A stretch of 64,000 nt of DNA from Linnemannia elongata (Eukaryota; Mortierellomycota; Mortierellomycetes; Mortierellales; Mortierellaceae): contig JAXBDG010000017.1 of assembly GCA_036320915.1 (NCBI GenBank), forward strand, positions 1,054,001 to 1,118,000, written 5' to 3'. This document shows positions 1 through 64,000 of this stretch, piece by piece (within the stretch, counting starts at the first letter, position 1; every line of letters begins with the position of its first letter). A program made the position numbers and the translations under genes. A model generated the notes under the pieces. It saw only the letters and a program-made list of their open reading frames with translations. It was not told the origin of the DNA and ran no database searches.

Positions 1-62
1 CCACCTCAGCCCACGATATCCATTCGCATGGCACAATCCACTCGATCCGGTCTGTCACAGAT

Positions 63-1345
63 ATGAACCATAATCATGAAGAACAAGACGACGAAGCAGA
101 CGAGACAACACCAGTCATTGGATCAGGAGGACATGGCCCGATCTGCCATTGGGATGACCTCCCTGTCTGGATGCAAGACAACCCGGCGATCTTTACAGGA
201 TACCGTCGTCCTACATTCAGTTACAAGAAGTGTGCCGCTTCCTTGGGGTTCCTTCATAACGAGAGTGGTAATTTGCTGCAAAACGAATCAAGATCGGAAG
301 CAACCACACATCGATGGTGCATGTTGTTTTGATCCGCATTTCTACTTTTGCCAGTAAAGCTAACCATCCCATTCTTTCTCCTTCAATAGTGAATGTATGG
401 TCGCACTTGATCGGAGCGATCGCATGTATCGTTGTCGTACCCTTGGCTTATTTCAAGATCTTCCACATCCTGGAGACGGTTCACTGGACGGACGTTATGC
501 ACTTCTACATCTTCATGGCAGGAGCAATCCTGTGTCTGTCCATGTCGGCGCTCTTCCATTTGTTCTCTTGCCACTCTGAACCCGTCTCTCACCATTGGAA
601 CCGATGCGACTATGTTGGCATTGTCTTTTTGATCACTGGCTCCTTCTACCCCGCCATCTTCTATGGTAACACTCTTCCTCCTTTCGTAGTGTTCTTCCCG
701 TATCCATCTATGAAGAACGTATTCCTAACGCTTAATCCATCATACCCTTGAAACATAATAGGATTCTATTGCTTCAGGACATTCCAGATCATGTATATTG
801 CCATGATCTCAATCTTTGGTGGCGCAACAATTATCGCCGTCACCAAGCCCATCTTCCGCACCCCGCAGTACCGTTGGATCCGCTCCTGCCTCTTCCTTGC
901 CATGGGTCTCTCTGCCGTCTTCCCCATCATCCACGGCCTCTTCCTCTACGGGGTACGTTTACCATATTTTCCTTTTTTTTTTCACACACCTCCCTGCCTT
1001 CACGAATCCACTCAAATACGCCATTCAGTAACACGTGTTAACTTACCATTTCTTTATCTTTGAACAAAATAGATCGAACTGGCAAGGAAGGCAATCGCAC
1101 TGGACCATATGGTCCTCATGGGATTCTTCTACGTCTTCGGCGCAATCCTCTACGGCACTCGTACACCTGAACGTTTCTTCCCTGGAAAGTTTGATCATTT
1201 CGGATCCTCCCACCAGATCTTCCATATCTGCGTTCTGTTTGGAGTGTTGACCCATTTCCTGGGTGTCACCAAGGCGATGGAGTTTTGGCACGATTCGAAT
1301 CATACCTGTGCTATCCCCATCCACGAGATGAGGGCTGTTTATTAG
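63..1345 (+). CDS. PAQR/adiponectin-receptor-like seven-TM protein (Izh/hemolysin-III family)
   Basis: Four exons (63-267, 390-665, 762-952, 1073-1345) give 314 aa in frame. The protein is a membrane receptor/hydrolase-like member of the PAQR family (yeast Izh, animal AdipoR), which are zinc-dependent and linked to lipid and zinc homeostasis. Visible family marks are E67-x2-N70-x3-H74 at the first membrane segment, the S-x3-H region (SALFHLF) with the following RCDYVGI aspartate, and the late H-x3-H (HQIFH). About seven hydrophobic segments follow a polar acidic N-terminus. The frame stays open upstream to the window edge with another ATG at 28, so the true start could lie further 5'; 63 is the conservative choice. 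It converges with the hydrolase gene 266 bp downstream. Family assignment is secure; the ligand is unknown. Confidence 0.9.
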
Positions 1346-1611
1346 AGGCACGATACCCAAACATTCGGACTATCATAACCTCCCCCCTCCCTTTCGCCTC
1401 TTTTTGAGCTTGTGCAGTTTTCTCAGTTGTTTTCCTGCATTTCATTTCATGATATCCACGACTCTTTTTTTTACAATTATACAAGCTAGACACCATTATG
1501 ACTTTTAACACCCTCCTCTGCCTCATGTACTATTAAATAATAAACGAAAAGTTATGACCACAAAAAATTCAAAAAAAACATTTACTCAGAGTGCCTTAGA
1601 TACCATATTAA

Positions 1612-3006
1612 CTACGCAATAGTAGAAATGGCGACAGTCCATTCATCAGCCTCTTTCTTGAGCTCTGCCTTCTTCTTAATCACCTCACCCGTGGCCACCT
1701 TCTTACCACTACCGCTCTCCTCACCGCTCTTTTGAGCAATCGCCTCGTCCATAAATGCAACCGTCCATTCAGAAATTGCCTCTGCCAACGCCTCCTTCTT
1801 GGCTTGTCCCGGTTTCGAGGACCCAAAACCCAATCCATGATCTGCATCAGTCACCTGGACAACCTCCCTGGGCGTCGACTTCATCTCCTTGTAGACTTTC
1901 GCAAATATACTAGGTTGACACATATTGTCCTTGAGTCCTGAAACAAAGAGCGTTGCGGTGGTGGATGGGATGTCGAGGAGAATCTGGTCACGGAGAGCCT
2001 TGGTATTGTCAGCGGTGTGGAGTGGGTAGGAGTAGAGGACTAGGCCTGGGACGAAATCTGTGGGGAAGTCGCTACCGTTTGATGTAGTTGTGGATGAAGC
2101 TGCTGCCTTCTTGGCGGGTGCTGCTGCTTTCTTTCCCTTTGTTGCTGGCGTCTTTTTAGCAGGTACTGATTCAGATTCTGCAGTTCCTCCTGCCAGCTGT
2201 GCAGCAACTGTTCCTGCGACTGATAGTTTATCAACCAAAAAAGAAACAGGTGAGACGGATTAAATTTTTGGTGGCAACCCTGTCCAAACTCAATTGACCG
2301 TAATGAGCAAGAAGTAGCGAGGGTGGGGAAGAGGAGGGGAAAAAAGGACGAAGAAAACGAACCTCGAGTACCCATGCTGTGTCCGCCAAGGAAACATCCC
2401 TTCTGAGGATGAATACCTTTTATAGGATGGAACAAGTGCTCCATCACCCTCGTACACACCGACACTCGGAACCCTATCCGAACATCCGCAATACATTGAC
2501 GTCAAAGAAAAAAAACGTTAGTTCTTCCCCTTGGTATGGCGCTTTTAGCTCTACTCTCGGGTTCCCTTTTTCGAGAAAGGAAGTTCATGCGCAATGGACT
2601 AGAAGGCGAGTCTTTATATTATTACCAAGGTTGGGCACTTTGGCGCGGTATCGCGCGCAGAAATGACCTTGTCTTGCGACTTCGTTCGCGACCGCCGTCA
2701 GCAGGGCTGTCTTCTCGTCGCCGCCTAATTCAATGCCAGCACCGAAAGGAATATGCAGCATGAAGGGTTAGCGGCGATCATCCGGACGATTAAAAAAGAG
2801 TGTTAGAAAGTAACGCTATTGGGGCTGGCTGTTGTTATGTGAGTGTGTATGAAAAGGGAGTGAGAGGAAGGTGTACCTGCGCCGGGTCCAAGGAGAAGAG
2901 CAAAGCCCGAGTGTTTGACGCCTTTGGGAGGGGAGGTGAGGAGGACGGGGATGGCGGCCTTTCCGGGTGATGGGACAGAGATTTCCTTTTCTATTGGTTC
3001 TGCCAT
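1612..3006 (-). CDS. TEX30/KANSL3-like alpha/beta hydrolase
   Basis: Four exons on the minus strand (3006-2877, 2724-2626, 2473-2363, 2219-1612) give 315 aa. Landmarks are an early glycine-rich LLLGPGAGGD segment (oxyanion side), the nucleophile elbow GGHSMGTR (serine in G-x-S-x-G) and a late DADHGLGF segment that supplies the probable catalytic histidine. The middle KVPNLGFRV... region aligns by eye with the human TEX30 core. An Ala/Lys/Ser-rich insertion follows the elbow and enlarges the usual ~225-aa core, and the C-terminal tail is Lys/Glu-rich. It shares a ~205-bp divergent promoter with the aminotransferase-like gene at 3211. The substrate is unknown in this family. The internal exons are too short to show as long ORFs but close phase exactly. 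Confidence 0.85.
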
Positions 3007-3210
3007 GCTTGTCTTTGTGTTCTCTAATGAGGGGAAGGAGGAGTGAGACGAGTTGTGGTGGGGGAAATGAGAAAAAAAGAATAAAAGGTACAACCCTTTC
3101 TCTTTTTTTATGTTTTATGCCCTTCAAAACCTTGATTTTCTTCCCCCACAACCAACCGTCGCCAACCTTTTTTCCTTTTTCCTTCTCCATTCAACCACTC
3201 TGCCGAAATC

Positions 3211-4483
3211 ATGCTGCCACGGAATGCAATCGCAATCCGCAAAACCCTAGGCGCCGCTACCCGCGCAAAGATCATCACCGCTGCGACACACAAGACCTCC
3301 ACCGCAACACTGCTCGACTACCCGCCGGGCGCCTACACGGGCATGCGAACGTTCGATAAGTTGGGCATCATGGATTTTACGGGCCACACAACGCGCCTCG
3401 CCAACTCACTACAACAGATCCACTTCCCTGGACAAGGGGCGGAGACTTCAGTCGTCGATAGTAGTGTTGAAGCGGCGGCAGCTACAAAAGGGTTGGCGCC
3501 GTTAAGGAGACTGGAGGTGATGAAGGAAGAGACGATGAACTTGGTCAAGGCAGGACTCAAGTTCTATTACAAGAATCGCACGGATGATGTGCTTGGATCC
3601 GCACTTGAGACCAAAGTCACAGTTCTCTGTACCTGGGATCCCGAGGTATGATTTTTTCGTTAATGCGAAGGCAGATGTGAAAAAAGTGCACTGACTGACT
3701 GTGTGACTTTCTCTAATGGATAGAACCAAGAACCGACACTGATTGCCCATTTCGAGCCACTCAAAACACCAACGACACTCAGGTGCAAAGTCGAAGTCCA
3801 CGGATCTCCCCGTCACCACGCCACCGCCAAAGACTCCCAATGGGTCGTAAGTATCTCGAACACGTCCGCACACTGGCCTACTATCATACTCGAAGAAATG
3901 CCATATTAATTGATGGTCCTATATCTTTAACCAAAGAAGCGTGATCGCCGCGGCCTTGAGGCTTCACTAGACAAGGACTCGAATGAAGCCATTCTGGTTG
4001 ACAACTCGACCCAGGACATCTATGAGGGCCTGTCGTCCAACTTTTTCGCGTTTGATCGTGAGCGTCGGACAATTCTTACTGCACCCCTGAATAGTGTCCT
4101 CCAAGGCACGATCCTGAAAGTCGTCATGAATGTCTGTAACAACGAAAACATCCCGGTCGAGTTCAAGTTCCCGAACCTCAAGGAGGCCCATGAATGGGAG
4201 GGCGCCTTCATCACCAGTAAGTGTTTGGTATCATTCATCATACTTCTGCTGATCGGATAGCGTATACTAATTTGATCCGCAAGCATGATGTTGACGAAAA
4301 CTGCCTAACATCGTCTCGTTCATAGGTACATCCAGACTGGTCCTGCCAATCGAAAAGCTGGTGATGCCAGACGGGAATGTGCAAGGTTTCGAGCCCAGTC
4401 CGACCATCGAGCTGATCCGTAGAGAGGTCCTGGAAGAGTGTCGCAGGCGAGTCGAGACCATCTTGACCAAAGAAGATATTTAA
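3211..4483 (+). CDS. Fold-type IV PLP aminotransferase-like protein, probably mitochondrial
   Basis: Four exons (3211-3645, 3724-3846, 3937-4216, 4326-4483) give 331 aa. It resembles class-IV aminotransferases (branched-chain / D-amino-acid type) and their plant homologues: PPGAYTGMRTF near the N-terminus, EAILVDNSTQDIYEGLSSNF in the core and FITSTSRLVLPI near the end. K181 (in TAKDS) lies 21 residues before EAIL, the spacing remembered for the PLP lysine in E. coli BCAT, so the cofactor site is probably intact. The first ~28 residues are basic and lack acids, as in a mitochondrial presequence (inference). Exon 3 has a tandem AAGAAG acceptor at 3934-3939, allowing a one-lysine variant. The amino-acid substrate cannot be read from the sequence. 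Confidence 0.78.
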
Positions 4484-4651
4484 TCCTGTTCTATCGACGC
4501 CCTTGCACCATGCTCGCATAATTTTGTAATGTCCATGCTGTTTTATTTTGAGATGCGCTTCAATCGTAGTTCTATAGACAGGAGAGAAAAGAGAAGAGTT
4601 AGACCAACACTTTGTATCATTACATGCTCCTACACAATCTTCTCTGCCAGA

Positions 4652-5063
4652 TTACCCACCTAATGACTTTGTGTACTCATCCAGCTCTGCGGCGATATTA
4701 CTAATCGTCTCTGCCTGTTGACTGATTTCGTCAATCCGCTCGAGGTATGGCTCAAAGTCAGAGTCTAGTTGTATAATATAAGTATAATGTATTGTCAACA
4801 AAGAGCGTACATCGACGAAAAGGCATAGTGCGTGGTCAAAAGACCATGTGAGTCGGGATAAGGTGCCGCCTTACATGTGGTTCGCAGTTTCCCGACTTCC
4901 TGCATGAGCTCCTGTGCCACCCCTGCCAGTTCGCTGTATCTGTCCTTGGTTACAATATTCATATTCTCCAGCAGCTTGTAATCCTCTCCCGTTGCTATAT
5001 ATCCAAGATCAATAAGGACTTGTTATTTTTTCTCTGTTCAGCTTCTTATTACCACTCTGCGCG

Positions 5064-5107
<44 letters not shown>

Positions 5108-5328
5108 TGCGTCTACGTACCCAACATCTCGGCACGGATATAATCAGCAACCTTCCTGAACATCTCTTGACTAGCTCTAGAAACATGCTCCTGACTCAGG
5201 TGACGAGCTGCGTCGGCAGCAGAGAAGGTCTGGTTGCTTTGCTGTGAGACGGACGAGTGGAGGGACTGGGCTCTAGAGGAGGTTGTGGTTGGTGGTGTGG
5301 GGGAGTTTGTGTGTGTCGATGTGCTCAT
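4652..5328 (-). CDS. BLOC-1 subunit 2 (BLOS2-like)
   Basis: Three exons (5328-5121, 4994-4875, 4764-4652) give 146 aa. After a Ser/Thr-rich N-terminus, the helical core EDYKLLENMN... FEPYLERIDEISQQAETI...LDEYTKSL matches the BLOC1S2 family. This is a coiled-coil subunit of BLOC-1, which acts in endosome-to-lysosome-related-organelle sorting. Intron 1 carries a 42-nt homopolymer (A on the plus strand, T in the transcript). The frame is also open upstream to 5697, but those residues do not look like the family and a donor-like GTGAGTCG at ~5555 suggests a leader intron, so ATG 5328 is preferred. It converges with the aminotransferase gene 168 bp away. Confidence 0.85.
5064..5105. repeat. Poly(A)/poly(T) run of 42 nt in intron 1 of the BLOC-1 subunit gene
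   Basis: An uninterrupted run of A on the plus strand, that is T in the sense of the minus-strand gene, sits just beyond the exon-1 donor. Its true length may be unstable or misassembled. Confidence 0.95.
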
Positions 5329-5846
5329 TGTGGTGTGATGTCTTGGTTGTGAACGCTTGAATAAAGCCTGTGGCGGTGCAGCGAAGGGAAGGGGTGTTGG
5401 AGAGTGGAAGGGCGGCTGTTTAGTGATGGTGATGTGTCTTTGGTAGGTGTGGTAATGACCTTGTCCTGAATCCTTGGCAGTTCTAAGAAGTGTGAAGGTG
5501 GGGTGAATAGAAAGAGGTGAACACAAGCAAGGAACAAATAAGAGTCGACTCACGTGCAGGGAATCCATTTCTATGGTCTCACAACCCGTGAAAAGGGGCG
5601 CGTCGGGCAAAATTGGGGGGGTTATTTTTTCTTCTACGCGCCACGATGGGTCCATGCTCCTCCATGATTGTCCATAAGAATATCGTCGAAACATCATTTG
5701 CAGCTCACTCGTTCTTTTTTTGATTTTCTTCTTACAAAAAAGAGGACATGTTAGAAGATATTACAACGCGTGGTTTCGTTTATTAAGGTATGAATATGTA
5801 TGAGAAAAGGTCGACCTCACGGGACAATTGAATCAGAGAAAAGCAA

Positions 5847-7305
5847 TTACACGGCCGCAACAACCTCGGCATTAGGGGCGGGGGTCTCAGCAGCAACAAC
5901 CTCAGCAGCGGGGGCGGGGGCCTCAGTAGAAACAACCTCTGCAACAGCAACGACTTCGGGGGCAGCAGCAGCAACAGCAGGAGCAGCAGCAGTGGGGGTG
6001 GGCAAGCGAGCACGAATCCACTGAATGTAGTAATCAATCACAACCTTGCGATCATCCTCGGGCTCGTTGTGCAGCTCATGGTAGTGGTCCTCGTAGACCT
6101 TGTACTCCTTGTCCTTGACAGCGATTTTGTCAAAGAAATCTTTGCTCGCCTTCTGTTCCGTCAAGGCATCCGCAGATCCGTGGCAGATCAACAGGGGCAC
6201 ATCAGGTGAGATCTCTCCGTACCGAGCAGCCGACAACAACATCTTTCCGTTGGTCAACATATCAAAGAGTCCCTTAGTGGTTCCGAATCCGTGGACAAGA
6301 GGGTCAGCATCGTACTTGGCAACCTCCTTGGGGTCACGCGAGATGGCTTTTGAGGAAAGGTTGGTGGGGATCTTGAGCGAGGGGAAGACTTTGGAGACGG
6401 CTCCTGCAAAGGACACGGTCAAGTTGGAGGGGCGAGTAGGGCCAGTGGGGAGGACAAGAGGCGCAGAGGCGATGAGACCAGAGAGCTTTGTGCGCAGAGG
6501 ACCAATGCAATCGTAGTTCAGGACCAAGCTTCCACCCTTTGTGTTTTGATTTGTTGTGTTTGTTTGTGTGGGGGGCGAAAAGTAAAAGTCGTTAGGATAT
6601 TTTGTTCACATGGTCAGAAGCAATAATAATTGTGGCCAGGGTCTATGCATAAAAGCACCATCTCCGCAGAGGCCAGACAATCTCAAAAGAATTGACCTCG
6701 AACGTTCCAATTGTCCATGAAACGAAGATACTTACATAGGAGTGGCCCATGAGGAACAATGGGACGCCCTCAATCGTTCCACGCTCAAGTGCAGCTGTGA
6801 TATCGGGGATGGCCTTGACGTATCCTCCAGTGCGACCAAGAGTCTTGGACTTTTTACCTATTGCCGTCAATAAAATGTGAAGAAACGAGGATGTCAATTC
6901 GTCGTGCCAAAAGTAGAAACAGGAATCTTGACGATGGACGATGCTGAATTCTATGTCGTTACCTGTCTGGCCGAATCCGCGCTGGTCGTAGGATGAGACC
7001 TGGAACCCAGCCTTATTGAACTCCTCAAAGACATGATCGTAACCTAGAAGGAGGAAGACAGAAGTGTGAGTAAAAAGACCTTCTTCAGAAGAGTTGGGTT
7101 GGAAGGGAAGCAACTTTGTCGTCGCTATGCCCATTTTTTTGTACTTACGGACGATGTGCTCGCCGAGACCGTGGACAAAGACGACGGAGGCGACGGGGGT
7201 TCCGACGGCGTACCAGGTCTTTGTGAAAATCTCATGGCCGTCCTCGGCCTTAATCCACTCCACTTTAGAAGTGGGCTTAGTGGCGGTGTCCTGTGCTGCT
7301 GACAT
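5847..7305 (-). CDS. Monoacylglycerol lipase-like alpha/beta hydrolase with Ala/Val-rich tail
   Basis: Four exons (7305-7149, 7043-6963, 6857-6736, 6536-5847) give 349 aa of the monoacylglycerol lipase / Yju3 family, which hydrolyses monoacylglycerols to glycerol and fatty acid. Visible marks are VVFVHGLGEH (oxyanion loop), SYDQRGFG, the GHSYGGS elbow with nucleophile S119, HGSADALT with D243, and HYHELHNE with the probable catalytic H273. The elbow is split by intron 3. After WIRARLP the protein ends in about 45 residues made almost only of Ala, Val, Pro, Glu and Thr with repeated EVVA units, which is unusual for the family. No signal peptide is seen, so cytosolic or lipid-droplet location is likely. 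The upstream flank (7306-8843) separates it from the ribosomal protein gene. Confidence 0.9.
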
Positions 7306-8843
7306 TCTGTTTGTGTAAGTGGGAAGGGTGAATGAGAAAGGAGACTGAGTGAGAGTGTAGGAGAGGAAGAGGAATGAGGAAGGTAATGAGAAAGAAGGTG
7401 AGAGAGGAGGAAAAGAAAGGAAAGGAGGGTGAATGAGAGCAAACCAAGAAGGAGAAAAGTGAGGCTTTATGTTGGATCCCTATTCTTGAAGAAAAGAGGA
7501 GTAGGTTATGCCGTGAAGTGGATAGATCCCAATCACCACTCAACCACCCACGCTCCAGGCCCGGCTCTTTCTTTTCTCTCTTTGACAAACTCCGTGGCGA
7601 AGGGTCAGAGGGAGGGAAGAAGTGGTCGAGAGAAGAAAAAAGGGCTCTCACTCTCACTTCGCATACCATGTCTCTCTCCTCCACTCATCCCATCCGTTTT
7701 TATCTTTCGTTGTCTCTCGCTCATCTGTATTTCTGTGTCTTGCGCGTGTATGTGTGTGTGCGCTTGTGCGTCGATTGACAACCCCACCTTGCAATATTAC
7801 CCGCTCTGCATATTATCTCTCAACTGACATATGGGAAGACAAAACACCATCATGGTTGTTCCTCAATACTTCTAAGTGTTTGCTTACTTGTTTCGCAATC
7901 GGACTCAACCGTCATTCCTCCACCTCCGATGCTCATAATATACGGCTGCTTGCAACCATGCCTTAGCGCCGAAAACGGGTACTTTTTTCTCAATACAAAG
8001 TTCAGGTTTACTTGCAACCATGAATTCATGTATTACACATGCCATTCCTTGGTGCCATTAAAGCACGCTCTATCATTTTACTTTTTTTTTTCTCTTGTGT
8101 TCATTCAATGCTCTTCCTTGTCGAATGAGTTCGTACTCCAGTGGAGAGAACGTTGAGCATGTTAAAAGGTGGAGGGGAGTAAAACATCATAACAGGCTTG
8201 CAGTCCTCTTGTGTTGAACACGCTTGGGGGATTTTTTCTTGAGAGCATCAAGCACAAGAACAAGAAGCCCGCGGGGAGGAAGGAGTGCCTATGTACCACG
8301 AACAAGATACCTCTCGCATGCCATATTCATCCCACTGTTGTCTACGTTTGCTTTGCACTCACAGTACAAGTATGAAAATGGCATTCACCCAAAATTGCAT
8401 GATACCATATGGTTCCGTCAAACAAAGCCATCATATCGCTATTAGCATGTGAGGACTGAACGAGAGTTGAGGTGAATTCATGAACGTTGCAAACAGGTTT
8501 GACAAACTTGGTGGCAAAAAAACCCAATGGTGGAACATCGCCTGTCTAGCTTCATGTTGCTGTATCCCACTCCCTAAGATCATCATCTCAATACAGCAAG
8601 CAAAGACGCGATGGATGACAAAGATACGCCTTTATCCTTGAACACGCGTGCTCTTGGGTACCATCTCCAGCATACAAAAAGCAAAGGTAAAGGATCCAAA
8701 CACATAAATCTCTTTTGTAAACAACGAAAGAATGGCCGTTATCTTTTGACAGATAACATTGGTTGCTTTTTATTTTCAAAGAGGCTTTGGGGGAAGACAA
8801 TGGGTGAGGAATGGCGAGGAGGGTTTTGTGAAGAAAAGGTATT
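7306..8843. other. Intergenic region
   Basis: About 1.5 kb between the lipase start and the ribosomal-protein stop. The lipase-proximal part (7306-7700) is purine-rich on the plus strand, so pyrimidine-rich in the lipase sense, as expected of its leader. I see no credible gene or RNA here. Confidence 0.6.
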
Positions 8844-10972
8844 TTAAACCTCAGCGAGGACAGCGGGCTCCTTGAAGTCCTTGCGCTCAACCTTGGCACC
8901 GGTGGTGTTCTCGACATCAGCACCAGAGTGGAGCTCGAGAAGCTTGCCGAGGTCGAACTTGGGGGCCTTGAGGATCTTGACCTTGCGGACGAAGACGTCA
9001 CGGAGGGGGTAGATCGACTTGCACGACTTCTCAATCTCGGATCCAATGACCTCGGGGACGAACTTCTGGACGAGCTCCTTCAAGTCGCAGGACGAGGCCT
9101 GGGCGATCATGATCTCGAACATCTTCTTGCGGATCTGGCGGATCTGAGCAGTCTGAGCGTAGGTGGTCTTCTTGACCTGGTGGACGCCCTTCTTGGTGAA
9201 GGCAACGGCGAAGAGGCGGAGCAAGTAGCCGTCGGTGGTCTTGACATCGACATGGGCCTCGATGATAGACTATTCGGTTGAAACGGCAAAACAAAAGCAG
9301 GTAGTCGTGTTAGGGCCAATTGCTGTTACTGTTGAGACATCCTGGTGCGTTCCTGACACCGTCGCCTTAAAAAGCGACATTTGTTGTCAAAACAAATCCA
9401 AAAGAATAAATGACTGAAATTGTAGACGTTACCTGCCACTTGCGGACCATGGAGCGGAGCTTGTCAGAGGTCATGTCCATACCGTGGAAGTTGGTGAGGC
9501 AGTTCTTGCCCTGGACCTCATCAACGCGCAGCTTGATCTTGCGGAAGGAGTGCTCCTCAGACTTGTTCAAGTCAGCGAGGGAGATCTCGAGAACACGGCC
9601 CTTCAAGGCATCGTTGGCGTTCTTCATACCCTGGGTGCGGTTGACAAGGGTCTTGCCAACGTTGCGAACCTCGAAAGTCGAAGGAGCCTTGATGTCATAC
9701 CAGTCCTTGCGGGTGAAGGGGTCAACGCTATTGGATTTGGAATCATTGATAGAGGCGACAGTATCAATATCCAGTGCTCGTGAAAAGGCATAGACATGTT
9801 TTTCTCCTTTGAGTGATGTTGGTGTTGTCTGCGCTGTTCTATTGAAGATGTCTGACGAGCGTTGGCGTCCCGCTGAACGACCATTGTGCCAATAGTCCTG
9901 CTTTGCGCCGTGTTCACGAGTTGGATTGGATCCGGGAAAATTGATAGTTGGAAAGAGTCGTCAGCTTGTCGAGTCCTGAGAACGATCGCTGTCAAAGCCT
10001 TCGTGGTGACTATTGATGGTCTCGTGTTTTTTTCTGTGAAAGGATTGTGCGCTGAAAGAACCACTGGGAACGGAAACAGGGAGCCAGTTTGCCATCGGCC
10101 GAAAAACGGCAAGTGCATGAATGTAGCACCACCGCCGAGGCTGAGGCTCTGCCATGATGACTCTCTGAAGTGAATCTGGTGCGCTCCCCTGTCTTCCGAG
10201 CAGGGCCTCCTTAGAAGCCCACAGGTCAGTTTTCCGGCCTTCTTCCTGCCTTTACTTCCTGTTATCGTTTGTATCCTGTAGTGTATGCGGTGTGAAAGAC
10301 TAGTCCTGAAACGATACTTTACACCTTCTTCTTAAGACCCTTCTTTCCCTTCGAGAGACGCCTATTGAGGAGGAGTAAGAATAGCGAGGTCAGTTCCTAG
10401 CTCAAAAGAGAAAAAGCGATCGCCTGTTGCCCTTTCATAAAAAACATAGCCTTCAGGCAAGTAGTTTGCGGTTCTTACTTGTTCTTTCCAACGGCTGTTT
10501 GTGAGACGTTTGTTTGGTGTAGTGGAAGCGGAGGTTTGTTGTGCGATCAGGCGCAAATTTTTTGACAAGTCAAAAAGTTGATCCAGAAGGTGCAGGGTCA
10601 TAGTAGGTGTCGAGTAGTTGATGAATAAAAGCAGATCCCGTAGTTTCCGTTTCGTGAAGAAAGTTCAAGGTTGGTTGGTCGATTGGTTGTGTTTTTGGTA
10701 GAGTCGAGATTCAGCCAAGAAAAAAGAGATCCAGCCAAAACGTTCAAAGCGCCAAGTAGGAGTGCAAGTTTCCAGATATTTTTTTGAAGATAGGTTCCCG
10801 CGGATGGCGATGACGACGGCGATGATGATGATGATGGCAACGGGGAGAGAGACGGATATGGGGATAGATGGATAGATGGAATGGTAACGAAGATGGTTAG
10901 CCATGGATGCCTATGGTCTGAATCACGACATATGATTGGCTCGTATGCACACAGGTAGCGAGCCGTACCCAT
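8844..10972 (-). CDS. 40S ribosomal protein S1/S3a (eS1)
   Basis: Five coding exons (10972-10969, 10494-10479, 10361-10323, 9727-9433, 9269-8844) give 259 aa, the normal length for eS1. The start [19 protein letters not shown] is assembled from three tiny exons; the first holds only ATG plus one G. The body ([60 protein letters not shown]) is unmistakable. It is a structural protein of the small ribosomal subunit at the mRNA exit side. Introns 1 (474 nt) and 3 (595 nt) are long for this window, a usual trait of fungal ribosomal protein genes, where introns often carry regulatory or snoRNA functions. Codon use favours GAG/AAG/CTC/GTC, as expected for high expression. Confidence 0.97.
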
Positions 10973-12009
10973 AATGAAGTTGAATAGTTAAAAGAGAAGG
11001 AGCCTCGGCCAGCCCACACTTCCCGTGCTGATATCCCCTCTCTGCAGTCTTGCTTTCAATTGCACACGGGTCTAGCACAGTCAATTGGCAGACACTGGCG
11101 CTAGTGTCTATGACTGTAACTCACGCGATCAAATTATTCACCCGTCATGTGACTATCCCAAGTAATAAAGTTTGTCAATTTGCGGTGCTGGTCGGGGATC
11201 AAAAGGGATAAAATGAAAAAGAGAGAAAAACAAGACAGGTTGACCTTCAGTTATCCATGCCATGATCGTCACTCAACAACCATTACTCTCCTTGACAACT
11301 GTTCCCTTTCTCGCGTCCCCAACAGTGAATAAACAAAGGCAGCGCGTCCTTTTTCATCTCTAATGTATCTAATGCAGACTAATGAGACAACCCAATAATA
11401 AGAAACGGCGTAGAGAGACACTATGCTGCTCTGCTCCTAAAACTATCCCGTGGTCCCTTGCCTGCAAGTAATAAATTGCATCTATTCTTTCTCACTCTCT
11501 TCACTCTCAACCATCACAGCACTAGGGCCAAATGAATATCTAAACCTTGTCCAAAGAAAATCGTCCTATCGTGTGCCTTACCAGAGTTTGGAAGGATCCC
11601 ATTCCCTTGGACCTTTGATGGGCAGGGTATCTATTTTTACAAAGCTTTATGCAAACCCAGGGATCCCGCATCTTCTCTGAGCCTCGCCTCCTTGCCTCAG
11701 AGCATCGCTTTCTCGACTTCTTCTACATGTATTATTATTATTCCTTCATGAAGGAAGTTTTCGAATCCGTTCGCATACCACACAGGTCTATCAGGCTGCC
11801 AGGCCAGGCACATACCACAAACAAATCAAGGACCTAGAATTCCTTTATATGTTGCAATCCTCGGTACCTTTTTCTGTTTTTCTTTTCTTTTTCTTTTTTT
11901 CTTCGAAACTCTACCCTTCCCCATTACACCTACAAGTTTTTACACAACACTTCCACTAAACCCTTTACCCTCCCCTTCACCACACGCACACACTACTACT
12001 ACCATCATC
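10973..12009. other. Intergenic promoter region (eS1 / wall protein)
   Basis: A divergent 1-kb spacer. A near-perfect 20-bp palindrome lies at ~11091-11110 upstream of eS1. From ~11870 the plus strand becomes T/C-rich and then a CACAC/CTACTAC leader leads into the ATG at 12010. No gene is visible. Confidence 0.6.
11091..11110. promoter_or_regulatory. 20-bp near-palindrome upstream of the eS1 gene
   Basis: AGACACTGGCGCTAGTGTCT reads the same on both strands except at one base pair of each half. It lies ~120 bp before the eS1 start codon, where a dimeric regulator could bind. Function is only inferred. Confidence 0.3.
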
Positions 12010-12643
12010 ATGAAGTTCATCGCCTCCGTCGCCATTGCTGCCACCGCCGTGGCTGCCGTCACTGCCCAGACCATTGCCATCAAGTATGTCACCTTTGATC
12101 CATCTCCTCTCTCAGTCCTTCAGCAAAGTCGATTCCCCATTCATATTCTACTTCATTCTCACCTTTCCTTTGCACTCTCACAATTCACACCTTCCTTATA
12201 ATAGCGATCCTAATGTTGGCACCACCTGGAAGGCCGGTGCCGATAACTACTTGCGTTGGTCCGGATCCTGCAAGACCTTGGGCCCCCTTTCCAAGAACGT
12301 CACCGTCTCACTCATGAAGGGACCTGCCGATCGTATTGGATTCGTCGCTAAGTTGGGAACTATTGATTGCTCGTCCGAGACCGCCGTCAACGCCATGTTG
12401 AAGATTGCTGCCGACCAGACCCCCGGCAAGTACTCCCTCGAGATCGGCACCAACCCCGTCTCATACTCGCCCATCTTTGATATCGTCAACCCTGCCGCCG
12501 TTGTCCCCAGCTCTGCTCCTCAGCCCGAGACCACCACCCCTGCTCAGCCACAGAAGGATACTAGCGGTGCTGGCGCCTTGGCCGCTGGCTCTATGGTCGC
12601 TGCTGCTGGTCTTGCTGTCGCTGCCCTTCAGTTCGTTCTCTAA
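12010..12643 (+). CDS. Small secreted Kre9/Knh1-like, probably GPI-anchored cell-wall protein
   Basis: Two exons (12010-12083, 12205-12643) give 170 aa. Residues 1-19 form a signal peptide (MKFIASVAIAATAVAAVTA), followed by an Ig-like Kre9/Knh1 N-terminal type domain: DPNVGTTWKAGADNYLRW, VTVSLMKG, TPGKYSLEIG, YSPIFDIVN. A Pro/Thr/Ser linker and a C-terminal hydrophobic stretch ending at the stop (GALAAGSMVAAAGLAVAALQ) fit a GPI-attachment signal with a small-residue omega site such as SGAG. It probably sits at the plasma membrane or wall. Strong C-ending codons and a long leader suggest high expression. No catalytic residues are expected in this family, and the exact ligand is unknown. Confidence 0.82.
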
Positions 12644-13567
12644 ATCCTGAAGGTTCAAAAAACCATAGCGCTTCATCTTTCACGACACACCATCAACCAC
12701 TCGACACTGCACATTAAACATCTTAAAAAAGACTCAATGTACGGAAAACCTCATGGAAATCTGACCAGAAGGAAGGCACCAAGAAAACTACCACAAAAGG
12801 AGAGGAGGCACGCTTATTTTTTATATTCTCCTCCAGAACCCCGGGAAACAATAGTAGCACGGGGTTTAGCTTGAGAGGCGAACACAAAAAAAAATCTGAC
12901 ACACGATGGGGTGCTGTGTATTGGCTCCCTCCTCCACTTTTTTTTACTCTTTTGTTGACTCCAAGAATAATCCTTTTGTTTACGAGATTTCCATACCTTC
13001 CATCCCCTATCCAACCTTGCTCTTCTTTTTTTTGTCCCATAATTTGCCCTTCTTCCGATGTACTTTTTTCTTTCCTTCGTAATAACCATGCTCTCAAATA
13101 AAGAAGAAAAAAAAGAAAAAAAAATACAATTAAAATAGCTATCTTGAGTTTTCTTGGATGCTCCTCCCCATTCAACCACCCCCTTCTCTCGAAGTTGAAC
13201 CACTAGATAGATCTTTTTGTTTCTGAGTATCATTGAAGGCACCATTATTCATCCTGCTTCCATCAACGTGGCTTTGTGCTGACTTTCCTTTGGGTTCAAG
13301 GGCGAACGTATGGGCTTCAGAGGGGACAAGGAGCTATACCCTCACTGATATCTGATCCTCTCCATCCCCTCCAACGTAACCCCCCACATATCTGATCCAT
13401 TATCTCTTTCTCACTCGCTCGCTCACAAACACAACCCAGTTGGTATCTGGGAACCAAATAAAAAATGCCCAGCTGAGATGTAGACACTGAGATTCAGTGA
13501 TGACCAGCTGAGCTAAACTCTCTCATTACCCATTCTGTTGCCTCTCCCACGATGTGAGGCTTCCGCC

Positions 13568-13600
<33 letters not shown>

Positions 13601-16600
13601 GGCTTAGGTACACAAATCATGGTACATCCATCATGATTCACGAGCCATGATCATGACGACGAAGCAAAGAATCTGGCTTGGAATAGACAGAACCCCTGAC
13701 CCTCTGGCCTGCATCCTGAAAGGACAGAGCTCGGCGACTGATGATGATGGGACAGCATGGAGCAAAGAGGGACAGGGGTCTGGGCTTACCCATGAGACTG
13801 CCGCGCATCATCGACCAATGAGATTAATTAAACTACCTGCACAATGGATATGTCAAAAGACACCCCGGACCCATGGTGCATGTATGCATTACACTTCTTT
13901 TGCTGAAGAAAAAAAAGGGGAATGCTTCTGGGCTACCCGTCTTTATAACCACACAGTGCCTGTACAACCCTTATTTGAAGAATGTGATACAAAGAATGGT
14001 ACCTCAAAAGAACTTGGGTGAAAATGAGTTGGTGGGTGGAGCCACCACAGGGGGTGATGAAATGAATAGGATATGCAACTTGGAGATTTCTTAGTTCGGA
14101 GTTGAATATAGCTCCAGTCCGGGATTTTTTATGCATTTGGTGCACTGCAACCGTCTGGCGGTAGTTGGTTGTTGAGGGTGATAAAGAACACACCCTATTC
14201 ATCGCTCTGGACTAAACCCTTGGAGATGATGACGAAGTTGAGACCTCAGAGGCATGTTTACATGCCTTGTTCGTTCCTGAATTATCTACCTGGCTTGAAA
14301 CATTCATCTACTCCACTACCGATGACTGAGTGACTGAAGAATATATTGCCTTGCCCACTATCAACGGGCGTGTGCATTTACTGTACACCTTTCTTTGCTA
14401 CCTCACAGCGAAAAGTCGATAGAAGCAACACCAATCGAGAAATGTACGGGCCGTTGAGCAAGAAAACGATCTCAATCGCGATTCATGCAACTCACATCTT
14501 CGATCGTTGTACATGCGTCGCCCTCTCCCCTTTCTATCCTGCTCTCACTTCGTGCTCGCACTACAAAAAAAAAAAAAAAAAAAAAAAAATGCCCGACACT
14601 CACTTTCCTTTTTCCCCCTCCACCCCCTTGGGTGTTTCAAACATAAAAAAGCCAGCAAGCAACCCACACCCCTTGCCTTTACCTCCGTTGGCCACCGTGC
14701 TCACTTGTATGGTTTCCTTTTTGTTTCCTTTGTTTTGTTTGTTGCCTTTAGTTCGTTGTCTTTCACACATTCTGCATAATGTAAAAGAGAAAATAGAAAA
14801 AGAATGCATAGCATGATCAGCACGGTTCCCTTTTTGCTTTACCCCTGGCCCCTGTCTTTGTCTTTGTTTGTTGATGCTCAAGTCGGAGATGAGGAGGGCG
14901 GTTTGCAACTTAAGAGTTGTTTATTTTATACACATGTTTCTCGTTTGGCTTTCATGAACCCAAATGAGCAAGTTGGAGCGTGCTGCGACTTAAAGAGTGG
15001 GCGAAGAAAGGAAGGATGGAGAAGAGGTGGACGGTCCATGTCAGTCTACTTTTCCGCACGCAAATGAGCTACGCCGGAGAAGAACTACTTTCACTGACCC
15101 CATAATAGGATTGGATGGTTAAAAAAACAAAGTGAGGGAAGGAAGGGGTGATGTGTTTTATTAACACGGGAGGGAAGGAGGGGCGGGAGAGATGAGCAAA
15201 ATAACAAAGTGAGCAGTACCGCACCGTGTGTATGCGGCATGCAATGGCGACTATCTGCCTGCCCCCGTCTGGTAACTAATATCAGCGAAATTTGGCAGAC
15301 AATTTAGGTGGATGGGACAGTGAGAAGAATGAGAACGAGAGTAAGAGGAGGTTTAATTATTCAAAACAGGATCGGTTAGGCTGGGATGAGATGGCTGCCT
15401 TGCTAACTGACACCAAAAAAAATAATATGAGCATTGAGGTTTTTTTTTTTTTCTTGCTTTGTTGTTGTCCCACTCCCAATGGCATATCGGATGGGTTCAA
15501 AATTCAAGTGCCCGTAACTCGATTGTCGTACGAATACTTGCCAAGAGCGGACAAGCAAGAAGTGGAGGGAAGGTGAAGAAGTAGAAGGAAGGGGGGGAAG
15601 GAAGTCAGATCTGATTCACAAGGAAAAGCCTGGAGATTGACGATATTATTTTTTCTTCACGAGAAAAACAAGGAAAAATAACGTTGAGAGGGTTAAATAA
15701 CTGTTGGGAATATTTTCGGCTGAGCTTGGCCGTGTGTTGATAGTCCTCTTTTGTGTTTCTTTGTTTGTTTGTGAACGTAGAAACGAGGGAGAAGGAAGAA
15801 AGGAAGTAGAATATCTTTAGCCATGGCTATTTTAGATGCGACTCTGGTGGATGAGGATGAACCAGGACATGTTCTCGGCCTCACTTTTGCTGACAGCAAG
15901 GCAACAAGGAAGAGAAGGCGTTTGCCTTTTTATCTTCAGTCCAGGAGAAACATATACGGACAATGGCATAAAAGAAGGCATTTAATGATATGTGATCAGA
16001 GACCATTGTTTTCTTTTTTTGCTTGTGCTTGTGAATGGAAACATTGTCATCAGCGAGCACCCTATCAGTCCCACCCATTCTGACAGGCCGACATCACTAA
16101 TGACTGATGATGGTCCCCTTTTTTGTCTCGCTCTTTTTGCTTATTTGTGTGCACTGGATATATATGTGTGTCCGTTGAGCATTTCAATCCCGTCGTTATT
16201 CCTTGTCGTTAGTTCGTTCATTCGTTATTTGTCCACCCTCTCTTGCTTTCATTTTCTTCTCTCTCTCTCTCTTCTCGTTTACCCTTTCCCTCTTTCCGCA
16301 CTCTCTCTCTCTCTCCCTCCTACATATTTCCCCCCTCATCCCTCTCTCTCCTACCATCGACCATCACTCACTCTCCTCCTTCTTTCTCTCTCCATCACTT
16401 TATACCCACTCCTCCCCCTTCCCTTCTGGATCATCACCTCCGTCCCCTCCACTCCACTCCTGCTGCTGCCATCCGTTGAGGTACTTGATCTCATCCTCAC
16501 CTACCCTCCAGCCTCACCCTACTCGCTCTTCACACTCACGCACTCTCGTATACATCCACAAGCATACACACACACACTTTCAAACTCATTCTCACACTTC

Positions 16601-17498
16601 CCACACGTACACCACAACCCACATCACTACAACTCATATGCGCTTGCACCTTCGCTCGCAGACCATATGTGCACCCTCCACTCTCAATTGCTCCGTATCT
16701 TTCACCTTCCCCCTCTTCCCCCACCTTTATTTTTCAACACCATCCACCTTGTTTTTTCTTCTCTGAGTGCTCCTCGAGTTGGTGCTTTTTCCTTCTTTAT
16801 GCTTGCTCTATGCTCACTTCCTTTTCCTTTGCTGCTCAACGAGGTTGTCGTTCTCCCGCACCCCCCAATTGAACACCACGGGGAACGAAAAACATCAAAC
16901 CATGTTGTCATTATTTAAACCCACTTCCTGTTCTTCGCCTCATTTTATCTACTTGGCCGGGACGTGAAAAGCGACTTTTTAGTTGAATATCCTTACATTG
17001 ATATGAATGGAGCCAGTGCGTGTGTATGAGTTCATATTTGTGTGGCACTTGCACTTGTTCCTCCCCTTGTTGTTCCCGCTTGAATCCTCTATCCCTCTTT
17101 TTCCTCTTTGTGCACTGGTTGTGCGCGATATTATTGTTTTTCCTTGTGTTTTCCGCTTGGTCCTGCTCCTACTCTTCTCCAACGCAAAACACCCTTTTGC
17201 CCTTTCTTTTCTTCTTGTTCCCTACTTCATTTGTCCTCCCCTTCCTCGCTTGTCCTCCCTAATTGCCCTCACCCATTTTCCCCTTTGTGCTCGTTTCAAA
17301 ACAACTAACAACAGAGCACGCTTTTCCTCCACTTTCGCTCCCTCTCACTCAATTTTTAACTCTCCCTAGCTTTGAATAACAAACATACTCACCTTACTGA
17401 AGCAGTCTCTCGCCTCCTCCTCCTCTTCCTGTTACCCTTCGCCATATCATTTTCAACACACAACCAGCTCGGCCACCCCACCATACCCACATAACGTT
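12644..17498. other. Long gene-poor spacer upstream of the G-beta gene
   Basis: 4.85 kb with no convincing protein or RNA gene. It contains a T run at ~13574-13600, an A run at ~14565-14589, purine-rich DNA at ~15120-15190 and ~15560-15600, and a strongly C/T-rich tract at ~16200-17480. Open frames of up to 308 codons in the last tract are low-complexity Ser/Leu/Pro/Phe strings produced by the pyrimidine bias. Confidence 0.6.
16200..17480 (+). promoter_or_regulatory. Pyrimidine-rich leader/promoter tract of the G-beta gene
   Basis: About 1.3 kb of plus strand dominated by CT, CTCT, CCTT and CACA runs, ending just before the G-beta ATG at 17499. Fungal promoters and leaders are often pyrimidine-rich on the sense strand, but this length is exceptional in the window. 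The transcription start cannot be fixed. Confidence 0.45.
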
Positions 17499-19361
17499 AT
17501 GAGTACCGACATTGCAGAGCGCATCGCCAACGCGCGCAGGGAGGCTGAATTCCTCAAGGAAAAGATCAGAGAGTCGAGGGCTGTCCTCAACGACGCGCAA
17601 TGTAAGTAGCGCACTAACTTGTGGATATGTGTGAACCATGAGCGACACCAGGACAAAAACACTCGAGAAAGAATGAATCCACAACATAAGTGAACTAACT
17701 CAATTGGACCCTTTTTTGACCTGTGTGTGTTCTACTATCAATCTATCTCTCAAATGTGGAATGGCGACACTTCATCATCTGGACAACAACGACTCGTCAT
17801 CTCCACAGTAAAACTAATGTCGCAGGAGTTGGCACCCTTGAACCGTCTCAACATTCGCATCCGTCGCGTACTCAAGGGCCATCTGGCCAAGATCTATTCC
17901 ATGCACTGGGCCTCGGATAAGCGGCACTTGGTGTCAGCCTCGCAGGACGGCAAGCTGATTGTCTGGGATGCTTATTCGACCAACAAGGTCTATGCCATCC
18001 CCCTGCGTTCGTCCTGGGTCATGACCTGCGCCTATGCGCCAACGGGCAATTTCGTCGCCTGCGGTGGTCTCGACAACATCTGTTCCATCTACAATCTCCG
18101 CACGAGGGAAGGATCAGTCAAGGTCGCCAGGGAATTGAGCGCTCATTCTGGATATCTCTCCTGCTGTCGCTTCCTCAACGACCGTCAAATCCTCACCTCC
18201 AGTGGAGACATGAGCTGTATGCTCTGGGATCTGGATGCCGGCGTCAAGTTGCAGGAGTTCAACGACCACACTGGAGACGTCATGAGGTAACGATGGAAAC
18301 TGAGAAAATGCTTTTGCTCGTATCCAGTTTGTATCACTACCGTTGTTGATATTCAGCTTGTGCAATTATCCGATTGCCCGTGCTCTCTTAATGACAAAAA
18401 AATCACCTTTCACCTTACTCACACCATACTTTCTCTCTCTCTCTCTCTCTCTCTCCTTCATTAATTGCAATTGGCCCCGTGCGTCGTCGTCGACTTTTAT
18501 TTTGGATACTACAACGAAAACATCTCACAGTTTGGCTCTCTCTCCTGACCAGCGACTCTTTGTCTCGGGAGCTTGCGATTCGACTACAAAAGTCTGGGAC
18601 CTCCGAACCAGTCGCTGTGTCCAGACCTTCACTGGCCACGAGTCCGATATCAACTCCGTCCAGTACGTATCCTTTGCAATTGGGCACTCAGGGGTGGTTC
18701 TTTTTGTTGACAGGACTCACAGGGACAGGACAAGGACACTTTGAAAAATTGGTCAAGCGCGAGATGGCGCAGCGAAAATGGGAAAGACGAGGACGTCGGT
18801 TGCGGAAACCCGAAAAAATAGAGGATGAAAAGGCGATATGCGCACTTTGTATCCATGTCACTAAATCTTCTTTTTATTCTTTTTGCTATGTTTGCTATGA
18901 AATAGGTTCTTCCCAAGTGGAGATGCATTTGCCACTGGATCTGACGACGCATCGTGCCGACTCTTTGACTTGCGCGCAGACCGGGAATTGAACATCTACA
19001 CTCACGACAGTATATTGTGCGGAGTCACCTCGGTCGCCTTCTCGATCTCGGGACGCCTCTTGTTTGCTGGATACGACGACTACAACTGTAACGTCTGGGA
19101 TGTCCTCAGAGCAGAACGTTGTGGTGTTTTGATGGGACACGAGAACCGTGTCAGTTGCTTGGGTGTTGCTAGTGATGGTATGGCCATGTGTACCGGAAGT
19201 TGGGATACTACCCTCAAGGTATGTTATGAAACTTTAGACTTTTGTTTGTTTTGTCGCTTTTTCCGGTTATCTTCATGCTTTTATGCTGTTTTTGAGTCAT
19301 GGTTTTTGAGACTAAAACTTGTTATCCTTTGATTTTGTTTTGTTGACAGGTCTGGTCGTAA
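17499..19361 (+). CDS. Heterotrimeric G-protein beta subunit
   Basis: Five exons (17499-17601, 17809-18286, 18531-18662, 18906-19218, 19350-19361) give 345 aa, the standard G-beta length. The N-terminal ~35 residues form the charged coiled coil that pairs with G-gamma. Seven WD40 blades follow; typical strings are [92 protein letters not shown] and [12 protein letters not shown] at the C-terminus. It signals downstream of GPCRs (pheromone, nutrient) at the plasma membrane. The last exon codes only VWS plus stop. Exon 2's acceptor (CACAG at 17804-17808) is the one that keeps phase. Confidence 0.96.
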
Positions 19362-20631
19362 ATACAACGACGCCCATGAGCAGGATAACAGTCAACACAC
19401 AACCATACACACCAAAGCAACAAACAACAAACAAAAATGCGCAAAAAAAATACAGTGGCCAGGAGCAAGCGCCGCTTGGAGTCAAAAAATATATCAACAA
19501 CAAAACAGCAAAAAACATTTACAAAAAAAACACATCTCACCCCCCAAATATACTTCTTATCTACCAGCGATAATATTATGTCTTCGTTTTCTTTAATACA
19601 TTCCCATCATATTCAAAAGCGAGACTGGTAAACTTGTGCTTTGTTTGTGCTCTTCTGCTCATTGGTTGCATGATGTCTTCGTACTTGGTGCGACACGACT
19701 GGCATGCTTGAACTGGGGTTCTTTGAAAAAAGAGGTTTTTTAGGTGCAAACAGGAACAAGGGTAAAAATGAGAAAAAGAAAAATGGTGTCAATCAGGTAC
19801 GTCATTCCAGATGTCCCTCAAAAAAAAAAAGGTTAATGGTTTCAGATATGACGGAACACCTTGCTTCGTCCAGTGTTTGAGCGAGTATAGGTTGTTTTTC
19901 GGAGGTAAGGACAATAGAACTATTTTTGAGGGGCGAGAAGAGAATACGATATGATATGGCAGTGTGTTTCAATTGCTTCTCTGGGTTTCTTGTCGCACCT
20001 GGGGCCGCTCTTCTGGATATTTCAGGGGTCTATCAAAGAGTTCTCTAATCCATTCAACTACCGAGCAGAAAAAAAAATCTATTGATTGAAGCGCAAACAG
20101 ACCTCCGTCGAGAATCAGGAATAACCAAATCCGCGATTGCGTTTTCTTTATAATCATTCGTTTAAAGGACGTGGTTAACAAATCGGGGTCTTTTCCTTTC
20201 TACTGGGACTTTTCTGGGGGATGGGAAGGACTTGGAATGTATTTACAACACCTAGCTCGATAGTACTTCGTCCTCCCGATAGCCGCGCGACATACAGATC
20301 TTCATATTTGTTACACTTGAGCGATCGATCTCGAGAGCGTAAGGGTTTTTGTTCTCCATTTACATTGCTTTTTCATTTTCTTGATGTGGCTCGATTCAGT
20401 TCCAAGGCTATATTTTTTTTCTTACATTTGACAAGCATAACACGAAGGTGGTCGATTTCGATTACACTAGGCGCTCTCGTCTTTCTTTTTTCATGTCACA
20501 GTGCACCACCTTGTCGCTCATTGATCCGGCATGGCCTCTCTGTATCTCCAGTATAACACTCGCGTGACAGTCCTGCCATAACTCTCCATATCCTCTGTAA
20601 AGGTTAACCGCCAAATGACAAATCGCGTTAG

Positions 20632-21240
20632 ATCGATGGTGGACTTCCCAACATAGGCGCAACAGGTTCGGCGTCATCTTCAGTACTCACGATCGCGGAT
20701 ATCAAAACCACGGCACTCTCATCATCAGTTGGGAGTCTAAGCAGTGCTTATGTCGTTCCCACAAGCGCAAAACGCCGTCTCGAACAAGCCTTCGATTCCA
20801 CAGGTATGCGTTACCCACTAACAGGTATTGGGCATAATACAGTCAGAAAGCCTACTTGGCTTCATCAGACTGTTGAAGAGCCATTGACGTGTACTATTGA
20901 GAAGCTGAGTCTTGGTTGCGCCGCGAAAATTTTGTCGAGTTTCGATGTCCTGCAATAATACGCATGCCCGATGCCAGATATGTGCGGCGCTAATTTCGAT
21001 CAATGTTAATGACATCTGCGTCAATTGCCATCAGTTGTTTGCAAACAGGGCAACCTGAGATTGCAAACAAGCAGCATGAGATTACAAGCGAACTTACCAC
21101 GCAGCATGGAGTACCGCCAACAACCGTTTACGGCCCAAATCCTTCAAATGCCTGACGAACCCTACGTGCCGCCGTCTTTTAACCGCGTGGTATTGGGCGG
21201 CAGGCAATTGCGCTTTTCATTCCACGGAGGTTCTTTGTAG
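20632..21240 (+). pseudogene. Degenerate coding stretch, unrecognised
   Basis: From ~20632 a frame without a start codon stays open for over 100 codons (includes SASSSVLTIADIKTTALSSS and VVPTSAKRRLEQAFDSTG) and then hits a stop at ~20957. At ~21050-21150 a second stretch (EIANKQHEITSELTTQHG, VPPTTVYGPNPSNA) looks coding but ends in a stop, while another frame stays open to 21240. The amino-acid composition is protein-like, but no domain is recognised. I read it as the remains of a spliced gene or repeat; an intact multi-exon gene is not excluded. Confidence 0.3.
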
Positions 21241-21701
21241 GAGGTCTCAGCTCCAACTTTGGCGAGTGACGAGCCATCACGAGCGGAATGAATTGAGCTA
21301 CATGTTCATTTGAACTCGCTCTCAGGAAGATCTCAGTTGCTGCGCGACAGTTGTCCGGCTCGTATGGAAATGTAATCCAACATTGACCAGGCGGTGCTGA
21401 TGACGCTGATCATGGAGCGATTGCCATCGATATGGGCCAAGTTTAGCGGAGGCGCTACGTCAGTCGAGATGGATGAATGGCCTGGTTTCCAAACTGTGAC
21501 GCTGGTGACGTTGGTTTAGAGGTGAGCAGATAAATCTACAATTTCAGTGCTTCAACTACTGGGCGCAGTATGAGAGTGCAGTAGCGGTGAATATGCAGCG
21601 ACGCCGTCTCATCTTCTTGCAATAAAAGGCGAAATGTGTGTTAGGTAGTGCTGTTGAGTAGATTGTCGCAAATATACGCCGCCATTCTTTTTATTACAGA
21701 G

Positions 21702-22034
21702 TAAATAGATCTCATGGCACTCTTTACTACTAAGTTCATTTAGAGGATTTTTCGGAATGATTCCAACTTCTACCATTGAGTTAGATGAAGACTCTGCCTC
21801 GGTAACCATTATAGGCGACGGGTCAAACCATCTGTCGGTGTCTAGGATCTCTCGCTGTATCCTTTTTATCTATTATACGCCTTTCGTCGCGGATAAGATG
21901 GAAGGAGAAGCATGTTCCCGTTGATCAAGTCTACTTGAGAATTTGAGTGGGCAAAAAATACTGGTAGCTGAATATAAGATGTTTTCCAGGTTTCAATACA
22001 ACATACCGCCTTCACTCCTTGACTGTAAGTCTTA
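21702..22034 (+). pseudogene. Degenerate coding stretch with one in-frame stop
   Basis: A frame containing MIPTSTIELDEDSASVTIIG and YTPFVADKMEGEACSR runs from just after a TAG near 21702 to a TGA at ~21925. The same frame then continues with SSLLENLSGQKILVAEYKMF until a TAA near 22034. A single stop inside an otherwise protein-like frame suggests decay. It may belong to the same former gene as the fragment at 20632. The function is unrecognised. Confidence 0.3.
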
Positions 22035-22372
22035 AGGACTGAGGATTTTTTTTGTTCGCTTGGGTATGAAAATAGCTTCATGAAGAGAGTCGATTCGCTA
22101 GTTGTGGAACAATGACACGTCCTTCTCATTTCACAGTCCACGCGGGTTTTTGATACGAGGCTGATAGGATTTGAGTTTGGAGATGCTCACCGCACATCAT
22201 CTCCTTTTTTTGTTTTTTTTTAACAAAGCATATCTCTTTGCACTCTCCGCACCTACTTTCATTCAAGGACGATATTTCTGGATGCTCACCTCTTTTTTTG
22301 TTTCTTGTCTCATGGTGGGTCTAAAGCTTGGTTGTTGATTGACTTTGTTTAGAACTGACAAGTGTTGATAAC

Positions 22373-22672
22373 ATGTACTTGGATACCTCTTGTTTTCCGC
22401 TCAATTGTACTGCATTCCCTTTCGCTGTCTTTTTATCCTATTATATGGACATTTTGACGACCAATTTCAGGGGTTTCCCATCAGTTTATCATTTCATACG
22501 CTTTCTTTTTCTCGACATGCCAAGATTCGTCGCCCAGCTCGTTACCGTATGTCACCGTTGAAAGCCTTAGAAACTAATGTAGCCAATAACGAATGGCCCA
22601 TATGGGTTCGCGCCTCCATTTTTTCAGAAAAAATATCACTGGACGACAGGGGATTGGGCTGTAGGTAATCGG
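22373..22672 (+). pseudogene. Possible coding remnant
   Basis: Two overlapping frames shift into each other around 22520-22560; the second contains RRPARYRMSPLKALETNVAN and EWPIWVRASIFSEKISLDD before a stop. The composition is protein-like and no family is recognised. Weak support. Confidence 0.2.
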
Positions 22673-23131
22673 GTCGCAATATATCGCGCCATTGTCAATG
22701 ATATTCTGTTTCAAAGGATTGCGTTTACTCATTTTGCTATTTTCCCAGAGTAACAAGTTGAGGGGGTCAAAAAAAAGGTGTCTTTGAACGCGTCTGCAGT
22801 TATTTTTTATTCATGTTGAGGATAGAATCCCACCATCAACTCTCCTGTGTTTTCAATCACTTTACACCTATCACAGTCAATGAAGATTCGATGCAGCGTG
22901 CTACCCTTTGAATCTCAATCTCTTTATTTTTTTCATATGCAGGATGTACTTCGGGTTTTGTGGAGAATCTTCTCCACGGGTGATCACTGGACTCAAGGAA
23001 AGCTCATGGCGATGAGTTGATTTAATTGACGCGTCGCTTACGCGTTCCTTCGTCTTTTTTTTTTTTTTTTTTTTTTTTTTCAGGGATGACAAAACTTCCT
23101 GCCTCTACTTTTGAGCTGTCATCAACCGGTG

Positions 23132-23641
23132 CTATGAAATATATGAACGTGCTCGTTCGGGTCCTTTTGTTAGTAATCTCAAATTGAGGATGTATGTTCG
23201 CGTGACTTGGCCTCTCTTTTCGGTACAAAGCGCATCTATCCATTCATCCACACCGCATCGGCCAGAGTTCTGAAAGAAAAAGAATGACCCAATTGAGCTC
23301 CTTCGGTGTGAATGCTGTGAGCCCAATCCTGAAGCCATCACAGTGGACCGACCGGTGCAAAATTGGTATCCCTGAAGGATAGATGGCTCCTTGGCTTGAA
23401 GTTCGTTGGGGTCCTCGGGCCGAAGGGAGAAGATATGTTTCTTGATCTCAGCGACGTTTGCCTTTTCGTCGTTGGGTAATAACCTCGGCATCAAATCCGA
23501 CAAAAAGCAATCTGTCAGGTATCCGGACTCCTTTTCCCCCAGTCATTCAGACGGACCATTCAGTGCAACAGGTTCTCGCAACCATTTCTCCTCATGCCGT
23601 GAATAGTGTTTTTTGACCAACTTGCCGATCATGTCAGGCAT
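23132..23641 (-). pseudogene. Unrecognised ORF interrupted by one TGA
   Basis: On the minus strand an ATG at 23641 opens MPDMIGKLVKKHYSRHEEKW and continues to a TGA at 23545-23543. The same frame then runs on for ~125 codons (DLMPRLLPNDEKANVAEIKK, FSLRPEDPNELQAKEPSILQ) to 23132. The TGA falls where a Trp codon (TGG) would read smoothly, so one point mutation could explain it. A sequencing error or a short intron are alternatives. The domain is unrecognised; a purine-tract acceptor (CACAAAG) lies just upstream of the ATG. Confidence 0.35.
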
Positions 23642-23937
23642 CTCATATACCCTTTGTGAGTAAGTAGTAAATATACTATGTCACTTTTCCTTTTGTTTGA
23701 CTATATCTTGACGCGAAAACGTTGAAATTGATGCACTCATTGAAATAAAATGGAGTAACATGACCGATGTGTGTTCATTTTTTGCCTACCTCTGTCCTTT
23801 CTTTTTTTGGTCGCTATCCTTTGTTTGTTTTTCTCAAGCACCATTGGATATCTCATATCCAACTTGTACAATATGCTGAGTTAGCAGAGTAGGAGCGTTG
23901 ACTACGTGGTATAAAAAATGAGGTACGGTATCCTTTG

Positions 23938-23971
<34 letters not shown>

Positions 23972-24722
23972 TTGGTTTCTTCACAAGCCAGAGAGCCTTC
24001 AATGGCTGATATACTAATATTTATGAAGGCGATCGTAGACAAAGAAAGTTCCATTCGACTACAGTTCCTAAACACCACCAATGATCCATTCATTGACGAT
24101 TTGAAGATACAAAGTGCACTGATATCTTGGCTTGATGAATTTTTTTTAACTATTTTTTTTTTTTGGTAGACGACTTGGTCTTGGCCGGGTAGCAGGACAC
24201 CTCCGTTATGTATCGGTGGACTAATTCCTTTAGTTTCTCATGCCGCAGTATCAGCGTCTTAAACGTTGTGCAACGGTACAAAGGAATAAATGCTTTGTCT
24301 TTGTCAAGCTAGCGATCGTAATGATATTTTTTGTATCATAAATAACTTCGATGTACCTCTTTGTTGGTTTTCCTTCCACTTGAAAATAATACAAAAATAA
24401 AAAATAAAAAAGTGGGGATAAGGAGATAATTGAGGGGCCATTTACGCGCCACGCTTCTGCCACATTCGTGAGACTTCTTGGTCGATCTGAGTACTTGATT
24501 TGGCAACACTTCCTCTTCCTGACCTCTCCTTTGTTTTTCTAGATCTCGGGTTTACTTTCATACCATTAACTCCGTACCTGAAACTCGATTGTACTTATCT
24601 GCAAAAAAAAAAAAATATGAGAAGCCTTTCAATTCGTGCACTCTTTACGCTGCATTCCCACTTAACAATGCTTGGCAGTGATGAACCAGTCGGCCCATTC
24701 CTTTTTTTTCCCTTCAAGAGCA

Positions 24723-24905
24723 CTACATGTGGTTTGGTATGAACATCCCAGATCCCGCCGTCTCCGTCTTGACCCCTCCAAAATCAAGTCCTCCAAAGTT
24801 CTCCGAGATCACCTGCGGAGATAACGAACGCAACTCGCTGAGCCTGTCAATGTTTTCGGCCAAGTTCGCCTTCGATGCGAAATCCTTACAAGTCTTTATA
24901 AACAT
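24723..24905 (-). pseudogene. Possible coding remnant
   Basis: A 60-codon minus-strand frame (includes FASKANLAENIDRLSELRSL, VISENFGGLDFGG) has more protein-like codon use than the surrounding AT-rich DNA. The opposite strand is also open here, so the strand is uncertain. No flanking exons are seen. Confidence 0.2.
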
Positions 24906-26152
24906 GTTTGAACAATTTTGGGAAATATCTGTTTCATGTACTTGATGAACAATAAGGATTAAGATAGATGATAGGATACGCCGCTTTTGCGTAGTATGCC
25001 TTTCTCGTGTTGTTTGAACGTTGGCGATTTAGGTAGGCGCATCTCTTTGTAATGAGAAATGAAATTTAAAAAAAAAATGATATCGTGGATTCGTGCTAAA
25101 GTTATCATCTCGAACTATAGACAAATAAAAAACAGTGGGATGAATATCCAAAACGACACAAGGGGGTTGTCGCCTTCGTTTTCTCTTTGTTCGATTCTCT
25201 TGCAAAACACAACATCCTTCTTTTAAGACATGCAAAATCTGTTTTGCTTTATGCTAAAGATCAACACCAGACATAATTTTTTTTAAAAAAAAAGGATTGC
25301 CAGGATCAGAGGGACTCTTTGTGCTGGCGCCAATTCATGATATTTTCTTCGCTCTGCCTTTTGGGTATGTTTTTTTTTCATTTGTTGCTTTGTTGATGCT
25401 GCCTTGTCCTTTTCTTATCTCTTCTGGTAGACAGAAGATACGAATGTCGAGGTTTGTTCTTTTACTGTATTGCGCTTTTCCGATTTGCGATTTGGATGTC
25501 GAAAACAAAATCCTAGACGAGGGATTTAACTGCTTGTGCCAGTCACTCTGAAGAACAAGGACAATGAAATAGAAATGATACTTGGATAGTACTACGGTTT
25601 ATAGGCAAGGTTCTGCTGGTATTTGGATGTGAGTGAACGAGTTTCAAGGACACAATATTTCGATGATGCTGTGTTAGGGATGAAGTGTTGTAGATGAAGT
25701 GTTGAAGTGAAAGAGTGTGGAGTGCGTCAAGGGTGTGTGAAGAAGATTGAAAGAGATGGTAGATATGTAGTAGAGATGAGAGAGTGTATGAACAAGTGGG
25801 AGGGGAGGGGCTGCTAAAGAACGAAAGAAAGAAAAGTAATCAACCTTGAGGGGGGAAATCCCCGCATATATGAATGGTCTAAAGTACTCTGATCGAAGCT
25901 TGTTGGATGAGATGATGGACTGAACATGCATGACCCTTCTCTGCCTGATCTCTTTCTCGACTCGACGCGACGCGATGCTTGATTGACAACAGACGCGCTT
26001 TAGCCGAGTGACTGTCGTTCAGGAATTTTGAGTTGCCCTAATACTACGCCACAAACGCATTGATATGTACACTTTTTTTTATTCGATTGTGCGTTGTTAC
26101 TGTTGCTACAAAAGGTCTCCTTTGTCGCAATACCCAACCACCGACACAGACT

Positions 26153-27290
26153 CTAACGGATCTCATCATAACTTGGTGGCAAGTCCGATGGAGTTGGGGC
26201 AGGCAAGGGCTGTGGGGGTGGGGGCGCATTGTATCCTGGGGCGCTTGTCGTATGGGACGCTGTGGTCGCGGCTGGTGTCGATGCTGGTGCCACGAGATAT
26301 GGTTGGGCATGAGGGACGGGCTGAGGCAAGGGCGCAGTCGAGGTGGGTGTAGGTCCAGTTCCTGAGGTTCCTTGATCGGCAGGGGAAGAAGAGGAGGTGT
26401 AAGTCGAGGTTGGGACGGGTCCCGAGGGTGGGTTGTACATAGGCAACTGTTCAAGATGATCCGGTGCGGCGCCATCCAACTCTATTGTTGTTGTTGCACA
26501 AAAATATAAATAGGAGATGGTCATTCTCGTTAGATCCATCGTAGAAATTTCTCTCTGTTTCCATGCATGACGTTTTCGGGCGAAAAGTAATAAAAAGAAA
26601 GAAAAAAGTGGAAACAGACATGTAACATAGATACCCTCACGCACCTTGCAATCGTTCCCTGAGCGATCGATACTGAGACTCGAATTCATGAATGCCTATG
26701 TACAGTTGTGAAGGTCACAGGATGTAATGTTGCCAAACAATACGTCAGCGTCGTCGCCCAATTGTACACCATATAATAGCTCTCCCTTCCATCCCTTCAC
26801 TATCGACTGAAACTTACTTCCGCTGGTAAAAGAAATGGCGAGGCGAGCGGGCTGAGTCATTCCGCCACCGGGGACAGGCATGACCACAGCCTTGAAAGTA
26901 GCCGCCGAGAACCAAGGCTGGACCAGCTTGCTATCCTGGACTTTGTCGATGGGCAGCGAGGCCGTTGTGAAGTAGGAGGTTGGTGTGGCGGAGATGAAGA
27001 CGATGCGCTGGTTCGTCAGCAGTAGGGTGCCGCTCTTGGCCGAGTACGAGTTCCTATTGTCGGAGTAGAAAGGTAAGGACGTCAACAAAGTTGGTTACTT
27101 TCGTCTTTAGAGGTGAAAAGTGCGTGTGTGAACTTTGTAATGCATGGTCAACTCACCCTGCACCGGGGTATCCTCCATTAGAACTATCGAGTTCGAAGCG
27201 GACACCATGTTCGCGGAAGAAGACGGTCTCGTTCTGCAGAGGGACGATGTCCTTGCCGTCTGCTGTGAGCATGACCCAGTTGACGGACAT
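26153..27290 (-). CDS. WBP2-like GRAM-domain protein with C-terminal PY motif
   Basis: Exon 1 (27290-27157) and exon 2 (27053 to about 26744) encode an N-terminal GRAM/PH-like domain: VFFREHGVRFEL, AKSGTLLLTNQRIVFIS, YFTTASLPIDKVQ, MTQPARLAISFTSGSKF. The last exon (26481-26153) is a Pro/Ala/Thr-rich tail ending PPSYDEIR, a PPxY motif that binds WW domains of Nedd4/Rsp5-type ligases. A small exon ending at 26645 (YRSLRERLQ) lies between them. Its 5' border is uncertain: start 26672 or 26678 with donor GTATTG, or start 26695 with a 38-nt GC-AG intron that gives the best-looking join (VLFG-IHEFESQYRSL). The family has adaptor/co-activator roles. It is divergent from Mad2 across 436 bp. Confidence 0.8.
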
Positions 27291-27438
27291 TGTTGTGTTG
27301 GTTGTTAGGCAATGAGAGTGAGGATGTTGCTTGGTCTTGCTGTGAATGTGTTGGGCTGTTGCGTTTTTTTTTTTTGTTGGCTTGTTGGTGGGTGGTGGTG
27401 AGAAGAGTGAAGTCGAACCAGCAGCAACCACGCGGTTG

Positions 27439-27476
<38 letters not shown>

Positions 27477-27726
27477 GGCTTCGTCAAAGAGAACACAGTC
27501 ACCCTGAGGCTTGGGTTTCTTGGGCGAAAGTATTTGACATTGAGGTCCTCGGCGCGTTCTTTACTTTCTCTATCTCTCGCAAACAACACACATCAGGACA
27601 AGGACAGGAACACATAGAGGATCATCACCAAGGAACACATCTCCTAAGAACAACAACAGCGTAGCACCACTTACCACACTCAAGACCCATCATCACTGTC
27701 CACTCTCTTTTTTTCAAGTGAGCAAC
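27291..27726. promoter_or_regulatory. Divergent promoter WBP2-like / Mad2 with 35-nt A run
   Basis: A 436-bp spacer between two start codons on opposite strands. It contains a run of A at 27439-27473 and CACA/ACAAC-rich leader sequence before the Mad2 ATG. No conserved box could be fixed by eye. Confidence 0.5.
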
Positions 27727-29103
27727 ATGATGCAACAACAGCAACGGCCGACTAACAGTCGGAATCAAATCACTCTCCGCGGGTCAACAAAGATCATCGT
27801 CGAGTTCTTTGGTAAGGAATGAATGGCACAACCAAGTGGCCCATTCGACCGATATCTCGTGTTCCTTCTTTGTCTAACATCTACTTTGCAGAAACTATCC
27901 CTTCCTCTCTCACGATTCGAGAAACAAACAACACAATGACTGACATCTCTTTCGTTACCTTCTTCGGGACCTCTTTGTAGAATACTGCATCAACAGGTAC
28001 GACCATCCCACACATCCAACACCAGGGAATACTATGGCATACAGGAGACTTCACTCGATCTGGAGAATGCAAACCATGCAGGAGGCGCCATAACAAGGAG
28101 GGGAAACCATCTAAAATTGATTGGATTTTTTAGCGTCAGGAATATCGCCCTTCGTCTAAGTCTCTCACCAACAATCTACATTCATTCCCTGAAACCGTAG
28201 TCTACTGTTCCAGAGAGGACTTTACGCGCCAGAGTACTTCAAGATGACCAAGAAATACGGTCTCAACATGCTCGTCACCAATGACCCAGAAGTCAAGAGT
28301 CACATGCGGGAGATTCTCAAGCAAGTTGAAGGTAACAATCAACACCGACCACCGTCCTCTAGAAGCTCTTGCACTTTACCAGCCAACCAATCGGAGACTC
28401 GTTTGCTTCTCTTGACACCGGACCGTAGTTAACCCTGAATCTTTCTTGTGCATATTACTACGTCTCAGCTTGGTTGATGGCATGCAAGGTCGAGAAACTG
28501 ATCCTCGCCATCAAGTCAAAGGAAACAATGACAGTTCTGGAACGCTGGCAGTTTGACATTCACAACACCAAGGACCAATCGTCAACGTTCAGCGCCTCTA
28601 CTAAAACAACGAGTACGGACCCATTTTCGCGGCCATTGGCAGGCGCTGGACATGACACAACATCCACCACGGCGTCATCATTATCATCGCCCTCAAAACC
28701 AAAACCGGAGAAGACAGAGAAAGAGATCCAGACTGAGATCCAGGCCATCCTACGACAGATCACCGCTAGTGTCTCCTTCCTCCCCATGCTCGACGAGAAA
28801 TGTGAGTCTACACTTCTTTCAGGCCAAATTGCCAATATTTGCTCAGGATCATTATATTGACAGCGGAAAAGCCCCTATACATCGCATGCTGACCAGCTTA
28901 TTCATCCTCGACCTTGCAAATGTATGATAGGTACATGGACGATCTTATGTCAGACAGAAAAGGACGCGGAGGTCCCAGCAACATGGAGTGACGCCGATCC
29001 ACATCTGGTCCACAATGCAGAGCAGGTCAAGCTGAGATCCTTCAGCACCAACTTGCACAAGATCGACGCCCTGGTCGCCTACCGTCTCAACGATGATCTG
29101 TAG
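27727..29103 (+). CDS. MAD2: Mad2 spindle-assembly checkpoint protein (HORMA domain)
   Basis: Five exons (27727-27811, 27981-27996, 28201-28331, 28469-28801, 28931-29103) give 245 aa. Exon 2 is a 16-nt microexon needed to complete the EFFEYCINS stretch. Mad2 signatures are NQITLRGSTKIIVEFFEY, QRGLYAPEYFKMTKKYGLN, VLERWQFDIHNTKDQ, AILRQITASVSFLPMLDEKC and VKLRSFSTNLHKIDALVAYR. The HORMA fold binds Cdc20 and Mad1 at unattached kinetochores and restrains the APC/C. Compared with ~205 aa elsewhere, an insert of about 40 Ser/Thr/Pro/Lys-rich residues (from about SSTFSASTKT to KPEKTEKE) extends the loop after the WQFDI strand. It converges with the patatin gene 173 bp away. Confidence 0.95.
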
Positions 29104-29276
29104 TTCAGGAGCATCCATTGGATGCACGCCGTAGTGTATATAAAAAAGTTCGGCAACACTGTTTCGTTCTTGTTCTTTTGTATTTTTTTATTTTCTATTC
29201 TTTTGGTGATATGAACGAACTCGATCTAACATAGACGAGCAGGTGATCAAAGGAGCCCATAATGTGCGAGAAACGC

Positions 29277-32200
29277 TCAGCTGGCATACACACTATCATC
29301 CTCATCCTCACGTTCATCCATCCCCATCCCCTCGTCTTCCTCCTCATAATCATCATAACTACCATCCTCATCATCATCATCCTCATGTCGCATCTTAGCC
29401 TGCGCAAGTCCATACTCGTCCACGGACCCACGACCAAGCGCATATCGCAAACCCGGCCAAGAAGCGACTCGCTTCTTACGTCCAAACCTAGCCTCTGCAC
29501 CCATCATGTCCCCATTACCCTCCTTAGAGTACTGATGCTGGCTGTAACCTTCCCCAAACGACTGCATCCTGGCATTGACAGTATTCTCGCTATCCTCCGA
29601 GAGCAACGATCCACCGCCAAACATTCCAGAACCGCGAAGACTCCGTCCGTTGTGGGCTTTACGATCCAATTTCGCCTTGACTTCAGTGCGGCAATGGGCA
29701 ATCATCTGTTCAATCTTCAAACGGTTCGCGATCATGTGCAACTTGGGGAATGTCTGCTTCTCGCCCACTGTCAAACAGTGCTTCATTCGGTCCTCGCTTG
29801 GATCCGTGAGAAGCTGTAACCAATCCGACAGTCCTGATTTTGGCTAATGCACAGACAAAAGGTTACGAAGATCCACGTTAGTATTCCGCATGGAAGATAA
29901 ACCGGGCATATGCAAAAACAAATCAACGAGAGAAGACTTACAAGGATGGTGACATGACCGTCAAACTTTTGCAACCACACCCAAGACCAGTCCTGGTTCA
30001 TGAACTTGGGGAGCAATTCCAGATCACGAAGCACCTTGAGCCACTTTGACAGATCCAGCTTCAAGAACTGTTCGATCGAAGCTGCCAAGAATCCACCGCG
30101 CCAACCCTCACCAGATAAGTGACTGACAGGGCGACCAATACTTCCTCGGGCAGCGTAGAAGAACAAGTGGACATGAGGGTTTACTTGCGAGACAATGGTG
30201 TAGTTCACGTTGAAGTGCGTATGCAAAGCCTAAATAACCAAGATACAAATTGGTGGCGTGTTAGATTCATGTGTAACGTTGTCAACACATTCATTCATGT
30301 ATCGAATCAAAGTTGATGATGCCAATCCGCACCTGGAGAGGGATGTCGGCACGGAGGGAACCATCCTTGTAACCACGGCCTCCATAGCTAAAAGGCACAA
30401 GGGTACCATCAGGGCGCTTGCGCATGAGAACGACAGGGTTGAGGATACCGGGGATAGCAGCACTAGCAATGACCGCAGACCAAACAACGCAGTCGGGTGT
30501 TGTCAAGTAGTTGAGCAGCTTCGGTGGCGAATGGGGGTCATAGGGGATGACAGATATGTTGAGGATACGTCCTGTGCGCTCATAAGCCTCCAAGAAGGTC
30601 AGACTGCCCTTAGTGATCCACTGTGCCTTCCTAGCCCAGTCCTCAGCATCGAAACGCGAACCCTGCTTCACGACACGAGGAAGCCAAGTCTAAAGAGTGA
30701 ACGATTACTGTTAGTAAGATGACATTAAAAGGTGTTCGATCCAATTGCACAGAAGAACCCAATCAGCCTGATAGTACTCACAAAGATGTTATCAGCGCAG
30801 GCGGTAAACTTGTGGGCGAGTTCTGGAACAAGAACCTCGCTCAACTCCTCATCCGTGCGACAGCAAGTCAATGCGGCTATCAGAATAGAAGAGACACATG
30901 CATGCCCCATTAGTCATGAAATATGCAAAAAGCGGATACCCCAGAGCCTGAATATTTAAAAAGTGAGCACTTCGAAATACAAAAATTCTTCCCTAAACCT
31001 TACCCATCAGAGCTCCTGCACTGGTTCCAGTGATAACGGTTGGTAAGATGCCTGCCTGGAGAAGTGCGCGAACAACGCCGAGATGGTAGTATCCGAATCC
31101 AGCTCCTCCAGAAAGACAAAGAGCTGTTCGTCCATAATTCTTGTAGATGCTCTTCAAGAAACTCCGCTTGTCCTCATCTGTCAGCTTGACCGACTCGGTA
31201 ACAAATTGCAATGATTTTGTCACTAAAGGATGTCGTCATAGAAAGAAACACATGTCAGGCCTAGTTAGATGCTAGACTTCTGGCAACATGAAAGCTATGA
31301 TGACAAGTCGCAAGGCAAAGGTGAACAGACTTTACCTTCGCGAACGTAGTCCTCGATAGGTTTTTTGGTGCCGTGGTACGTTTGCGAATAGAGACGAGCA
31401 TTCTCAACACCTCCAAAGTTGGACTTGACAACCCCTTGCAAATGGTCCTTGAGCTCCTCAACCCGGTTGCCATCTCTCGACAGACGCAGGTTCCTGTTAA
31501 CTTTCGAGAGCAGGTTATAGTCGTAGTACCCAAAATCGGGATCGTTCTTCCATTCATCCTTATTCATGTAGGTGTCCAATAGCTGAGCCGCAGCCTTCCA
31601 TGCGCCATAGGTAGTGGCTCTCCTGAGATCCTTTCGAAGTTGATTGCGCCTTCCACGCCTGTTGTATATTGAAGGTGTAAGATATCGATCGGTTAGAATC
31701 CATAAAACATCCATAAAAACAAAGCAGAGAACATACTCAAATGTAAGGTTAATTTCATTCAAGTGTATGCTCTTGCACAGAAAGCCGATTGAACAGACAA
31801 AAGCAAAACTTAAAAATAAAGAGAAGGGCAACCTACCATGTCACAAAGTACTCCCAAATATTGACAATCTGGCGAATGCAGACGTACATCCACATCTCCA
31901 CTGCAATGATGCCAAAGATCAGGGCCTATGCCATTCAGAACGAACAGTTACAACGTACAACAAGCAAAGAAAGGAAGGGTTAAAAATACGAACCAAAAAA
32001 TGAAAGGGGGATATCGGCAAAGTCAAAAAAAAGTGTGACGGGGATTGATCATATAGATCAAAGTCAAATAAATGAGGACAAATGACATAGTCAAATAGAG
32101 AGGAGAGAGCCATACCATGAGTGGCACTCGAAGGAGGGTGTAGCTGTATCCGTTATACCGCCTTCGCTGCGTCTTGCGTGTGCGTTTAGTCGGTGTCTGT

Positions 32201-32544
32201 TGAACGGGAATAAAGTCCGTGACCGCCGAGATGAGTTCTGCTGATGACTCGGAATGGAGACTGTCGTCGAGGGCATGGCGGAATGCCTGCATGTGTTCCT
32301 CATTTACAAATGTTTGCTCAAACTCGGGGATGGTATCATCGTGGTTGAGGAGGGTGGGACTGGCTGCCCGTGAAGTGGAAGCGTTGCTCGAGTTTGAGGG
32401 GGACGTTTCGCGGTGGTAGTAGCTGCTGTTTGTGCGTTGATCCTGTTGTGCTCCTTGGGAGCGTTTTTTCTTTGTTGTAATAGTGGTGGTGGTCTTTCTT
32501 GACCTGCTGTTGTCATTCGACCCAAGTCCTGGTGGTGCAGCCAT
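29277..32544 (-). CDS. Patatin-domain triacylglycerol lipase (Tgl3/4/5-like)
   Basis: Eight exons (32544-32116, 31925-31837, 31658-31336, 31222-31004, 30876-30782, 30689-30333, 30229-29942, 29843-29277) give 788 aa. After a ~140-aa basic, Ser/Thr-rich N-terminus comes a hydrophobic helix (ALIFGIIAVEMWMYVCI). The patatin core then shows the oxyanion SGGAGFGYYHLG, nucleophile elbow GTSAG with S348, and the dyad aspartate D494 in YKDGSLRADIP. These are the marks of lipid-droplet triacylglycerol lipases / lysophospholipid acyltransferases (yeast Tgl3-5, SDP1). The C-terminus ends in a long Asp/Glu-rich tail. Family and catalytic residues are clear; which neutral lipid is preferred is not. It converges with Mad2. 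Confidence 0.93.
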
Positions 32545-33851
32545 GGTCGGTTAGTTTAATGAATGTCTGAGTTGTGGTTGTTGTGGAGAGGATATTGCGT
32601 ATGAGTATGTATGCAAGGGAGAGAAGGAAGGAGAAAAAAAAAAAAAAAAAAAAAAGGTGGGGATAATAAGGTCAAGGGATAAGAAGACAGTTGAAATTGC
32701 AAAGAGAGACTGTTAGTCGTGTGAGTGGCAGGTGTTAAAAAGGAGAGTGAGGTACTGCTACTGCTTTTTTAAGTGATGTCGGTGCAGTGCAGTGAGTATG
32801 ATGAGTGCTGTATTGTTGATGGAAAGAGAGAGAGGGAGAATTGAGTGAATGAATGGATGAAGAAAAAGAGATTGAATTGTTGAAAGGAAAGGATTTTTCT
32901 TTAATACTTTCCTGAAGTATCCAATTATGGAAAGAGTTGTTTCAGCTCCGTCATTGATGAAGCCTGCTGTCTTTCATGTGGTCCTCGCTTCATCATCGAC
33001 ACCCTCTCACCTCACTGGTCACTTTGACCTGTCTCATCCCCAGCAAAGAATCAATTGCTGCTCAACTCACTCTTGTGGATCTAACAGACTTCCTAAGGTG
33101 CCATCCTCTAGACTTAGCATTTATCTTCGACTTGAAAACCCCATCGAGGACATTGACAGCCAACAGCCACCATGCAAGCCATCGATGAGAACCACAAAAC
33201 ACAGAATCGAAAACAAGCAAGTGCACGATCATGCCTGAACATTTGTTCGATTTCCCCCCCCCCCCCCCCCCCCCTCCCCTCCCCTTCCCCAACCCATGGG
33301 TTGCGTTACTAATGCAAATTAACACAGTCAGCCTCAAGCACCCCAAAAAAACGACTAATAGAGAAGCATTACCCTCATTGCTTGTCGGTGTTTCGACTTC
33401 TGAACACAGCTCCACCTCCGTCGCTTCTTTGAACGTTCTCCATTCACAACGACCGATTGTTCTTGAAGGAAATGGAGAAAAGACCCTTTCTTCTTCGTCG
33501 ATCGCAAAGAAGCCCTTTCTTGGTCGCACAAAGGGCGCCAGACAAGAAAAAAGCTTTTCTAGCGTCACGTCACGTGCAATTAACCTCTTTCATCATGTCC
33601 CGCCAGTGCGAAAACACGTCCTTCGCTAGCGTCTAACTAACTCATTACATCTCTCCTCTTCGACCCTGACGTAGTTTGCAACTGTATCATGAACTTTACT
33701 GGTTTTTGCATGAAAAAAAAAGACAAGAAAAGCAAGAAAAGCAAGAAAGAGAAAAAAAAAAGGGGGGGGGGATGTGTACTAGCATAAAAAGCGAATGAGT
33801 AGAATTACTGTACAACCAACGGCAACAAAAACGACAAAAAAAGACAGTCGA
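32545..33851. other. Intergenic region with C run
   Basis: Upstream of the lipase, ~300 bp is GA-rich on the plus strand, so pyrimidine-rich in the lipase sense, with an A run at ~32635-32655. A 21-nt C run lies at 33254-33274 and an A/G-rich patch with a G run at ~33763-33771. No gene is visible. Confidence 0.6.
33254..33274. repeat. Poly(C) run, 21 nt
   Basis: Uninterrupted C on the plus strand. Long C/G runs are much rarer than A/T runs in eukaryotic spacers; a second (G) run lies at 34101-34123 in the neighbouring gene's intron. Confidence 0.9.
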
Positions 33852-34876
33852 TTATGAGAATTGTGCCGGGTAAGGGACCGCGTCTTTGAGGAGCTCTTTC
33901 CAGTCAAGACGCTTGATCTCGGATCCATCCATGATAGGGCCACTTCCCTCCATCTCGGACTGGGCTGCGATTGCATAACAATGATCTGCATCGAGCAATG
34001 CCTCTTCAAACGACCAGCCCTCCTCCGGGAACTCGGGTGAAGGCTCGTTGACTTGAATTCTTGTTGATAGCGTTGGCTATAGTTATTCGACAGCGTGCAC
34101 GGGGGGGGGGGGGGGGGGGGGGGAAGAGTGGGAGCGTGGGGATGAGAAGGATTAGTTAATTTGCATTTGTGATGAGAGATAAGTTGTCGTCTGCAAGTGC
34201 TCCTTGCCTTCCACGTTTGGCTTTCCTTCCGATGGGAGAACACAATGCCGCTTTTTGGGGAAGAATTACTGCATGGTCTCCCTCCCTTTCTCTCCGAGGA
34301 GATCACACTACCCGTAGCATGCAACTCATTATTTACTAGCGAAACCCGCCAAGAATACAATTACGCGACTTAAGGGAACTATAGTTCAGTAAAAGTCGTT
34401 TGCTGTCCTAAATAAGCGACATTTCCCTTTCCTCCCTCTATCCCTCTCCCCTTTATTTTTATTTTCTTTTTTTTTTGACCTTGGATCGTTCTCGTCCTGC
34501 ATCTCCAACATCCTGCTGACACGATATCGACATAACAAACAGACAGACATACCATCCCAGCAGCATCCCAGCACTCCAAATGCGGTCTCAAACGCCTAGT
34601 CCAGCGTCCTGATAGGTCCAGATCACAACAAGCGAAGCAAAGAAAAATCGCAGCCCTGCCTTGCCTTTGCATACCTTCCTCTCCCCCTCTTTTCGATGCA
34701 TAAAATGCGCCGGCGGTGCAGTACATTTAAACCAAATCAATCCACCCCCTTTTCTCTCCCCGCTTTCCGCTGTTCCTTTATTATTTTGCTTCGTTTCGCG
34801 TTCTCACTCTGCTCACTCATCAAAACCCACCCTCTCCCCCTCTCTCTATCTCTGTGTCTCTCTCTTTCTCTCGCCT

Positions 34877-34930
<54 letters not shown>

Positions 34931-37114
34931 CATCGGTGCATCCAGAGCTCACCATGACTTGCAATTCCTTCTCATCTCCCTGTGCCTCTGCTCGAACTGA
35001 GCTCCCTATTTATTGATATCCTGTTGTGTCCTCTCCTGCCGTGTCCTGCCCGCACCAACCACTCTCCGTGATGCATTGGATGTACTACGAAAAAGGTATT
35101 TTGTTTTTTGTCTGTTTTTACCTTGGTGGTTTCCTCTTCATCCTGGACGTCAAATTCAAATGACTTGAGGTTAAAATCAATGCCGACGCCAAGAGCCTTG
35201 ACTATTGACTCCTTGAGACACCACATCCGATAGAATCGCTTCAATTGAGGCGCTGTTCCCGAGGGTGATGATGGGTCTGCAGGGGCGTCTGTCATGAATG
35301 CAACTTCTTTTGCCGTGAACTGATCCAATGGCAGTCGGTCGTTATTTTTGGGTTGTTGTCCAGTGATAGAGATTAGAAGTTGTATATTGGTGTGCGCCCA
35401 TGTTTCAACCATCCATAATTGACAGGACCATCGAATCAAGGTCATAAAGCGAGCGGTGAAATAAAAGGAAAAGATACTTTGGTTAGCGGGCATGAAGACG
35501 TCGCTCGTTGGTATAGTACCAATGAAGAAAAATATCCTTCATTTTCCTTGCTTCTTGGCTCCTATTTTTCTCCCCTTCACTCTTCGTCAATAGTCCATTG
35601 CTCGGCCTCCTTTTACACTTTCGTTCATTTTAGTTCGTGCTCATTTTTATGTCCTGATACCTTTGCTCAAAGGATAGAGTCATGACACGTACCTGATCCA
35701 AGAAACACGCGGAAAATGTCTCGAAAGATTCTCCTGGGACCTGCTCCTGAAAGTCCATGACATCAACTCCAAGGCGGACCGTGCTCTCTAAGGACGTGTC
35801 GCCGACGAGGATGACCCAGTCTCCATGATGGGAGATGTTGAAGCTCACTTTTGTCAAGTGCGCGGGTTGCAACTGTTTGTTGTTGAGATGAAGCAGGAAC
35901 GACAATGACGTCAATATTTGGATATTCGTGTGGCGAGAAATGGGAGGATTGTAGGAGGAGGAAGGGAAAGGGAATCAAGATTGACGACAAGACAGTGTGA
36001 GGGAAAGGGACAGAGAGAGACAGGGAAGAAGAGAAGGTAAAGATCTTTAGATGACCAAGAGAAGAAACGACAGATAAGAGGACCAATAAAGAGCCATTAT
36101 GGTATTGAAGTAACACGTTCCCAGAACAGAAACAACTACAAAGAAAAAAACAAGCAAAAAGTGTTTGACGGGGTGGGAGAAATGACAGAGAAAGAGGAGA
36201 AGGGGAGGGTTACAAGGAACGGGGGGCTGTTTATGTTTATCGAACAACGTGTAACATGAGAAAAATACGAGACAAGGGAAGGAGACGAGACGAGACGAGG
36301 AGGAGGGAGAGGATAGGATGGGAGAGCGGAGGGGATGGAGAATGTACTATCGGTGTTGTTGTTGTTGTTGCTGTTGCTGTTGAATTGTTCAATTACTTGA
36401 TGGTTGTTGTTTGTTGTTTGTTGTTTGTTGTTGCTGTTGTTGCTGAATTGTGCGTGGGTGTGAGTGTGAGTATGAGGTGATGTACCGTGTGCTCTGTAGC
36501 TCTTGTTGTTGATTGAGTTCACAGTTGGGAGAAGAAGAGGGGATTGATGATGCAAGTTGGTGCGACATAAGGTAGGGGAGGATGACGAGGACATAGGGAA
36601 AGGGAAGGGAAGTGGAACACAAGTGATATCGGGCAATGAGCAATTGGATAGGGATTCAAACGATAGAGGCCAATATAGGACGTGAATGGAACTAATCAAC
36701 AGAGAGTTGGCCATAAAAAAACAAGGGTCCAGCTGAACAAAGTACCCCTCATTCCATTACACAAGAAAATAGTAAGTGAAATAATAATAGAGTCAATTGA
36801 ATTGTACGAGACAACTTTACCAGGATAGGCTTGTTCGTTTCGGATCGAGAAAAGACGAGCCGGTCCCATCGGCAGTTATGGTGGGCCGCAAAGAAGCTAT
36901 GGATCATTAGACGCCCGATCAGCGCCCGCCGCATGTCGTCCTCAAGGCGAAACTGGAGAAGACGGTCGCACTCGATCTTAGGGAGAAAGTTGAGGAGATT
37001 TGAGACAGGGACAATGTTGGGCTTGTCGTCGTCCGTAAGTGATGTGACCAGGGGCTCGACATTCTCGAGCAACAGTGGCTGTCTAATGTTGAAGGCCCAA
37101 CGTGCGATTGGCAT
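33852..37114 (-). CDS. 4'-phosphopantetheinyl transferase (Lys5/AASDHPPT type)
   Basis: Four exons, all phase 0 (37114-36821, 35872-35693, 35319-35122, 34076-33852), give 298 aa. The enzyme moves phosphopantetheine from CoA to a serine of carrier proteins such as alpha-aminoadipate reductase (lysine synthesis) or fatty-acid/polyketide synthases. Motifs are FNISHHGDWVILVGD, the metal-binding GVDVMD (D135) and the hallmark W191-x2-K194-E195-x3-K199. The C-terminal extension (EALLDADHCYAIAAQ) fits the Lys5/Sfp class. Introns 1 (~950 nt) and 3 (~1045 nt) are 5-10 times longer than neighbouring introns and contain homopolymers (G run 34101-34123, T run 34879-34930) and TTG/TTTG repeats. A GGTT repeat lies just upstream of the ATG. 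Confidence 0.9.
34101..34123. repeat. Poly(G) run, 23 nt, in intron 3 of the PPTase gene
   Basis: Uninterrupted G on the plus strand, C in the transcript, about 25 nt upstream of the exon-4 acceptor in the sense direction. It effectively forms the acceptor's pyrimidine tract. Confidence 0.9.
34879..34930. repeat. Poly(T)/poly(A) run, 52 nt, in intron 3 of the PPTase gene
   Basis: The longest homopolymer in the window: T on the plus strand, A in the transcript sense. An A-rich run in an unusually long intron could be the tail of an old retro-insertion, but no recognisable element body adjoins it. Confidence 0.9.
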
Positions 37115-37183
37115 GGCAGAGTATGTGTGTCTGTAGATATACTTTTCCGTTTTCTTTCCAGCTTGGAAGAGATGGGTTTGGGC

Positions 37184-37262
37184 TGGCGGGTTGGCGGGTT
37201 GGCGGGTTGGCTGGTTGGCTGATTGGTTGGTTGGTTGGTTGGTTGGTTGGTTGGTTGATTGA
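37184..37262. repeat. GGTT/GGCGGGTT tandem repeat in the PPTase leader
   Basis: Repeats of GGTTGGC and GGTT units, AACC-type in the gene sense, within 70-150 bp upstream of the PPTase ATG at 37114. This is a slippage-prone microsatellite in the 5' leader or promoter. Confidence 0.85.
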
Positions 37263-40200
37263 TATGGATTGCTGGTTTGGTTGGTTGGCGTGTATTGCTG
37301 TCGTCTTAGTGAGTCAGAGAACAAGAGTTAAAGGAAGCCTGCTGGGAACTGTTGTTGGACGAACAATAAAAAAAATGGTGTCGTTGCTGTGTAAATGAGA
37401 AGCTGAACTGAGTCACTGTCGAGTGTAGGGAAGGAAAGGAAAGGAAAGAATGTGAAGCGTGCCTTTTTTTTCTTTTCCTTTCTTTTTTTTTTTTAGTTAT
37501 GGTTGTACTTGTTGAAATGGAGTGATTCCGAGTTGAAATGAGGTAATGAAGTTGAGGTATGTGGTGGAATGGCGATGGCAAGTTTCGAAGTTGGATGTTG
37601 TTGCCGCTGCCGTGGTGGTGGTGGTGGGGGTGGTCCAAACTCGAGCTTGTTTTGTTTGTGGCGAGGAGAGAGGGTGAGGTAAGGTAAAGTGAAGGAAGAG
37701 GATAAAGAGAAGCTGAGCTGTTGTCTTTGACTGAGTGGGGAAAGGAGGAGGCGGAGGAGGTATGGGCAGGGAGGACGACAACGCTAGGAAGGAAGAAGGA
37801 AGAAGGAAGAAGGAAGCAGAAGCGAGAAAGGAAAGGAAAGGAAGGGAAAGAGAGGAAAGAGGAAGGAAGGAGAAAAAAAAGAAAGGAAGAGAAGTGAACA
37901 AAGAGAAAAAAGAAGAAGGAACGAAGGAGCGAAAAAAGGGTCCCACGGGTGAGGTTTTCCGATTTGAATGAATATTATATGTTCTTTCTCCTTTTTTGAT
38001 ATCCGTCGTCAAATAGAGTCGCTTTTGGCGGGAAGTGCGATGTGTAATTGACAGGGGGTTCTCGATGGAGGGACAGGGCAGAAAAGATGACAAAGGCGTG
38101 CAGGAACAAAGCAACAAAGGAAGGAAGGATGGAAGGGAAGGAAGGAAGGGATAGAAGGTGTATAGAAGGATCGAGAGAGAGGGAGGAGGAGGGGACACAG
38201 AATGAGGGTAAGAGAGGGTTGAGAGTGGTGTGAGGGAGTGGAGGGAGAGAAAGTGATAGAGAGAGTGAAGGGAAAGGGAGATAAAGAGAAAAGGAGAAGA
38301 AAAAAAGAGAAAAAAAAAAAAAAGAGATCGATCTCTCTTTTTATGTTTGAAAAACAAAAACAAAAAAAAAGACGACGACTGATGATCAGTGATTGACTAC
38401 ATCCCACACATACAGACTCAAAAGGGAGTCGCCCAACCGCCCGGATCCATTCATACCATATGGCATAGTAGACAAGAGCAGCAAGGGAGGGATGAGCAAA
38501 AGGGTCACATCAACGCATTGTGGTCATGTCACCTTGCATCCCACACCCACTCCTCACACAAACAAATAAACAAATTAAACAAACAAACCATTGACTTGCT
38601 GGATGGACTGGGCTGGCTCTCTTCCTTGCTTTCTTTTTGGGCAGCAATCGTACCCATAGACGATGTCATCGACGTTATAAAACACCAGCTCTCTCACATA
38701 CACACAGATCTCTATTTTTTTCCTCCGTGTTGATCAGATCTACTACCCACTCTGCCCACCTTCAAGTAGGCGGGGTGGCGGAGACGAACCGCATTATCTT
38801 AAAAAAAAAACCAGAAACAGCAACAATAAATAGCCTTTCATTGTCGTCGTCGACTTTTTTTTGTCTTGAACATCGTCATCGATCCACAGGCTGCTCTCCT
38901 GTCTGTTCTTGCTCCTTTTACAAAAAAATAAAATAAAAACTATTCAGTCGCGCCAGGTTCATGCGAACCCGTGATACAGTCAAGGTACCCGGGTCTCTTC
39001 TTTTTTACACTCTTCGACCGCACACCCGCCCATCACCATCAGTGCTCTCCTCTCATACATAGGCACGGACAGGAGACAGCAAAAGACAAGTACGAGTAAA
39101 ACATTGGTCCAAAGTCCATCGTCATTGAGGCGCCAAAATACACGGAAATTGCTCAGATCTCTCTCAGTGTTTTCTTTTTTCGTGCTCTCTAAGTTCACTC
39201 CACTCACTCTCTCAGATCTCGTTTTTTTTTCCTTTGTCGAGTACTGTACTACATTTCTCAAATGCAATAATCGCATCTCACTCTTGTTGTTCTTGAACAA
39301 CTACAATTCGTTTTGTTTTCCATTCCAGGCAACTTACATGTTTGTTCCTCCTCTCGCACACACACACACACTCAATCTCATAATCAAAACTGAACCCTTT
39401 TGGAGTCAGGAGGGTTTATCTCGAGACATTGTTCTATACCGCGCAATCATTTTTTTCTGGTCTCTTGGCGAACGGAATAAGGGCTGAATTGCAATAGCGG
39501 GAGAGGGATGAGGCGTCCCCTCCTTGTCGCGTCGTTTAATCTGTTGACAAATGATGAATAACATTTGATAGACATTTATAACTTGTTAGTTTGGTGTTGC
39601 GTGGGATTTTTTTTTTTTTTGTTTCGGCGCCCATTTTTTTTTTAGTCAATATCATGGTTTCGGCTCCTGGAAGTCAAACAATCACGCCTAACTTATCCAT
39701 TCTCTTCCAGTCTTTCTTCCTATTTTCTTCTTCTCCTTTCTCCTCCCCTTCTCCTGACCCTGGCCCTGAATTAGCCTATCCAAGTTTACGAACGATAACA
39801 AAAAGTAATCTCCTTGTTTGAAGTGCCGCATCATTCTTTCTTCGGTGCCTGTTCCTGAAAAACAAAATCATTTAACGGAGGTGAGCTCGACACTCGTCCG
39901 TGTTTCGACTTAACGAACAGTCACTTCTTTGCCACCAAACCTTCTTTGCCACTTTGACCCACTTTTTATCTCGCGCCAGGACGTTGCTTTTTTCGCGCTT
40001 CGATAATGTGCTTGAGTATGTGGTAACAAGGCATGAATAAGATTACTCGACTTTCTCAACTATTTTTGCATTGTCTCTCTGCCGGCTTTACAAGCATCGG
40101 CCCATGCAGTTCAGGTACGGAGAACAAGCCACATAACTTGGACCGGGGCAGTGCTTTTTTCGTTTACCGTTCTGAGCACCAATCCTCAAGATGGGAAGAT

Positions 40201-40801
40201 AAAGAGAGAGATACTGTATTGAACATAGTTTTACGAGACCAGAAGGATCCTGTCGAAAAAAATGTTTTTTATTGCGGACATTAGAGCACAAGAGTCAAGA
40301 GCCAAGTGTAGAGATATCTTTACAAGTATCGAGGGCGGGGTCGTTACGGTTGCCACGGTGGTTATGGTGGTATGTTGTGAGCACTCTCGTAAAAACCGTA
40401 CACCAATGGGCTGGTGGATGGATCAGGTACAGTAATGACCAATGTATTTGATTGCTTTGAAAAGAAATGTACGATAAAAAAAGGACAAAGTAGCTCCAGT
40501 GGATCTTTTTTTTAAGGCGTTTTTGTGATCAGAATGGGTCACCGATCTGGCCTTTTTCTCTATCGAGGTTGTTAACAAACAGCAAAGAAAAATGAACAGC
40601 GTTGTGTGGTCTCATCTTTTATCCAGAGCAATAAATAGCGCGATGCATGTCCATCTTTCCTTGCTGTCACCCCCTGGAAAATGTTAATAGCCATTGGTAT
40701 GATGAAGAGGGACACGCGACGGGCATTGGTTCAAGAAACGCGGTCTCAAAGACACGTTTTTTTTTAGCCTCTTTCACCAAAAGACCTCGTTCTGGCCCTA
40801 A

Positions 40802-41183
40802 CTTCATTCTTTTCCTACTGCTACCTTCATAAGCGATCACGCCCTTGAAGAAGCCTATAGTTCACACCTAGCACAACCCATCGCGTCCAGCCCCTCCCCC
40901 GGCCGCGTTCGACTGTTTCCATTAATCCATCACTACTTCGCGCCTCGCCTCGGTGTTGTCTATTTCCACAAAGCAACTGGCGACGCTAAAGATAGCACCA
41001 CACCATACAACGCCAGATCATCGCTATTCACCTCCTTGTATGGTAACCATTGGCGTTCACCGACGCGTCTCCCAGATAACGCACAACTCATAACCACAAG
41101 GCAGGCCCAGTCATGCAGGCCAAACTCATTCTGCAATAAACGGAAGGTAGCAATACAGCAAACCAGTTGGCATTCGTGTTAGT
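40802..41183 (+). pseudogene. Protein-like open frame without start codon, unrecognised
   Basis: The frame opens after a TAA at 40799-40801 and stays open ~127 codons to a TAG at ~41181. It includes LEEAYSSHLAQPIASSPSPG, RVRLFPLIHHYFAPRLGVVY and ARSSLFTSLYGNHWRSPTRL, with no ATG. A second frame starting at 41167 (VIAIQLTDAHQHLESFDYST) continues in protein-like style, as if after a frameshift. It could be an exon of an unmodelled gene or a decayed gene or repeat. No domain is recognised. Confidence 0.3.
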
Positions 41184-41829
41184 AATAGCAATCCAACTGA
41201 CGGATGCACATCAGCACCTCGAGAGCTTTGATTACTCAACGGGGAGCCGAGAAAGATCCAATTATGCACTTTGCATAATCAATGGGTGCCTTTCCCCTTC
41301 ATCCCCCTCAATTCTCATTTGGTTTATTTTTGACCATTTGGACAATAATATCTGGTGTTCTCTTTGAAGTGTCGTCGAAACTCTCCCATTCTTGTTGCTT
41401 TGTCACCCTTTTTTTTTCTTGGTCGAGTTGGTCAAGTTACTCGGGGGGAAAGCATGCACCTTTTGTTTTGTATTTGCCGTTTATTTTTTTGTTGCGTTCT
41501 ATGTCCCACAATAAAAACAAGAAGGTCGAAAGCAAAGGCAATGATTGGTGTTCATCGCCCCAGTTTTTTTTTTTTATTTGTTCTCGCTCTTTCACGGACT
41601 CCTTTACTTTTCCGTTGCATGTCTGATTTGTCAATTCTCTAATGTTATTTTCGGGGTTCTCGTAAATTTGCATCTGCATGTACACCATCCATTTACCATG
41701 CATTTTTATTTCCTCCTCTCCTTCTCCTCCCTTCTCTCCCTCTCCCTTATTCTCGCTCATTCCATGCCTTGGTTTTGATTCCTCTTGTTCTTTCTTGCAT
41801 TCGTTCCATGCAGCTGAATGCATTTTTTT

Positions 41830-41831
<2 letters not shown>

Positions 41832-41865
<34 letters not shown>
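41832..41865. repeat. (CA)n microsatellite
   Basis: About 17 uninterrupted CA units in the gene-poor spacer. Confidence 0.95.
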
Positions 41866-41868
<3 letters not shown>

Positions 41869-42264
41869 TCTCCTTTTTGTTCTTTCTCTTTGCTCCTATC
41901 TCAATCTCTCTAGAAATCTCGATTTTTTTTCTCTAATAAACGACCGGGGTCACTAGATTGTTTTCCCACTCACACAAGTTTGTTTATGTTTTATCCCCAT
42001 TGACTCATGGGGCTATTTGGTTGAATGCACAGTGCCGGTCGGTATAATACATATATACATACATGTGTTCGTCGTGGGACACATAAGCCGTATGCTTTTT
42101 TTTTTTTTTTTTTTTTTTTTTGGTTTTCCTTTTCCTTTCCTTTTCCCTTTCCTCTCATCTATCGGCATATTGTCCTTTATGCTTTTTTGTACAAGATCTG
42201 AAGTACCTTAATTATATTGTGCCGATCACGACAAAGGCGAGACGTGTGTAAGAAAGCCAACGGG

Positions 42265-42330
42265 AAGGAGGAAGAGAAGGCGAAAGGGAAGGTGGAAGGG
42301 AAGGCGGAAGGGAAGGTGGAAGGGAAGGAG
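42265..42330. repeat. 12-bp imperfect tandem repeat (GAAGGYGGAAGG)
   Basis: About four to five units of GAAGG-C/T-G-A/G-AAGG on the plus strand, about 280 bp beyond the stop of the GH16 gene. Confidence 0.7.
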
Positions 42331-42605
42331 GGAGAGGCGTGTTATGTGCGGTACGCCTCCTTTCGGCCGGGGCACCCGGACGGGAGTCGAGTCTGAACTA
42401 GCACGCCATGAGATGGGTGGATGACAGGTAAAGAAGGGCACGCTAAAGAATAACAAAAACCATTCAGGATGAAAGTACATAGCTTTGCGCAACCACGTTT
42501 CGTTAGCAATGCGTTGATTTGTTTTTAATTTGGGTTGTGCAACAAAGACATCTGTACAAAGCTAATGACCAAAGGAATGGCAGTGAGAAAAAAAAAAAGT
42601 GAACC

Positions 42606-43688
42606 TCACAGGCCGAGGTTTCGCTGACTGGAAGAAGAAGGAGAAGTACGCGTGGTGGACGCGGTGGTCTTGGGTTGAGTGAAATAAGCCGCTCCACAAA
42701 CCAACGCCAACAACATAAACGTCCATTTGATCAACGAAAGGACCACCATCTCCATATACGCCAACATCCTTGCAAAATAACCCTCCTCGTGTCCATATCC
42801 ATGCTGCTCTTGTCCTCCATAAAACTTGGCATCACCGCCCTTTTTACCCTTATTCATCTTTCTGTACCTCTTGGCCATCTCCGCTTCCAAAGCCTGAGCC
42901 TTCTTCAACCTCTTCAACGCATCGGGGCCAGGCCAGGGTTTGTTGCCCTCCTTGGAATCGAAACAGCTAACCTCGATGGAATCAACGGTAGTGATATACT
43001 CGTCCAGGTTATCGGGTCCATAGTCGGTCTTCCCGCCGGCCCAGTCTCGCGTCTCAACCGCGTGTCCTGCATCCCAAACCGTCAATTGCAACTGCATGGG
43101 CTTCTCAGGCAAACCACCAAGAGCATCTTTCGCAAGCACTGTTCTGAGGACCTTTCCATCAACGGACCAACGGATCATTTTGTCCGTCCATTCGATCTTG
43201 TAGACTAGGTCGTGTTTTGTCGAATCTCGTTTCAATTCATGACTCTCCTCATGAGAGTCCAACTTCCAAACGGGTTGGTGGCGGTGATTGTGACCATGGA
43301 CCCCGTTGTTTCCCCCAAGACGATGCTGTACAGCCTCCTCAAGGGTTTCGGTAGGTCGGACGCGACGGTAATAGTTGGTAATAACCCGTTTGGGGTCTCG
43401 ACCAGTCAATTCGAACGAAATCTCTTCACCAAGGGCAGGGTTGGAGAGCAAGAAGGCAGTGACAATGCCTGGACCTGTGGCGCCTGATCTGAACTTTGCG
43501 GTGAAAGTTCCGTATTTGTTCCAGCGAGTTGATGATACGGTTGCACCAAATCCTCCGCCACTCTGTGTCTTAACCATGTCTCTAATTTCGTGTCACGGAC
43601 CGCAGTTATTGTGATTCGTTGGGAGACAAAAAAAAATGAGGTCAGAATGTGATCACCTCTAACAGCATGAAAGGGGTCACTGTTCTTA

Positions 43689-43719
<31 letters not shown>

Positions 43720-44281
43720 TTCCTTGAAAGAAGGGCTTACCTGCGAGTATGAAGCAACAGCTTGTGGTTGTGGTGGTCAATCTTGGCGTATGGGGCGATG
43801 TGATGGAAATCAGAGATCCAGTGGGCTTGGTTGGGGTCACCAGTGAAAGCCTGTTTGGGGATCAAGAGGTTGGATTGTTTAAACTGATCCTTGATGTTTT
43901 GACAGGCTGGGAGAGGGAAGCAACCCTCGACGTGTGAATGTGTTGGATCGCAGCTCAGCGATATGGGGCACGCCTCCATCGATGTTGTGTGACATGTTCC
44001 GTCTAAAAATGAAATGGGATGGTAGAGAAGGGGATGCTAATGTGTGAATAGAAGACAACCTGAGATATTTTTGATGTCTTCTACGCAGGGAGGCAGTGGG
44101 ACGTACTGTTGCAGCATGGCTCGGCGATAGGACAGGGCATATGATGGGATCCGCAGAAGGAGGATTCGCGTGTGGTCAAGGATTTGGGGAGGTTTTGGTG
44201 GCGACCAAAGAAGGATGCCTTGACTGGCGTCAGTGGTAGTGCCAGTAAAAGCAGCGAGATGGACAGTGTGAGCGTCTTCAT
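42606..44281 (-). CDS. GH16 Crh-like cell-wall glycosidase/transglycosylase with altered active-site motif
   Basis: Three exons (44281-44107, 44002-43741, 43581-42606) give 470 aa. There is a signal peptide (~1-22), a Cys-rich N-terminal module (CGSHHMPCP, AEPCCNNGTCH) as in Crh chitin-beta-glucan crosslinking enzymes, then the GH16 jelly-roll: HHIAPYAKIDHHNHKLLLHT, SGGGFGATVSSTRWNKYGTF, AKFRSG, VYKIEWTDKMIRWSVDGKV, PMQLQLTVWDAG. The catalytic strand reads E199-I-S201-F-E203, whereas the family norm is E-x-D-x-E; nucleophile and acid/base glutamates remain, the middle Asp is Ser. A late hydrophobic segment (VVLSLIKWTFMLLALVCGAA) followed by a short polar tail fits one membrane anchor rather than GPI. 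Intron 2 contains a 30-nt class homopolymer. Confidence 0.87.
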
Positions 44282-44740
44282 TTTTTATTTGTCAAGGTCC
44301 TGAAGCCGAAGAGTGAGTTGGGTGGGAAAAAGTAGGTGAAAGATAGTGGTGATGATGGTAGTGGTGGTGTTAGTGATGGTATGTGCGTGAATTTGAATAA
44401 ATGGAAAGTGGAAGCAAGGAGAAAAAAAACGAAAAAAAAAACAAATAGCGGACCCTCCTCAACTAACAAAAAAGAAAAAACGCGAACAATCGTCATTTTT
44501 TCTTGCATGATTGAGACCGAGAATTTTTTCGCAATTAGAAATGTTTCGCCCTCCCACTTACTCTTCGTTGACGACTTCACTATTGCCCCGCTCAATGTCC
44601 ACAGTGTAATTACTTCCGTCTCTGTTGTGGGAGTTCTATTTTCGCCTATATCGCGCCAATTGAACTCCTACATACTTCATGCACGGTTTTCAGAGAAAAA
44701 AGTGGACCTTTTTTTTTTTTTTTTACAACGCTCGGGAGGG
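44282..44740. other. GH16 upstream region
   Basis: About 460 bp between the GH16 start codon and the LINE 3' end, with T-rich patches (44709-44724) and one E2F-like TCGCGCC at ~44651. No gene is visible. Confidence 0.6.
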
Positions 44741-44939
44741 TTTTTTTTTCTTTTTTTTTTTTTTTTTTCGTACACAATTTTATTTCTCTGAAGAATAGAA
44801 CAAAGGAGGCATTTGGAAGTAAAGGGAACTACAGACCAAACTCTTCAGTGAACCATCCGTCAGTCACAGTCCGGTCCGAAACCTGGCTCTGCGCAACAAT
44901 TGTAGCTGCTCATCACAGCAATAACGGAAGAAAATAGAA

Positions 44940-46377
44940 CTAGATACGAATGTAGGGGACTCTTCCCATCCTCTCCATCAATGACAACCTCCTCCTTCCC
45001 AACAAACTCTCCAACAGCCGCTCGTCAGCTGCGCGTGGTTCCTTGGTCGCTCCAGGGCAGATCCGATCCTCATGTGTGGCTAGCGAAGCGCCACACGGGC
45101 AGAAACCATCACGCGTGATGTAACCATATCCTTGACTCCAGTCGCCACGGGGGCCTGTGTATTTTGATGTTTTGTCCTTGGCTGAGATGCCCTGGGTCTG
45201 CTCCCACGCGATCGTCGCGGAGCATCGGGGTTTCCAGATCCTCTCTGAGGCCTGCGTCTCCAGATAGCCAACAAATTTGTGGAGGACCGTCTTGGCGATC
45301 GACTGTGGGGTTCTGAAGACCGCGCACCATTCGGTCAACATGCTCTTAGGGGTGATGCCGCGGAGTAAGTCCGATACGTTCCATTTGGGGTTCTCATCGC
45401 GATCGGGAGCAGGACTACCGCTGTGCACGGCTCGAGCTCCACCGATAGAGGAGAATCCCTGCACATGATCCGCATCTCGGGGGAACCGCCAGTATACGGG
45501 TACTGGCCTCGGGGCTAGACGACCGTTATCCACCGCGCGTCTGTGTTCTCGATTCCTGGCTGCATTGTAGCTGTTTGTCGCCTGTACACCCCACTCGTCG
45601 ATCTTGCCCATAGCCTCCTTCCAGATCGTAGTGATAGTTTCAGCTGCCGAGGCACAGTTCCAGACATGTTCGTTATCCTCCTTCTCGAGCTCGCATCGTC
45701 GGCAAAGGCATGTTGGGTACAGATTGGGCTTGCGGGCCTGCATGGAGTTCAGGGTGGGCAACATCCCATGCAGCTTTTTGATGTGGTGTGTCCGTTGATG
45801 GGAGTCTTTGCTGTTGCTGTAAAAGGTAAAGACTGCTCGCCTGTCGTGAACATGAGCCAAGGTCGAGGTCCACTCCACGTCGTCAATGTCAGGGATCGCC
45901 CTCTTCACCCGTCTCTGCGACATCCAGGCCTGGTGGTGACGGATTGTCGTTTGTTGTTTGAGTAGCTGTCGTAGATCGATTTCAACAAGCCCGCCGTAGC
46001 ACTGTGCAAAGCTCCTGATGTCCGTCTGCTGCGTGAGATCCACTGTCAAGGGTACCGTAACACTCTGTGCTGCCGCCTTTGCCGCCTGGTCCGCCAGCTC
46101 GTTACCGTGATTGTTATTATGTCCCTTAATCCATACCACCTCAACCCCACCTGGCCGAGATTCCACGACCTGCCATAGCACCGCCCAAATACCCGTGTAT
46201 GTGCTCCTGAATCGTTTCCTCGGTAAGGCATCCCGACGATTCTTCACTAGACGTTGATACTTGTCCACCACCGACTCGTTGTCTAATTTGACCACAATGT
46301 CCTGTTCCGGAGGTGCTGACACGACTGCGACTAGAAGGCCCATGAGCTCAGACTTGGCCGAGGACGCATGACCGTCC
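44940..46377 (-). pseudogene. LINE ORF2 C-terminal remnant: RNase H plus zinc-binding tail
   Basis: About 478 codons remain, intact to the stop. The RNase H part shows GHASSAKSELMGLL, the D in VKLDNESVV, the histidine-bearing VWIKGHNNNHGNELADQAAK and its last aspartate. A C-x2-C...H...C segment follows (CLCRRCELEKEDNEHVWNC), a zf-RVT-like knuckle usual downstream of LINE RNase H. The C-terminus has another Cys-rich patch (FCPCGASLATHEDRICPG). Reverse transcriptase is absent, so it cannot act alone. The apparent start upstream of 46377 reads through the nested element's A tail and is an artefact. Confidence 0.85.
46362..46377. repeat. Target-site duplication, left copy
   Basis: GGACGCATGACCGTCC, identical to 46606-46621, flanking the nested LINE fragment. 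It belongs to the coding sequence of the outer element. Confidence 0.9.
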
Positions 46378-46605
46378 TTTTTTTTTTTTTTTTCGTACAC
46401 AATTTTATTTCTCTGACAAACAGAACAAAGGAGGCATTTGGAAGTAAAAGGGACTACAGACCAAACTCTTCAGTGAACCATCCGTCAGTCACAGTCCGGT
46501 CCGGGACCTGGCTCTGCGCAACAATTGTCGCTGCTCTTCACAGCAATAACGGAAGAAAATAAAACTAGATACGAATGAAAGGGATTCTTCCCATCCTCTC
46601 CATCT
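46378..46605 (-). mobile_element. Nested short LINE 3' fragment of the same family
   Basis: 228 bp holding an A tail (plus-strand T 46378-46393), the same 3' UTR as the outer element (both begin CGTACACAATTTTATTTCTC on the plus strand) and the last ~13 codons of its ORF, diverged at a few positions. It is flanked by perfect direct copies of GGACGCATGACCGTCC (46362-46377 and 46606-46621), a 16-bp target-site duplication, as left by target-primed reverse transcription. Confidence 0.92.
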
Positions 46606-46621
46606 GGACGCATGACCGTCC
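46606..46621. repeat. Target-site duplication, right copy
   Basis: Second perfect copy of GGACGCATGACCGTCC, directly after the nested fragment's truncated 5' end. Confidence 0.9.
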
Positions 46622-46750
46622 GTTCGTCCTTGTTTTTTTTTTTTTTTTTGCACGGCCATTTTTTGGTGGCGTTAGCCTACAGCACAAGCGATTAAATCTA
46701 CCGAAATGATAACAAAATTACTACAAATTTAACTGTCACAAGAAGCTCAT

Positions 46751-46822
46751 TCCTTGGTAGTATAGTGGTGAGTATCTCCGCCTGTCACGCGGAAGACCGG
46801 GGTTCAATTCCCCGCCAAGGAG
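46751..46822 (+). tRNA. tRNA-Asp (anticodon GUC)
   Basis: 72 nt with all four stems. The acceptor TCCTTGG pairs with CCAAGGA. The A-box-like TAGTATAGTGGTGAGTA follows, then an anticodon loop CTGTCAC with GTC at 46784-46786, and a B-box GGTTCAATTCC in the T arm. No intron. A TTTT pol III terminator lies at 46830-46833. The sequence is close to the eukaryotic tRNA-Asp consensus. It sits ~100 bp from the 5' end of the LINE fragment and one base from the end of the opposite-strand ORF at 46824. Confidence 0.97.
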
Positions 46823-46823
46823 C

Positions 46824-47117
46824 TTAATCTTTTGCACTTTTCTCCTTGGCGAAGTCCAAGAAATTGGTATTTTTGGTGTTCACTTTTGATGCCTTGTTGC
46901 CATGACCTTTAGTCTTCTTTCCTGACCCTTCGTATTGCTTCTTGAACATTGCCTTGCTTTTTCTTTTGTTAGCAAACGTGCAGATGACATCACGAGTTGG
47001 GTGCACCTTTATTGTTTTCGGAAAGACTGGTCGTGGCGATGATTGGGAGAAAAAAATGTAGAGTGATAGTTGGAGCTTTTTGGGGATCTTTGGAGAGGGT
47101 GAGTTTGCTGCTATCAT
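46824..47117 (-). CDS. Small basic protein, unrecognised (possibly the 3' part of a longer gene)
   Basis: A 97-codon ORF from ATG 47117. The C-terminal half is strongly basic (TFANKRKSKAMFKKQYEG, GKKTKGHGNKASKV), suggesting nucleic-acid binding by composition only. An overlapping frame upstream, open 47284-46990 (QIIFASSGAPDTPRGQIYLE), also reads like protein but lacks an ATG. No splice pair joins the two in phase, so they may be a frameshifted gene, or only one is real. Its stop (46824-46826) is one base from the tRNA gene, and the tRNA terminator lies inside its last codons. No domain is recognised. Confidence 0.35.
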   Translation of the reverse strand: MIAANSPSPKIPKKLQLSLYIFFSQSSPRPVFPKTIKVHPTRDVICTFANKRKSKAMFKKQYEGSGKKTKGHGNKASKVNTKNTNFLDFAKEKSAKD

Positions 47118-47284
47118 GTTTTCTAATGAACCTTTCTCTAAACTCTTTATTTATGGCTCGTTCAAGGTATATTTGTCCTCGAGGGGTGTCGGGTGCTCCA
47201 GAGGATGCAAAAATGATCTGAGGAATTTGTCGTGGTGTAGTTGACAATAAACAATCCCTTTCTTGATTGAGGTCAGTCGATTAT

Positions 47285-47693
47285 GTTGACCGGATTGATA
47301 ACTGAGGTGAAGTCGGCCACGGAGGGCTTGGATCTTGTGAGTAAGCGCGAGTGTGAGCGCAGCAAGCGTCGGTTGTGAAAGGGCAAACGTAAGCGCAGCC
47401 AGTGCGCGCGAATGCTACTACGCCCAAATCTCGATCTCGATCATATTTTTCCGCGCGTGTGCGCCAAAGGGCATATTTATTCCTCCTTGTCTCAGTCACA
47501 TGAAAAAATACAAGGGGTTCGATGCTTCTTCTGGAGCACTTTATTTTTTTTCTTTTCCTTTCCGTGCCTTTCTGTTCTCCCTCTCTCTTTCTCACTTTCG
47601 ACATCCCTCTTTTCCCTTTTTTTTCCGAATCAGCGACACCTACATACCACAGTCCCCCTATTTCATTTCTCTCATCTCCTCATCTCCCAGCCC
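47285..47693. other. Upstream region of the DUF676 lipase gene
   Basis: T/C-rich toward the ATG at 47694 (a CTCTCTTTCTCAC-type leader). It contains several GCGC-bearing motifs near 47400-47460. No gene is supported; a minus-strand 107-codon frame here lacks protein-like character. Confidence 0.55.
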
Positions 47694-49942
47694 ATGACGA
47701 CGACGACCGACCACGAAAACGTCCACTTGATCATCCTCCACCATGGACTTTGGGGGAATGTCGGTCATGTCCGCTTCATTGCCGAACAGTTCAAACAGCG
47801 TCTTGGAGACCGCCTCCTTGTCGTATGTACTTACCCTTGCTACCGTCTCCCTCAGTTCAGTTGATGTCTTCGACCCAATTGATGCCCTTATTCAAAGTCG
47901 ATCCAACTAATACCTGGACTCAGTTTTAAGCCTTGGTGAACACTCGACTCAGTTGATACCTTACCCAACCCCTCGACTTAATTGAGCTTGTACCTGCATT
48001 GTCTCCTTTTGTAGACATGCATGCTGACCTTTTTTTTTTTTTTTTTTTTTTTTTTTCGCGCCTTTTTTTCGCGCCTTTTTTTCGCGCCTTTTTTTCGCGC
48101 CTTTTTTTATGCAATTGGGTAGTACCGAGCCCAGGCGAACGAGTCGGCATATACCTACGACGGAATTGATATCTGTGGACAGCGATTAGTTCAGGAAATC
48201 CACAATGTTGTCAAAGTGATCGAGGACGGTGGCAACATTGAGGAGATGAAGGGTCAAAAGCTGAAACCCACTACTACCGCCAAGTCTGACAAGACGAAGC
48301 AGCAGGACATCACCAACAAGAGCAACAATAACGAAGATCTCTCAGAAGATATTGGCACAGCAGAATCATTAGGATCTGGCAAAAAGCAGCGTAAAGTGGT
48401 CCAGTTCTCGTTTTTGGGTTACTCGCTAGGAGGGTTGATTGGTCGGTTTGCGATGGCGATGCTAGATCTGGAGGGATTTTTCACGCCGAAGGAGGAAGGA
48501 GGTCGAGGTGTGGAGCCGGTGTACTTTGTGACCATGGCCACACCACATCTCGGTATTCGACAGCCTTCTCGGTCAAGGTTCACAAAGGTGTTTAACTTTT
48601 TGAGTGCCCGTATGCTCAGCCGAACTGGTATGTCTACTCTTATTTCATGAAGATGGACGTGGTTATTTGGAGGACTTGTTTCTGTGCAAAGAATTGTCAA
48701 ATTAATTCAGTTCCTCACTCTTTTTGTTTGTGTACACGTAATGTAGGAGAGCAATTGCAACTTGTAGACGACTATGTGTATGGGAAACCGATCTTGCTGG
48801 TCATGTCGGAACCGACAGGAATATTTATTCACGTCTTGAAAAAGTTTAAGCGGAGGGTCGTTTACAGCAATGTCAGGAATGATCGGTCGGTGCCCTTCTG
48901 GACAGCTAGCTTCTCGGATGCGGACCCATTCCGGAAACTCGATGCTATGGATATGTAAGGAAGCCTTTTTCACAAGAAACTTGTTATCCACTACATGTTG
49001 ACCTTGTCCCGATATTTGACAGGAGTTAATACGGCCAGCATTCTCAATTGTGCATTTAGTCAATACCATGATGAATATTCATCGCTGATCGAGTCGTATG
49101 AACACCGGGATCAGGAAGCATTGGAGCGGATTGCAAAGGAGCGAGCGGAATACTTGAAGACGGCATCGTTTACAGAGCGCACCTCTATCCGACTCAAAGC
49201 GATCCCATGGAAGAAATACGTTCTCTTTGGGCTCCTCGGCCCTGTCCTGATCCCTGTCTGGATTTTGATTGCGTGCTCAACCATATCGGTACAAGGGTTC
49301 AATTCCAGGAGGAGGACGAAGCAGATTGTTGGATCGAACCCGGAATTGGATAGGATGAAGGAGGAGGCTGTTGTAGTCCGGACGACTGCTCTATTGGATG
49401 AGAACACATCGTCGACTTCGTCGTCAGCGACCGGATCTCCAAAGCGGCCGAAGCAGCGCCTCTTGTCGACAAAAGATACCCAGGCGGATTCGTCCATAAC
49501 GCTTCAGGATGATGCTGAAGGACCAGAAGGAGGAGCTGATATCACTACTATTACCACGGCTATGCCTAACTCCGCCCAGGCTTCCATCGTCGAAACCATT
49601 GATGACGGCGACGACAGCAATCACCTCAACAAGACTTCCACCACCTCCCAGGCTACTACTGCAACCGGTTCAGACCTCAAAGCAGCGTCAGCGGCACATG
49701 TGGCCTCAATCTCGTTCCCACATCTCAAGAACGTCCGACAGCTCCGTCTTCTCCCCGTTCAGATTGAGATCTCCTGCAACATGAATCGGTTAGAGTGGAA
49801 GAAGAATGCGATCCATTGTGCGACGGCGATGAACGCGCATGCTAGTATTATTGTGCGCGAGAGGCGGTTCTCGGGCAAGGATGGTATTGCGGCTGTCCAG
49901 CATGCTGTCGACATGTTCAAGGACGATGGCGAGGATGTCTAA
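47694..49942 (+). CDS. DUF676 (Rog1/YOR059C-like) serine lipase
   Basis: Four exons (47694-47822, 48123-48627, 48747-48954, 49060-49942) give 574 aa. The N-terminus HLIILHHGLWGNVGHVRFIA is the DUF676 strand with its HGLWG oxyanion turn. GYSLGG carries nucleophile S144, and FVTMATPHLGIR follows, as in yeast Rog1 and YOR059C lipid-droplet lipases. A 50-residue Lys/Asn/Thr insert precedes the elbow. One membrane helix (YVLFGLLGPVLIPVWILIAC) lies in exon 4, then a Ser/Thr-rich region. The C-terminal domain (RLLPVQIEISCNMNRLEWKK, NAHASIIVRE) resembles the family end with its probable catalytic His near HASIIV. The exon-4 acceptor at 49060 is chosen for phase; CCAG at 49038 is an alternative. Confidence 0.87.
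48030..48108 (+). repeat. T run plus four tandem CGCGCCTTTTTTT units in intron 1
   Basis: A 27-nt T run (48030-48056) is followed by four exact 13-nt units (48057-48108), each containing TTTCGCGCC, which matches the E2F/DP consensus TTTSGCGCS. They lie directly before the exon-2 acceptor. They may be a slippage product or a cluster of regulatory sites. Upstream in the same intron, loosely repeated TCGACYCARTTGATRCC-like words occur at ~47866-47987. Confidence 0.8.
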
Positions 49943-50333
49943 GAGCGATGGGACGTTCTGTTTGTTTGAAGGAGGAGGAGAAAGAGTTACACGAACACAA
50001 AAAAAAGTGAGTCGAGATCGTGTAAAATAAAAGGAAGGGGATGTCAAGAGCAATCGATTGCATATTACCTCAAAAGGACATGAAGGGTTTGCCTTCTCTT
50101 CCTTTTCTTGCCTACTTACACATGCATTGTTGTGAAGACCCCAACAGGCGAACCGAGGCGAAGAAGAGATCTCCTCTCTTCTCGCTCGTTACACTTCTTT
50201 CATTGCGCAAATTGAGACGGCTTTGCTGTGTATGAATGATTTATTCAGAGTAATATTACAAGGCTCCAACCTGGAGCCGTTTTTTTTTAAAAAAAACGAT
50301 GCCAATGCAAGAATGGGGTAAAGAAAAGGAAAC
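49943..50333. other. Convergent 3' region (DUF676 lipase / LUD protein)
   Basis: About 390 bp between two stops, with AATAAA-like A/T-rich words near 50020-50040. No gene is visible. Confidence 0.6.
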
Positions 50334-51381
50334 TTAGAATCCAAGAGCCTCGTTGACCAAAAGAACCTGGATACGTCCAGGAGTGAAGGGGCTCTGCTGG
50401 AGCAACAACTCGTAATGGCTCATAGAGGTACCAGGGGCCTTGAAGACCTCTCTCGAGAAGGCACCAGCAGCAGGAACGCACCACTCCATAGTACGCTTGT
50501 AAGCCTCATCAACATCCTTAACAATCTTGTTGGAGCCAACAACAACGATGACGTTCTTAGCACCAAAGGCAACACCTCCAACCTTAGAGCCGGTCAAATC
50601 ACCGTGGGCCATAGCACCAGTCTCGGTGACGGCGGCCATGGAGGTGAGGAAGTAGTCGACGGTGGTACCGATGGTGCGGCGGAGCTCGGCCTGCTTAGCG
50701 AGATCCTTCTCGGCGAGAATGGTGGAGCGGACGTTGTTGTAGGGGGTCTCTCCGATGATGTAGTCGATGAATCCGAGCTGTTGGTGGGTAGAGGAGATGG
50801 GATGAAGATTAGTATGGCGAAAATTTAGAGTTGAGGATTGAGGAAGATCTTGACTCCTTTTCTGTCGGGTAAAGATCATCCGTACGAAGGGAGAAGGATA
50901 ATCAATCCTCTTTCCTTTGACCCATCTCCTTGAAGTTGCCGCTTTTTCTCCCCCCTGGAACTTCTGCAATGACCAAAAGGATATCAATAATGCTTACCTC
51001 CTCAAGAGTGGTGCTGTGGGCGACGTTCAAGGAAGCACCCTATCATTTCAAAGGTTATCATATGAAATCGTATTAGTCGATCAGTCTCTCATCGTAAGGC
51101 AAAGTAAAAAGCACACAACAAAACACTTCGACGATCGGCACAAGAAAAAGAAAACTCACATCGGGAATGAGGGTCTTGAGGGTCTCAAAGGCCTCATCAC
51201 GGTTCTGGGCAACGGTGACCTTGAAGCCCTTGGACTCGAGGGCAGCGCGGGCAGACTCGAAGCGCTCGGGGGAGGCAGCCTTGGAGTAGGCGCCGTCCTT
51301 GAGGTGGGCGATCTTCTCGTCAGTCTTGAGGAGAGCCTCGAGGGTGGTGTGGGCGTAGGAGTTGGCAGGGCGGGTCGACAT
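50334..51381 (-). CDS. LUD-domain (LutC/YkgG-like) protein
   Basis: Three exons (51381-51160, 51039-50998, 50777-50334) give 235 aa; exon 2 is only 42 nt. The core follows the LUD pattern: ESKGFKVTVAQNRDEAFETL, LIPDGASLNVAHSTTLEELG, YFLTSMAAVTETGAMAHGDL and GAKNVIVVVGSNKIVKDVDE. In bacteria LutC belongs to an iron-sulfur lactate oxidase complex, but stand-alone LUD proteins of unknown role are common, and this one has no fused Fe-S domain. The genuine introns and C-ending codons show it is a host gene, well expressed by codon bias. The exact reaction is unknown. The gene precedes the RdRp element on the same strand, 1 kb away. Confidence 0.82.
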
Positions 51382-52382
51382 GTTTGTGTTGTTGTTGTTG
51401 TGGTTGTTGTGAGTTAGGGTTGTGTGAAGGTGGGTCGTGGGTAGTAGGTGAGTATAGGTTTGGATGGTTGGTTGTTGAGTGGAAGAGAAGGAAAGTGGGT
51501 GAGTATTTATATTTGTTTTTTCTCGAATAGTACTGCCATGGATTAGGTTGCTGCCTTACTCAGCGAAAAGAAAAAGAAAAGAATGTAGTACAGTACAACA
51601 GCACCCAGAAGAGGAGAAACTCAGTCCACCACCACCCGGTCCAGTGCCCCAGTATGCCTCAATTCTTCTCTTTTTGCCCTTATGTCTCAAAAGGTTAAAA
51701 TGGGTAATCAAGGCTAAAAAAATAATTAACCCGTTATGAAAGCAAAGAAAAAATATGAGTTCAACCAGTCAAATCGCATAGCCAAGTCCTTGGGCAACAG
51801 CTTTGTTGGCTCGGTGGTGGCATTCTGCCTGATTGTGATGCCACTCTGCCCCTCGTCAGAATGCTGAGTAAATAATGAATAGGTGAGCGAGCCAACTTTT
51901 TCATTACCAAGGAACTGGGATTCGTGATGTTATTGGCTGATGGGTGTGTAATGAGTTTCGCCCTTTGAATTTGTGCTTGTTGTTCTGGATGATTAGAAAG
52001 CGTATTGGAGGGAGGAACCTTGAGCCTGTGGCTTGGGAGGAACTGAAGGTTCCTGAATTATGGTGGCTGATGAAGAGACAAAGAAGACACTTTATTTTGA
52101 TGTGTGTCCAGGATGGCTGTCCTGGATGGACAAAAAGGCAGCTCTTTTCTCCTATTTTTAGAGTCCTGCTGCTGAAGGGAAATGGGAGCTGGAATAGAGA
52201 GTCTCAAGCGCACATAGAAAAAGAAAATAAGGGATGAAGGGTAAACGCACGCTAAAGAGTGAATGTGTTCAAAGGAAAAGGAGGTATTGGAAGGAGAAGG
52301 TGGGCTGTCGAAAGTCAAAGATTGAAGATAACGAATGTCGAAGGCAAGACAAGCAATGCTCAAGAAGTAGAAAAAAAGGCTG
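51382..52382. other. Spacer between LUD gene and RdRp element
   Basis: 1 kb. The LUD promoter side is GT-rich on the plus strand (ACAAC-type leader in the gene sense). The RdRp 3' side shows no A tail after its stop at 52383 and no recognisable repeat. No gene is supported. Confidence 0.6.
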
Positions 52383-54185
52383 TTACTCCTCAACCTCACG
52401 GGCGAGGACGGTGAAGCGGTACCACTGCTCGATCGTAATACGGCAAGGCAGTGGAGGGAGTCTTCCTATGTTCCAGTAATCCCTCGTCACCATCTTCTCC
52501 ATTGACTTAGGCCAAGCAGTCGGGCGTTCAAACTCCAGGGTCTCCAGATAGTCCAGGTACTTCTCCAGCCATTGCTGTGTCTCTGGGTTGCCCGCCGCGT
52601 TCAGATATAACCCAATCGCTCGTAACCATGAGTGCTCTGGGGAATACTCACCATACTTCGGAAACATCAGGCTTAGATACGTCTCCTTGAAGGGTCGGCA
52701 GGGAACGACAATCTTGGGCGCGTATGGGCCTTCGCCCCAGCGTTGGTGTCGAAAGTAGGCGCCCAGGAATTGGACGCCCTGGAAGCGGGGTGAACCAGGC
52801 AGACTGTCGTCCATGAGTTGTCGGGTGCTGAAAGACTTCTTGCCGGACCAGTCAATGTTAAAGCAGTCCAGGACCACTGCTGCAAGAGTCTCCTTGGTGA
52901 GGTAGATCCAATCTATCTCGAGGGCCATGACCATATCATCTCCCAGGACCTCGATCTCACATTGCGTCAGGATCAATTCGACACCTATGGCTCCCATGCG
53001 CTCCTCGGCCTTGACAATCAGAGCAGTGTATCCCAAGAACATTGTGATGATGCTCTGGACCAAGGTGTTAAAACAATTTCCACTGGTGGTGCCGACATGT
53101 TTCTGCATCCGGATCCCGTCATCGCGACAAATCACCACCTCCACCAGAGACTCGTAGACAAATGACCACAGCGTGTCGTACTTGGGGTCCATTCCTCCTA
53201 CAAACTGCTCCCTCAGGACCAACAGCGCCTCCTTGACCAGCCAGCCATCGATCGCGGCATCATACTTTTTGGCGTCAAAGCAATGGTAGACCGCATGGCG
53301 GGTCATTTTGTTCACAAACTTTTCAGATCCGCCATGGTACCAACTCTGTCCAATGTGAATCGGCCATCGTTCCTCCAGGTACGCCGCCGTCAAGGGTTGT
53401 TCCAGCGCCCCCAGGATCAACAGATCGCGATGACTCAACATCAAAATCAATCTTCCCATCGAGATATTATCCCTGTCTACATCAACTCGTCCGTGCTGAC
53501 CTCCAGCACCTCTCTCAATCAACTTGCCCTTCCCGCCCAATCGAGTGTCGTGAGGTCGAACAGTTCTCCCATCGAGCAAGGTATCCCAGACGATTCTCGC
53601 ATCACTCAACGCCATTGGATGAGCCTGGTCCCGAGACTTGAGCTTCAGCCGCGCATAGTCAAGTCCCGCAAACTTGGACCCGTCATAACGAACATTCGAC
53701 AGTGAGGCGTTGGTCGGCATCGGAAGTTTTTCGGGCAAGGCCATGAGCTCAGATACGTGGCGGACCGCTCGACGGAAGGCTCGTTCGTACTTTTGGGGCA
53801 TGGGCCTCGGTTGTCGGTTAAACAGTCGGAGGTGGTTCATCTGAATGGGCGAACAAGGCTTGACATAATCGTACTGGGAGACGTCGAAACCGGCAGGCAA
53901 GGGAGGAGGGCACATCTTGCTGAATTGTCGGATATGAGGGTCCTGTTCGACATAGTCTATAATCTTGTCCATGGGCTTGTAGAACTTCTTGTTCGCGTGG
54001 AACGTGAAGTGAATAAACTCGCTCTGGAGTTCGACTCGAGTCCTGTCAAGGTCGTGTCGGTTGAATAGCGGTGGTCCTTTATGGACGACAGGTGGTCGTC
54101 GGTAGTAAGACCCTTGAGAGATATGGAATTGACTGAACAATTCGTCCAAGTCGATTCCATTGAGAGTTGCAGAGAATGCCGCCAT
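52383..54185 (-). CDS. Partitivirus-like RNA-dependent RNA polymerase, endogenous viral element, intact ORF
   Basis: A single intronless 600-aa ORF. It matches dsRNA partitivirus RdRps in order and spacing: the upstream QPLTAAYLEERWPIHIGQ region, motif A with D304-x4-D309 (HCFDAKKYDAAI), motif B with T367-S368-G369-N370 (TTSGNCFNTLVQSI), motif C with G415-D416-D417, then the FLGAYF and RPFKETYLSLMFP regions. The length suits alphapartitivirus-type enzymes, though the genus is not certain. All metal-binding aspartates are present and no stop or frameshift occurs, so the ORF could encode active polymerase, unlike most decayed viral fossils. No coat-protein-like ORF adjoins. Host genes lie on both sides, so it is integrated. 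The frame is open upstream to 54413, but the hydrophobic extension looks like translated leader, so ATG 54185 is preferred. Confidence 0.9.
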   Translation of the reverse strand: MAAFSATLNGIDLDELFSQFHISQGSYYRRPPVVHKGPPLFNRHDLDRTRVELQSEFIHFTFHANKKFYKPMDKIIDYVEQDPHIRQFSKMCPPPLPAGFDVSQYDYVKPCSPIQMNHLRLFNRQPRPMPQKYERAFRRAVRHVSELMALPEKLPMPTNASLSNVRYDGSKFAGLDYARLKLKSRDQAHPMALSDARIVWDTLLDGRTVRPHDTRLGGKGKLIERGAGGQHGRVDVDRDNISMGRLILMLSHRDLLILGALEQPLTAAYLEERWPIHIGQSWYHGGSEKFVNKMTRHAVYHCFDAKKYDAAIDGWLVKEALLVLREQFVGGMDPKYDTLWSFVYESLVEVVICRDDGIRMQKHVGTTSGNCFNTLVQSIITMFLGYTALIVKAEERMGAIGVELILTQCEIEVLGDDMVMALEIDWIYLTKETLAAVVLDCFNIDWSGKKSFSTRQLMDDSLPGSPRFQGVQFLGAYFRHQRWGEGPYAPKIVVPCRPFKETYLSLMFPKYGEYSPEHSWLRAIGLYLNAAGNPETQQWLEKYLDYLETLEFERPTAWPKSMEKMVTRDYWNIGRLPPLPCRITIEQWYRFTVLAREVEE

Positions 54186-54410
54186 CGTTCCTGTCGTGAA
54201 GATAACACAAAGTAGGTGTCTCTTTGTGGATATTGGTGTTTTGGTGGATGTTGATGGTGAGAAAAAAAGTGCGTGGAGGAGTGGGAAAGAACATAGAAAG
54301 GAGACTGTGTGAAAAAAAGTACAACAAAAAAAAAAGACAAGGGCGCAGGACAGTGAGGTTTGATCGGGGGCAGCCATGCATGCCTTTTTTCTCCCGAGCA
54401 GGCAGGCACT
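54186..54410 (-). promoter_or_regulatory. Host-like pyrimidine-rich leader of the RdRp element
   Basis: In the gene sense this stretch is dominated by T/C runs (CTTTTTTTCACACAG, TTTCTCACCATC) and ends in an ACAGGAACG context before ATG 54185. It resembles the leaders of neighbouring host genes more than a viral untranslated region. Promoter activity is only inferred. Confidence 0.35.
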
Positions 54411-54768
54411 CAAGGTACAGTTTTAGCTCAATTGATAACAATAACGAAAGGTACACGTTTTTCCCGTCGACTTTTCCTTGTGCCTCTCGCGGACCCACTT
54501 CACCAACGTCCCCTGTCCCGCACGTACTCGTTCCTCCATGCACTCGCCATCGAGATTATACAAGCGAGATTGTTGTCTGTGGTAAAAACCACCATCCACT
54601 TCGCCAATGCGCATGGTCACCATCATGTTTTATATCTGCATGAAATATGTGTGATTTTTTATTTTGTAGTGTAGCAGAGGACGAAGGGGTATGAGTTCCA
54701 TTTTGTGATTGTTTTTCTCTCCGTGTCCCCGTGTTTCCGGCTATCTCGTCCAACGACTCGCCATGAGT
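54411..54768. other. Spacer between RdRp element and RING gene
   Basis: About 360 bp, no gene. A purported plus-strand frame across it is an antisense shadow of the RdRp leader. Confidence 0.55.
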
Positions 54769-56679
54769 CTAGTCCTGCCGAGGGAATGATCCTGGAAGAG
54801 TTGAGGAACCTCTCTGTTGCTGCTGCTCTTGTTGCTGCTGCTGTTGCTGTGCGTCTTCCTCAGGTACCAAAGAGAACCGACATGTTGGGCAGGTTGCACT
54901 TGTCTTGAGCCAGGGCTTGATGCAGTCCTCGTGGAAAATGTGTTTGCACTTCAATTGGGTGCATGTATCCTGCCTCTCAAACTCGTCTTTGCATACACTG
55001 CACTCGGTTTTCGCATCTGTGCAATTGAAGCAGGGATCAGAGAGTACAAACAAAAAAAATTATCAGATGATGTATCGGATTCTTTTTGGAGATCAAATGC
55101 GTATTCGAGATGCTGTGGCCATCACTGCAGAGAAGGAAAAAATAAGAACATACCAAGTTCCTCAGACGTGAGAGTATGTTGGGGCAGCTCGTTAATCGCC
55201 TCCTCTGACAATGCCACAGGCCCATTTTGACGACTACGAGTACACACACATACACGTACACACACAAAAGTAATCCTTGAGTTAGTCAATTGAACCATAA
55301 ACAATGAGCACATATCAAGAAAATTGAAAGGAGCAAAGGACGAGGGAATACCTTTGCATCTCCATCATTTGCGTGATCACATCATCAAGTCCTCCTTGGC
55401 CAAAGACGTAGTCTCCTGGATTTCCGACCATGTTGAACAGCCCTCCGAATCCTCCCAAACCCGGCTGACCGCCTTCGTTCATGAAGCGTAGTTCGAGTCC
55501 GATACGTTCCAACAGGCTATGATTAGAATGAGTAAAAAGTAAGAACGAAAAACAACAGCAAGTCAGCATGACATTGTCACAGGGAAGGGGCGAAAAAAGG
55601 AGAGTTTTGTGCTGCGTTGCTGTGTTCAATATGCGTGACGAACAAAGAACTGTACGTTTGATCCTCGCCCAGTAGAACAACTCAATCCTCTTAGTTTGCT
55701 CCTTCCTTGTGTCATTCCTTTTGGTTTCATTCTCACTCTGCAATCTGTCGATGACATACCTTGAAATGGAGGTTGGTGGACCCTGTAGTTGTTGATGAGG
55801 TTCCGTATCCTGCTCGATATCTAGCATCTCTTCATCCTCGTCATGGGGTCCCGTGGCAGCGGCGCGAGCGGCGTTGGTAGTAGTGTTTCCTGAGGCAGAT
55901 CGAGCCGCCTGAGAATTGAATAGACTAAAAGGGCTCGTTGCTGTTCCTGCTCCGGTTCCTGTAGGGTATCCACCGGGCAATTGTCCCTGTGCCTGTTGTT
56001 GCCGCTGGTTGACTGTCATAGGCGCACTGGATAGAAGGTGGATGACGCGAAGCAGATCCTCCAGTCCCACGGCCTCCTGTCCTTCCTGTCCATCATCGTC
56101 ATCGTCGCCTTGTTCGTGTCCAGCTTCTACAAAGGACCGAGGGTCGTTGTCCTCCTCAATCTAAAATATGTTGCAATAACGGGCCGTTACAGAGGGGTCA
56201 GATACAACACTCTGTTCATGCAGAGCGCATTCCTAATAGGCATGTCCTGTCTGAGACCGTAATGTTGGGGCGTTTATTTGGTTGTTCTTTCGCCACGCCT
56301 GTTTCCTGTTGTGGTGAAAGTTGTACCTTTTCGACAAACTCGCTATGGCACTCAGGACAGAGAGGGTGCGGGACCATCATAGGGGTGATCTCGGCAGAGC
56401 ACTATACGATTCAATGAGGAATGAATGACAAAGGTAAAACAAGTAGAGGGATTTGTTAAAATAACACGACTTTGTTTCTTCCTTGCTACATTGCACAAGC
56501 AGCTTTTGAGCAAGCTTGGCGTTTTTTTTCTTTGTGTAAGCTCGGTTGGTTCCTGATTAGTTTCCGACATGAGTCTCGAATGGAAAAAAAGACGAAGTAC
56601 TTGCCTGGTGGCACCAATGATCTCTGCGGGACCGTGGGGTTGTTGTTGGAGGGGTGTTTTCAGCGAGCGGGCTGTTCAT
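54769..56679 (-). CDS. RING-H2 E3 ubiquitin ligase (RNF115/RNF126-like)
   Basis: Six exons (56679-56605, 56401-56327, 56160-55760, 55516-55352, 55233-55154, 55016-54769) give 347 aa. The N-terminal zinc ribbon HWCHQCSAEI...CPECHSEFVEK and the C-terminal RING-H2 (CSVCKDEF...CKHIFHEDCIKPWL...CPTC, pattern C3H2C3) define the RNF115/RNF126 family, cytosolic ligases in quality control and receptor trafficking. Between them lie an acidic stretch, an LLRVIHLL segment and Gly/Phe-rich repeats. A poly-Gln/Glu tract follows the RING. Intron 1 uses a GC donor (CAG|GCAAGT), which joins HWCHQ to CSAEI and so completes the zinc site. It is divergent from ferroportin across 847 bp. Confidence 0.92.
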
Positions 56680-57526
56680 TGTTGTTATTGTGTTGGTGGT
56701 GATAGGAGTAAGAGTGCTGTAGTGAGGGAACGAGACTGTCAAGGGGGACAGCAGGTGGGTAAGAAGTGCGAAGCAGAGGAGTGAGAGTGTTGCTCTAGTA
56801 AAGTTGCTCGAGGAGAGTTGGAGAGTGCTGGGGGGGGGGGGGGGAGAGTTTGTGTGCCGTTTAGAAGAGGAGGAGGAGGAATACGTAGAGCGTGAGAGTA
56901 AGAAGGATGAAAGAGGGTGAGTGAGTGAGTGTGTAAAAAAGAAGTGAAAGGAAGATGTGTGGGTGAGTGAAGCGAAGCTCTTGATGCTCAATTGATGATG
57001 GCGTGACCGGGCATTTCTTTTGTCTCTGAATTCCATTCTTCAAATCATAGTGATACATGAGGAAAAAAGGAACAGGAAATAGAGTAATGACATAGCTGCC
57101 GATCAATGATAAAATGCTGATGCAAATCCCTCTTGATCAGTGGCAAAGCGTTGAGCTGCGCCTCCCTCAAAGCAGCCCGTTTGGAACTCATCCTTCGATC
57201 AGCCGTCCTCGTTTAGCTCACCCTCCCTGGTTCCAAGAACAAGTCTTTTTGAACCTTTGAAGGGGTCCCTGAATACTGAATGTGAATGTGGTGTTCCGAA
57301 TTTTTGACGACGAACATGCGTCAAGATGAACCTTATTTTGTTCTCCTTACTCCTTATCATTACCCACCTTTCTCACTTCTGACTCGGCTAATTGAACACT
57401 TTCTCAAAACCACTGCATCACATTCATTCACTCTTTTTTTTTCTTCTTTTTTCTTTCTTTTCTTTTTTTGCCACACCTCCACAAGCAAGCTTCCGACGAC
57501 CACAGGACAAGAGTCCACACGAAAAC
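56680..57526. promoter_or_regulatory. Divergent promoter RING gene / ferroportin
   Basis: 847 bp. The RING side is GA-rich on the plus strand with a 15-nt G run (56830-56844). The ferroportin side ends in a T/C-rich leader (57422-57475). No gene is seen. No iron-responsive element could be recognised by eye. Confidence 0.5.
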
Positions 57527-58182
57527 ATGGCGATACAGGATAGCTTACGTTTACAATACGACGATCGGCCGACACAGCAGCAGTTGCAACCTCTACTCAG
57601 CAATAATTCCGGATCAACCACTCCCGCCGCCGCCGGACTTTACTCTACACACACTTCACACCCACAGGACCCCGCTAGCAGTCAAAGCAGCGATGACGGC
57701 GGCGACGGTGATGACGGTTTAGATCCACCCCACAGTGTACCATCGCTCCACCTCTATGCCGTCCATGCTCTTTGGTAAAGCATTCCTTTCAGAGAAAAAT
57801 GACACACGGCAAAAAAAAAAAACGCTCTCACAACGTCCATTGATCCTTTCTGCAACGACACAGAGCAAACAACAAGAGCAATCATCACAACGTCCATTCG
57901 ATTTGTCTAAAATCATCCTCTCTCTACTTTGCTCACTTCTTGTCAACACATGATAGCACCTTCGACGAAAGACTGTACGAATTCGCATCCTACTTTTTCA
58001 TCATGGAGATTTTCAAAACTACACTCTTACCCATGTCAATCTACGGGTTCTCGACCACTGTTGCTGGGATTCTCTTCAGTACCACTGTTGGATCGATTGT
58101 GGATACCACACCTCGACTCACAGGTTCGTCTCATCCTCTTGATCCTTTCTTGTTCGCTTCAAAATTTGTGTGTGCCATGGGC

Positions 58183-58226
<44 letters not shown>

Positions 58227-60373
58227 CGTTTTATCGGACGAAGCTCACCCCTTTGTTGTGGCACTCAGATTTTTCGCAAGAATGTTTTAACACATGTTTC
58301 TTGTTCTCCCCGTATTGGCCGCGTACATTTTCGCGCGGGCACTTTTTTTTTTTTTTTTTTTTTTCCTTTCAATAGCGGTACAGTCGTTCCTTTTCACACA
58401 GAAACTTACAACTATAATTGGCGCACTCGGGTTCTGGATCCTTTTGACGTGGTTCGATCCTTCAACAGCAACGTCATCGCCACTACAACCATCCTCAGCA
58501 ACAGATACCACAACTACAGCGGGAGATTTGACTACCAGCATGTTAGGACTTTCGATGGTTCAAGGATACAGTCTGTTCGGGCTGATGGTCGTCGCCAGCG
58601 GGGTGTTGAAACTCTCGGCCCTCGGCTGGTCCATCTCAATCGAACGCGACTGGATTGTCGCGCTCTGTCACTCCAACTCGGACGCCTTGACTCGTAAGCG
58701 CACATATCTCACTTCCATACAATCCAGCACCTGGCACCAAACCCATCACGCAAACTCGGTCTAACTTCCTCGATTCTTCTTTCACGCATACTAGGCCTTA
58801 ATGTGACAATGAAGAGGATAGACCTAGTCTGCAAACTCATCTCGCCACTCGTATTTGCAGGACTCTTGGCATACTTCCACGCCGGATACTGCAGTCTGAT
58901 CATGGCCATTTGGTGTTTGGCATCCTTTCTTACAGAGTGGCTCCTAGTCCGTCGGATCTGGGACCTCTCTCCCATTCTCTGGCAACCCCGGTCACACCAC
59001 CACCTATCGTTGCCTTCTGAAGGTGGTTGTGGACGGCAGGGGTCTGGATTTGTGGATGACAGGAATGTAGCTACAGAGTCAGGGGTAGCAGCGGCGGCAA
59101 GGAAGAAGAAGAAAGATAGTGATAGCCGGACGCCGTTGGTTGCTCGGGATGTCTTCTCGAATCAAGAACGACAGTCTCTGTTCGCAGCGGAGGATACTGG
59201 ACATCATCAGCGGCAACGAAGTGGACAAGGAGGAGCAAGATCTTCGCTTGTGAAGCGAGGCATTTTGTCGTTCCGCGAGTATTCACATCATATCGTCTTC
59301 CTGGCCTCACTTGCCTACGCCATTATCTACATCAACATGATGAGGTTCGTATGCCTTCCCTACCTAAACCTTGCCTATTTTTTCAACTCTCCTGTCCACC
59401 AGATCAATCAACCTAACACTCACATCCACCACTCCCTCTTTCTTCTACTACTAAACAGCGTCTCAGGAACAATGATAGGCTACCTACAATACCGCAACTT
59501 TAGTGCAACATCCATAGCAACCCTCAAGGGAATCTGCACAGTCTCAGAACTCTTCGGCACAATCCTCATGCCCACCCTTACCCGATACGTCGGCCTAACC
59601 CGAGCAGGCGCCTGGTCCATCTGGCTTGAAGTTTTTACCCTAACGCCGGTGCTGTTTTCTATTTATTCTGATCAGTTACCGGTTCAGGTTTTTATCTTTG
59701 GTAAAGTCAATCAAAGGAAAAACGGATGAAAAGTGGTTGGTTATTCGCCACCAATATTTTTGTTGTGTAAAAACTAACTCGCAAACATTCTTCGAAAAAA
59801 AAAAAAAAAAAAAAAAAAAAAAACACTCCCCCTCACGTAGCGGGAATGGCACTCTCCAGGATAGGTGTCTGGTCATTCGACCTCGTTATCACCCAAATCA
59901 TGCAAGAATACATCCAACCCGATCCTCACACTATCGACAGCAACAGCAACAATAGCAACAGCAACAACAACAATAGCAGCAGCAACAACAACAACGCAGG
60001 AGTCATCAATGGCTGGCATTACTCGCTCATGAACCTTTTCGAACTCGCCCAATTCTTCTTGACAATGATCTGGTCCGACCCCCAGGTGTACTACATCCCC
60101 TGCACCATTTCCTTTGTCTGTGTTGTTGTGGGAGCTGTGGTTTATACAGTACATTTGTTCAGAATGCGAGGGCATTTGTTTCATTACCATCGGATCATTT
60201 CTTCTTCGCCTTCTTCAGGTCCTACTGTCACGGTTGCGGACAGTCTCGGTGAGAATGATGGTCAACCAGAGTCGTCGCGAAACAGTGGCGGCAGCAGTGT
60301 TGTTGTTGTTGGCGTCCATAGAGATGGCGGACATGATAGCGCAGGCGTTGTCTCCCGTCGACCCATTCATTAG
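57527..60373 (+). CDS. Ferroportin (SLC40) iron exporter
   Basis: Six exons (57527-57774, 57957-58123, 58376-58693, 58795-59344, 59459-59700, 59841-60373) give 685 aa. After a ~75-residue polar N-terminus the transporter begins: SLHLYAVHALCTFDERLYEF, FIMEIFKTTLLPMSIYG, TTVGSIVDTTPRLTAVQSF, and LNVTMKRIDLVCKLISPLVF, the last matching the ferroportin N-x-T-x2-R-I-D signature. A large charged cytosolic loop (KKKKDSDS, RQRSGQGG) is followed by the second helix bundle (SVSGTMIGYLQYRNFSATSI, MPTLTRYVGLTRAGAWSIWL). The last exon holds an Asn/Ser-rich stretch and a further helix pair. The family moves Fe2+ out of the cytosol across the plasma membrane or vacuole. Introns 2 and 5 contain long T and A runs. 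It converges with the carrier gene 171 bp away. Confidence 0.9.
58189..58226. repeat. Poly(T) run, 38 nt, in ferroportin intron 2
   Basis: Uninterrupted T in the transcript sense; a second T run (~58343-58364) lies near the acceptor of the same intron. Confidence 0.9.
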
Positions 60374-60544
60374 ATATTTATAAAAATGTTCAAAAAGAAA
60401 GTCTATTGTTGCGTTTCTTTGTCTATTGTACAATGTGTTGTTGCTGAGTGGGGTAGATTTGTGTAAAGTTGTGTATGAATGCGAATCGAAGAAAGAAAAA
60501 AGAAAGAAAAAAGGTCATCGTCCATTGTCCTCCAATGAAAAATA

Positions 60545-62763
60545 TCACCGAGATCCAGTAGAGCCAAGATTCCCAATAGGAGAAGGATCGTTTGCATGCC
60601 CTGACCACGTCTTGACATAATCCATGACAGCTTCATAGACCAAAAAGTTCAACGAATGGATCGGCATCGCCCGGTAACAGGTTACGCTCAGGCCTCGGTA
60701 TAGACCCCTGACTCCTTCCCGGCGGACAATATCCTTGGCGCAGTCCAGTGCCCCCGAGTACTTTGGATGTGTTGCGAGGACCTCCTTCTGGATTACGCTC
60801 TTGACAAGGTCGATCGGGAAGACTACCAGCCACGAGAACACACCACAGAGTCCTCCCGCAAAGAAATGAACCATCGGTCCCGGTCCCTTGAGTGTCGTTG
60901 TTGTCGTCGTACCTGTAGTCCCTGATGCGGCAGCTGTATGGTGGTGTGGCCTGACATGCTCAATCGTCTCAGACATGAGCCGCTTGATAGTCTCGTAACT
61001 CGAAAAGTAGATTCCAGTACCGAGCATATCACGCGTAATATGCAGACTCGCACCCTTGTAAAGTCCAATAAGCCCCTTCTTTTGCACAATCGCCTTGGTA
61101 GTCTTCCAACTCGAGTTTCCTGCGTCCTCCTTAGGAGGCACTCCATACTGTGTAATTGATCCATGCGAATGTCTCTCCACCTTGGCAGCCACCGCCGCCG
61201 AAGAAGCTACTCCTCCTACTCCTGTAGCAGCACCCTTCTTCTTCTCCAAAGCCAAACCCTCTCTCAGGAGAGCATCTCCCGTCAGCGACGTGATCTGAGC
61301 CTCCTTCCTTGCATGCATCGCCATCAGCTTCTCCAATTGCCGCTGCAACTTGACCAACTCCAAAGGACTCGACATCATGGCCACCACGGTTCCTGCAACA
61401 CTTCCCGAAATAAACGTTAGACCGATGAGCGAGGGGATCGTGTTGCCCTGTAATGTCTCTGAGACGCTCCTGACTTGTTGTTTAGACCCCTCGTAGACCG
61501 AGAATGAGATCGATTTGATGATTGACACTGTGATCAAGGGTGGGATCATACCTAGTTCATAGATCATGGAAAGAAAAAAATGACATCGATAGACATCATG
61601 ATCGATTTTCGTTGGGTTAGTTGAATTCTATTGATCCAAAAAGTTGTCCTTAGATCGAAAAAGAAAAAAAAAAACGATTCGTTCATCTAAAAAGGACGAT
61701 AGCCAGCCTTCCTTTTTACCATTCTGTTTCCTTACCTCGAAAGAAACCACCTAGCCGCTCCTCTGCATAAGTCTTCCGGACACAATCCATGATCGATTTG
61801 TACGAGTGGGTCTGCATCCTGGTCTTGACCGAATCGAACTACAAATAGAAACAATTGTGCATGACAATAGAGCGCGAGTGAGAGAGTTCGGGAGGAAAAG
61901 AGGTGAGCAATTAGATCCCACGAACGGAATGTTCATCTGGAAAATGGCATGATTTTTGTCTGTCCCGCTTATTTCTTTTCCCAATTGATCTTTTTGCTGG
62001 ATTCATGGGGCTGGGTGCTTGCTGATAAGCAAGATCGCATTGAGGGCCATGGTGAAATGGCGGGCGGGCAGCGACAGGTGACAAACCGGATTGCAACAAA
62101 AAGCGTCGTATTGTCAATCCTCCAGCTACCATGGGGGTCAATTGATTCCAATGAGATGGATGTATCGTCCTCGCACTGTATTGTTTTCCATGGTCCGCTG
62201 GTTGCTTTGTTCCCGATCCTGTTTATTTCTCATCTGATGTTGCACGGTTTGTGCTCCCGTTCCAACAATTCCCCGATTGAAACACGAAAAAAAGAAAAGA
62301 ACAAAGCAAAAAAGTATTCAATGTGCAACCACAATCGTCTGGGAACACTGTGCGTGTGTGTATTTTCCACTCACAGGAAAGCCAGACAAGACACTGCACA
62401 CCGCCGCGCTCGAGGCCGCCAACACTGTTCTATTCTCTGGAAATGATAAGAAAGTGCAAAGGGTGTGAATTTTTTGGGGGTGCTTTACTGGTCATGCTCA
62501 GCTTTAAAAGTCATGCATGATGAATGCACAATGACATTCCACCAGTTAAAACGACAGGATTAAAGAAACGTACTCCATGCCCATTCTTGGAGAAGCTGGT
62601 GATCATGTGGGGTGATGGCAAAGAGATGTGAGACCGAGGATGATGACGATCCGCCGCCGAGTGATCCTGGTGGCGACGACGAGGGATCGTCGAAGGTCCT
62701 GCTATTGGTTGGTGTGGTGACTGATGTAGTGGTGGATGTTGATGTCGTAGTTGTTGATGCCAT
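60545..62763 (-). CDS. Mitochondrial carrier family protein (YFR045W-like)
   Basis: Four exons (62763-62574, 62436-62375, 61838-61736, 61551-60545) give 453 aa. Three carrier repeats are visible: repeat 1 GFPFDSVKTRMQ...LGGFFRG, repeat 2 SSPLELVKLQRQ...GLIGLYKG, and repeat 3 VFPIDLVKSVIQ...GVRGLYRG, each with the P-x-[DE]-x2-[KR] and [FY]-x-G signatures split over introns. The string AASSAAVCSVLSGFPFDSVK and the GMIPPLITVSIIKSISFSVY segment resemble the yeast YFR045W group. There is a Ser/Thr-rich N-terminus and a ~60-residue Ala/Gly/Lys insertion after repeat 2's first helix. It is an inner-membrane transporter; the substrate is unknown. Intron 2 (~540 nt) is the longest. Confidence 0.9.
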
Positions 62764-63438
62764 GGTTGTACGAAGGTATTGCACAAACAGTAAAAAAGAA
62801 AGGAAGGAAAGAAAGAGAGGAAGATAGAAAGCGTGGGTTGAGGGAGATAAAAGAGATAAGAGAAAAAGAAAGAAAAGAAAAGAGGAGAAAAAAAAGGGTG
62901 TGTCGGATCGATATGTTCGTGACAGTTGAACCTAAAAATCGATTTGATCAAAGAGTGGCAATTGAAAAGGAAAAGGGACAAGAAAGCGACGGAGCGGAGA
63001 TGCAATGGGCTACAGGCAAGGGCAACCAACCAAGAAAAAAAAATAAGAGGCCTGCTGGGGCTATGAGTCAAGGAAAGGAAGAGACGAAGAGAGAGCGAGA
63101 TTGGGAATTCAATCGTAAAGGATTGAGGAGAACAAAAAACGGGGAGAGGACATGGACCCTTGTCCCGGCAAACATACATCCGGCGCAATACAAAATAAAG
63201 CAGAATGAAAAGAACGTGAGGTTGAGCCAGTTGTAGCAGCATCATCTTTGGCGGTCTTCTTATTTGTTCTCTTTGTCTGCACAGCCGCGACCAATACGTT
63301 GCCTTTTGTGGGGGGGTGCGTACGGAGTTAATGTGATGCTATTATGCTATGCTGTGCGTATTGGATGCCTCTTTAGCACTGTCGTACAGCACAACACCCG
63401 ATCGGGATCGATCTGGCATCCTAGTCGGCGAATACCAT
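62764..63438. other. Spacer between carrier gene and AP-3 beta
   Basis: About 675 bp, purine-rich on the plus strand from 62780 to 63130, hence a pyrimidine-rich leader for the carrier gene. A 244-codon minus-strand frame here is low-complexity and starts inside this tract. No gene is supported. Confidence 0.6.
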
Positions 63439-63950
63439 CTATCCGCGTCGACCATTGGCTCGTTTAGGTGGGAGAATCGCCTCCTCTTCCGATGAAGATG
63501 CCTCCTCGTCTTCTTCGTCCTCGTCATCATCATCCTCCTCTCCTGACCCACTCTCTTCTTCACTGGTTTCCTCCTCGCCCTCCTCGCTCGTCTCTTCTTC
63601 GTCACTCGTCTCCTCCTCGCTGTCATCCTCCTCATCGGAACTAGACTCTTCATCAGACGACTCCAAAAACTTGTCCAGTGTCTCAGCGCCACGGTATGCA
63701 CCTGCCTGACCGTCATACCGTCCCTGGCCACCGGCAGCACTACTATCCTGTCCCTGGCGACTTTTGGCGTATGCAGAGTCGCTTCCAAAACCAGTCCGGT
63801 CATTCATGTATCCAGGTGCCTCCATCGTCGCTGCCAATCGACGCACCGACGGATCAGGCTGCACCTTGGGCCAATCTGGTAGTGCCTCGTAGCCAGCCAC
63901 GATTCGATTCAATACCAATGACATCGATCCAACCTTGTATTGCTCGCGAC
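63439..63950 (-). CDS. AP-3 complex beta subunit, C-terminal exon (partial)
   Basis: The last exon of a gene running off the right edge; the acceptor CTAG lies at 63954-63951 and 63951-64000 is intron. The exon encodes 169 aa. GYEALPDWPKVQPDPSVRRL closely matches the AP3B signature (LPDWPEVAPDPSVR in animal homologues, from memory). It is followed by ~90 residues of Ser/Asp/Glu clusters, the acidic hinge region typical of AP-3 beta, and a short basic end (PPKRANGRRG). AP-3 sorts cargo from Golgi/endosome to the vacuole, a pathway that BLOC-1 (gene at 4652) also serves. The appendage ear after the hinge is missing, as in several fungal forms. Confidence 0.8.
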
Positions 63951-64000
63951 CTAGTAATAGCACGATGAAAAAGATTAGTTAAGGTTCTCTGCAGCCGAGG

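Follow-up and report, generated by a model that had tools for sequence, protein, structure and literature searches.

The window, as we call the whole 64,000-nucleotide stretch analysed here, covers positions 1,054,001-1,118,000 of contig 9 of Linnemannia elongata, which we take to be the present name of Mortierella elongata; the contig is longer than 1.1 Mb and belongs to a 51.1 Mb assembly. It carries a virus-derived gene for an RNA-dependent RNA polymerase (RdRp), flanked by a LUD-domain gene and a gene for an RNF115/126-like RING E3 ligase (Table 1). The original prediction, made from the DNA letters alone, had placed here an open reading frame without stop or frameshift. We found this frame to comprise 600 codons plus a stop, with neither an internal stop nor a frameshift, and to run on the minus strand (previously unstated) from an ATG at 54185. 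Translation and alignment also located the two aspartates of motif A, the SGN of motif B, the GDD of motif C (residues 415-417, at 52935-52943 on the minus strand) and the FLGAYF stretch exactly where they had been claimed.

Table 1. Position and basis of the RdRp gene, its motifs and its neighbours in the window
Feature	Position	Strand	Basis
LUD-domain (PF02589) gene, left flank, three exons modelled	50334..51381	-	Domain and exon model
Virus-derived RdRp gene, single-exon ORF, 600 aa	52383..54185	-	ORF, Pfam, homologues, structure model
FLGAYF, residues 473-478	52752..52769	-	ORF translation and alignment
RdRp motif C, residues 412-422	52920..52952	-	GDD in 30/31 host rows, gap in one
RdRp motif B, residues 365-378 (S368, G369, N373; SGN 368-370)	53052..53093	-	Alignment
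RdRp motif A, residues 302-313 (D304, D309)	53247..53282	-	Both Asp in 31/31 host rows
Pyrimidine-rich tract upstream of RdRp ATG, candidate host-type promoter/5' leader	54256..54335	-	82% C+T
RNF115/126-like RING E3 ligase gene, right flank, six exons modelled	54769..56679	-	Neighbour in 12/13 informative assemblies

Among the Pfam-A families, the RdRp protein matched RdRP_1 (PF00680) at E = 1.1e-13, its score of 51.2 bits lying above the curated cut-off of 23.9, and no other family at E values up to 1. As PF00680 alone was reported, identity with the cellular RdRP (PF05183) was ruled out. A homology search with the translation yielded 50 homologues, the weakest at E = 2.3e-71, and the closest non-host relatives were RNA viruses, in line with the viral origin given to the gene beforehand. 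All 51 aligned members matched RdRP_1 at E values up to 0.001. A structure model computed from 51 sequences reached a pLDDT of 87.8 and adopted the right-hand RdRp fold; it superseded a poor earlier model from 12 sequences (pLDDT 61.8), which was dropped. Because of the 50 homologues and the predicted right-hand structure, the reading frame is not a product of chance, and the palm motifs A, B and C with their catalytic aspartates, together with the matching predicted fold, characterize the protein as a right-hand viral RdRp. The gene is single copy: it was the sole RdRP_1 match (E up to 0.1) in the assembly, which consists of 32 contigs, and a protein search of the same assembly with the window RdRp matched only its own locus.

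On both sides of the gene the assembled sequence continues as fungal DNA, as judged from the position in the contig and from the intron-bearing host genes. Compared with Linnemannia elongata proteins, the RING neighbour is 99% identical over 93% of its length, the LUD neighbour 100% identical and the RdRp 99% identical, with six differences, none of them in the motifs. With host DNA on both sides and RNA viruses as its closest non-host relatives, the gene is an endogenous viral element. Together with its single copy and the Pfam and fold evidence, this upholds the claim of an intact viral RdRp gene integrated in a fungal chromosome. Upstream of the ATG, the C+T content of the pyrimidine-rich tract exceeds the 80% reached at the 95th percentile of randomly chosen places across the window, and the tract is followed by a C/A-rich leader similar to the leaders of the LUD and RING genes. 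Around the RdRp reading frame, searches for integration footprints (target-site duplication, tail) found just weak short repeats, a result that is uninformative if the insertion is old. Further ordinary host genes in the window encode a GH16 glycosyl hydrolase (42606-43577, minus strand), a ferroportin-like protein (58803-59729, plus strand) and a mitochondrial carrier (60545-61567, minus strand). The RNase H-bearing part of a retroelement, which we read as LINE-like, lies at 44940-46400 (minus strand) and has at least 91 matches in the same genome, many of them above 90% identity and several in longer open frames.

Thirty Mortierellaceae-type homologues, with 53-99% identity to the window RdRp, form one clade with it. 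In the tree, which comprised 50 of the 51 rows (the fragment P0051 was excluded), this clade received 100/100 support and contained no viruses. Named viruses among the 50 hits were Cryphonectria parasitica bipartite mycovirus 1, Botrytis cinerea mycovirus 3, Podosphaera virus A and Curvularia thermal tolerance virus, the last being a curvulavirus according to the available text of Brown and Firth 2025 (PMC12548735). When predicted viral structures were ranked by Foldseek, Curvularia thermal tolerance virus and similar ones came out on top (27-45% identity), and named partiti-like structures followed from the ninth rank downwards (14-18% identity). Membership in Partitiviridae was ruled out by this ranking and by the named homologues, which belong to the bipartite-mycovirus group. 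The nearest viruses are curvulavirus-like bipartite mycoviruses, and the description as partitivirus-like is correct at the level of the order (Durnavirales) and fails at that of the family. Curvulaviridae, which have bipartite dsRNA genomes, are the nearest named group by sequence and fold, and the host RdRp forms a separate, well-supported clade in a tree that is without the Curvularia thermal tolerance virus fragment. Searches of the IMG/VR viral contigs, with either a single-protein or an alignment query, found no relatives.

The non-host RdRp rows are 36-43% identical to the window protein and share its motifs and fold. Unlike Curvulaviridae, the window has a single nuclear gene, the RdRp alone having been sought, and at 14 positions the host rows are fixed for a residue that is rare in the viral rows; these include V413, just ahead of the GDD, and the motif B residues N370 and F372. 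This census compared the host rows with 15 viral rows; P0045, P0046, P0051 and two Apophysomyces rows were excluded, and the Apophysomyces rows were counted apart for the catalytic residues. In the alignment, motif B reads SGN in host rows and SGH in viral rows. The 14 host-fixed positions possibly reflect a new role, or nothing more than lineage.

The RdRp gene adjoins the same RING paralogue in 12 of the 13 assemblies in which both tags are visible, as judged from locus tags and the same listed contig size. A named RdRp was found in 27 assemblies, 13 with a tag for RING paralogue a, seven with the other paralogue alone and six without a RING tag; in Lobosporangium, the RING gene stands under another tag series. 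The one exception to adjacency is M. hygrophila, whose RING-a tag lies apart from the RdRp, on a different contig, and stands for an incomplete protein. Of the two RNF115/126-like RING paralogues present in Mortierellaceae, only one, not paralogue b, was seen beside the RdRp (RING tree quick, without bootstrap, 16 of 75 RING hits excluded). The LUD gene was on other contigs than the RdRp in four of ten assemblies (BGX26, BGX28, BGW38, BGZ98), and lower-identity LUD tags elsewhere (e.g., BG004, BGX31, 64%) were likewise distant. Thus, as expected of a domesticated gene, the RdRp occupies the same locus in many species, and an assembly chimera was ruled out by these shared neighbours and the contig position. 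None of the named hits came from Actinomortierella, Modicella, Benniella or Gryganskiella, genera whose RING or LUD proteins are in the same database, and for this reason the gene is probably not universal in Mortierellaceae.

The shared locus gives direct support for an ancient integration, toward which Brown and Firth, in the text available, leaned on phylogeny (PMC12548735). In the available parts of that paper, 64 Mortierellaceae sequences follow the host tree; its results offer two explanations, integration long ago or strong host specificity, and its discussion regards these sequences as probably all endogenous and as predating the group. Strong host specificity would agree with free viruses that co-speciated with Mortierellaceae and never integrated, and virus cDNA contaminating the assemblies would be a related explanation; the location within a contig above 1.1 Mb between intron-bearing host genes and the recurrence of the same RING neighbour on contigs of the same listed size make both extremely improbable. 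Several independent integrations of related viruses at one preferred site are a highly improbable alternative as well, in view of the single virus-free clade, whose tree has splits in common with that of the neighbouring RING gene (the RdRp and RING trees disagree in 5 of 11 splits). What speaks for repeated integration is a related RdRp with intact motifs in Apophysomyces (Mucorales; P0047, P0048), which is found on contigs of up to 212 kb and sits among viral rows in the free tree, so that integration may have recurred in this virus group. This gene is maybe a second endogenisation; the point is unsure, as its grouping with Mortierellaceae gives a p-AU of 0.123 and is not rejected. No dated phylogeny was found in the literature text available, and the integration is thus given without a date. 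Another related RdRp, P0046 on a contig of 145,563 bases, has GDE in place of GDD and is perhaps a decaying or altered endogenous copy.

Residues D304, D309, S368, G369, N373 and K450 are identical in all 31 host rows (the window and its homologues), and G415, D416 and D417 are present in 30; these rows are annotated proteins, among which broken copies would be under-counted. The remaining row has a gap: the deposited Lobosporangium transversale model (P0026) is without seven residues including the GDD, which reflects either a true loss or a gene-model error. Mean identity among host rows is 79-84% for residues 241-420 and 35% over residues 1-60. In 90 of 91 pairs, conservation of the RdRp exceeds that of the neighbouring RING protein (mean 0.667 versus 0.536), whereas the RdRp core exceeds the RING domain alone in just 49 of 91, one RING model being without most of the domain. 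By counting, possible stop changes in the RdRp frame amount to 6.3% of the possible missense changes; as the host tree carries at least 3611 amino-acid changes, about 227 stops would be expected in an unconstrained gene, an estimate that is supportive only, since stops are invisible in annotated proteins and broken copies escape annotation. A functionless fossil that stayed open by chance would suit a gene for which no function is known and which is without a named copy in some genera, but it is very unlikely given the full-length frames in 31 rows despite these changes and the concentration of conservation in residues 241-420. From the sequences compared, the RdRp looks to have been kept by selection rather than recently inserted. 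The original prediction had left the choice between these two; the shared locus and the conservation favour selection, and the 30 homologues in one virus-free clade argue against a recent event.

The RdRp family as such is already published (PMC7482067, PMC12548735), in 2020 and 2025, and the gene of the window is no isolated case but is shared by much of Mortierellaceae. As far as the available text of Myers et al. 2020 goes (PMC7482067), novel expressed fungal genes from integrated viral RdRp were described there for Phycomyces, Dissophora, Lobosporangium and Mortierella, and Mortierella elongata was left undecided for want of a DNA genome. We infer that the window holds the DNA locus of their Mortierella elongata sequence, taking the two sequences to be the same. 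By the descriptions available, the endogenous RdRp clade of Mortierellales/Phycomycetaceae (PMC7482067) and Mortierellaceae (PMC12548735) is the same family as ours: it is likewise kin to bipartite mycoviruses and Curvularia thermal tolerance virus, was found as mRNA and largely recapitulates the host tree. Unlike the account in PMC7482067, no named Phycomyces protein was among our 50 hits. As far as we have seen in the available text of both papers and in the literature searched, what is new here is the common locus, the census of active-site residues and the comparison with the adjacent gene.

We consider it quite probable that the gene is a domesticated RdRp of curvulavirus-like origin, which stems from one old integration, is expressed, evolves under purifying selection and retains its active site. 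An ancestor of many Mortierellaceae would have acquired the RdRp gene of a curvulavirus-like dsRNA mycovirus by reverse transcription and a single integration beside the RING E3 ligase gene. Purifying selection would then have maintained it as an expressed host gene with an intact polymerase active site. With 83 RVT_1 matches in the genome, a present-day route from RNA to DNA is at hand. The gene is probably expressed, because Myers et al., in the text available, found the family through mRNA (PMC7482067).

From the residues conserved in its sequence, the enzyme likely copies RNA. Its product could be dsRNA that enters a Dicer/Argonaute pathway, either to defend the cell against RNA viruses or to control genes and transposons, a role to which we give somewhat less than even chances. 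Argonaute/Piwi matches occur at eight places in the genome (some with internal stops) and Dicer-like pairs of RNase III domains at two; elsewhere it also has one two-barrel-type cellular RdRP gene (PF05183). In such a cell, an active viral-type RdRp would produce dsRNA and could supply the RNAi pathway. The cellular RdRP of RNAi, which has a two-barrel fold, would likewise make dsRNA but belongs to a different family. Still more tentatively, an active viral right-hand RdRp might have served in much of Mortierellaceae from a time before the main genera diverged, supplying dsRNA in addition to the host's single two-barrel RdRP, in RNA silencing or antiviral defence. A literature search for domesticated viral RdRp together with RNA interference matched no paper. 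The main rival to this RNAi-feeding role is a non-catalytic protein that binds the RNA or capsid of related mycoviruses and thereby blocks them; interference by binding has been proposed for other endogenous viral proteins. Related free mycoviruses exist, occurrence in many species and not in all genera fits a defence gene, and the Lobosporangium model is without the GDD; a binder, though, would not need the catalytic residues of motifs A-D, which are otherwise fully retained in the host rows, and we regard it as unlikely.

Host genes derived from viral capsid proteins and nucleoproteins are well known, and the bornavirus L-derived genes of bats are co-opted non-retroviral endogenous elements. 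To our knowledge, a viral RNA replicase that several genera have retained with an intact active site would be a rarity. The toti-like elements of planthoppers, as far as they are described in the available text (PMC10636211), are likewise viral genes kept by a host, with another virus and another host involved; compared with these and with the bat elements, the polymerase active site has been retained in the fungi across several genera. If the RNAi-feeding role is true, an RNA virus replicase would have become a component of antiviral defence or RNA silencing. As the gene is defined, present once and found in soil fungi that can be cultured, it is directly testable whether eukaryotes can co-opt a viral RNA polymerase. 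Additionally, Argonaute/Piwi-like pieces with stops were observed on the same contig as the window (C9:878300-878978), where they possibly represent a pseudogene or introns.
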